From Bacillota bacterium (GTDB lineage: Bacteria; Bacillota; Bacilli; Alicyclobacillales; SLC66), in contig JAJZCB010000033.1 of assembly GCA_021846285.1 (NCBI GenBank), positions 1-36,702 of the forward strand: a stretch of DNA of 36,702 bases, written 5' to 3'. Below the pieces are notes generated by a model. It saw only the letters and a list, made by a program, of their open reading frames with translations, was not told the origin of the DNA and made no database searches. The position numbers and the translations under genes were made by a program. This document shows positions 1 to 36,702 of the stretch, piece by piece. Each line of letters begins with the position of its first letter. The stretch's first letter is position 1.

Positions 1-1
1 G

Positions 2-3000
2 TTCCTGCTGGCCATCGTGATACTGGGCGTCGCCGCTTATGTTCAATTGCCGGTCAGGCGATTGCCGAGCGTCAATTTCCCCCATATCACCGTCGTTCTG
101 TCTGACCCAGGCGCGGGTCCGAGCACGATTCGCACGCAAATGCTCGACCCTGTGGAGAACGCCCTGACCAAAGTGGGCGGCATTGTGACCATGACGGGCA
201 CCGCCCGCACTGGCAATGGACGCATCGGACTGCGTTTCCCAGGCGGCACGGATGTCAATCAGGAAGCTGTCCAGGTCGCCAATGTCGTCAATCAGATGGC
301 CGCATCCCTGCCTGCGGGATCACTGCCTCCTGTCATCCTGAAGGCCGATCCAAATGCGCTGCCCGTCATGAGCGTCGCCCTTTACGGATCGCAGAACCAG
401 TCCACCATGTACAACCTCGCCAGTCAGACGGTCGCTCCCGCGCTGTCGACCGTACCTGGCGTCGCCGCGGTGAACATGATCGGCGGTCGCCCCCTGCAGG
501 TGAATGTTACCCTGCAGGCCGCCAGCATGGAGCAGTACGGTCTCACGCTGGCGCAGGTGAAATCTGCGATCGCAACGCAAAACAGCGCCGCTCCCGGCGG
601 CGCTGTGCAGCAGGGCAGCCAGACGAATCCGGTGCAGGTGACGGGTCAGGCGGGGAGCCTTGCCCAACTTGGACAGATGGAGATTACCGCACACGGTCGA
701 ATGATCCCGCTTGCTGACCTCGGCGCGATTGCTCAGGGCTATCCCCCCGTCACCACACTCAGCCACCTGAGCGGCAAGACAGCGATCGGTTTTGTGATCA
801 GCGTACAATCCAACGCCAACACACTGCAAACCGCACAAAACGTGCGCAACGCAATCGCCCGGCTGCAGAGTTCCCTGCCAAAAGACGCCCACCTCGTCAT
901 CACGGGCGACGTCACGACCTACACGCGCCAGGCGATGACCGCCACACAGGGTGATCTGTTTTTGGGAATTTTGGCTGCGGGCATCATGATCCTGATCTGG
1001 TTGCATCGCCTGCGCATGACTTTCGTCGTGCTGCTCACCATTCCGACGACGCTGTGCGCCACGTTTCTCGCCATGTACGCCGTCGGCTTTTCCATCGACA
1101 TGATCAGCCTGCTTGCGCTCGGCCTTCTGATCGGGATTCTTGTCGACGACGCGATCGTCGTCCTGGAAAGCATCACACGCCGACGCGCCAACGGTCTCGG
1201 CGCTTCGGACGCGGCCTACCAGGGCCGCATGGAGATCGCGGGGGCCGCAGTCGCCATCACTCTCACGGATGTCGTGGTCTACGCTCCCGTCGCATTCATG
1301 CAAGGCACCATTGGACAACTGTTTCGTGAATTTGGCCTCACCATCGTATTCGCATCGCTGTTTTCATTGTTCGTCTCGTTTACGCTCACTCCGCTGCTCG
1401 CCGCCCATTTCGTCTGGAAAAGAGGCGCTTGCGAACAGCGGGGCCGCTTCGTCCGGTGGTGGGACGCCCGCTTCGAGCGATTGCGCGACACCTACGAACG
1501 CACACTTCGGTACGCGCTCCGCAACACCCTGTTGATCGCAGCCGTGGTCCTGGCAGCCGTCGCCTTTGACCTGACTGCGGTGCGCGCAGGATGGGTTCCC
1601 ACCACCTATACGCCCAAGCAGAATTCCTCTGTACTGTTTGTAAACGCGCAGATGCCAGTGGGCGCCAGCATCAATACGACAGGTTCGGCCGTTGACGCTT
1701 TGGCCGCGCGAATCCAGCGTATCCCTGGCGTTAAGGATGTCTTCTCGACGACCGGGTTTGGCAACGGATCCCTGACGGCGCAAAATATCGGCCGCCTGAC
1801 CGTCGATCTGAGTTCCCACACAGCGCTGACGGCTGCTGCACTCGCGTCTCTGGTGGACAATGTCGCCCTGCAGATCCCCGGCCTCAAAATCCAGACCAGC
1901 GCTCCCAACGCGCTGCTGAGCGGCGGCGGTGGGGGCGGCGGAGCGCTGTCCGTCGTGTTGCGCGGTCCGTCCATGAGCACGCTGCAGACACTGTCTGACC
2001 AAGTCATCCTTGCATTGCAGAAGATTCCAGGCATCACGAACCCGGTGAGCACCGCGCAAAGCACACAGCCAACCCTGTCCCTGCAGGTCAATCCGCAAGC
2101 GGTCGCGGCCTATTCGCTCAGTGGTCGCGCAGTCGGAACGGCCATTCATTCGCTGCTTCAGGGCACCGCCGCATCGCAATATCGGCCCAATCCAAACACG
2201 GTCTCCGAACCTATCGTTTTGCAGGTGTCCACGCAGTCCGCGGCGTCCATACCGGCCGTGCCACCCGCACCGTCAACGCAGTCCGCCCAACCAACATCGG
2301 CCGTTGGCGGTCAGGGACTCTCTTTGCAACAGTTGCTGAATCTGCCCATCGCGACCTCCGGAGGCGCGCCTGTCACCCTCGGCCAGGTGGCCGCCCTATC
2401 GCTCACCGCGTCTCCAGCCAAAGAGCAGGAGTACAATCGCGAGTTGTCGGTACAGATCACGGCGAATACTGGCGGGCAACCACTGGGAGTGATCGCGCAG
2501 GAAACCAAGACGGCCCTGGCCAAAATGTCCGTGCCGGCCGGCTTCTCCTACCAGTTCAATGGCGCGATTCAACAGAAGTCACGCGCGTTCGGACCGCTCG
2601 GAAGTGCGCTCAAGCTCTCCATCCTGTTGATTTACATGTTGCTCGCGGCGCTCTATGAGAGTTTTTTGGATCCGCTGGCGGTGATCATCACACTGCCGCT
2701 CGCTCTGACCGGATCGCTTTTGGGACTGCTGATCACCGGAGTTCCCTTGAGCCTGTACGCATTCATTGCCATCATCATGTTGACCGGACTGGTGGCAAAA
2801 AACGCGATCCTGCTGATCGACTACGCAAAGCGCGCCACGCGCGAGCGTGATATTGACATGACGGAAGCGCTGGTTGAAGCTGGTCGTACGCGCCTGCGAC
2901 CGATCCTCATGACTACGGGAACGATCACGCTCGCCATGCTTCCGCTCGCTTTGCCGCTCGGCGCAGGAGTCTCGGAGCGCATGCCCATGGCCGTCGTGCT

Positions 3001-3154
3001 CATTGGCGGCATGCTGAGCGGCACACTGCTGACACTGATTGTACTGCCTGTGGTCTATCTCAAACTGGTTCAGGTGAAGAACGCCTTAATGCTCATTCCC
3101 GTGTTTCAGCTTCGGCGCTACAAGTACAGACACAAGGGCCAGGACGCCCAGTAA
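2..3154 (+). CDS. RND-family (HAE1/AcrB-like) multidrug efflux transporter, 5' end cut by window
   Basis: Inner-membrane proton-driven exporter of the resistance-nodulation-division family. The frame is open from base 2, so the roughly 20 N-terminal residues lie outside the window; the GTG at 17 is internal, because the residues before it (FLLAIV) already belong to the first membrane helix. The family layout is visible: TM1, a large porter domain with the PGA turn (DPGAGPS), a block of helices carrying VDDAIVVLES (the two Asp residues of the proton relay), a second porter half with a run of seven glycines (SGGGGGGG), and a second helix block with GLVAKNAILLIDYAK (the relay Lys). The usual Asn of VVLEN is Ser here. 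Length (about 1050 plus the missing part) matches full-length pumps. In Gram-positive bacteria such pumps act without a TolC partner. Substrate unknown. The family call is secure. Confidence 0.95.
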   Translation, partial: FLLAIVILGVAAYVQLPVRRLPSVNFPHITVVLSDPGAGPSTIRTQMLDPVENALTKVGGIVTMTGTARTGNGRIGLRFPGGTDVNQEAVQVANVVNQMAASLPAGSLPPVILKADPNALPVMSVALYGSQNQSTMYNLASQTVAPALSTVPGVAAVNMIGGRPLQVNVTLQAASMEQYGLTLAQVKSAIATQNSAAPGGAVQQGSQTNPVQVTGQAGSLAQLGQMEITAHGRMIPLADLGAIAQGYPPVTTLSHLSGKTAIGFVISVQSNANTLQTAQNVRNAIARLQSSLPKDAHLVITGDVTTYTRQAMTATQGDLFLGILAAGIMILIWLHRLRMTFVVLLTIPTTLCATFLAMYAVGFSIDMISLLALGLLIGILVDDAIVVLESITRRRANGLGASDAAYQGRMEIAGAAVAITLTDVVVYAPVAFMQGTIGQLFREFGLTIVFASLFSLFVSFTLTPLLAAHFVWKRGACEQRGRFVRWWDARFERLRDTYERTLRYALRNTLLIAAVVLAAVAFDLTAVRAGWVPTTYTPKQNSSVLFVNAQMPVGASINTTGSAVDALAARIQRIPGVKDVFSTTGFGNGSLTAQNIGRLTVDLSSHTALTAAALASLVDNVALQIPGLKIQTSAPNALLSGGGGGGGALSVVLRGPSMSTLQTLSDQVILALQKIPGITNPVSTAQSTQPTLSLQVNPQAVAAYSLSGRAVGTAIHSLLQGTAASQYRPNPNTVSEPIVLQVSTQSAASIPAVPPAPSTQSAQPTSAVGGQGLSLQQLLNLPIATSGGAPVTLGQVAALSLTASPAKEQEYNRELSVQITANTGGQPLGVIAQETKTALAKMSVPAGFSYQFNGAIQQKSRAFGPLGSALKLSILLIYMLLAALYESFLDPLAVIITLPLALTGSLLGLLITGVPLSLYAFIAIIMLTGLVAKNAILLIDYAKRATRERDIDMTEALVEAGRTRLRPILMTTGTITLAMLPLALPLGAGVSERMPMAVVLIGGMLSGTLLTLIVLPVVYLKLVQVKNALMLIPVFQLRRYKYRHKGQDAQ

Positions 3155-3192
3155 CATGTAGGTTGGAACGGGCTGGAGGAATGCGAGCAAAA

Positions 3193-3225
3193 GGAATAGC
3201 CCTTCTGTTTATAAAGGGCTATTCC
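3193..3225 (+). terminator. Terminator-like hairpin after the RND gene
   Basis: A 12-bp perfect inverted repeat (GGAATAGCCCTT / AAGGGCTATTCC) lies 38 bases after the RND stop codon. A U-tract is lacking, and the half-motif GAGCTATTCC recurs just downstream at 3234. It probably ends or stabilises the pump transcript. Confidence 0.5.
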
Positions 3226-3277
3226 CATGTGAAGAGCTATTCCGAAAAACTCCGTAACCAGCATCGCCGCATCTCTG

Positions 3278-3940
3278 TCAACGTGCGTTGATCAGATGAA
3301 CGACTTCTTTCCGGAGGATTTGCGCACTGACTTTATGTTTTTCATGCGCAGTCCGATAAGCCACGAGATCCTTCACGAGTACTGGTTCACTGACATGCGC
3401 GGCAGCCGCCATTCTGACAATGGATTCACCGCTGCGCAATTTGGATTTCACTTCCTTGGCGCTCAGGCGGGTCAGCTTCGCCACCTCTTTGAGAAGCCCT
3501 CCAGAGAGCGCCGTAGTGCGATGACGGCTGAGATTCGGATCTGCCATCCATACCGGCAACGATGCGTCCACTCTTTTCTCCAGCGCAGCAGCCTTGGCCG
3601 CCGTGAGATGCTTGCCCTTGATCTCCACGGCCGCCCGATCACGCACCAGCGCTTCCAGTTCACTGAGCAGTCGCGGCCGCGAGATCTTGGCCGCCAGCGC
3701 CAGATCCAGCAACGTCTTGTGATGACGCAGGTCGATGCTCAAAACCTGCGGTTTTACATGCAAAAATGCTGCCATTTGCGGGCTGTGTATGACACTTTGC
3801 ACAATCGCAGGCGCCTGTTTCGGGTGCGCCTTAGGTTTGGCAGTGGCGGCGAATGCGCCGCTCTGCATTACGGGAAGCGCGACGATCGCCGTCAGGGCCA
3901 ATGCCGCACCGATCCGCGCTATGTTCATTGCTCGTTTCAT
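3278..3940 (-). CDS. Secreted alanine/lysine-rich protein with two internal helical repeats (paralogue 1)
   Basis: A 220-residue exported protein of unknown function. I place the start at the ATG at 3940 (MKRAMNIAR), because GGAGGG lies six bases before it; the upstream in-frame ATG overlaps that ribosome site. Residues 1-31 form a signal peptide (basic n-region, hydrophobic core, AFAA cleavage site). Residues about 60-99 and 156-195 are two copies of one helical module of the pattern L-x-V-x(6)-LR-x(3)-(T/S)-(L/I)-(L/V)-x(2)-A-x-(A)-x-(I/V)-S-x(3)-L(L/V), which resembles the small 'GVS' repeats common in exported Firmicute and actinobacterial proteins. A close paralogue lies at 7474-8136, with about nine in ten residues the same; the C-terminal module is almost unchanged and the middle has drifted. 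Convergent with the RND gene. A cell-wall or surface role is possible but unproven. Confidence 0.85.
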   Translation of the reverse strand: MKRAMNIARIGAALALTAIVALPVMQSGAFAATAKPKAHPKQAPAIVQSVIHSPQMAAFLHVKPQVLSIDLRHHKTLLDLALAAKISRPRLLSELEALVRDRAAVEIKGKHLTAAKAAALEKRVDASLPVWMADPNLSRHRTTALSGGLLKEVAKLTRLSAKEVKSKLRSGESIVRMAAAAHVSEPVLVKDLVAYRTAHEKHKVSAQILRKEVVHLINAR

Positions 3941-3964
3941 GCTTCGTCCCTCCATCTTGTTTGA

Positions 3965-3977
3965 CCCGCTATACGGG
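3965..3977 (-). promoter_or_regulatory. Conserved leader hairpin before secreted-protein gene, copy 1
   Basis: On the minus strand the leader holds CCCGT-ATA-GCGGG, a 5-bp stem with a G.U pair, 24 bases before the start codon. The copy at 8162 has CCCGC-ATA-GCGGG, so the only change keeps pairing. The surrounding GGTTCG and GGGACGAAGC stretches are also kept. It does not match a riboswitch class I recognise. Confidence 0.45.
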
Positions 3978-4077
3978 CGAACCAGTAAGGAGCGATATCC
4001 ACGTTAGCGCCGTACGCCGCACATCGTGATGTCATTACGGCAGCGGCCTAAGACGTGTAACGCAAATGTCGTTCTAC

Positions 4078-4426
4078 TACCGTTTGCAATTTTCGAATCT
4101 TTACTACTTGAAATCTAGTGAAGAGGTGAAATGACCTACCGTGGCACTCGACCGTCAAAGACATTCGGCAGATAATTTTTCATGCGGGCGAAACCGGTCA
4201 ACCACTTGTATCGTCTAATCAATGTGTGGATCCATAGTTGCATGGTTCAGTGGACATTGACGATCAGAAACTAAACATGGTGCCTGGTTTCTAATTGCGT
4301 GTCCAAACGTGACGAGGTAATGCCGCGGCGTAGAATGAGTGTCAGGAGAACGAATCCGACTCGATTGCTGCGGGTGATAACCTGCTGGCGACGTGTAATC
4401 ACGCTTGAAAGGGGGAGTGAACAACT
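4078..4426. other. Intergenic region between divergent secreted-protein and lipoprotein genes
   Basis: About 350 bases without a convincing ORF. It must hold the promoters of the minus-strand gene at 3940 and the plus-strand gene at 4427. I see no clear -35/-10 pair. A strong ribosome site (AAAGGGGGAG) precedes 4427. The first 40-50 bases still weakly match the sequence after the 71-bp element in the duplicate locus (8341 onward). Confidence 0.5.
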
Positions 4427-5299
4427 ATGAAACTGGGAACAAGTTCTGTCATACGCGGTGTGATGGCGAGTCTGTCCATCGTGTTTCTGGTTGGTTGTCA
4501 ATCGGAAGCCAGTCAGGCGACTGGTCGTGGCTCGAATCAACCGGTTGCAACGCCAAACCTCGCACACGCTGACAAGAACTCCACAAGTGCGCATGCACTG
4601 CCTGTGGTCAAAATTCGCGGTGTGTCGTATCGTCTGCCAGTGTCTCGTTCGGCAGACCTGCAACTGTTTCAGTATGTGCCGGTTAAAGGGGGGATCGTGT
4701 GGGTGATGCCAATGCCCGTCAAACCATCCCGATATCCGAACCAGCTTCCGACGTATCTTGGATCTCAGTGGAAACTGTATTTCACTCCCATGCCGGATGC
4801 CACACGAAATTTGTCGGCTCATGCGCATCTGATTGGCGAAGTGCCCGTCGTCATTGTGTCCCGGTACGGCTTGCGTACAATTCAGACCATTTGGTCACTT
4901 TCCGTCAGCAGTTCTTATGTTCTTGTGCGCGTGTACAATGACCCTACAAATGCTGCCCAAATGTTTGCGACCATGTACGATGCAAATCTCCTACATCCAG
5001 ACCAAGCAACGCTGGCCGAATTGACAACTTATACTCCTGGGGGCGGGGGCGTGTTTACGCGAACTTGGGTGCTGCCTGGGTATTTCGTGGCGGTGGTGGA
5101 AGAACCTTCACCCGTAGGGAGAGCGATGCGGGCGTTCGCCGACATATCGCTTTTGGCAACGGGCAAAACGGTTTCCGTGCGTCTTCCGGCGTATAAGCAA
5201 TTCCCCAATAACTCCAGATGGCCGAGCGTCGAAATGGAGGGGCGCAGCATCGTATTTCTGTATGGCCATCATGTGCTCGCCAGGTATCCGACGCATTAA
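4427..5299 (+). CDS. Predicted lipoprotein, function unknown
   Basis: 290 residues. The N-terminus is a lipoprotein signal peptide: a basic n-region with Arg10, a hydrophobic stretch and the lipobox LVGC with Cys24 as the expected lipidated residue, so the product should sit on the outer face of the cytoplasmic membrane. The mature part is beta-rich in character, with hydrophobic strands such as EVPVVIVSRYGLRTIQTIW and a glycine cluster (PGGGGVF). I recognise no catalytic motif. The start is supported by AAAGGGGGAG about nine bases upstream. It is followed 90 bp later by another exported protein on the same strand, so the two may form an operon. DUF4367-like or anti-sigma-type extracellular domains are possible, but I cannot show it. 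Confidence 0.8.
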   Translation: MKLGTSSVIRGVMASLSIVFLVGCQSEASQATGRGSNQPVATPNLAHADKNSTSAHALPVVKIRGVSYRLPVSRSADLQLFQYVPVKGGIVWVMPMPVKPSRYPNQLPTYLGSQWKLYFTPMPDATRNLSAHAHLIGEVPVVIVSRYGLRTIQTIWSLSVSSSYVLVRVYNDPTNAAQMFATMYDANLLHPDQATLAELTTYTPGGGGVFTRTWVLPGYFVAVVEEPSPVGRAMRAFADISLLATGKTVSVRLPAYKQFPNNSRWPSVEMEGRSIVFLYGHHVLARYPTH

Positions 5300-5389
5300 G
5301 TAGAGCATCGTCGGTTCGTTATCCGCAACGGTATACCATGCAGGCGGCCATAGATTCGGGAAGAATTGTTCCCCGAGGGGGTGGCAAAG

Positions 5390-6145
5390 TTGAAACGACT
5401 GTTCTCGGTGTCTTTAGGGGCTATACTAACGGGAACGTCTCTTTTGATAAACGGTGGCATGTTCGCGCATGTCAGAGCGACGGGATCGAACAGGATTCCG
5501 GTTACGGACATCGCCATGACTGCATCCATGGCGCGTCAGCACACATTTTCTTCAATGCCGCCAACACGAATAGCTTCGTATCATCCGATTAAGAAAAATG
5601 CACATGAGATCCAAACCACGGCGGGCGACATACTCCTCGACCCAAGCGCAGTGACCGATAAACTGTTGCGACTTTTCTATGTTCGTGATGGACATCGGGT
5701 TCTGCTCGATACGATCCGAAGTTCTGGTTGGAAACGGATCGATCAATGGGAACAGACTGGAGATTACCTGGCTCTCCTGGTGGGGTTCCCGACTGGTCGT
5801 CAGCCTGCTACGGGCGATTTCGGATACGAGCTTCGCATCTACGATTTGGCTACACATCGCCTTCTCCTGAAAAGCCAAGAGGATATCCTGTCACAATATG
5901 ATCTGTCTAATGGATACTGCGTCAATTGGAGTACGCTGGTATATCCTGAGAAACTCTTGGTATCTGTATCGGTGTACAATCTTCGCGCTGGGAAAATGGT
6001 ACACTTATTCGCTCCCGACAACTATGCTGGAGGACCCATTGTCCTATGGCATGATCGCCTGTTTCTGAAAGAAGTGAAGCGTTCTGGTGTTAAGTATGTC
6101 ACGTCCATTCCTCTTCCGTCTCGATGGATTCCGTTCACTAAATAA
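5390..6145 (+). CDS. Predicted exported protein, function unknown
   Basis: The best start is the TTG at 5390 (MKRLFSVSLG), nine bases after GAGGGG (5375-5380); earlier in-frame TTG and GTG codons lie on or before that ribosome site. The 251-residue product starts with a typical signal peptide (KR, then about 20 hydrophobic residues, cleavage near FAHVRA). The mature part carries beta-propeller-like elements such as YELRIYDLATHRLLL and ends PLPSRWIPFTK, reminiscent of WD/YVTN-type extracellular strands; this is a likeness, not a family assignment. It follows the lipoprotein gene on the same strand and is closed by a strong terminator at 6154, so the pair is probably one transcription unit. Confidence 0.75.
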   Translation: MKRLFSVSLGAILTGTSLLINGGMFAHVRATGSNRIPVTDIAMTASMARQHTFSSMPPTRIASYHPIKKNAHEIQTTAGDILLDPSAVTDKLLRLFYVRDGHRVLLDTIRSSGWKRIDQWEQTGDYLALLVGFPTGRQPATGDFGYELRIYDLATHRLLLKSQEDILSQYDLSNGYCVNWSTLVYPEKLLVSVSVYNLRAGKMVHLFAPDNYAGGPIVLWHDRLFLKEVKRSGVKYVTSIPLPSRWIPFTK

Positions 6146-6153
6146 AATCGATG

Positions 6154-6198
6154 AACGATAGGGTAGCGTAGAGCCACCCTATCGTTATCTCTTTCTCC
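6154..6198 (+). terminator. Rho-independent terminator
   Basis: An 11-bp perfect stem (AACGATAGGGT at 6154-6164, ACCCTATCGTT at 6176-6186) with an 11-base loop is followed by a T-rich tail (ATCTCTTTCTCC). It lies 9 bases after the exported-protein stop codon. Confidence 0.85.
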
Positions 6199-6200
6199 TG

Positions 6201-6371
6201 TCAGATGGGGATGCAGTTATATGGGCTGAGACAGCTGCTCGTAATTGTCTCGTACAGCGCACAACCGACATAGCCGCATCCGTTGCAACCGTCGCAATCG
6301 TCGTTTGGAACTGTGGGAGCACATGTACTGTAATAGGGACCGTTTATAAATGGGGCTACAAACCTAGACAC
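6201..6371 (-). CDS. Possible cysteine-rich small protein, C-terminal remnant
   Basis: The minus-strand frame ending at 6201 encodes a peptide with seven Cys in its last 36 residues (CAPTVPNDDCDGCNGC, then GYVGC and two more), a composition that is hard to get by chance. The frame is open to 6515, but its upstream part runs antisense to an IS3 stub and an iscB relic, so the true 5' end is probably lost. The coordinate given is the first plausible GTG (VSRFVAPF), which has no ribosome site. It may be a broken Cys-rich surface, spore or metal-binding protein. Low confidence. Confidence 0.3.
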   Translation of the reverse strand: MSRFVAPFINGPYYSTCAPTVPNDDCDGCNGCGYVGCALYETITSSCLSPYNCIPI

Positions 6372-6395
6372 GAAAAAAGGAGCTGCTAAGGTAGG

Positions 6396-6476
6396 TTGAC
6401 AACCAGGAAAAGGTATTTCGCAGACCGAAAAGTCCAGGCTGTGCTGGAAGTTCTCAAGGAACAGAAACAGATCTGA
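6396..6476 (+). pseudogene. IS3-family transposase OrfA, N-terminal stub
   Basis: The frame starting at the TTG at 6396 reads TTRKRYFADRKVQAVLEVLK and then EQKQI before a stop. This is the start of an IS3-group OrfA helix-turn-helix protein, whose family pattern is (K)RY(S/T)xEFKxQxVLEVLKxxK. The rest of OrfA, OrfB and the IS ends are missing, and the sequence changes around 6470 into the iscB remnant in another frame. It is therefore a deletion scar. Confidence 0.6.
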
Positions 6477-7104
6477 TCGGGTGTCGAATTTGGCGCTCGC
6501 CTGCCACGAATGCAATCAGGAAAAAGGAACGCAAACGGCGGAGGAATACGGATTTCCTCACATCCAGGAGCAGGCGAAAAAGCCGCTCAGGGATGCGGCG
6601 ATGATGAACGCCACGCGCTGGCGGCTCTTGAAGAGGCTGAAAGAGACGGGGTTGCCTGTGGAGTGCAGAACGGGTGCGCGAACCAAGATGCAGCGGATTG
6701 CGCACGAACTGCCGAAGGAGCACTACTAGGATGCGTTGTGCATCGGCGCAAGCACGCCGGAAGTTTTTACTTCTTTGCCCTCCTACGTACAGGTTTGGAG
6801 TGCGAAGGGGCGGGGAAGCCGCAAGATGTGCAAAACAAATAATTGCGGATTCCCGATTTCCCATCGAAGCCGAAGCAAGGCTTCCAAGACTGTTGGAACG
6901 GGCGATTTGGTCCTTGTTGATTTCATCCGCAAGGGTAAACACGTCGTCGGGAAGGGGCGTGTCAAGGGGGCGCGTGCAGATGGGCGCCTGGCTGTGATTT
7001 TGCCGGGTCACGAGAAGCCGATCGAAGGAAAGGCTGTCGCTCTCCGCATACGAGTCCTCGGCAGGAACGATGGTTGGGTCTATGTACAGAAACATATTTC
7101 CTGA
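6472..7104 (+). pseudogene. iscB: IscB-type RNA-guided nuclease (IS200/IS605 accessory protein), 5'-truncated and with in-frame amber codon
   Basis: One reading frame from 6472 to 7104 encodes the C-terminal half of IscB. It starts inside the HNH domain (SDRVSNLALACHECNQEKG), continues through the linker and the RuvC-III motif (KEHY-stop-DALCIGAS, family form HxxDA), and ends in the usual C-terminal domain with GRGSRKMCKTNNCGFP and TGDLVLVDFIRKGKHVVGKG. A TAG at 6727-6729 stands where a Tyr codon (TAC) is expected, and the frame is otherwise intact on both sides. RuvC-I, the bridge helix, RuvC-II and the catalytic start of HNH are gone, replaced by an IS3 stub. No guide-RNA (omegaRNA) region is recognisable upstream. 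The relic is dead as a full nuclease. Confidence 0.85.
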
Positions 7105-7124
7105 CTCGAAAGAAGTGCAAAGAC

Positions 7125-7193
7125 TCTCTACCCGGAAGATCGCCGCAGGCGTATTTTCTTCCCGGTTGTTGGTGCTGCGAAGCAGCATGAAAG
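7125..7193. repeat. Double-hairpin repeat element, unit 1
   Basis: This unit of about 68 bp begins 20 bases after the iscB relic. It contains hairpin H1 (outer GGAAGA/TCTTCC around CGCC-GCA-GGCG), the conserved link CCCGGTTGTTGG, and hairpin H2 (TGCTGC-GAA-GCAGCA, six perfect pairs). It is followed head-to-tail by unit 2 and the start of a third unit. Confidence 0.8.
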
Positions 7194-7261
7194 TCTATCC
7201 CGAAAAATCGCCGCAGGCGCATTTTCTTCCCGGTTGTTGGTGCCGCGAAGCGCCATGAATG
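7194..7261. repeat. Double-hairpin repeat element, unit 2 (tandem)
   Basis: Same order as unit 1, with CGCC-GCA-GGCG in H1. H2 is TGCCGC-GAA-GCGCCA, which retains five of six pairs and has a C.C mismatch, as if caught between the pairings of units 1 and 3. A further partial unit starts at 7262 (TCTATCCCGGAAATACGG) and then loses similarity. Confidence 0.75.
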
Positions 7262-7437
7262 TCTATCCCGGAAATACGGTGGTCCCTGCCTGTCAGGACG
7301 GATCATGCATGCCGCTGTCGCTAAACTCGCGACGGACACAATATATATCTCCTCCCCGAGCGCGCCTTGTATCTGCGAAAAATCTTGCAGCGCCTTTGTC
7401 ATTCCCTGATGATGCCTCGCAGCGGCAAGGCGGTCTG
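7262..7437. other. Non-coding stretch between repeat units and duplicated locus
   Basis: I see the first ~20 bases of a third repeat unit and then unassigned sequence. No ORF here has a ribosome site or a recognisable product. Confidence 0.4.
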
Positions 7438-7473
7438 TCCCAAAACTCCGCCGCCTGCGTCACTGCCCCTCCA

Positions 7474-8136
7474 TCAACGTTCGTTGATCAGATGAACGAC
7501 TTCTTTCTGGAGGATTTGCGCACTGACTTTATGTTTTTCATTCGCAGTCCGATAAGCCACGAGATCCTTCACGAGCACAGGTTCACTGACATGCGCGGCA
7601 GCCGCCATCCTGACAATGGATTCACCGCTGCGCAATTTGGACTTCACTTCCTTGGCGCTCAGGCGGGTCAGCTTCGCCACCTCTTTAAGAAGCCCTCCTG
7701 AAAGCGCTCCGCCGCGGTGACGGTCAAGATACGGATCGGCCATCCACACAGGCAACGACGCATCCACTTTTTTCTCCAGCGCGGCTGCCTTGGACGCGGT
7801 GAGATGCTTGGAGCGGATTTCCACGGCGGCCCGGTCGCGCACCAGCGCTTCCAGTTCACCGAGCAGGCGCGGACGGGTGATCTTGGCCGCCGCCGCCAGA
7901 TCCAAGAGCGTCTTGTGGTGACGCAGGTCGATGCTTAAGACCTGCGGCTTCACGTGCAAAAATGCTGCCAGTTGCGGACTGTGTACGATACTCTGCACAA
8001 TCGCAGGCGCCTGTTTCGCGTGCGCCTTATGTTTGGCAGTGGCAGCGAATGCGCCGCTCTGCAGTACCGGAAGCGCGACTATCGCCGACAGGGCCAATGC
8101 CGCACCGATCCGCGCTATGTTCATTGCTCGTTTCAT
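7474..8136 (-). CDS. Secreted alanine/lysine-rich protein with two internal helical repeats (paralogue 2)
   Basis: The 220-residue paralogue of the product of 3278-3940. I choose the ATG at 8136 because the homologous start is used there, although the ribosome site is weaker (GGGGGG in place of GGAGGG); an in-frame extension to 8214 has no counterpart in copy 1. The signal peptide, both helical modules and the C-terminal quarter are conserved. Most of the roughly 20 changes lie in residues 36-145, including the loop ADPYLDRHRGGA versus ADPNLSRHRTTA. The stop codon lies inside a perfect palindrome (ATCAACG-AA-CGTTGAT), which may act as a 3' stabiliser. The two copies could be differently expressed, given the altered ribosome site and the element inserted upstream of copy 2. 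Confidence 0.85.
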   Translation of the reverse strand: MKRAMNIARIGAALALSAIVALPVLQSGAFAATAKHKAHAKQAPAIVQSIVHSPQLAAFLHVKPQVLSIDLRHHKTLLDLAAAAKITRPRLLGELEALVRDRAAVEIRSKHLTASKAAALEKKVDASLPVWMADPYLDRHRGGALSGGLLKEVAKLTRLSAKEVKSKLRSGESIVRMAAAAHVSEPVLVKDLVAYRTANEKHKVSAQILQKEVVHLINER

Positions 8137-8161
8137 GCTTCGTCCCCCCAGTTTTGTTTGA

Positions 8162-8174
8162 CCCGCTATGCGGG
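8162..8174 (-). promoter_or_regulatory. Conserved leader hairpin before secreted-protein gene, copy 2
   Basis: CCCGC-ATA-GCGGG on the minus strand, a perfect 5-bp stem in the same position as the copy-1 leader hairpin. Confidence 0.45.
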
Positions 8175-8269
8175 CGAACCGATGTCCGGAGCAGCATGCG
8201 CGTTGGCGCCGCATATCCCGAGAACATTATGAGAGCGACTCAGGACGCAGGATGCAAATGTCGCTCTAC

Positions 8270-8340
8270 TCTCTACCCGGAAAACCGCCGCAGGCGTATT
8301 TTCTTCCCGGTTGTTGGTGGCGCGCAGCGCCATCAAAATC
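8270..8340. mobile_element. Double-hairpin repeat element, solo copy inserted in the duplicated locus
   Basis: The unit has the same plan as those at 7125 and 7194: CGCC-GCA-GGCG in H1, the link CCCGGTTGTTGG, and H2 as TGGCGC-GCA-GCGCCA, again six perfect pairs although several bases differ from unit 1. Compared with copy 1 of the duplication (CTAC then TACCGT at 4074-4083), this segment is a clean insertion between CTAC and TACCGT with no evident target-site duplication. That behaviour is known for REP elements and IS200/IS605-derived palindromic miniature elements. Confidence 0.7.
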
Positions 8341-8386
8341 TACCGTAAACAAGAAGAGTTGAATTTCGCTTGAAACCGTAACGAAA

Positions 8387-8421
8387 TGCCCACGATGGAT
8401 ATTCATCGTGGGCAAACTCGG
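8387..8421 (-). terminator. Terminator of the oxidoreductase operon
   Basis: An 11-bp perfect stem (TGCCCACGATG / CATCGTGGGCA) with a 6-base loop lies 30 bases after the stop codon at 8445. On the minus strand it is followed by the modest T-tract TTTCGTT. Confidence 0.7.
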
Positions 8422-8444
8422 ATTTCACGATTCCCATGCCTTTC

Positions 8445-10745
8445 CTAGAGATGCGGATTGGCGTGTTTCTCCGTCAAACGCAGCCAACGCCGCTGCACTT
8501 CGTCTTCGAACTCTTTCAGAAGTTCATGGTTATCCGGTCGCAGAAGGTGCTTCGCTTTACCCATGGTCTTCAACCAGTCGGAGACGGGAACGCGTTTTCC
8601 TTTTTCCTCGGGATTGTACGTGATGGTTGTGATGCCGTGCTCGACCTCATAGAGAGGGAAGAAGCAGCTGTCCACCGCCGCGCCCACAATCTCATGACCC
8701 GCTTCATCGGCCGCCTTCCAGTTGAGAGGGCAGGCAATGAGAATCTTGCCATACGCCAAGCCCTCATGGGTCGCGTACCATTGCGCCTTGGCCGCCTTTT
8801 TAATCAAATCCTGGGCATGCGCTTCCGTTCCCGTAAACACATACGGGATATTGGTGGCAGCCATGATTTGCGGCGTATCTTTGTGATGAAACGACTTGCC
8901 CTGTTCCTGTTTCCCGACTCCCGAAGTCGATGTCTGGTGACCGAGCGGTGTTGAATAGGACATCTGCGAACCAGTATTCATGTAGCCTTCGTTGTCGTAT
9001 TCGAGAATGATCATTTTATGCCCGCGCAATGCCGTGCCAATCGCAGACCCCATACCGATGTCCATGCCGCCGTCACCGGTAACCATCAGAAACGTCACGT
9101 CATCATCATAGTGAATCTCGCCGCGCCGTTTGCGTTCCGCAAACATCTCCACAACGCCTGACAATGTTGCGGCGCCATTTTGAAACAGGTTGTGGATATA
9201 GGTGACGCGGTGCGAGGACACCGGATACCCTGTGGTCGTGACCATGGCGCACCCCGTTTGATACAAAACAATGACGTTTCCTTCGATTCCTTTGAGAAAC
9301 GTATTGACGCCCGGAAAGATGCCGCAACCCGGACACGCTCCATGGCCGGGAGCGATGCGGTTTGCCTTCGCGGTCAGCGCCCGCAATGTGGGAACCTTCA
9401 CCGACAACTGACGGGTTCCCGGATCTTGGCTGACCTGCACAAATCCGCTCGTCTGTTCCTTCGACAGCGCTGTTGTGCGCTCCTGTGGCGCCAGTTCCGG
9501 TTTGCCTGCCGTATGACCATAGTAGTCAAACATTGGCACATCCTTACCAACAAACGCATCAAGGCACAGTTCGAAAAACGCCTCCGCATCGTCCGGATAA
9601 AAATCCCGTCCGCCGAGTCCGTAAATGCGCGTGATCACTTTGACTGGCGCGTGTGCTTCCTGTAGGGCCGCCTTGATTTCGTGACTCACATTGGCGCCGT
9701 GTCCGCCATAAGAATCGGCGCGTTCCCCAACGAGGACAACCTTGGCCGTACGCAGTGCAGACACGATTGCGGCCTTGGGGAAGGGGCGAATCATGACAGG
9801 TGAGAGAACACCCGCCTTGATCCCCTTGTCACGCAGATGGTCAGCCGCGTCTTTGGCCGTATCCGCAGCGGAATTCAGGAGCACCACGACAATCTCCGCA
9901 TCGTCCATGCGATAGGCGGACAGCAAATCGTAGCTGCGGCCGCTCTGCGCCTGGTATTCCCTGGCGACCGATTGAAACACATCCTGCGCACGGTACATGG
10001 CCTGCGATTGCAAATAGCGTGTGTTGATCAAGTCTGGATCATTCATATAAGGCCCGATGGTAACGACATGTTCGAGATCAAGCGCATCAATGGGTGCGAC
10101 AGGCGTTTCGCCGACAAAGTGCGCAACGGCCTTGGAGTCGGAAAAAAATTGGACGCGACGTTTTTGATGAGACGTAAAGAACCCATCGGACGCCACGATC
10201 ACGGGCAAACGCACATCCGCGTGTTCCGCGACGCGCAGTGCAATCAGATTGAGATCGTACACCGCCTGCGGATCTTTTGCCAACAAAATGGGCCATCCGA
10301 TGTTAAACGCATAGTAAAGGTCGGAATGGTCGCCGCGAATATCGAGCGGTCCCGACACAGCACGGGTGACGAGGTTCAAAATCATCGGGAACCGCGTTCC
10401 AGACTGTACCGGAAGTTGCTCTATCATGTAAAGAAACCCCTGGGCGGACGTAGCATTAAACACCCGGCCTCCCGCCGCAGCAGCTCCGTAACAGATACCC
10501 GCCGATCCGTGCTCGCCATCAGCGGGGATCATGACCATGTCATGTTCACCATTGGCTTTCATTTCATCGAGATACTCGGCGATCTCGGTTGACGGCGTAA
10601 TGGGGAAATACCCCATGAGATGATAGTTGATCTGCGCCGCAGCCTTTGCCGCCATTTCATTCCCGGAACGAAAGTCGGTGGTCTGTTCAAACTGCGGTTT
10701 CCTCATATCTTGCGCAGGTCTTGGATGGTGTTCCTGCAAGGCCAT
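8445..10745 (-). CDS. 2-oxoacid:ferredoxin oxidoreductase, fused alpha-beta subunit
   Basis: Thiamine-diphosphate enzyme that oxidatively decarboxylates a 2-oxoacid to acyl-CoA and reduces ferredoxin. Residues about 25-220 are the alpha N-terminal domain (GNEMAAKAA, then YFPITPSTEIAE), about 225-400 the alpha domain II (SAYRMDDAEIVVVLLNSAAD), and about 455-760 the beta subunit with GHGACPGCG (Cys471, Cys474), GCA (Cys499) and the TPP signature GDGGMDIGMGS (557-567) followed by YDNEGYMNTG. These subunits are usually separate polypeptides; here they are joined through a linker at about 400-455. The ATG at 10745 has AAGGAG upstream. It follows the gamma-delta gene by 40 bp. The substrate (pyruvate, 2-oxoglutarate, branched-chain) cannot be read from the sequence. 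Confidence 0.92.
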   Translation of the reverse strand: MALQEHHPRPAQDMRKPQFEQTTDFRSGNEMAAKAAAQINYHLMGYFPITPSTEIAEYLDEMKANGEHDMVMIPADGEHGSAGICYGAAAAGGRVFNATSAQGFLYMIEQLPVQSGTRFPMILNLVTRAVSGPLDIRGDHSDLYYAFNIGWPILLAKDPQAVYDLNLIALRVAEHADVRLPVIVASDGFFTSHQKRRVQFFSDSKAVAHFVGETPVAPIDALDLEHVVTIGPYMNDPDLINTRYLQSQAMYRAQDVFQSVAREYQAQSGRSYDLLSAYRMDDAEIVVVLLNSAADTAKDAADHLRDKGIKAGVLSPVMIRPFPKAAIVSALRTAKVVLVGERADSYGGHGANVSHEIKAALQEAHAPVKVITRIYGLGGRDFYPDDAEAFFELCLDAFVGKDVPMFDYYGHTAGKPELAPQERTTALSKEQTSGFVQVSQDPGTRQLSVKVPTLRALTAKANRIAPGHGACPGCGIFPGVNTFLKGIEGNVIVLYQTGCAMVTTTGYPVSSHRVTYIHNLFQNGAATLSGVVEMFAERKRRGEIHYDDDVTFLMVTGDGGMDIGMGSAIGTALRGHKMIILEYDNEGYMNTGSQMSYSTPLGHQTSTSGVGKQEQGKSFHHKDTPQIMAATNIPYVFTGTEAHAQDLIKKAAKAQWYATHEGLAYGKILIACPLNWKAADEAGHEIVGAAVDSCFFPLYEVEHGITTITYNPEEKGKRVPVSDWLKTMGKAKHLLRPDNHELLKEFEDEVQRRWLRLTEKHANPHL

Positions 10746-10785
10746 GCCGCTCGTCTCCTTCCTGAACCAAAGCGCACTGATGCGC

Positions 10786-11781
10786 CTACTGGTGTCTTAC
10801 ACGATGATCGGTTGCGTACGTGTCAGTCTCGCGAATGGTCGTAAGCGCATCGGTCGGACATGCCTGTATGCACCTTAAACAGCCCTTGCAGTACTGATAG
10901 TCAATCCCCTGCAGATATTGAAACGTACGGCCGCGCGAGTCTTGTTTGGCGTTCCACACAAAGCACATATCAGGGCAGACCTCATCGCAGGCCGCACAGT
11001 GGATACACGCCTCTTGCGAAAACGCGGGCAAGAATCCCTGACGTGACGCGCTCAGATCCCGCGTGATCGAGTTGCCCGGATTGATGATCGCTCCGCCAAG
11101 CGCCTGCGAGTCATACCCCAGGTCGGGAATGGGATGAACGAACGGTTCATAAACGTCACCGTTGGTCTCCGCCGGATACAGGGAAATGCTTCCCTCGCGA
11201 AATCCGCGGTCAAACGTGCGCAGGTTGGCGGCTGCAAGAGCCGGATATTTTCTTCCCAGCGTCTCGCTGATTACCGTTTTGACCGCTTCAGGATCCAAAA
11301 AATCGATGATGCGGCACATCGCGCCCAACATCGCGGTATTGACGCGGGATTTTTCCTCCAGCGCGATCTGCAGGGCGTCGACACAAAGCACCACGCCAGA
11401 TTTGAGCCCTGTCAACATTCGAATATCATCCGGCGACTTTGCCGTGTTGACAATCAGAACCCCTTGACTCTCCAGACCGACAATGCAGTTTTGTGTGCGC
11501 AACAGAGACTCGTGAAACACCGCGACCACGTGAGGTTCCTCAATCGGCGAGGATGAGCGGATCTCTGTTTCTGCCGCGGCAAAACGCACGAACGTTTTCA
11601 CGGGACTTCCTTTTTTCTCCGAACCGTACGACGAAAAATTGGAACCGTTGAATCCAAGCTTGAGAACGCCCGCCTCCGCCAGCATCTTGCCGGCCAAATT
11701 GGCGCCCAAACCGCCAATGGACTCCATGCGAATTTCGAAAAAACCAGCGTCATTGGTATGTGAGTGAATGTCACTCGGCAT
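10786..11781 (-). CDS. 2-oxoacid:ferredoxin oxidoreductase, fused gamma-delta subunit
   Basis: 331 residues from the ATG at 11781, chosen because GGGGAGG lies seven to eight bases before it; an upstream in-frame ATG at 11844 would overlap the previous stop and has no such site. The N-terminal ~190 residues are the gamma domain (ESIGGLGANLAGKMLAEAG, then GSEKKGSPV). The C-terminal ~90 residues are the delta ferredoxin domain with two [4Fe-4S] motifs (CIHCAACDEVCPDMC and CKGCLRCIQACP), which pass electrons from the TPP site to free ferredoxin. Together with the downstream alpha-beta polypeptide this makes a complete four-domain enzyme from two genes. It is co-transcribed with SQR and CoA-disulfide reductase genes. 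Confidence 0.92.
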   Translation of the reverse strand: MPSDIHSHTNDAGFFEIRMESIGGLGANLAGKMLAEAGVLKLGFNGSNFSSYGSEKKGSPVKTFVRFAAAETEIRSSSPIEEPHVVAVFHESLLRTQNCIVGLESQGVLIVNTAKSPDDIRMLTGLKSGVVLCVDALQIALEEKSRVNTAMLGAMCRIIDFLDPEAVKTVISETLGRKYPALAAANLRTFDRGFREGSISLYPAETNGDVYEPFVHPIPDLGYDSQALGGAIINPGNSITRDLSASRQGFLPAFSQEACIHCAACDEVCPDMCFVWNAKQDSRGRTFQYLQGIDYQYCKGCLRCIQACPTDALTTIRETDTYATDHRVRHQ

Positions 11782-11840
11782 GTTGATTTCCTCCCCTTGC
11801 CTGTTCCGCAGATCACTCTCAGAAGATCCGCACACTGTTT

Positions 11841-13046
11841 TCACGGAAGATAGGAGTATCCGTGTTTGGTTTTCCAGAGGAAATACTTCTCAAACAGTCG
11901 CTTGCCTTCATCGTAAATTGGGTTGGGAATGATGGCCGCAAATTCACGCGGTTTCATCAAGTGGTTACTCACAATGATCACTTCTTTGTGTCCGGCGTCC
12001 ATGACACACAATCCCGGGATTTTGGCAAACGGCCGACTCTTCAGATCCACGTTGTCATTCACCAGTCTGGCGATGTTCTCACCGACGGTTTTCCCCGCCT
12101 CATCAGCCGGATATCCCGTTTTCGGAACGCCGACCGCGACCGGCGTGACAAATGGCACAGGCACATCCACGGCGATTCCTGCGGCAAAAATGTTGGGGTA
12201 TGTTTTGTGTTGGTAGGTGTCGTGTACGGGAACATAACCCTTTGCGTTTCCCACACCAGGCGAGTTGCGCACGACTTCCTGTCCCAAAAACGGCGGCATG
12301 ATCATGGAGAATGAAAAGGGCAGGGTGGTGCCGTCACGCAAGCGCAACTCATCCTTTGTGACTTCTACAAGGTCCGCATTTTCGATGTAGCGAATGTGAA
12401 GGCTCTCGAAAAATTTGTGCAACATCGGTGCGGCGCCCTTGATTCCACCGATCCCAAAGTGACCGAGAAACGGTTCTGGTGTAATCCACGTCAGTTCAAC
12501 ACGATCGCGCACACCTCGTTTGCGCAGATTGTATTCGAAGTTGAACAGAAACTCGTAGGCGGCGCCAGTACATCCTGCGCCAGGCGCAGCGCCAATCACC
12601 GCAGGCCCCGGATGTTCCACGAACTGATCGAACCGATCCCTGATCGCCAGAGCGTCATTGGGCGTACAGACGCACTGGGTATATCCCGTTTTGGGGCCCA
12701 GCCCAGGGAGAGAATAATCCAGCGAAGGACCCGTGGCAATCACCAGATAGTCGTATTCGTATGTTCCCGAAGTGGTCTCAACCTTACTCTCTTCCGCCAG
12801 AATCTTCGTAGCCGTCGCCAACAGAAATTCGACCCCGTGAGTCTCGAGAATCGGCCGCAGCGGAAGTGAGATGTCTTCCATTTCCCGTTCGCGAAAGGGA
12901 ATCCAAATGAGCGACGGAACAAACAGAAAGTCCTCGCGATTCGATATGACCACGACGCGGTGATCCTGATTTTTTAGTCTGCGCCTGATTTCCAGAGCAC
13001 TTGTGAGACCGGCAAAATTGCCCCCAATGACTAAAATCGTTGCCAT
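11841..13046 (-). CDS. sqr: Sulfide:quinone oxidoreductase (SQR-type flavoprotein)
   Basis: A 401-residue FAD enzyme that oxidises sulfide to sulfane sulfur and reduces membrane quinone from the cytoplasmic face. The N-terminal dinucleotide motif is VIGGNFAGLTSALEIRRRL (GxGxxG variant GGNFAG), with a second FAD segment YLVIATGPSLDY and FAAGIAVDVP. Cysteines fit the redox triad of known SQRs: Cys125/Cys127, Cys159 (GAGCTG) and Cys347 (GLCVMD), close to positions 128, 160 and 356 of the Acidithiobacillus enzyme as I recall them. The C-terminal amphipathic part (KRLFEKYFLWKTKHGYSYLP) fits membrane attachment. The ribosome site GAGGGG overlaps a hairpin (13060-13099), which suggests translational control. 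It is the second gene of the operon. Confidence 0.88.
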   Translation of the reverse strand: MATILVIGGNFAGLTSALEIRRRLKNQDHRVVVISNREDFLFVPSLIWIPFREREMEDISLPLRPILETHGVEFLLATATKILAEESKVETTSGTYEYDYLVIATGPSLDYSLPGLGPKTGYTQCVCTPNDALAIRDRFDQFVEHPGPAVIGAAPGAGCTGAAYEFLFNFEYNLRKRGVRDRVELTWITPEPFLGHFGIGGIKGAAPMLHKFFESLHIRYIENADLVEVTKDELRLRDGTTLPFSFSMIMPPFLGQEVVRNSPGVGNAKGYVPVHDTYQHKTYPNIFAAGIAVDVPVPFVTPVAVGVPKTGYPADEAGKTVGENIARLVNDNVDLKSRPFAKIPGLCVMDAGHKEVIIVSNHLMKPREFAAIIPNPIYDEGKRLFEKYFLWKTKHGYSYLP

Positions 13047-13059
13047 GATAAGTTCCGCC

Positions 13060-13099
13060 CCTCGATAACGATCCTAGGCCAACAGTTCCATTATCGAGG
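13060..13099 (-). promoter_or_regulatory. Hairpin overlapping the SQR ribosome-binding site
   Basis: The arms CCTCGATAA and TTATCGAGG (13060-13068 and 13091-13099) form a 9-bp stem in the cdr-sqr intergenic RNA. The promoter-distal arm contains GAGG of the GAGGGG ribosome site at 13058-13063, so folding would hide part of it. No T-tract follows, so a plain terminator is less likely. Confidence 0.45.
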
Positions 13100-13156
13100 T
13101 GGCGCACCCTTTGGTCAAGACTATTTCTGTGTGAGCATTCTTTTTCCCAAGAGATT

Positions 13157-14854
13157 TCAGAAGACAACTGCCCCGATATTAGTGAAGTCTTCCACTTGTT
13201 GTATCATTTCCTGGACAATCATCCCGCCTTCAAGATTGTAGACCGAGTTGAATCCCAATCCCGAAAGGATCTGGTATGCATAATAACTTCTTTGACCACT
13301 GCGGCAATACACTACCCACGTGATATTTTTGTCGAGTTCATGCGCCCGCTCGCGCAACTGATCCAGAGGAATGTTGACAGCGCCGGGCAGTGCGCGTTTG
13401 GCTGCCTCTCCTTCCGTCCTCACATCAAGAATGAGCGCATTGAGTCGACGAATGTCATCCATCGTACGCACAGTGCGCACTTCTCCCCTGACAACATGTT
13501 GGGCAACCATCGCCGCCATAATCACGGGATCTTTCGCTGATGAAAAAGAGGGTGCATAAGCCAGATCCAGTCCCGTCAGGTCATCAAGAGTGAGGCGACT
13601 GGCAATCGCGGTGGCAAAAACGTCAATTCGTTTGTCTACGCCCAGCTTCCCTGAAATTTGCGCGCCCAGAACCAGTTCGGTCAGAGGTTCTACGAGCAGC
13701 TTCACGGTCAGATCGGTGGCCCCAGGGTAATAACCGGCATGATGTCCGGCCGTGTTGTACGATACGACATAGGAAATCCCATCGGCTTTGGCCGCTTTTT
13801 CTGTTAATCCCGTCATCGCAAGCGTTGTTTCCCCCAGCTTTACAATCGCGGTTCCCAGCGTTCCCTCGAATTTCACACGAGCGCCACAGATATTTTCTCC
13901 GATGATGCGAGCCTGTTTGTTTGCCGCACCCGCCAAAGGGATAAAACGTTGGCGTCCATTGACTCGATGTGACACTTCTGCGACATCGCCTGCCGCATAA
14001 ATGTCAGGGTCGCTCGTCTGCAAATATTCGTTTACTTTTACAGCTCCCGCCATTCCCAGTTCCAGACCTGCCTCCTGCGCCAATGTGGAATTGGGCCGGA
14101 CGCCCAGTCCCAAAATGAACATGTCCGCTTTAATGACTCTGCCACTCTCAAGCACCACTTCTGTCGCTCTGCCCACGCCCCGAAATTCGGAAATCCCGTC
14201 GCCAAGCGCCGTGTTCACGTGCAGACGGGTCAATTCCTGTCTCACATGAGCAGTCATTTCCTCGTCAAACGGCGGCAACACTTGTGGCGCCTTTTCGATC
14301 AATGTGACGGAAAGACCCAGGGTCGTGAGGTTTTCAACTGTTTCAATCCCGATAAATCCAGCCCCGATCACCGCGACATGCTTGACTCTGTTGGAAGAGA
14401 TCCACGCTTTCATGGCATCCACATCTGGTACAGTCCGCAGTTGAAATATCCCCGGCAGTTGAATACCGGGCAATCGCGGCATAACCGGTTGGGCGCCCAT
14501 GGCGAGCACCAACTTATCATAGGACTCCCTGTAACTGGTTCCCTCCTCCAGATTGTCAATCATGACTTCTTTATTTTTGCGATCAATGCCCACGACCTCC
14601 TGGCGGGTACGCACGTCAATCTGAAAACGTGCATGGAGTGACGCGGGCGTATGCAACAAAAGCGCCTCTCTCCTTGAAATGACGTCGCCCAGGTAGTATG
14701 GCAGCCCGCAATTTGCAAAGGAGACATGCGGCCCTCGCTCGATGACGATGATATCCGCCGATTCGTCCATTCGCCGGATTTTGGCGGCGGCGCCGGCGCC
14801 GACCGCAACTCCGCCAACAATCACTATCTTATTGCGTCCATTTTTCTTATCCAT
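13157..14854 (-). CDS. cdr: CoA-disulfide reductase / NADH:polysulfide reductase-type flavoprotein with C-terminal rhodanese domain
   Basis: 565 residues. It has an N-terminal FAD motif (VIVGGVAVGAGAAAKIRR), an active-site Cys49 in SFANCGLPYYLGD, an NAD(P)H motif (VAVIGAGFIGIETVENL), the second FAD segment (DPDIYAAGDVAEV), a dimerisation domain, and a rhodanese domain from about residue 465 whose Cys517 sits in YCRSGQRS. This is the layout of CoA-disulfide reductase-rhodanese fusions (CDR-RHD, Npsr), which reduce CoA-persulfide or polysulfide with NAD(P)H. The first gene of the minus-strand operon, it would handle sulfane sulfur produced by the neighbouring SQR. The start ATG has GGGAG ten bases upstream. 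Whether it works in the oxidative or reductive direction here is inference. Confidence 0.9.
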   Translation of the reverse strand: MDKKNGRNKIVIVGGVAVGAGAAAKIRRMDESADIIVIERGPHVSFANCGLPYYLGDVISRREALLLHTPASLHARFQIDVRTRQEVVGIDRKNKEVMIDNLEEGTSYRESYDKLVLAMGAQPVMPRLPGIQLPGIFQLRTVPDVDAMKAWISSNRVKHVAVIGAGFIGIETVENLTTLGLSVTLIEKAPQVLPPFDEEMTAHVRQELTRLHVNTALGDGISEFRGVGRATEVVLESGRVIKADMFILGLGVRPNSTLAQEAGLELGMAGAVKVNEYLQTSDPDIYAAGDVAEVSHRVNGRQRFIPLAGAANKQARIIGENICGARVKFEGTLGTAIVKLGETTLAMTGLTEKAAKADGISYVVSYNTAGHHAGYYPGATDLTVKLLVEPLTELVLGAQISGKLGVDKRIDVFATAIASRLTLDDLTGLDLAYAPSFSSAKDPVIMAAMVAQHVVRGEVRTVRTMDDIRRLNALILDVRTEGEAAKRALPGAVNIPLDQLRERAHELDKNITWVVYCRSGQRSYYAYQILSGLGFNSVYNLEGGMIVQEMIQQVEDFTNIGAVVF

Positions 14855-15088
14855 CCTGTTTCAACTCCCTGTTTCGCTGATACTCATCCCCACTATGAAT
14901 GTTGTCGCTTCGGGCAGATAGACGCAAACGAATTAGTCCATTTTTGCCAACGTCGCCTGACCGGGCTAGTCTGATTGAACTAGTCCGATATCCCCTGTTT
15001 GGGGGAAGTCTACATAGTCCGTTTCGCTCTGTTGGCACTTTCCGCGTCAGGATACTATGTCATCAGTGACTGAAAAGGAGTGAGCATC
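14855..15088. promoter_or_regulatory. Divergent promoter region with repeated TAGTCC/T motifs
   Basis: This region separates the sulfur/2-oxoacid operon (minus) from the cytochrome b operon (plus). TAGTCC or TAGTCT occurs four times in one orientation (14934, 14967, 14981, 15015); the spacings of 33, 14 and 34 bases are near multiples of a helical turn for the outer pairs. A loose plus-strand promoter (TTGGCA at 15032, TACTAT at 15053, spacer 15) lies before the first gene. Regulator unknown. Confidence 0.4.
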
Positions 15089-15205
15089 ATGGTAAACATG
15101 GCAAACGCATGGCCTAACTATTACGCTGGATTTTTATGGCTTATCGCGTTTATCGGCTTCGCCATTCTGAAGTATCCACACGGCAACCGAGGTGATCACC
15201 AATGA
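15089..15205 (+). CDS. 38-residue single-span membrane peptide of the cytochrome b operon
   Basis: A short gene starting ATG at 15089 with AAAAGGAG eight bases upstream and ending in TGA that overlaps the cytochrome b start codon (ATGA). The peptide MVNMANAWPNYYAGFLWLIA continues with a hydrophobic stretch ending FAILKYPHG and a polar tail, so it has one transmembrane helix. Strong translation signals and stop/start coupling to a membrane redox gene indicate a real small subunit or assembly factor, comparable in size to the Pet-type peptides of b6f complexes; no sequence similarity to those is claimed. Genes of this size are easily missed by automatic annotation. Confidence 0.75.
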   Translation: MVNMANAWPNYYAGFLWLIAFIGFAILKYPHGNRGDHQ

Positions 15206-15819
15206 ACTGGACGCAGTCAATGCGCCAACGCGTTTCCGAAAAACTGACGTGGGACCACCTGCTCCCTTCAGAGCAACCCGTCTACGTCTCGTCTCTCGTA
15301 TACAGTTTCGGCGTATTTACGTTAAGCAGTCTGGTCATCTGTATCGCTTCCGGCATCATCATGTCCGCCTATGGCCCCACATGGTATCAAGACTCCGCAG
15401 CAGGATCCCTCCTGCGCGGCGTGCACTTCTGGAGCGTACAGGCTTTCTTCTTCTTTATGACCATGCATCTGGTAGGACAGTTTTTCATGGGGTCCTGGCG
15501 GGAAGGTCGCGCCTTGACTTGGGTGATCGGCGCGGTGTCCTTTGGCATTTCGGTCATTGAAGCGTTCACCGGGTACCTGTCACGGGGCGACTTCTTTTCT
15601 CAGTGGAACCAGGTGCAGAGCAAAGACGCGTTTAACGGCGCCGGGATCGACGGTTTCCTCAACATTTTGAATAACGGTCAAGTTTATGGCTTGCACATTG
15701 CAGTGCTGCCAATCATTCTCATCGGTTTGGTGGGCTGGCATCTGATTGCCGTGCGCAGTAAAGGCGTCGTTCCTCCCTATCAGGCGCGCGTGCTCACGAA
15801 AGAAGGTCGACACTCATGA
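15202..15819 (+). CDS. Cytochrome b (b6-type N-terminal half), di-haem quinol-oxidising subunit
   Basis: 205 residues with four predicted membrane helices. The haem ligands are His75 and His89 in helix B (HFWSVQAFFFFMTMH) and His165 and His180 in helix D (GLHIAVLPIILIGLVGWH). The spacings of 14 and 15 match the b6 type rather than mitochondrial cytochrome b. The segment GYLSRGDFF before helix D resembles the quinone-site region of the family. As in b6f-like complexes the protein stops after helix D, and the rest of the quinol site is expected from the next gene, whose start codon overlaps its stop (ATGA). No Rieske protein gene is visible in the operon. Confidence 0.9.
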   Translation: MNWTQSMRQRVSEKLTWDHLLPSEQPVYVSSLVYSFGVFTLSSLVICIASGIIMSAYGPTWYQDSAAGSLLRGVHFWSVQAFFFFMTMHLVGQFFMGSWREGRALTWVIGAVSFGISVIEAFTGYLSRGDFFSQWNQVQSKDAFNGAGIDGFLNILNNGQVYGLHIAVLPIILIGLVGWHLIAVRSKGVVPPYQARVLTKEGRHS

Positions 15820-16967
15820 AACCTATTCGCTTTAGCCGCGACACCCTGCAATTTCCCCAGAAGGATTTTGACATGGTCAAAGAGGGCGTTGTCAGTCTGG
15901 GCATCCTCACTGTGCTCATCGTTGCGGCAGCAGCCATTTGGGGCGCCCCCTTCCGACCGGCGGTCACCAATCAGCAAGTGGCTTTGCAAAACCCGATTGG
16001 CATCGGACAGGAAGTGCTGGGCGATTTGGACGGTCAGGGCGGGATCGCCAGCTATGGCCCCCCCTATAACAACGGCTGGCACGGACAGGCGCAAAGCGTG
16101 CAGTCCTTCCTGGGGTTTTCCCCGCAAACATGGTGGGGTACACCGTATCAAGTCAATACAGCGCAAGCTGATGTGCTGACTCCCTTGCAGATGCTGGCCA
16201 CGGCCTCCCACGACAGCGCCCTGACAGCCGCTCTTCACACATACAAAACAGCCTCCTACACACAGCAGCAGGCGTGGACCAGCGCCATGACCAATGCGCT
16301 GGGGAAAGCGACTGTGCGTAACGGGCAAGTTCTCTTGCCCCCCGGTCATTACGGCCCTGTCGCCCTCATGGTCAATGACGAGATCAATCTGGCCAAATCC
16401 GGATTGTTGTCTGGCGCGCTGGATCGCGAGACAAACGGCGGCGTCTATCGCTGGAACGTGCAGAACGACTTGCTGTTCTTACAGGGTCAAGTCTTGCCTA
16501 ACATTGCCAACAATATTAACATGGCTGGCGGACAGTGGGGAATCAACCACGATGAGCAGGCCTATCCGGGCCCATGGTGGCTGACGCCCTACACATTTCT
16601 GTACCAAATTCCACCGTGGTCGACTGGAGCAACAGGCGATCAAACGGCCGCCTACGCTATGGGGCTCCTGTTCGTATTGCTTATCCTCGTGCCGTGGATT
16701 CCCGGTCTGAACAAGCTGCCCAAGTTGCTCCCGGTTCACCGCGCGATCTGGCGCGACTGGTATCGGCATCTGGAGAAGACGAACGCTTGCGGACAATGCC
16801 CGCTGCTTGCATCATGCACCAAAGAGTTCCGTGGACACACATCTGACCAACAACAATCGACTGAAACGGTTCCATCGTGCTACCAACCGGACGCAACCTT
16901 CGCGTATAATATGAACGATGGACTGCGGAGTCCGAGCATGAGGCCGCTTCGGACCTCTACGGATTGA
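15816..16967 (+). CDS. Cytochrome b C-terminal-type subunit with large extracytoplasmic insert and Cys-rich tail
   Basis: 383 residues. A membrane helix lies at about 24-43. A ~210-residue extracytoplasmic region follows (Gln/Asn/Gly/Tyr-rich, no CxxCH haem motif), then GPWWLTPYTFLYQIPPWST and a helix at about 279-296, which resemble subunit IV of b6f-like complexes (the PxxW site near Qo and the following helix). The cytoplasmic tail carries CGQCPLLASC (Cys325, 328, 334) and Cys355, a pattern that could bind a metal or iron-sulfur cluster. The last ~45 residues are low-complexity. The start overlaps the cytochrome b stop. The insert is far larger than in standard subunit IV, so the assignment to the complex rests mainly on context and the C-terminal segment. 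Confidence 0.7.
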   Translation: MKPIRFSRDTLQFPQKDFDMVKEGVVSLGILTVLIVAAAAIWGAPFRPAVTNQQVALQNPIGIGQEVLGDLDGQGGIASYGPPYNNGWHGQAQSVQSFLGFSPQTWWGTPYQVNTAQADVLTPLQMLATASHDSALTAALHTYKTASYTQQQAWTSAMTNALGKATVRNGQVLLPPGHYGPVALMVNDEINLAKSGLLSGALDRETNGGVYRWNVQNDLLFLQGQVLPNIANNINMAGGQWGINHDEQAYPGPWWLTPYTFLYQIPPWSTGATGDQTAAYAMGLLFVLLILVPWIPGLNKLPKLLPVHRAIWRDWYRHLEKTNACGQCPLLASCTKEFRGHTSDQQQSTETVPSCYQPDATFAYNMNDGLRSPSMRPLRTSTD

Positions 16968-16993
16968 CAACTGACAACCAGGAGGCGTCAATC

Positions 16994-17200
16994 ATGGCAA
17001 AAGGAATGAAGTTATGGATCATCTGGCTTGTCGCGCTGGCCGCTGGAGTCTATGGCACTGCGATGGTATACACCGGTATCTTTAGCGGGCAACCCGGTCA
17101 GTTATTGCCAGGCATTCCCACTCTCCTGCTAGGCATTTGGGTAACCGGGAACATTTGGGCTTCAGCTCGACAAGCATTTCGCAAGCAACGCGCCCGCTAA
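16994..17200 (+). CDS. Small membrane protein of the cytochrome b operon
   Basis: 68 residues from the ATG at 16994, eight bases after a perfect AGGAGG; the frame extends upstream to 16964 but without a ribosome site. It has two hydrophobic spans (LWIIWLVALAAGVYGTAMVY and LLPGIPTLLLGIWVTGNIW) and a basic C-terminus (RKQRAR), so both ends probably face the cytoplasm. It is the last gene before a hairpin. Probably an accessory or assembly subunit of the quinol complex; no family recognised. Confidence 0.75.
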   Translation: MAKGMKLWIIWLVALAAGVYGTAMVYTGIFSGQPGQLLPGIPTLLLGIWVTGNIWASARQAFRKQRAR

Positions 17201-17223
17201 AACTAACCATGACAGCCCATCCA

Positions 17224-17275
17224 CCAGGCGATCGCAACGGTCGCCTGGCAGGTGCGTCTGTAATTATTTTTTCTA
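17224..17275 (+). terminator. Putative terminator of the cytochrome b operon
   Basis: An 8-bp stem (CCAGGCGA / TCGCCTGG) with a 9-base loop follows the last gene. The T-rich run ATTATTTTTTCTATT comes about 16 bases later, so the structure is not a textbook terminator. Confidence 0.5.
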
Positions 17276-17301
17276 TTCCACTTTGAGAGAAGGGTCTCCC
17301 A

Positions 17302-18462
17302 GTGATAGAATGGAAACAACCCCACCTAACGGATACAGGTCGAGGCTTTCGACATACCCCCCACATTGTCATGTGGGAACTTACTCGCTCCTGTCAGTTG
17401 CATTGCCTGCACTGCCGCGCGGAGACCCAAAACCAGAGACATCCGGATGAACTGACGACGGATCAGGCCAGAAAGGTGATCGACCAAATCGCAGCCATGG
17501 ATCACCCGCTGCTCGTATTTACCGGAGGCGACCCACTTGAACGGCCTGACCTGTTCGAATTGATTGAATACGCCGCCGGATTGGACCTCCATGTGTCGCT
17601 GGCATCCAGTGTCACACCCAAATTGACCCCAAAGGCAATGGAACAGGCAAAACAGGCAGGCATCTCACGATGGGCCGTCGGTCTCGATGGGGCCACAGCA
17701 GAAACACACGATCGCTTCCGGGGGGTCAGCAGATCGTTTGTCGACACACTGCGAGTCCTGTATTTTCTCGATAAGCTAAATATTCCTATTCAGATCAATA
17801 CGCTGGTCACAACCTTCAATCAAGATGAGTTGCAAGCGATGGCAGACACCGTCGAGATCGCCGGCACAACCTTATGGAGCCTATTCTTCCTTGTTCCCAC
17901 AGAACGCGCACGAGCGATCAATATGGTCAGTCCCGAGGACACCGAAGGCATTTTGCGATGGCTATATCAACAGTCCCTGGTAAGACCATTCGCCATCAAA
18001 ACGACGGAAGCCCCATTTTATCACCGGGTTCAGGAACAGCAACGATTCAGACCTGCCTCCAGAAGAACAACCAGCATGCAGCAACAGGAAATCTCAAGGA
18101 TGGGCGCCGATGCGGAAGCCGGGTCATCAGGCATTCAGTCGCCCTTGGACATCTGTCGCCCGAGCTATCCTTTCAGTGACGATGATGGATTCATCTTTAT
18201 ATCCCACACCGGAGAAGTGTACCCAAGTGGCTTTTTTCGTGTCAGTGTCGGGCATGTGCTGCACACTCCGCTGGCAACCATTTATTCTGACAGCTCCCTG
18301 CTCCAATCTCTGCGCAATCGTGATCTGCGAGGAGGCAAATGCGGGCTGTGCGAATTTCGCGACCATTGTGGCGGTTCCCGCGCACGGGCGTATGCAGTCA
18401 CGGGCGATCCATTGGCAAGTGATCCTGCCTGCGGCTATGTTCCAAGTGCCGTTCACATATAG
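17302..18462 (+). CDS. Radical SAM/SPASM protein (TIGR04053 / AhbD-NirJ-like)
   Basis: 386 residues. The radical SAM cluster motif is CQLHCLHC (Cys31, 35, 38), followed by the GGDPLERPD glycine motif and SVTPKLT / VGLDGATAETHDRFRG strands of the barrel. The C-terminal half carries extra cysteines for auxiliary clusters: DICRPSYPF, GKCGLCEFRDHCGGSRARAY and CGYVP. The order SGFFR...CGLCEF-x(3)-CGGSRARAYA is typical of the haem-related group (AhbD haem synthase, NirJ) and of the TIGR04053 family. GTG start with GAAGGG upstream. Position next to a cytochrome b operon suggests a role in tetrapyrrole or cofactor maturation, but a peptide-modifying role cannot be excluded; no precursor peptide is evident. 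Confidence 0.85.
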   Translation: MIEWKQPHLTDTGRGFRHTPHIVMWELTRSCQLHCLHCRAETQNQRHPDELTTDQARKVIDQIAAMDHPLLVFTGGDPLERPDLFELIEYAAGLDLHVSLASSVTPKLTPKAMEQAKQAGISRWAVGLDGATAETHDRFRGVSRSFVDTLRVLYFLDKLNIPIQINTLVTTFNQDELQAMADTVEIAGTTLWSLFFLVPTERARAINMVSPEDTEGILRWLYQQSLVRPFAIKTTEAPFYHRVQEQQRFRPASRRTTSMQQQEISRMGADAEAGSSGIQSPLDICRPSYPFSDDDGFIFISHTGEVYPSGFFRVSVGHVLHTPLATIYSDSSLLQSLRNRDLRGGKCGLCEFRDHCGGSRARAYAVTGDPLASDPACGYVPSAVHI

Positions 18463-18519
18463 CGAACTCCCACCTGCGGACCGAGCATGGCATCTTTTTT
18501 GCGAACTGAGGGAATGCCT

Positions 18520-19188
18520 ATGAAAGTACGACTCTGGCTAGGTGACGCCATTTACGGCGTCAACGACGGGTTGGCAGCCATATTTGGCATCATTGCTGGA
18601 GTTGCCGGTTTCACCGCCAATCATCGCATGATTTTATTGTCAGGATGGTTCGGAGCCTTGGCCAGTACGCTATCCATGGCGGCGGGGGCGTGGTTGGCCG
18701 CCCGCTCTGAAAATGAACTGTCTGAACGGGACACCGCCATACTTCACGCTCGCGTGCAACGGAACATGCAGGGGGAGATCGACAAACTGACCGCTCGTTA
18801 CGAGCATAGGGGATTCAATTCGGAGGAGGCCGCTTGGATAACAAAACGTTTGGCCGAACGACCGGAACAGTTGATGCAACTGATCTCCCAGGAGGAAGGC
18901 ATCGACAATGAGAATCATAGAAGCCCGATGCACTCATTTCTGTTTGCGGGCGTATCCACATTGATTGGGGCATGCATCCCCATGTTGCCGCTGATGATTT
19001 TTCCCCCATCGCTGGCATTCATTGCGGCCGCCATTGTCAGTGTGCTTGCGCACTTCGCCGTCGGGTCCGTGAAGAGTATGGTTACGATGAGGAGTTGGTG
19101 GATCAGCGGATTGGAAATGATGGCCGTCGGCATCGTCGTCGGATTGGCTTCCTACGGTTTGGGGCTAATGACGTCCAGAATTGTGTAA
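18520..19188 (+). CDS. VIT1/CCC1-family metal transporter
   Basis: 222 residues from the ATG at 18520, seven bases after GAGGG; earlier in-frame ATGs lack such a site. The first helix carries the family signature DAIYGVNDGLAAIFGIIAGVAG and the second GALASTLSMAAGAWLAARSE. A charged cytoplasmic metal-binding hairpin (about 65-130, rich in Glu and Arg) follows, then three C-terminal helices with FAVGSVKSMVTMRSWW. Members move Fe2+ or Mn2+ out of the cytosol. In an acidophile exposed to high iron, detoxification is a sensible role, inferred. It lies 57 bp after the radical SAM gene on the same strand. Confidence 0.88.
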   Translation: MKVRLWLGDAIYGVNDGLAAIFGIIAGVAGFTANHRMILLSGWFGALASTLSMAAGAWLAARSENELSERDTAILHARVQRNMQGEIDKLTARYEHRGFNSEEAAWITKRLAERPEQLMQLISQEEGIDNENHRSPMHSFLFAGVSTLIGACIPMLPLMIFPPSLAFIAAAIVSVLAHFAVGSVKSMVTMRSWWISGLEMMAVGIVVGLASYGLGLMTSRIV

Positions 19189-19316
19189 CCGAATGGCCAA
19201 AACCGTCTGTGCCGCCACGAAACCCATATTGACCTCGCGCACGATTCCTCTTTTGCCTGCCCACAGACAGGAATTCCTTGACGCTTGTCGAACATTATCC
19301 TGTGAGGTGATGGTCA

Positions 19317-19610
19317 ATGTTCCTCGAAGAATGTGTGGGCCAGATCGTATACATCCGTCTGAACGAAACCGCCAAACACGACGCTACATTAAGCATGTTT
19401 GTCAACGCGGATACGTTCGTCGGAACCAAACTGGTCGCTGTGGATGAACTCGGACTGTGGTTGGAGATCCTGTTAGAGACGAAGACGACCACTGAAGCGA
19501 CGGAGACACTGATGTTGACTAGTGTCGTCCTCATTAAGTGGAACTTCCTCGATGGCGTATTCGTGCCGGAAAAACCGCATCTCGTTGAGAGGCACATGGG
19601 ATTCCGATAA
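19317..19610 (+). CDS. Small hypothetical protein
   Basis: 97 residues, ATG at 19317 with GTGAGGTG about nine bases upstream. Acidic and beta-strand-rich (ECVGQIVYIRLNET, then GTKLVAVDELGLWLEI and SVVLIKWNFLDGVFV), it looks like a compact Sm/SH3-like barrel similar in style to small Bacillus regulators of unknown function. No signal peptide or membrane span. I do not recognise the family. A terminator lies 180 bp downstream. Confidence 0.6.
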   Translation: MFLEECVGQIVYIRLNETAKHDATLSMFVNADTFVGTKLVAVDELGLWLEILLETKTTTEATETLMLTSVVLIKWNFLDGVFVPEKPHLVERHMGFR

Positions 19611-19792
19611 ACAGACTCCGTGCATATGTGCTGAGATATGTGGAGGGCGGTTTTAGGAATTCCGGATGGATTTGCCCAATGAGTAATGCTGTCCAGTCAT
19701 CCATTCCTTCATCAAGCTCGTTTCAAGAAACCCGATGTAGCATGGGTCTTGCCATCGGAATCCGTTTCTGATTGCAACCCCCTTTCACATTT

Positions 19793-19820
19793 ACCCCTCT
19801 TGGCGAGGGGTATCCTTTTT
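19793..19820 (+). terminator. Rho-independent terminator
   Basis: ACCCCTC-TTGGC-GAGGGGT, a 7-bp stem, followed by ATCCTTTTT. The T-tract is on the plus strand, so it closes the 19317 transcription unit; it may also slow minus-strand readthrough after the Sir2 gene. Confidence 0.75.
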
Positions 19821-19870
19821 AGTACCGCAGAGCAGCCACTAATAAGTTGCCCAGGTTCCCATAGTATTCC

Positions 19871-20614
19871 TCAGTTCAGGGCGCTGGCCAATGTCTGTCC
19901 CACCCTTGTATGCATAACGAGATCTGCGTAAGGGTCGAAGTCGGTCTCTGTCAGATTGATGAGGACTGTGCGACGGGATGCCTGCCGAGCCATGCTCGGC
20001 AGAGTGGCGACCGGGTCCACCGTCAATGAGGTGCCAAGGACAAGCAACAAGTCGCTGGACAGGATGCCGCGCAGCGCGGTCTCCATATGACGAATGTTTT
20101 GCTCAAACAAGACGACATTTGGGTGCAGGACCTCTTCGCAACTGTTCCTCTTGACACTCCAGCCTTGGCATGTCGGCACGGATTCGTGCAGCGCCTGATC
20201 CATGGCGTATTGTGTTCCGCATACAGGACAGTAGACATGCCGCAGGTTCCCGTGCAGTTCCCATACGGACTGACTTCCAGCCGCTTGATGCAGTCCATCG
20301 ACATTTTGTGTATAAATGACAACGTCTTTTCCTCGTCTTTCCAACTCCGCCAAGGCGACGTGTCCGGCATTGGGTTTGGCGTTATGAAACGCCGGTGTGA
20401 GGAATGCTTCCCTAAAGAATTTCCAGAATTGGTCCGGCGTATCACGCAGACAGGTGGCGGACAGCAACTCCGTCACACGGGGATTTTCCCATAAACCGTG
20501 GGCAGAGCGAAAATCAGGCAGTCCCGACTCCGTGCTCATGCCAGCTCCCGACAATACGGCAATGCGCCGACTCTCCAGCAACCAGTTTCGCAGTGTCTGC
20601 AACTCCTCGTTCAT
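19871..20614 (-). CDS. Sir2-family NAD-dependent protein deacylase (sirtuin)
   Basis: 247 residues from the ATG at 20614 (an in-frame TTG at 20629 lies on the GGGGGCG ribosome site). NAD-binding motifs are GAGMSTESGLPDFRS and TQNVDGLH, the catalytic His is in ELHGN, and further NAD contacts are in LGTSLTVDPVATLP and LINLTETDFDPYADL. A zinc ribbon is suggested by CPVC, but the second pair is spread: CQGW-x(6)-SCEEVLHPNVVLFEQ has ten residues between the cysteines in place of the usual two, and LFEQ replaces LFGE. The odd zinc module may be an insertion. It removes acyl groups from lysines, possibly of metabolic enzymes. Confidence 0.9.
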   Translation of the reverse strand: MNEELQTLRNWLLESRRIAVLSGAGMSTESGLPDFRSAHGLWENPRVTELLSATCLRDTPDQFWKFFREAFLTPAFHNAKPNAGHVALAELERRGKDVVIYTQNVDGLHQAAGSQSVWELHGNLRHVYCPVCGTQYAMDQALHESVPTCQGWSVKRNSCEEVLHPNVVLFEQNIRHMETALRGILSSDLLLVLGTSLTVDPVATLPSMARQASRRTVLINLTETDFDPYADLVMHTRVGQTLASALN

Positions 20615-20793
20615 TCCGTGCGCCCCCAAGTCTCAAGCGGTTGTCTTTGCGCCGTAAATCATCAATTTTCGTGCAGTGAGTTTTGGTTCCTCCACTGATA
20701 TGTTTGTTCATTATTATACATGCGTTTTGGCACTGAATCCGTACCGGAGTTTGAGTTGGGTGGCTCAGATGATTTCGGAGGGGGTACAATCAC

Positions 20794-20819
20794 GAACGGG
20801 CGCCCGCAAGCGCCCGTTC
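20794..20819 (-). terminator. Strong hairpin after the hsp20 gene
   Basis: A 10-bp perfect stem, GAACGGGCGC / GCGCCCGTTC, with a 6-base loop lies 15 bases after the Hsp20 stop codon. No T-tract follows on the minus strand, so it may be a processing or stabilising structure as much as a terminator. Confidence 0.5.
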
Positions 20820-20834
20820 CCGGTGAAACGCGAA

Positions 20835-21263
20835 TCAGTGAAATGCCACGTCTATTCGCTGACCGATCGCCTTTTGTGATTTGGGAATTCGAATTTCGAG
20901 CACACCGTTGCGGTAAGATGCTGTTGCACCGGACTCGTCGACGGTCGCAGGCAAGCTGATCGTTCGGGCAAACTGTCCAAAATGCCGCTCCGTGCGATGC
21001 ACATTTTCCCCTTTTTCTTCATAAGACCGATCAATGCGACCACTCAAATACAAGCGGTTGTCTTGAACGACAATATTCACGTCGTCCTTCTTGTCCAAAC
21101 CGGGAATGTCCGCTGATACAATTACCTCCGTCGGTGTTTCCCGCAGGTCGGCGCGAATGCGTGGAGTTGTTCCGCCAAACCAATCGTCATCAATAAACCG
21201 TGACAGCATTGGAAACGATTCTCGATTCAACACGCCAAAAGGATCATAAGGAACCAGAGCCAT
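20835..21263 (-). CDS. Small heat-shock protein, Hsp20/alpha-crystallin family
   Basis: 142 residues from the ATG at 21263, which has GAGGGGGG seven bases upstream; the open frame continues to 21425 without a ribosome site. The alpha-crystallin domain spans about 38-130 with the family markers IRADLRETPTEVIVSADIPG, LSGRIDRSYEEKGENVHRTE, FARTISLPATVD and the A-x-Y-x-NGVLEIRIPK motif. It is an ATP-independent holdase that binds unfolding proteins as an oligomer. No CIRCE operator (TTAGCACTC inverted repeat) is visible upstream. It sits between yceI and sir2, both on the same strand, but hairpins separate them. Confidence 0.92.
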   Translation of the reverse strand: MALVPYDPFGVLNRESFPMLSRFIDDDWFGGTTPRIRADLRETPTEVIVSADIPGLDKKDDVNIVVQDNRLYLSGRIDRSYEEKGENVHRTERHFGQFARTISLPATVDESGATASYRNGVLEIRIPKSQKAIGQRIDVAFH

Positions 21264-21422
21264 AAACCTACCCCCCTCATAAGATTTTGGCTCTAGTCTT
21301 TCCGAAAAAAACGGGCTAAATACGCGCTCCCAGGACGTGAATGGCCTTATCCATCGTGTGAACGTCTCGCCGTGATCCGTGTCCGTTCGTCGCTTGAAGG
21401 ACTCCCCGCCCAAACCCTCATT

Positions 21423-21459
21423 CAAGAGACATCCGGCCAGATCGGTCGGATGTCTCTTG
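21423..21459 (-). terminator. Long perfect hairpin after the yceI gene
   Basis: A 13-bp perfect stem, CAAGAGACATCCG / CGGATGTCTCTTG, with an 11-base loop, 38 bases after the YceI stop. No U-tract follows on either strand. Confidence 0.55.
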
Positions 21460-21497
21460 GCGATACACTACCGGGCCTAACCGGCTCCGACACGAGT

Positions 21498-22031
21498 TTA
21501 CGCTTGTTTCGCAGCCTCGATTTCAATCGAGATCTGAACCTGATCCCCGACAAGGACGCCGCCCGTTTCGAGCGCTGCGTTCCAGGTGAGTCCATATTCA
21601 CTGCGTTTAATGGCGCCCTGACCACTGAATCCGGCTTTCTCATTCCCCCACGGGTCTTTTCCAAATCCTTCGTAGCTCACGTGGAACGTTTCCGGGCTGG
21701 TTGTGCCGCGAATGGTCATATCCCCCGTCACATCATACTCGCTGTCGTTCTTCTTGACGATCTTCGTGGACTTGAACGTCATCTTCGGATTGTTTTCTAC
21801 ATCAAAGAAATCGGCAGAACGCAGGTGATTGTCGCGATCTCCGTTTCGTGTATCGATGCTCGCAACATCCACACTGAACTCAATATTGGCCGTCGTCAAA
21901 TCTTCGAGATCGGCGTCAATCGATGCTTCAATGGAATGAAACGATCCTTTCACTTTTGCCACCATCATGTGCTTGATGGAAAAATCAATACTGCTGTGCG
22001 CCGCGTCAACAACCCATTTTTGCTTAGCCAT
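21498..22031 (-). CDS. YceI-family lipid-binding-fold protein
   Basis: 177 residues, a single YceI domain: WVVDAAHSSIDFSIKHMMVAKVKGSF at the start (family form W.iD..HS.v.F..kHm), then the central SADFFDVENNPKMTF and the C-terminal RSEYGLTWNAALETGGVLVGD. The fold is an extended lipocalin-like barrel that binds long isoprenoid or amphiphilic molecules. No signal peptide is present, so this member is cytoplasmic. Start ATG with GGAGGG upstream; a near-consensus promoter lies at 22200-22228. YceI proteins are often induced by acid or oxidative stress; adjacency to hsp20 fits, but that is inference. Confidence 0.92.
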   Translation of the reverse strand: MAKQKWVVDAAHSSIDFSIKHMMVAKVKGSFHSIEASIDADLEDLTTANIEFSVDVASIDTRNGDRDNHLRSADFFDVENNPKMTFKSTKIVKKNDSEYDVTGDMTIRGTTSPETFHVSYEGFGKDPWGNEKAGFSGQGAIKRSEYGLTWNAALETGGVLVGDQVQISIEIEAAKQA

Positions 22032-22199
22032 TGAGTATCCCTCCAGATTTTATTTACAAAAGGTTTGTCTCCTTACAGACCCTGTTGACCCGGATTTAAA
22101 TTGTCACAATCCAGCATGCCCAGCAATCTGTAACTTATTGAGAACCACCTTCCTATGTTTTATTGGCTGATGTTACGTACTTCACGCGCCATGTAGGTT

Positions 22200-22228
22200 A
22201 TAATAATGTAGTCACTTCTTTTTGTCAA
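22200..22228 (-). promoter_or_regulatory. Sigma-A-type promoter for yceI
   Basis: On the minus strand, TTGACA (22228-22223) and TATTAT (22205-22200) are separated by exactly 17 bases. The inverted repeat TTATAATA / TATTATAA (about 22198-22205 and 22234-22241) flanks the -35 and could be an operator. TTATAAT equals one half of a PerR-type box, but the full box is not present. Confidence 0.6.
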
Positions 22229-22280
22229 GCAACTATTATAAAATACCTTCCGACAGAGGCGTTTCAACGGTAGAATTTAA

Positions 22281-23037
22281 GATGTGGCTGTGGGCTGTCT
22301 GTTGTCCACGCCGATGACCAGCCCCGCATCAGCGTCAAGCGGCGTGATCGCGCATGCGCCCAGGATCAAACTGAAGCCAAGCCGGACCACGACAGCCAGC
22401 GGGGTGGGCGTCCAGCAACTGGTCAGGATACGCACTGTCCGGCTCGGCAGACCAATATAACAACATCACCGGGAGTTGGATTGTTCCGACTGTCCAACCC
22501 AGTAAAGGGTCCAGCTATTCATCGAGTTGGATTGGCATCGATGGCTTCAATAACAGCAGTTTAATCCAGACAGGCACAGAACAGGATTATTACAACGGAT
22601 CAACACATTACGACGCATGGTGGGAGATTCTCCCCGCCGCAGAGACGGTCATCACCAATATGATCGTAAAACCAGGCGATCATATGACCGCTTCGATCAA
22701 GAATGACGGCAACGGCGATTGGACGATTACAATTAACAACGTGACTGAAAATGAATCATTTACAACCACTCAGGCGTATTCGGGGCCCGCGGAGTCCGCA
22801 GAATGGATTCAGGAAGCGCCAACAATTGGCGGTCACGTGGCAACACTCGCCAACTATGGCCAAACCACCTTTGATCCGGGAACGGTCAATGGCGGCAATC
22901 CTGGCTTGGTCATCGCCGATGGCGGCGTCATGATCCAGCATCGCAAGCAAGTCTCCACTCCCTCGGCGCCTGATAGCGACACTGACGGATCAAACGTCGC
23001 CTATGGTTCCACTGCCCCCTCTGCACCAGTATCGTAG
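22281..23037 (+). pseudogene. G1-family (eqolisin/scytalidoglutamic) acid endopeptidase, frameshifted
   Basis: From about 22384 one frame reads GWASSNWSGYALSGS, then ITGSWIVPTVQPSKG, SSWIGIDGFNNSSLIQTGTE, YDAWWEILP and AESAEWIQEAP, ending at 23037. These are hallmark blocks of G1 peptidases, including the Gln and Glu catalytic dyad (LIQTG and AEWIQE). The preceding part is in another frame (22281 to about 22410: ASASSGVIAHAPRIKLKPSR, then TTTASGVGV), so a one-base shift separates the pro-region from the catalytic domain near 22410. No signal peptide or ribosome site is seen at the 5' end. The only in-frame ATG (22660) lies past the catalytic Gln. The relic of a secreted acid protease supports an acidophilic host. 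Confidence 0.8.
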
Positions 23038-23144
23038 CGGCGGCTCGTACGACATGGTGGGCTGGGGAGAAAACCGGCTCTGGCCCACTGTGGAATTCAC
23101 GCCTTTACCAATTATCCAACAAACACATGCGCGCACAAGCGCAA

Positions 23145-23182
23145 AAACGAATGGAAGCCACTTTCCAGGCAACCATTCGTTT
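23145..23182 (+). terminator. Hairpin after the G1 peptidase relic
   Basis: A 10-bp perfect stem, AAACGAATGG / CCATTCGTTT, with an 18-base loop. The T-run that follows (CTTTTTTC) is about 17 bases away. On the minus strand it lies just downstream of tRNA-Val and may terminate the tRNA operon. Confidence 0.55.
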
Positions 23183-23207
23183 CCCTTGCTACGACAGGCT
23201 TTTTTCT

Positions 23208-23283
23208 TGGTGGGCGATGACGGGCTCGAACCGCCGACCCCCTGCTTGTAAGGCAGGTGCTCTCCCGACTGAGCTAATCGCCC
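23208..23283 (-). tRNA. tRNA-Val (anticodon TAC)
   Basis: The minus strand starts GGGCGATTAGCTCAG, has the anticodon arm CCTGC-CTTACAA-GCAGG, the T-arm loop TTCGAGC and an acceptor closing ATCGCCC-A with encoded CCA. All four stems pair. It is the last gene of the tRNA operon. Confidence 0.95.
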
Positions 23284-23412
23284 CTATTCAGTTGCTGATG
23301 CGCAGCGAATTTCGGTATCGCCTTCACTCGCTCAGTCAGTCACGCACCATCGTACGTTCCTTCCATCACTCGTTCTGCTCCCTGAAATCGTCGCGCCCCC
23401 TTTTCGAAAGAA

Positions 23413-23487
23413 TGGTGACCCCAAGGGGATTCGAACCCCTGTTCCCGCCGTGAAAGGGCGGTGTCTTAACCGCTTGACCATGGGGCC
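23413..23487 (-). tRNA. tRNA-Glu (anticodon TTC)
   Basis: The minus strand starts GGCCCCATGGTCAAG, has the anticodon arm CCGCC-CTTTCAC-GGCGG, the T-arm GGGG-TTCGAAT-CCCC, and ends TGGGGTC-A with encoded CCA. It lies one base after the tRNA-Lys 3' fragment and upstream of tRNA-Val. Confidence 0.95.
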
Positions 23488-23488
23488 A

Positions 23489-23533
23489 TGGGGAGCCACG
23501 CTGGACTCGAACCAGCGACACCCTGATTAAGAG
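23489..23533 (-). pseudogene. tRNA-Lys (CTT) 3' half, copy A
   Basis: The minus strand carries the anticodon loop CTCTTAA, the 3' anticodon stem TCAGG, a complete T-arm (GCTGG-TTCGAGT-CCAGC), the 3' acceptor strand GTGGCTC, a discriminator and encoded CCA. The 5' half (acceptor strand, D-arm, 5' anticodon stem) is absent; ATCGCAGC precedes the loop instead. The same break point and a similar 45-base flank occur at 27745. It cannot form a tRNA by itself. Confidence 0.8.
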
Positions 23534-23545
23534 GCTGCGATTGCC

Positions 23546-23575
23546 ATGATACTGGACTTGGGACTGAGTTGTCAA
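23546..23575 (-). promoter_or_regulatory. Promoter reading into the broken tRNA-Lys / tRNA-Glu / tRNA-Val operon
   Basis: On the minus strand TTGACA (23575-23570) and TATCAT (23551-23546) are 18 bases apart. The expected start of transcription falls about ten bases before the tRNA-Lys anticodon loop, so the transcript would begin with the truncated tRNA. The copy-B flank has the weaker TTCACA / CACCTT. Confidence 0.5.
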
Positions 23576-23593
23576 GAATAGCGTCAAGACTAT

Positions 23594-23863
23594 TTAGAGA
23601 ACGCGGATGTCCGTCAAGTAATTCATACCGGAACTAATGGACGCACCAGCGCCAAGAAAAATGAATGCGGAGCATCTACATTTACACTTACACACAGGAC
23701 ACGTGACGAGGGAAGTCTCAAAAGGAATGGTAAAAAAACCTGGAAGTGCATGAGAAACTCGGAGGTATTTCTCAAACAACTGATTGTCCGTTGTCTTGAT
23801 AAGGTACCAGCGCCCATATTTGTATATGAATCGCTTCGTGAGTCCATCAACTGACGAAGCCAA
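23594..23863 (-). CDS. Small Cys-rich hypothetical protein in the A+T-rich island
   Basis: 89 residues, a frame starting TTG at 23863, 17 bases after the MFS stop. The N-terminal ~45 residues are mixed and aromatic (KYGRWYLIKTTDNQLFEKYL). A dense cysteine block follows, TCPVCKCKCRCS, and then a small-residue, hydrophobic tail (AFIFLGAGASISSG). The ribosome site is poor. A leader followed by a Cys-rich core is the layout of several ribosomally made peptide precursors, and a radical SAM stub plus exporters lie upstream; equally it could be a small zinc-binding protein or chance. No family recognised. Confidence 0.35.
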   Translation of the reverse strand: MASSVDGLTKRFIYKYGRWYLIKTTDNQLFEKYLRVSHALPGFFTIPFETSLVTCPVCKCKCRCSAFIFLGAGASISSGMNYLTDIRVL

Positions 23864-23879
23864 GTTTCGGGCGCGATCG

Positions 23880-25139
23880 TTAAGTCACATCACTAATAAC
23901 GTTTGAAAGGTGACTTATGGACATACTTGTAATAGCAAGTAACGCGAAGACTAAACTGAGACCAAGAAACATGTAGGACATGCCATAATAGCGAAGTATC
24001 CACCCAGACATTATAATCGCTAATGGAGTGACTACTGTCGCCACAGCATTAAAGAGTCCTGAGATCTGCCCCAAAAATTGAGGCTGAACAACAAGGTACA
24101 TATGAGCATAAGCTGGCGTAAATAATGCATCTGTGGCACCGTACAAGAAAACCATAGTAACGGTCAACCAGAACGACTGTTGATTAGCAATCCATAATAT
24201 CAATACAGCAAATGTTTGAATTCCAAATGCTAAAACAAGCATTCCACGCACAGGAAATTTTTTTGCGAATCGAACCACAACATTGCCAACAAATGTTCCA
24301 ACAAAAACTGAAGCTTCCATAAATCCAAAGCCTACGTAGCCGGTGTGTTGCCGCTGGGAAATAAAAAACGGTAAGAATAGAAATGCGTTATGAGGAATAT
24401 TACTGACGGCTACGATTATTAGGAGGTACCTAACATACTTATTTCCCCAAAGTTCTTTCCATACCAGCCGTGTAGAACGTACGTGTTCTTTTTGTTCCAC
24501 CTTGACGATTCCCTTTGGGTGCTCATGTGAGGTGACAATATACGTAGACATCTGTTTCCAAGCAATTAAGCCAGACAAGAGATAGCACAGACCTCCTACT
24601 GCGAGCATTATGCCTCCTCCGAAAATTTGCACAAAATAACCGGCAAGAACAAGACCAGCGGCCTGTGCAGCCGTTGTGGCCGCATTAACCTCTGACATCC
24701 ATTTGACAAGTTTTGTGTCTTTCGCGAGTAAGGCTATCCCACTTGAGAACACCGGACTAGTTAACACATCAAGGGCTTCCGTAGCCCATGATGTCACAAG
24801 CACAAGTACAACCTGCATCAGCAAAGGTGCCCCTATAAGACTTATAATACTAACTGCTATCATGAGAGACGCGCTACTAATATAGGCCGTGAGAATAATA
24901 GTTCCGCGAGATGTACGATCTGCCAAAAATCCTCCGATTGGCGCAAAAAAAGCCTTTCCAACAGCAGATAAACTCATGGCAGCACCTATGGATAATGGCG
25001 AATGCCAGAGATGGTAAACGACAAACAGCAATGCAATATATCGAAGCGCAGCGCCTATTTGGGCTAGAAGACGCGCTATTGTAATGAACCATCGAGATTC
25101 GTAACGAAATTCCGAAATCCGAGACTCAGACAGGACAAC
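23880..25139 (-). CDS. MFS transporter (EntS/macrolide-efflux type), start unresolved
   Basis: A 12-helix major facilitator exporter. Residues encoded from about 25094 onward read RWFITIARLLAQIGAALRYI, then ALLFVVYHLWHSPLSIGAAM and FFAPIGGFLADRTSRGTIIL, the start of family members that export siderophores, macrolides or peptides. A TTG at 25031 falls inside helix 1 and cannot be the true start. The frame stays open beyond 25139 but holds no ATG or GTG with a ribosome site, and an inverted repeat stands there, so the 5' end may have been replaced. Total length (~415) is otherwise complete, ending HLSNVISDVT. Codon and base use is visibly more A+T-rich than that of the flanking operons. Confidence 0.75.
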   Translation of the reverse strand, partial: VVLSESRISEFRYESRWFITIARLLAQIGAALRYIALLFVVYHLWHSPLSIGAAMSLSAVGKAFFAPIGGFLADRTSRGTIILTAYISSASLMIAVSIISLIGAPLLMQVVLVLVTSWATEALDVLTSPVFSSGIALLAKDTKLVKWMSEVNAATTAAQAAGLVLAGYFVQIFGGGIMLAVGGLCYLLSGLIAWKQMSTYIVTSHEHPKGIVKVEQKEHVRSTRLVWKELWGNKYVRYLLIIVAVSNIPHNAFLFLPFFISQRQHTGYVGFGFMEASVFVGTFVGNVVVRFAKKFPVRGMLVLAFGIQTFAVLILWIANQQSFWLTVTMVFLYGATDALFTPAYAHMYLVVQPQFLGQISGLFNAVATVVTPLAIIMSGWILRYYGMSYMFLGLSLVFALLAITSMSISHLSNVISDVT

Positions 25140-25153
25140 CCCCCCTAGAATTA

Positions 25154-25179
25154 GGAGGCGTTCCTCTCTGAACGCCTCC
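25154..25179. repeat. 10-bp perfect inverted repeat upstream of the MFS frame
   Basis: GGAGGCGTTC / GAACGCCTCC around a 6-base loop, with no T-tract on the minus strand. It separates the nuclease fragment from the MFS gene and may be a terminator remnant or a mobile-element end. Confidence 0.5.
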
Positions 25180-25207
25180 CTGCTTGGAGCACTTTCATAC
25201 CTTTTCC

Positions 25208-25471
25208 CTAGAAACCGGTATGTGTTGGCTCACGGGCAGTTTGAAATCCCATGTGCAAAATATCTCCAGCGGCCAGTTCCAAGACGACATCCGTGAATTC
25301 TTGTCTTATCTCCACTTGATCAAGTTCTGTTGGCAATGCGCGTATAGCATGGGCTCCAGGGATTCCAATCACATCTAGCGCGCCAGCCGGACATGCATTC
25401 GTGAGATGCTTGGCCAATATGTCAGTGGAATTTCGTGGCACCCTCATTTGCTCACCATCTTTGTCACTCAT
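25208..25471 (-). pseudogene. Rpn/PD-(D/E)XK-type nuclease family fragment, N-terminal part only
   Basis: The 87-residue frame reads STDILAKHLTNACPAG, then HAIRALPTELDQVEIRQEFT and DVVLELAAGDILHMGFQTAR. This is the start of the Bacillota family of transposase-like PD-(D/E)XK proteins (pattern LPTELxQVExRxxxTDVLLEL...LHxEFQ). The protein normally runs past 200 residues, but the frame stops shortly after FQT. The expected catalytic Glu in LHxEFQ is Gly here. Both point to a decaying copy. The start ATG at 25471 has no good ribosome site. Confidence 0.6.
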
Positions 25472-25492
25472 GTTCTGAGGTGTTGAGACCCT

Positions 25493-26287
25493 TTAGTGCC
25501 CTGAAATCACGCTCTTAAACTTTCGTCTATTCCGCAATGCGGTCTTCATTAATAGCCGCTCACGGTTAAATCGACTTGCAGCCACCCACCACAAACTGAC
25601 GTCAATTATGGTCAATACTCCTATCACCATAAGAATTCCTATGGTGGGATTAATCGATAGGACAGCAATCAAAAAACGATGTCGCATCGGTACCGGCAGA
25701 GTATTCACAATTAGAACAAGGACCATAAAAAAGCCCATCACGGCATAAGTTACTGTTTGCTGCGAGCCCCGCACAGTTGAAGATGCTTCCGATGCCAATG
25801 CGCTGACACCTGCTCCTAGAGATGAAGACAAAAACCCCAATAGAGGCCAAGTTCCCAAAAATGCGAGCGGGAAAAAACTCGCGTGGGAAGCAAATACATC
25901 TGCGGCAAGCCATCCGCCTAACGCGGCTAGACCCGTACACACCGTCGTCACTGCTATAGGAACAGCCATCTTGCCGAAAAAGACCGCTTGCATGTTTAGC
26001 CTGCTCGCCAACAGAGTTTCCAGGGTACCCCGCTCTCGTTCACCTGCAAATGTATCCACAACAAAAGTAGATACAAGAAAGCATGGCATCACAATAGGAA
26101 TAAATAGCGCTCCAGCCGTAGTAAATAGACTGCCTCCCATCGCCGCTGCCACTACTACCGAACCCACCACAAAAATTGCCATGCGGCCTATGGGAGTAGA
26201 TATCAGATTCCGCCCGAAAAATGCAGGTTGCGGAACACTCAACAATTCGTTAAATTCCTTCCATATAACAGTCCAAAGATCAGTCAT
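25493..26287 (-). CDS. ABC-2 type transporter permease
   Basis: 264 residues with six predicted membrane helices. The signature DTFAGERERGTLETLLASRL (E-R-x-x-GTLE-LL) is that of ABC-2 permeases such as NatB/LinH-type exporters. The start overlaps the ATPase stop by eight bases, so the two are translationally coupled. Together they form one exporter, substrate unknown; drug, peptide or sodium exporters share this plan. The ends GRNLISTPIG and RKFKSVISGH are cytoplasmic. Confidence 0.85.
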   Translation of the reverse strand: MTDLWTVIWKEFNELLSVPQPAFFGRNLISTPIGRMAIFVVGSVVVAAAMGGSLFTTAGALFIPIVMPCFLVSTFVVDTFAGERERGTLETLLASRLNMQAVFFGKMAVPIAVTTVCTGLAALGGWLAADVFASHASFFPLAFLGTWPLLGFLSSSLGAGVSALASEASSTVRGSQQTVTYAVMGFFMVLVLIVNTLPVPMRHRFLIAVLSINPTIGILMVIGVLTIIDVSLWWVAASRFNRERLLMKTALRNRRKFKSVISGH

Positions 26288-27218
26288 GTCTATCGTCCTC
26301 CACCAAGGCCATATAAACGTCTTCTAGACTACTCCGATCCCGCATTACTTCGCTAACCTGCCCTCCTTGCTCAAGAACAACTTTGATAAGTTCGGTAATG
26401 GAAGTTTCGGATGTTATGGTTAAATGTAGCTGTCCGCTATCACCTTTCACTGCGCTGACCAACGGGTGGTGCGACAAGTGCGAGAAAAGATCTGGGGAAA
26501 AGTTCGTTCCCAAAAGTTGAAAAGAAGCCTCAACACGACTAGTTTTCAATTCATTAGGTGATCCAACCGTGAGCAATTTCCCCTGCTTTAGCACTCCAAC
26601 AGACGCACACAACTTCTCCGCTTCGGCCATATTATGGGTGGTCAAAATCACAGTCATTCCGTCTTTTTGAACTAGAGTAAGTAGTTCTTGATGTAATATT
26701 GACACTGCTACAGGATCAAGTCCTGCACTAGGTTCATCAAGGATGAGCAACTCTGGCCGATGCAAAAGAGCACGTGCAAGCGCTAATTTGCGCCGCATGC
26801 CACGACTCCAGGTGCCAACCTGCTCTTTTCGATGGTCCCACAAACCAAAGCGATTAAGCAATTCGTTACTTCGGTTTTTGGTTTCGGTTTTCGAGAGCCG
26901 CCAAACCCGGGCATAAAATTCTAGATTCTGCTCTCCTGTCAAACCATCGTAATGTCCGTCCTGGTCAAATACAACTCCCACGTGTTCTCTAATCTCTGTA
27001 CCCCGAGCCCCTGGGTCCATACCTAAAACCTCAACCCTACCTGAAGTCGGGTGGGCATATCCAAGTAACAAGCGTATCGTCGTGCTTTTTCCGGCCCCAT
27101 TAGGTCCTAACAATCCAAAAATTATTCCACAGGGAACCGTAAATGAAATATGGTCCACTGCTATGACACCAGGATACTCGAAGGTAACACCTTCGGCACG
27201 TATTGCATATTGAACCAT
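26280..27218 (-). CDS. ABC transporter ATP-binding protein
   Basis: 312 residues from the ATG at 27218 (MVQYAIRAEGVTFEYPG). Walker A is GPNGAGKST, the Q-loop lies in VGVVFDQDGHYD, the signature is WSRGMRRKLALARAL, Walker B is LLILDEPSAGLDP and the switch His is in LTTHN. A ~75-residue C-terminal regulatory domain follows, typical of the DrrA/CcmA/NatA group. It pairs with the overlapping permease gene. The reading frame continues upstream in frame into a radical SAM stub (27219-27437), so a longer fused product from a TTG at 27437 is possible; the ribosome site before 27218 is weak, so neither start is certain. Confidence 0.88.
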   Translation of the reverse strand: MVQYAIRAEGVTFEYPGVIAVDHISFTVPCGIIFGLLGPNGAGKSTTIRLLLGYAHPTSGRVEVLGMDPGARGTEIREHVGVVFDQDGHYDGLTGEQNLEFYARVWRLSKTETKNRSNELLNRFGLWDHRKEQVGTWSRGMRRKLALARALLHRPELLILDEPSAGLDPVAVSILHQELLTLVQKDGMTVILTTHNMAEAEKLCASVGVLKQGKLLTVGSPNELKTSRVEASFQLLGTNFSPDLFSHLSHHPLVSAVKGDSGQLHLTITSETSITELIKVVLEQGGQVSEVMRDRSSLEDVYMALVEDDRHD

Positions 27219-27437
27219 TTCTAGGCCCACTTCCCTTGTTGGATTTGGCCGTATCGGATGATGTTGCGAGCAGAAAGAACAATTCAATGGACATTCTAAT
27301 GCGCTAAGCAAGTACAGCTGTGACAACCGTGAAGAATTGACGTATGGTCTAGTCTTAAGTCCAAGTCCAGTGCGTAGTGCATATATCTTACCATTTAGCA
27401 TGTCATAGATGCACACTCGCCGTGCTCCATATACCAA
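27219..27437 (-). pseudogene. Radical SAM peptide-maturase-like N-terminal stub, in frame with the ABC ATPase
   Basis: 73 residues read CIYDMLNGKIYALRTG, then SSRLSQLYLLSALECPLNCS and FCSQHHPIRPNP. ECPLNCSFC is the CX3CX2C cluster motif of radical SAM enzymes, and the preceding 'nGKIYAL' segment resembles the N-terminal leader-recognition region of SPASM peptide maturases. The barrel that should follow is missing and the frame runs straight into the ABC ATPase, which suggests an internal deletion. A TTG at 27437 follows GCAAGG. Confidence 0.5.
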
Positions 27438-27453
27438 CCTTGCAATAGGGCTT

Positions 27454-27677
27454 TAATCAAACATAGAAGGTCGAACAACAGCGGAAAGCCATTGTGAATA
27501 CCCATCCGAGTGGCGGTATACGCCTTGGTGGCTATGACGCTCAAGGTGTGCTCGCACCTGTTGCCGAGCATCCAACAAATCGCCGTCGACGCCCTGTCCA
27601 AGGTGTTTCCAGACATCCTGTAAATGGGGTCCTGCAAAACCGACGCCAGCAGACCGCACACGATTCGCACACAAATA
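27454..27677. other. G+C-richer stretch without an identified gene
   Basis: A minus-strand frame (27453-27674) and an overlapping one are open, but I cannot recognise a product, and neither has a convincing ribosome site. The base composition differs from the A+T-rich genes beside it. It may be a fragment of mobile DNA. Confidence 0.3.
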
Positions 27678-27721
27678 AAAAATCGGATGGAAGACTGTTG
27701 CCAGTCAAACATCCGATTTTT
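27678..27721 (-). terminator. Strong intrinsic terminator downstream of tRNA-Lys fragment B
   Basis: The outer stem AAAAATCGGATG / CATCCGATTTTT (12 bp) encloses an inner stem GACTG-TTGC-CAGTC. On the minus strand it ends in TTTTTTATTT. It is placed 24 bases after the encoded CCA of tRNA fragment B, as expected for a one-gene tRNA unit. Confidence 0.85.
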
Positions 27722-27744
27722 CCTTACACAACGCGGTTTATAGG

Positions 27745-27789
27745 TGGTGAGCCATGATGGACTCGAACCATCGACACCCTGATTAAAAG
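27745..27789 (-). pseudogene. tRNA-Lys (TTT) 3' half, copy B
   Basis: The minus strand carries the anticodon loop CTTTTAA, TCAGG, T-arm GATGG-TTCGAGT-CCATC, 3' acceptor strand ATGGCTC-A and encoded CCA, but no 5' half. Preceding sequence ATCGCAGT matches copy A. T-stem and acceptor differ from copy A by paired changes, so the two halves descend from two different lysine tRNA genes. An intact terminator follows. Confidence 0.8.
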
Positions 27790-27836
27790 ACTGCGATGGC
27801 AAAGGTGCAGAGCGTGGGATTGAGTTGTGAAGAGAG

Positions 27837-28040
27837 CAAATGAACGGTGTTGTGCTGGGCATTCCGCACTCTGTTTCATGTACCCAAACGTATCCACATG
27901 GGTTCAGCGTTGTTTCGTTGTTGCACCAATCGTTGCACCAGAATTGCGGCTTACACAGCTTCATACTGTAGATATGAGCAGGTCCGACACCGGGATACTT
28001 TACAGACTTACACATTTACCCAGTCCCGTATTGAATGCTT
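27837..28040. other. Intergenic stretch after tRNA-Lys fragment B
   Basis: No supported gene. GTTGCACCA occurs twice within 23 bases (27924-27945). The minus frame here is Cys-rich by chance-level standards, lacks a start context, and I reject it as a gene. Confidence 0.35.
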
Positions 28041-28223
28041 TCAATTATCACGGTTCGGGATTGACTCTTTGGATTTTAAATCGTCTTTTGACAGTAGCCT
28101 TTGCGGGTGCTCAAGTTCCTGGGTTCTGAGCTTTTTGATGTAGGCTTCAAATCCCCCGGCTTCCTGTAGCAGCCGTTCTCGAGTTGCCCGGACTTCTTCG
28201 ACAATGGGGTCATTCCATTTCAT
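28041..28223 (-). CDS. Small antitoxin-like partner of the PIN-domain toxin
   Basis: 60 residues beginning MKWNDPIVEEVRATRERLLQ, charged and helical. Proteins of this type (M-K-W-x-DPIVEEVRxxRE) commonly follow PIN-domain toxins of the VapC-like group, which is the case here: its start lies 14 bases inside the end of the toxin frame. Ribosome site GGGAGGT precedes the ATG at 28223. The product is intact although the toxin gene is broken. Antitoxin function is inferred from context. Confidence 0.7.
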   Translation of the reverse strand: MKWNDPIVEEVRATRERLLQEAGGFEAYIKKLRTQELEHPQRLLSKDDLKSKESIPNRDN

Positions 28224-28694
28224 CGTTCGTACCTCCCATTAGTTCGAGTGGGGTTACAATCATTGGCTCATGCAACTCCTGCATGCGATTGTATCGGTGT
28301 ATTTTTGTGCGGATTCCGCCATGAGCAAGGTGTTTGCAATTCCACGTTAATAAATAGTCGACTTCATATATCACGGCAACCGACAGATGGACAGCATCAA
28401 CCTTGGCCCGTTCTGGAATCTCAAGAAGTTGAGCGTACGTTTCTGCGAGCTTGATCACTTCATTCGTAATTCTCAGAACAGGAAACTCCGTGACCACGCC
28501 TAACCGCCGTTGTGCTAATTCTTGATCTCCTGCTCTACACTCGTCTAATACTGCCTCCGATACGTAGAGAAGAAAGTCCGAACGATCTTCATCTACTCCC
28601 GTGTGATTTGCTGTTGCGCAGCAACAACAATGTCTCTGCTTAACCGTGAAGTCAAATAACTGGGATTTATGGTCTCAACATAGACACTTTCCAT
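28210..28694 (-). pseudogene. PIN-domain (VapC-like) toxin, frameshifted
   Basis: From the ATG at 28694 the first frame reads MESVYVETINPSYLTSRLSR and DIVVAAQQQITRE, then meets a TAG at about 28593-28595. The second frame continues directly with DEDRSDFLLYVSEAVLDECR and AGDQELAQRRLGVVTEF, and runs to 28210 through AKVDAVHLSVAVIYEVDYLLTWN and TPLELMGG. Joined, they give a normal ~155-residue PIN protein of the family ending TPEELMGG, with the acidic residues of the nuclease site (ET near the start, DE, DAVH). A few bases, probably coding WW, seem lost at the junction. As it stands no full toxin is made. Confidence 0.8.
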
Positions 28695-28758
28695 ACCATC
28701 ACATCCAATGCGGTACCTCTTTCCAATGATTATACATCAGATGCATGATTTACTTTAA

Positions 28759-31700
28759 TTACACTCGAGAGTGAAGTTCTTCTGACATCCCCAAATGGTG
28801 CACTCTAACGTCATCCCCCAAACCATGTGCCGCATCGACCACCGACTGGTGATGCGTGAAGTACAGAATCTGTGTCCGACCGGACAATTCGTGAAGCACC
28901 TGCAACGTCGCCTTCGTACGGTCGTCGTCGAAATGGACGAGGATGTCGTCCATTATGAGGGGCAACGGACCGGAAGTTGCCAAATGTTGCTCCACGAAAG
29001 CGAGTCGGAGTGAAAGAAACAGTTGATCGCGTGTTCCGTCACTCATCTGATGGACGCGTCGCTTGCTGCCGTCAATGTGGACTGCTTCGAGATAGGGCGT
29101 GGTGCCATCGTACTCTACGGCCAGTTCATTGTAGTGGCTAACCGTCAACCGTTGGAAGAAGTCGCTGGCGCGCGCAAGGATGGACGACTGGTTCTGCTCA
29201 CGAAATTCTTCAATCGCCCGCTGCAGCAATCGGCGGGCGAGGTCGACGCGAAGGTATTCGTTCCACAACCGATCGACGTCGGCCAGATGGGCTTCTGCTT
29301 CTTGTGCCCGATCAGCTGCCGCAGTCTGAGTTCCGTCGAGAACGCGGAAAGCGATCTGCTTCTCCCGAAGTTCACCTATCTCTCTCTCGGACTGCGACTG
29401 CAAATCTTCAATATCGCTCGTCAACACGGACAGTTTCGCGGGAAGTACATCCACGTCGTCCACCTCGGTGAATTCCGCTTCCAGTTCAGCAACGGAAAGT
29501 CCGTCCCCGGTCTGACGTAGGATTCGCTCTTGCTCCTGGCGATTCTCGTCAATTTTCTTGAACGCGATTGAACGGTCAACCAGGGTACGAAGACTCTCGG
29601 CATCCGCGCAGTTGTATTGCAAAAGGTATTCCTGGATCTCGGATTCGCACTCACGAAGTTCAGACTGGGTGAGTTCCATCAATGCTTCGATACGAGTCAC
29701 CTCGCCCTTAATGGTCTCAAACTGTTCTGCCGCCGTCCTGGACGCAGCAAGCCGCTCGCGTACGTGACGGACCCAAGACTCCAAGGATGGGAATCCAGTC
29801 AGATGTTCGCTCAGACGTTCCGCCAACAAGTCCGCCCTGCGTTCAAACGCTGCACAGGAAACCTCCTTGGTATCAATATCGGACTTCAAGGTGTCCATGT
29901 CCCGGATCCAATCAAACAGTTGCTTCAACTGCCGAACATAGCGGGTCGCGATGTCGGTGTCTTGGGGTAGAGACGGGTACGTGTGCCGAATATCGTGCCA
30001 GGCAACCTCCAACGATTCAAGCTTCTCTCGCTCTTGGTTCAACACGCGCTCCTGGCCAGACAGACCGTGCTCAGTCCGCTTTTGTTGCTCAACAAGGTTC
30101 CGCCGTTCCGTCCCCTTTTCAGCAATACCTTCGACAAAACTGTCGCAATGCTGAATCAATACTTTCAGTCCGACGTTTTCCGGCAATTGGATGCTCAAAT
30201 CTGTACAGGTTTGCACTAGCTCGATTGCAAACGAATCGTGTTTCTGAGTTAGACCAGCCAAGGCCTCCTCTAAGGTCCGCACAGAACGTAAGCCCTCGAC
30301 CAGCGGTCGATAGATGTTCGTATACCAATCCTTCATCTCAACTGGTGTCTTCGGCTCGATCCCGCTCGACGCCCACTCCTCTTGCCACGCCGCTGAAAGA
30401 ATGTTGAACTGCGCTGCCAGCGCGTCCCGCTTCTCTTCCAGTGCGTCGATGTCCCTTCCAATCTGAACCTGTCGTACCAGCAGCAGAGCACGCTGCGCAG
30501 ACTGGTTTGCTTCCCGCCGCATCCAGTCGGCCGTTTCATCTGCTTCGTGAATGGCCGATTCAAACGCCTCGTGCAGCGGAACGTCACCGGAAAACGCCTG
30601 AACCGCATCGAGATTAGATTCCTCGTCCAGCCAAGCCCGCTTTACGAGCTTCCATCCGCTGTTTCTGCGCGTTCTAACGGCGCTTAGGTCTCCTTCCACC
30701 GGCACGCGTCCAGAGAGTTCAAGATTCTCCAACTCCCTTATCACCGCCGCCAGATTGCCACGCGCATCCTCCAACTTCCGATCACAGTCGCGAAGTTCTT
30801 GGTGGATTCCGGACCAGTCGGTCACCACCTGGTCTATGGTCTCCCGAAGCGGAACAGGTAGCGTATCGGCCTGCTCCAGCAATCCGGTCCATACCCGTTG
30901 CCCCGATACTAGTCGCAGCAGTTCCTGCCGCCTCTGTTCAATCTCCCGAGTGCGCTGCGCAATGGTTTCCTCAAGGTCTCCCTGATCCCGAATCTCCTGT
31001 ATAATTCGACGGAGTGCGGAGATGTCCGGTAGATCTGCAAACTCATTCAATTCCTGCTGAAGGCACTTCATTTCCTCGACGGTCTCGTCGTGCCGCGTCT
31101 GCTCCACGTGGAAAGTGGCACGCACTTGCCGGAGATCTTCCGCCAACTGCTCGATGCGTTCTTGGTCGGCAAACGGGATACGGAGTTGTTCCGCATCGTT
31201 GAGTGAAACGCCGGGTGCAATGGACTTCAGCATATACAAAGCGTCTCCCTGGCGTTGCCTCAACTGCTCCGCGGCGTTCAGCAACTCCTCCCCCTTGCGG
31301 GTTACGTACTGCTGCAACCCCTCGTTTAGGGCGTTGATTTCTTCAGCGTTCTCTAACGCATCCCCATCGCGCTGAATTTGCCCCAACTGCCCAATTTGCC
31401 GATCCCGTCCGCTTTCCCGCTCAGCTAGCTCCTTGGACAGATTGCGCTTGGTGTCGAGTATCTCCGGGATCCGCTGGTCGGATTGGGCCGCCAATACTAC
31501 GACTTCGCCCATGTCCATTAGGCGCTGACGGATGTCCTGTAATTCACCCAGCATGCAACGAACGCGAATCATACGCTGCATGCGAGTTTGATCTCGCTGC
31601 TTACCTTGCAGTTGGTCCCGTATCTGCTTAATGCTTTGTTCCAGACGCCGGATTGCGTCCCGCTGGCGGTGCCATTCCTCTCCACGCAAACTGCTTGTTC

Positions 31701-32295
31701 GAACGGTGGTTTCCGCGTTCTGGTAGGCCCGCCATGCCTTGTTGAGTTCCTTGCTTGCATTCGCTCGAAAGTTGGAATCTAACAGTTGTCCCGACCTGTC
31801 CGAAAGGCGTCCGAGCAGATTCTGCAGATACTGAATACCGCCGCCCGCCTCAAACAACGAGACCCCCGCATGCCCGCCTGACTGAAGCAGACTATTGCCG
31901 CCGACGCGGAGCCTCTGGTGATCAAACCCGAATAGCAGCGTGAAGCGGTCCTTGTCGTAGCCGCCAAGATACGACGAAAGCAATTCCTCTTCCGTAAAGT
32001 TCGACCCCGCGTCTAGCACCAGTCGGTTCCGGTTCTTCCTTCTCTGGATGTGAAACGGTGGCTCCCCAGTGTGCCCAAGAGTCCCTTCGATACGCGATCG
32101 GCTGTCATAGTATTCAGGCATCCCGTCACCACTCTGAATGCCGAACAGTAAGTCCACCAGCAGCCGCAGGAGGGTGCTTTTTCCAGCTTCGTTTGGACCG
32201 TGGAGAATATGCAGTCCTGCGTCTCCTTCACCAAAATCGAGTTCAAACGTGGCGTGGTTCAGCACGGACTGCACGCCAATGCGCCGTAGTCTCAT
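28759..32295 (-). CDS. YhaN/SbcC-like SMC-type ATPase (DNA repair)
   Basis: 1178 residues. The N-terminal ATPase half carries Walker A in GPNEAGKSTLLRLLVDLLFG and the C-terminal half the signature region QMSDGTRDQLFLSLRLAF and Walker B PLIMDDILVHFDDDRT, with the switch His in YFTHH. Between them lies ~900 residues of heptad-rich coiled coil in several blocks. No CxxC zinc hook is present, which favours the YhaN type over SbcC/Rad50. The start codon overlaps the stop of the metallophosphoesterase gene (ATGA), so both are made together and should form a SbcCD-like DNA end-processing complex. Confidence 0.88.
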   Translation of the reverse strand: MRLRRIGVQSVLNHATFELDFGEGDAGLHILHGPNEAGKSTLLRLLVDLLFGIQSGDGMPEYYDSRSRIEGTLGHTGEPPFHIQRRKNRNRLVLDAGSNFTEEELLSSYLGGYDKDRFTLLFGFDHQRLRVGGNSLLQSGGHAGVSLFEAGGGIQYLQNLLGRLSDRSGQLLDSNFRANASKELNKAWRAYQNAETTVRTSSLRGEEWHRQRDAIRRLEQSIKQIRDQLQGKQRDQTRMQRMIRVRCMLGELQDIRQRLMDMGEVVVLAAQSDQRIPEILDTKRNLSKELAERESGRDRQIGQLGQIQRDGDALENAEEINALNEGLQQYVTRKGEELLNAAEQLRQRQGDALYMLKSIAPGVSLNDAEQLRIPFADQERIEQLAEDLRQVRATFHVEQTRHDETVEEMKCLQQELNEFADLPDISALRRIIQEIRDQGDLEETIAQRTREIEQRRQELLRLVSGQRVWTGLLEQADTLPVPLRETIDQVVTDWSGIHQELRDCDRKLEDARGNLAAVIRELENLELSGRVPVEGDLSAVRTRRNSGWKLVKRAWLDEESNLDAVQAFSGDVPLHEAFESAIHEADETADWMRREANQSAQRALLLVRQVQIGRDIDALEEKRDALAAQFNILSAAWQEEWASSGIEPKTPVEMKDWYTNIYRPLVEGLRSVRTLEEALAGLTQKHDSFAIELVQTCTDLSIQLPENVGLKVLIQHCDSFVEGIAEKGTERRNLVEQQKRTEHGLSGQERVLNQEREKLESLEVAWHDIRHTYPSLPQDTDIATRYVRQLKQLFDWIRDMDTLKSDIDTKEVSCAAFERRADLLAERLSEHLTGFPSLESWVRHVRERLAASRTAAEQFETIKGEVTRIEALMELTQSELRECESEIQEYLLQYNCADAESLRTLVDRSIAFKKIDENRQEQERILRQTGDGLSVAELEAEFTEVDDVDVLPAKLSVLTSDIEDLQSQSEREIGELREKQIAFRVLDGTQTAAADRAQEAEAHLADVDRLWNEYLRVDLARRLLQRAIEEFREQNQSSILARASDFFQRLTVSHYNELAVEYDGTTPYLEAVHIDGSKRRVHQMSDGTRDQLFLSLRLAFVEQHLATSGPLPLIMDDILVHFDDDRTKATLQVLHELSGRTQILYFTHHQSVVDAAHGLGDDVRVHHLGMSEELHSRV

Positions 32296-33551
32296 GACTG
32301 GGCACCACCCTTCGCCATCATCTCGAGTAGGAGACTCTGAGCATCTTCCAACAGTGGCTTCACGTCGTCGGCAGTCTCAATTAACGTTGCGCCCTCACTC
32401 TTGATATAGGCACTCATGCGAGTCTGAATCGCTCGTGCTTCAATCGAGAACGATTCCAAAAATTCAACATCCGCCACGACTCGTTCAATGCTCCTCGATA
32501 GTCCCGCCACTGCGTCGCCGTGGTTCACCTGCATGTCGACCTTACTTGGCGGTTCCGTCGCAAACTTCACTTTCTCAATCCAAATGCGCCCCGGTGCGCT
32601 CATGTTTGCCGAGTTTGCCACCTCGTTGTGATAGCGTTCCTGCTCTGCCAGCAGTGCCCCATGTAACGGAGTACGACCCTGCAACAGGATACGGATCGCA
32701 ATTGGCATTCCGGAGTTCGCGTCGACATATTCCGCAATTGCCGCAGTGATCCGCGCCGCAAAGTCACTGTCCGTTTGGACCCCTGTCAGGTCCACCGAGC
32801 ACAGGCACCAACGGAGTACATCGAGGGAGTGGAATTCAAGCGACAGCTTCCGGCCATCCACCGTGACGAGCATGCACCCCTTCTCGCCGGTTTCGCGAAT
32901 GTGACGACCTTGGAGGTTGCCGGGAAACACAATGTATGGCTCTTCGTGTAACACCTGGCGTTTGTGGATGTGCCCAAGCGCCCAATAGTCATAGCCCTTG
33001 CGAGCCAATTCATCGACGCGGCATGGCGCGTAGGTTTCGTGCCCCTCCTGCCCTTCCGCCGATGTATGTAAAATTCCGATGTTGAACCAGCCTGGCACAA
33101 CATTGGGGTAAGTCGGCACCAGGTTGTCCCGTACCTCGCGCTGTTTGAACCCCTGACCATGCAGCGCAACGTTGAGCGATTCAATGAGATGCGTCTCCGG
33201 ATGGTCCACCGAGAAACGGATCACATTGGGCGGCAACACGAGGCTACGAGTGATGTTACTAGCCGCGTCGTGGTTGCCGCTGATGAGAAAGACAGGAATG
33301 TTCGCCTCGTTCAGTCTCGCCATGCACGCGTTGAAGAACAATCCTGTCGTGTAGTCCGGCCAGTCGCCGTCGTAAACATCCCCCGCGATGACAACGAAAT
33401 CCACCTCTTCGTCTATTGCTAGTTTCACTAGATTCCGAAGCGCACGACGCGTTGCGGAACGGATCTCGTCAAGCGGTACGTCCATCGACATAGAAAGACC
33501 ACGCAACGGACTGTCCAGATGCAAGTCGGCACAGTGAATGAATTTGAACAA
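32292..33551 (-). CDS. YhaO/SbcD-like metallophosphoesterase (DNA exonuclease subunit)
   Basis: 419 residues, TTG start at 33551 with GAGGAGAGG upstream. All calcineurin-fold metal motifs are visible: CADLHLDSP, VIAGDVYDGDW, SGNHDA, GILHTSAEG and ALGHIHKRQ. A C-terminal ~150-residue capping domain follows (FHSLDVLRWCLCSVDLTGV). Family members are Mn-dependent 3'-5' exonucleases or endonucleases working with an SMC-like ATPase, here the downstream overlapping gene. Confidence 0.92.
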   Translation of the reverse strand: MFKFIHCADLHLDSPLRGLSMSMDVPLDEIRSATRRALRNLVKLAIDEEVDFVVIAGDVYDGDWPDYTTGLFFNACMARLNEANIPVFLISGNHDAASNITRSLVLPPNVIRFSVDHPETHLIESLNVALHGQGFKQREVRDNLVPTYPNVVPGWFNIGILHTSAEGQEGHETYAPCRVDELARKGYDYWALGHIHKRQVLHEEPYIVFPGNLQGRHIRETGEKGCMLVTVDGRKLSLEFHSLDVLRWCLCSVDLTGVQTDSDFAARITAAIAEYVDANSGMPIAIRILLQGRTPLHGALLAEQERYHNEVANSANMSAPGRIWIEKVKFATEPPSKVDMQVNHGDAVAGLSRSIERVVADVEFLESFSIEARAIQTRMSAYIKSEGATLIETADDVKPLLEDAQSLLLEMMAKGGAQS

Positions 33552-33641
33552 CGCAACCCTCTCCTCATTCGAACCAACACATAAGCGGGCTGATTATGCT
33601 ATTGTTTATTGTTGACCCTCAAGACCCGTCGCAACTTGATG

Positions 33642-35465
33642 CTATCCACCCATATATTCGCTGACAAACTTCTGCAATTCATCAATAGAGTCGTACTTAA
33701 CAGCTCCTTGAGGCGGATCAGTATCGTTTAGTAACGCCTCAAGGAGGCTTTCAATAGTTCGGAAAGTTTCAGATCTATTATTCAATTGCATCACAGCATT
33801 ATATGGCTTTTCACTTTCCACCTCTTGACCAAAATATGCCTTCTCGAAATTCGTGATGGATGCGAACAATTTTACCTTCGCGTTGCCCGGATGGGCTTTG
33901 ACTGCATCAAAAATTTTTGAGTTCTGCGCCCAAGCAGGATTCTTCATTTCTTTACCAAAGCGCGTGGAAGTTGTGAGAGTGTCACTATCATGAAGTACAG
34001 CATAGCTCGATCCAAAGTGATTTAATATTTTGATCAAGGAAACGATGGTTGCTTTCCCCCTTGCCCGAATAATATGCACATCCTTGTATTCAGCAGGCTT
34101 CAGCGCCATTACGTGTTTAAATGCTGTATACTCCGTATCTCCTTCTACAATAATTGACCTGCCACCAAAAAAGAATTCAGCGACATACGGGTCGAAGATG
34201 TTAAGTAACTTGAGGTTCGTTCGATCATCATCATCAAATTGCACCCTACTGGGTCGAAACACAGTCGTACCGGCGACTTCACCATTCAGTCTTTCGACTC
34301 GAACGATTGTTGTGTTGTCGCGAGATACATCAATAAACGCCGGAGAATGTGTTGTCACCATGACTTGCCAATTTCCTGTATTGGGCAAGTCATATAATAC
34401 CCGACACGCCTCGCGTATGGCATTTGGATGTAGACATAGTTCAGGCTCGTCCAACAGCAGCACATGTGGACGGGAGAACGATGGTAAATTAGACTCAGCG
34501 GATGATTCGTTCTTTCCCGTTTTCTTACCTGTCCGTTTTGGCTCCACTTTCTGTGTTGAGGCAGATTCCGCGATTATACGAAGTGCGCTCCATAGCAACG
34601 TTCTGCGCGCACCGCTCCCCTGTCGATCAATTGTGCTTAGATGTCCATCGGTTCCGGGTCCCATTAACAGTTGAGCATTCATTTTCCCGAACAGATTAAT
34701 GTCCTTATCAACGTCCTCTTCTACACGTGCATCAAATTTCACAATGTAGCCGGGAAAGACTTCATTGACGAGGTCGGACACCTGCTTTTCAACAGTTTCA
34801 ATCTCTTCATTTGATTGCTCCATAACTTGTGCTCTCATTTGAATAATAGATTCAATGAGTCTTTGGTAATCCGATTTTTGGTCCCCGCATTCCTGTACGG
34901 CTTTCACACGCTCCTTGATTACGTCCGTGAGTAATTTAATTATGGCATCTGCTTGTAATTTCGGATCCGAGAATGCACCTACTCGATGCGGTTTTGGACG
35001 GTATGCATTAGCAACATTCGGGGCACCCCAAGGAACCCCACTCTCCGCCCAGTCGTTCAATGTCACATCGAAGCCTTGTCTCTTTGGCTTCCCCGGGGCA
35101 TGCCATTGCCATCTTTCTCGCACAACATGCGTCTCTTTATCAATCCAACGCTCTCCCGGCGCGTTATCAAACACGACGGTATGTAGTTCAATTTCCGGAA
35201 TCGCCTCCTCACTGACCACACCGTTCGGAAAATCCTCCATCTGTAGATCAGCATCACCTGACCCCTCAGACATAACCAATTGATATGCTTTCAATATGGA
35301 ACTCTTCCCGGCATTATTGGGACCTACGAGTACCACAATTTTATCAAGATCAATGGTCACTGGAGAAGAACCAATTCCACGAAAGTTCTTGACTATTAAA
35401 GTTTTCAAACTAGGACGGTCAGTCTCTGAAATGACAACATTTTTAATATTCTCTAATTCGTCCAC
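33642..35465 (-). CDS. OLD-family ATPase-TOPRIM nuclease
   Basis: 607 residues, GTG start at 35465 with GGAGGG six bases before. The ATPase part has Walker A GPNNAGKSS (after LKTLIVKNFRGIG), a signature-like RQGSGARRTLLWSALR, Walker B VLLLDEPELCLHP and the switch THSPAF. A charged linker (KRTGKKTGKNESS) lies inside the ATPase. The TOPRIM domain follows with the metal site IIVEGDTEYTAF and VLHDSDT. OLD proteins are DNA nucleases; many act in phage defence (P2 Old, GajA of Gabija). No UvrD-type helicase or reverse transcriptase partner lies beside it in the window, so it looks like a stand-alone class 1 OLD. More A+T-rich than the YhaN/YhaO pair, hence probably acquired. Confidence 0.88.
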   Translation of the reverse strand: MDELENIKNVVISETDRPSLKTLIVKNFRGIGSSPVTIDLDKIVVLVGPNNAGKSSILKAYQLVMSEGSGDADLQMEDFPNGVVSEEAIPEIELHTVVFDNAPGERWIDKETHVVRERWQWHAPGKPKRQGFDVTLNDWAESGVPWGAPNVANAYRPKPHRVGAFSDPKLQADAIIKLLTDVIKERVKAVQECGDQKSDYQRLIESIIQMRAQVMEQSNEEIETVEKQVSDLVNEVFPGYIVKFDARVEEDVDKDINLFGKMNAQLLMGPGTDGHLSTIDRQGSGARRTLLWSALRIIAESASTQKVEPKRTGKKTGKNESSAESNLPSFSRPHVLLLDEPELCLHPNAIREACRVLYDLPNTGNWQVMVTTHSPAFIDVSRDNTTIVRVERLNGEVAGTTVFRPSRVQFDDDDRTNLKLLNIFDPYVAEFFFGGRSIIVEGDTEYTAFKHVMALKPAEYKDVHIIRARGKATIVSLIKILNHFGSSYAVLHDSDTLTTSTRFGKEMKNPAWAQNSKIFDAVKAHPGNAKVKLFASITNFEKAYFGQEVESEKPYNAVMQLNNRSETFRTIESLLEALLNDTDPPQGAVKYDSIDELQKFVSEYMGG

Positions 35466-35691
35466 GGCGTACCCTCCGACTCGAGTAGGATACTATAATC
35501 ATAGCAGCTATCGGTTGGAAATGATATCTTATAATAAATAAAGTCCAAGAGTCGCCGCTTGTTAGTCTTTCACGCCAACCCGTCTATCATACAGCGTCAA
35601 CATTTGGATAAATGAGAATGCCCATAGAAAACGATTGAAACATAGTGAGCGTCCTCAATCGATTTCTTTCCTAGAGCGAAGGAGACATACG

Positions 35692-36120
35692 GTGAACCAA
35701 CAATGGATACAAACTCTAATTTCAAGTGCATTCGGCGGGTGCATAGTACTCGTCGGTCAGCTCTGCATGGAATGGATAAGAGAGCACCGAAATAATCGTC
35801 AAAAGAAAACACAGATTTATAATTCAGTGTTGAACGTGGATGGTAAAAAACTGATCGTAGATTGGAGTCCTCCTGTTAAATTTGAGATTGGCCTCTACCG
35901 TGAGCTTATTCGAGAGAAATTATACGAAGGATGGGATCTCATAGACGAACCCGTACGAAAACTAGTGCAGAACTTAGACAGTGAGTTGATCACCCTTTAT
36001 TACCAGGGGAACCCAGAAGACCCTCACGACATAGAAGCGCTTGCTAATTTATATAACGAGATAATCTCCACGATAGACCATATACATTCAAAGAAATTAG
36101 GAAGACGCGCTGACGAATGA
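35692..36120 (+). CDS. Membrane-anchored small protein beside the OLD gene
   Basis: 142 residues from the GTG at 35692, seven bases after AAGGAG; the open frame begins earlier (35635) but without a ribosome site. One N-terminal transmembrane span (TLISSAFGGCIVLVGQLCM) is followed by a basic patch (REHRNNRQKKTQ) and a ~100-residue acidic helical cytoplasmic domain (YRELIREKLYEGWDLIDEPV). The gene is divergent from the OLD gene with a 226-bp gap. No known family recognised. Single-span effectors and regulators are frequent beside defence ATPases, so a linked role is possible but unproven. Confidence 0.65.
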   Translation: MNQQWIQTLISSAFGGCIVLVGQLCMEWIREHRNNRQKKTQIYNSVLNVDGKKLIVDWSPPVKFEIGLYRELIREKLYEGWDLIDEPVRKLVQNLDSELITLYYQGNPEDPHDIEALANLYNEIISTIDHIHSKKLGRRADE

Positions 36121-36179
36121 AGTGATATTGGGATTGGGTAACATCTCCTGCTTTACTGCCGTAGACCTACCAAATTCAA

Positions 36180-36365
36180 TTGGTTCAAACCATTCAAAAC
36201 GAACTTCTGCATATCCACGCAAATGAAGGGTATCGCGAGTACCCCAGAGGACCGTGGGCAAAAACGAGACGGATCATCGTCAAAAGATATCGAGTCTACT
36301 ATGACCTGGACGAGGAAAGAGATTTGGTCATTATCAAAGGAGTTAAAGCACATCAGATGAAGTAA
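36180..36365 (+). CDS. RelE/ParE-like toxin-type small ORF, probably truncated
   Basis: 61 residues from a TTG at 36180. The core GPWAKTRRIIVKRYRVYYDL followed by DEERDLVIIKGVKAHQ matches the last two strands of RelE/ParE toxins (pattern YRVxYxxDE...VxIxxVxxR). Full toxins have 85-100 residues, and an in-frame stop only 15 bases upstream of the TTG shows that no longer frame exists. No ribosome site and no antitoxin gene next to it were found. Probably a 5'-deleted relic. Confidence 0.45.
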   Translation: MVQTIQNELLHIHANEGYREYPRGPWAKTRRIIVKRYRVYYDLDEERDLVIIKGVKAHQMK

Positions 36366-36382
36366 ATATGTTGATACCTCGC

Positions 36383-36574
36383 TCATTCACGGTCGTTCTC
36401 ACAGTTTTCAAATTCCAGTATCATCCCGGCCACAAAATCCGCAAACCTTCGCAACTCCTGTCCACAACCTTCTGCGCACTGCGCCTCCCACAAGAGTAAC
36501 AAGTTCCGCTTATCCATCGGGATAAGCTCCTTCAATTGCTCCGCCAACTCATCCCCTCCCGCTTCCGTATTCAC
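36383..36574 (-). CDS. Small acidic hypothetical protein
   Basis: 63 residues from the GTG at 36574, preceded by AAGGGGATG. Helical and acidic, with a Trp and two Cys (LLLLWEAQCAEGCGQELRRF). The start lies inside the end of an upstream minus-strand frame (36549-36701), so translation may be coupled. Family not recognised. Confidence 0.5.
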   Translation of the reverse strand: MNTEAGGDELAEQLKELIPMDKRNLLLLWEAQCAEGCGQELRRFADFVAGMILEFENCENDRE

Positions 36575-36701
36575 CCGAACATCCCCTTCTGTTTACGCCC
36601 ACTTTGGATGTCACCATTGACGGCATAAGTTCTATGAATCTCTGTCGTGTCGGTCGCTCAGCGCATGTGTCGATGAGAAGATGCTTGCGGTCGTAGAGAA
36701 G
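36549..36701 (-). CDS. Unidentified protein, C-terminal end, cut by the window edge
   Basis: A minus-strand frame open from the right edge encodes LLYDRKHLLIDTCAERPTRQ, then RFIELMPSMVTSKVGV and stops at 36549. It overlaps the start of the small gene at 36574. I cannot name it from 50 residues. Confidence 0.35.
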   Translation of the reverse strand, partial: LLYDRKHLLIDTCAERPTRQRFIELMPSMVTSKVGVNRRGCSGEYGSGRG

Positions 36702-36702
36702 A

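What the first reader, a model, noticed from the sequence alone, without database searches (positions are those of the whole stretch)
7125..8340. A mobile ~70-bp double-hairpin element with compensatory stem changes
Seen: three units (7125, 7194, 8270) plus a partial one (7262) share H1 (CGCC-GCA-GGCG inside GGAA/TTCC arms), the link CCCGGTTGTTGG and H2. H2 is TGCTGC-GAA-GCAGCA in unit 1 and TGGCGC-GCA-GCGCCA in unit 3: several bases differ, yet all six pairs are kept, and unit 2 is intermediate with one mismatch. That is selection on structure, either as RNA or as folded single-stranded DNA. Known parallels are REP elements handled by RAYT transposases and IS200/IS605-derived palindromic miniature elements. 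I do not recognise this family.
Basis: partly seen in the sequence, partly recalled or inferred. Interest (0 to 1): 0.75.

Follow-up and report, generated by a model that had tools for sequence, protein, structure and literature searches.

The report
Miniature IS110-type jumping elements
The repeated double hairpin is one of a large family of tiny jumping DNA pieces that look like the two ends of an IS110 insertion sequence (the RNA-guided "bridge RNA" kind) with the gene removed, and they have spread through a group of acid-loving bacteria.

Summary
A covariance model finds at least 83, 77 and 93 copies in this genome and its two held congeners. Seven of 22 tested insertion sites are empty in a sister species, so the element is mobile. 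Both hairpins keep pairing by two-sided changes: 57 cells against 17.4 shuffled, 0 of 500 shuffles as high. The proposed families are not the right ones. Read on the opposite strand, the ~63-bp unit looks like the left end plus the right end of an IS110-family element. The model, built only from mini-elements, hits the left terminus of 12 of 12 loci of one IS110 in two related genomes, and of a broken IS110 in this genome. The other end matches the IS right end ATTTTCAGGATAG. That IS110 carries bridge-RNA-type guides equal to its own target and right end. I read the units as IS110-derived miniature elements, moved in trans by a bridge-RNA recombinase (inferred). Unresolved: the mini-elements have covarying 5-bp flanking repeats (0 of 20,000 shuffles), which the full IS110 lacks. 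No intact IS110 with matching ends was found in the three genomes.

The parts
7132..7194 (-). Unit 1: IS110-type mini-element, given on the strand on which the IS left end reads first. Hairpin H2 (left-end hairpin) 7173-7187; H1 7135-7158; right-end-like side at 7132
   Evidence: model match; alignment; pairs; sequence
7200..7262 (-). Unit 2, head-to-tail with unit 1, sharing one CTATC pentamer (7195-7199)
   Evidence: model match
8277..8339 (-). Unit 3, single copy flanked by CTACC on both sides (8273-8277 and 8340-8344)
   Evidence: model match; sequence; pentamer score 5 of 5 (row L001)
7268..7434 (-). Longer relative (the 'partial unit'): same type of ends, different palindromic interior, flanked by CTATC 7263-7267 and CTGTC 7435-7439
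   Evidence: end motifs (2 mismatches each); boundaries set by eye
7195..7199 (.). Pentamer CTATC (GATAG on the other strand) between units 1 and 2; the same junction type as RE-GATAG-LE in a tandem full IS110 (L359)
7141..8285 (.). 1,145 bp present here and absent at the same place in congener G001, which has one hybrid unit instead: recombination between units 1 and 3, direction unknown
   Evidence: alignment

Best explanation
The units are miniature non-autonomous derivatives of an IS110-family insertion sequence. Read on the minus strand, each is [GATAG] ACTTTCATG-hairpin-ACCAACAACCGGGAAGAAAAT (left end), a short linker, then ATTTTC(C/A)G[GATAG] (right end). H2 is the left-end hairpin. H1 joins the left-end GAAAAT to an ATTTTC that most likely comes from the right end. 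They are most likely excised and inserted at GGATAG-like sites by the DEDD recombinase and bridge RNA of a full IS110 acting in trans. Shown here: mobility, conserved pairing, end similarity, and guide-like sequences in the full IS110. Inferred: that an IS110 recombinase moves them, and which one.
For: Model R1, built from mini-elements only, hits the left terminus of 12 of 12 loci of one IS110 in G043/G042 (22.8-29.5 bits; four of these loci had been found with the model, eight by protein search) and of a broken IS110 in this genome (L354:1265-1332, 27.4 bits, E 1.9e-5); of the 16 matches, besides a second left end in each of L364 and L359, one was weak (11.2 bits). In 10 loci of other IS110 groups or fragments it finds nothing above 10 bits (one of them, L355, is an 80%-identical fragment of the same group without a left end). 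The G043/G042 ORFs are PF01548+PF02371. Identity between IS copies starts at the hairpin end and the flanks differ, so the hairpin belongs to the IS and is not its target. Left-end alignment to the relic 18.5, shuffle maximum 12.0 (0 of 5000); right end (CAG variant) 11.0-13.0, 0 of 5000. The IS110 noncoding region carries GATTAGAC (G043) or CAATAGAC (G042), equal to the commonest left flank plus the first two bases of the end, and CAGGATAG, equal to the right end. Mini-elements prefer GGATAG upstream of the left end and show almost nothing beyond the right end in 36 sites. Empty alleles at 7 of 22 sites. A 22-bp donor suffices for IS621 with bridge RNA in trans (PMC11208160, passages).
Against: No intact IS110 with matching ends is held in G000-G002: G001 and G002 have no match to the G043 transposase or to PF01548 at E<=1e-5, and G000 has only the relic C47 and an intact one of another group, C75, without such a left end. 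Mini-elements have covarying 5-bp repeats on both sides, while the IS110 copies read in G043 keep GATAG at the right end and vary at the left; this is not the same behaviour. Left-end alignment to the G043 and G042 IS is weaker (1 and 4 of 5000 shuffles as good), and the CCGG variant of the right end too (3 and 2 of 5000). The model aligns its H1 inside the IS left end, so it is not certain that the second arm of H1 comes from the IS right end.
Confidence: 0.82

Rival explanations
1. IS200/IS605-derived palindromic miniature elements, or REPs handled by a RAYT (Y1 transposase on single-stranded hairpins).
For: Two hairpins near the ends, no terminal inverted repeats, and Y1_Tnp genes in the genome (one open frame of 220 aa, others split or partial).
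Against: Only stray partial motifs around the Y1 genes. Deviant pentamers are matched on both sides, which a target-only left flank would not give. No strand bias: GC skew positive in 25 of 58 sites. Ends match IS110.
Confidence: 0.05
2. A TIR-less 5-bp-duplicating element of the bcr1 type with an unknown mobiliser; the likeness to IS110 ends is a loan in the other direction or convergence.
For: Correlated 5-bp repeats, exact at 18 of 37 sites against shuffle mean 7.4, maximum 14; an empty site carries the same pentamer once for L025 CTATA, L019 CTGGC, L047 CTAAC and L195 CTATC.
Against: Both ends, the hairpin and the GATAG junction agree with one IS110 subgroup and not with the others tested.
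Confidence: 0.1
3. The double hairpin is a target site into which an IS110 inserted (as IS621 does in REPs and IS1111 in QMITE2).
For: IS110/IS1111 elements are known to use palindromic repeats as targets (PMC11208160 and PMC10969869, passages).
Against: In the G043/G042 copies read, the hairpin is repeated with the IS and the sequence beyond it differs from copy to copy.
Confidence: 0.02
4. A structured RNA or regulatory element kept for a host function (terminator, riboswitch, sRNA).
For: Conserved pairing and linkers; the lack of an Rfam hit excludes only described families.
Against: Presence and absence differ between congeners; no clear orientation bias to flanking genes (24 same, 34 opposite of 58, crude gene calls).
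Confidence: 0.03

Closest known systems
IS110-family insertion sequences with bridge RNA (IS621; Durrant et al. 2024, PMC11208160, passages)
   Same: Left-end hairpin, right end, target preference next to the left end, head-to-tail junction, compared with an IS110 read here; that IS110 carries target-like and donor-like guide sequences in its 5' noncoding region
   Different: No recombinase gene and no complete bridge RNA; about 63 bp; covarying 5-bp flanks
IS1111/IS110 seekRNA elements (PMC11187229, passages)
   Same: DEDD transposase family; subterminal inverted repeats (there IS1111) resemble the H1 arms
   Different: That paper holds that target duplication is not characteristic of either family and that one copy of an apparent duplication belongs to the IS
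IS492 (recalled: 5-bp CTTGT repeats at both ends)
   Same: An IS110-family element with a 5-bp repeat beginning CT
   Different: Full IS; recalled, sequence not tested here
bcr1 repeats of the Bacillus cereus group (recalled)
   Same: Short, structured, dispersed, 5-bp flanking motif
   Different: No sequence comparison made; flank TTTAT recalled
REP/RAYT and IS200/IS605-derived miniature elements
   Same: Short palindromes dispersed in the genome
   Different: Other ends, other dimer orientation, no Y1 link found

Membership tests
IS110-derived miniature element | Left end homologous to an IS110 left end | tested here: met
   (12 of 12 loci and the relic)
IS110-derived miniature element | Right end homologous to the same IS110's right end | tested here: met
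   ATTTTCAGGATAG in IS copies; 0 of 5000 shuffles for the CAG variant, 2-3 of 5000 for the CCGG variant; short match
IS110-derived miniature element | Cognate autonomous IS110 in the same genome | tested here: not met
   only a broken copy with a related left end; G001/G002 none at E<=1e-5; draft assemblies may miss it. Not required for derivation, but it weakens a claim of current activity
IS110-derived miniature element | Target sequence recognised by a bridge RNA guide | tested here: inconclusive
   guides match targets for the full IS110s; a guide for GGATAG was not found
IS110 family | No target duplication beyond a short core | tested here: not met
   mini-elements; the full IS110 in G043 does behave that way in the copies read
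IS110 family | Encodes a DEDD recombinase | tested here: not met
   63-bp units have no room for a gene; hence 'derived from', not a full member
REP (GTAG/CGTC) | GTAG or CGTC tag and mostly inverted dimers | tested here: not met
   pentamer GATAG/CTATC; the arrays read are head-to-tail
IS200/IS605 miniature (PATE) | Ends shared with a Y1 transposase element | tested here: not met
   (six stretches)
Classical DDE MITE | Terminal inverted repeats | tested here: not met
   ends CCGGAAAAT... and ...ATGRAAGT are not inverted repeats (comparison by eye)

The most novel reading that the evidence does not exclude
These are parasites of a bridge-RNA recombinase, hundreds of copies strong, that insert with a true 5-bp target duplication. 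That would be an IS110-type reaction with a 5-nt staggered or heteroduplex exchange, which I did not find described, with the two conserved hairpins serving as the recognition module read by recombinase or bridge RNA in trans.
Probability: 0.3. Interest if true: 0.85.

Novelty: new variant of a known kind. Interest (0 to 1): 0.68.

Why it matters
IS110 recombinases with bridge RNA are programmable DNA-rearrangement tools. A natural population of minimal ~63-bp substrates with many sequence variants would show which bases and pairs the machinery needs, whether trans-mobilisation occurs in nature, and whether this branch duplicates its target. Such elements could be common and missed, since they have no gene and no terminal inverted repeats.

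Tried and rejected
Rfam: only two tRNAs in the window; nothing in 10 loci with relatives. Plasmids and phages (BLAST, unit 3) and viral contigs (one exact pattern): no match. Y1 transposase stretches: no units. Looking for an autonomous element between the end motifs in the loci fetched (not the whole genomes) gave chance pairings or other small variants. A first pentamer test with one fixed offset was weaker: 33 sites, exact pairs 14 against shuffle mean 6.7 and maximum 13, matched bases p 0.026. Some left ends are one base shorter, so two offsets were allowed equally for data and shuffles: 91 copies, 48 dropped as compound or for short flanks, 6 as orthologous, 37 kept; the 37 still hold L042, an ortholog of L015, and a misread row, L252, both scoring low. 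Of the 37, 25 lack CTATC on the left; in 9 of these the right is CTATC, in 6 both sides agree; of 17 with another right pentamer, 7 match exactly (0.9 expected, maximum 5 of 20,000 draws). The 22 sites were chosen partly for visible flank repeats. RNAalifold preferred another fold for the H1 part, with mostly invariant pairs; it keeps H2. Orientation to replication or genes: none seen (23 of 58 sites fell inside frames of a crude gene caller). Class-level scan: 4 of 299 genomes at E<=1e-4, all in this order, with only 17 candidates scored per genome. Literature for IS110/IS1111 plus MITE: listings and passages of PMC3718332, PMC10969869 and PMC3189936 show no IS110-derived miniature element; the words MITE and miniature do not occur in the two bridge RNA/seekRNA papers searched. 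PMC5896051 and PMC9769881 were seen in listings only. Subscription papers and preprints are not in that library.

Full report
What is there. The window holds three ~63-bp units, two head-to-tail and one 1.1 kb away. The 30-base core is not expected by chance (0.00). In this genome (G000, 3.89 Mb, 164 contigs) BLAST lists 44 matches, 42 of them below E 1e-10, with 40 of 85 candidates scored; the exact linker CCCGGTTGTTGG occurs 52 times; the end motif CATGRNRGTCTATCC occurs 74 times with up to one mismatch against 5 for the reversed control; and the covariance model R1 gives 83 matches with only 90 candidates scored, so counts are lower bounds. The two congeners give 77 and 93.

Structure. On 76 distinct copies both helices are kept: 95.1% and 96.9% of cells paired; 57 cells changed on both sides against 17.4 in shuffles (0 of 500). 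Sliding the partners drops pairing from 95.8% to 39-58% and two-sided cells to 2-11, though one slid version has 7 pairs with a two-sided change against 6. The tool warns that related sequences can exceed its shuffles. In H2 one pair is GC in 46 copies and CG in 24, its neighbour CG in 51 and UA in 21. Related families in other genera of the order keep the same architecture with different letters, e.g. GAATAA-CGGC-GCA-GCCG-(A)TTATTC in G013 and AGTAAAT...ATTTAC in G058. The order scan finds matches at E<=0.01 in 15 of 59 genomes, e.g. G058 79, G013 36, G006 35, G043 22, G008 18; the ones read in G042, G043 and G015 are IS110 left ends, not mini-elements. Longer relatives (about 81-213 bp between end motifs) share the ends but have expanded H1 or H2.

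Mobility. A query made of the joined flanks of 22 sites found an empty allele in a sister species for seven: L186, L147, L195, L024, L019, L047 and L025. For L195, L025, L019 and L047 the pentamer (CTATC, CTATA, CTGGC, CTAAC) is the same on both sides and once in an empty allele (for L047 in G000; G001 differs by one base, and the filled locus has about 12 extra bases on the right). In L186 the empty allele differs by one base; L024 is 2 nt shorter on the right; L147 has three different but similar pentamers. Of the other sites, some are filled in several species (L015; L026), some have another variant at the same place (L203, L007; L012 against L278), L201 is partly deleted in G002, L012 was unclear in G002, and for the rest no full ortholog was seen. 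Across 37 single sites, 18 have identical pentamers on both sides, shuffles mean 7.4, maximum 14, none of 20,000 as high; the earlier fixed-offset test was weaker.

Identity. In genomes G042 and G043 the model matches the noncoding region just upstream of an IS110 ORF (PF01548 and PF02371). G043 has 23 copies matching the whole 420-aa query at 100% (rounded) identity. Copies agree from the hairpin end onward and differ outside it, so the hairpin is the IS left end. The right end is ATTTTCAG followed by GATAG in every G043/G042 right end that my pattern (ATTTTC[AC]GG) picked up. Read on the opposite strand, the mini-element resembles this left end plus this right end. The model hits 12 of 12 loci of this IS110 (9 in G043, 3 in G042; one, L350, has a split frame; four had been found with the model, eight by protein search) and the left end of a broken IS110 in G000 contig C47; no hit above 10 bits in 10 other IS110 loci or fragments. 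Shuffle tests support left end and right end separately, most strongly for the G000 relic. A tandem IS110 in G042 (L359) shows the junction right end-GATAG-left end, the same as between units 1 and 2.

Bridge-RNA logic. In G043 the left flank is GATTAG in 5 of 9 copies read (two of the five, L364 and L369, share one flank), AATTAG in 2, GAATAG and TGTTAG once each; in G042 it is CAATAG in 3 of 3, besides the tandem copy. The noncoding region contains GATTAGAC in G043 and CAATAGAC in G042, and in both CAGGATAG, identical to the right end. This is the arrangement expected of left target guide and left donor guide of a bridge RNA (PMC11208160, passages); I did not model the RNA beyond a plain fold. 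For the mini-elements the preferred left target is GGATAG (0.45-1.15 bits at six positions, 0.32 at position -9, at most 0.19 beyond the right end; 36 sites). The bridge RNA that would guide them was not found.

Mechanism proposed. A full IS110 (now lost, or missing from the drafts) supplied recombinase and bridge RNA; internal deletions joined its ends; these were excised and reinserted at GGATAG sites. Because the right end itself reads GGATAG, a resident copy is a good target, which would explain head-to-tail arrays. Shown: mobility, structure, end similarity, guide-target agreement in the full IS. Inferred: derivation by deletion, trans-mobilisation, and the reason pairing is kept (recognition of the folded ends as DNA or RNA).

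What does not fit. Covarying pentamers mean target duplication or a homology rule; the full IS110 copies read in G043 show neither, and the seekRNA paper holds that duplication is not characteristic of the family. IS492, recalled, has 5-bp repeats. Heteroduplex over five bases, or a different IS110 branch, could reconcile this; neither was tested.

Consequences for the genome. Congener G001 lacks 1,145 bp (7141-8285, with a 246-aa frame) and has one hybrid unit instead: units act as recombination sites.

Noticed in passing
G000:C47:4115-5058 (L354:1265-2680): Broken IS110 (62% identical to the G043 transposase over its first part, with stops) with a left end like the mini-elements and a GATTAG target guide; its right end was not identified.
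   Followed up: partly
L012 (G000) against L278 (G001); L203 against L253; L007 against L254: The same insertion site carries different element variants, or two in tandem, in sister species: conversion, replacement or repeated insertion.
   Followed up: partly
left flanks of L182 and L196 (G002): A second repeat family of the same build (CCGGAAAATGCGAGATCGCTTGTGCC...ACGATCATGCGGGT) with more than ten further matches in the three genomes.
   Followed up: no
L058/L179 (Alicyclobacillus sp. SP_1) against L019 (G000): Orthologous stretch with two elements shared between families of the order; looks like horizontal transfer.
   Followed up: no
window 3237-3300 and 7440-7500: Two stretches with near-identical CAACGTnCGTTGATCAGA palindromes next to CCGAAAAACTCCG / CCCAAAACTCCG; possibly another mini-element type.
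   Followed up: no
L304, minus strand, the ~90 bases before position 4259 counted on that strand: The hairpin GTGAGATTTTGCTTCGCAAAACTCAG, seen inside expanded H2 variants, occurs three times in tandem before an element end.
   Followed up: no
L332 (G015:C33) about 1031-1390: Truncated IS110 with left flank GGGATAG and guide GAAATAGAC: the nearest left target to GGATAG seen beside an IS110 left end, apart from the tandem junction in L359.
   Followed up: partly
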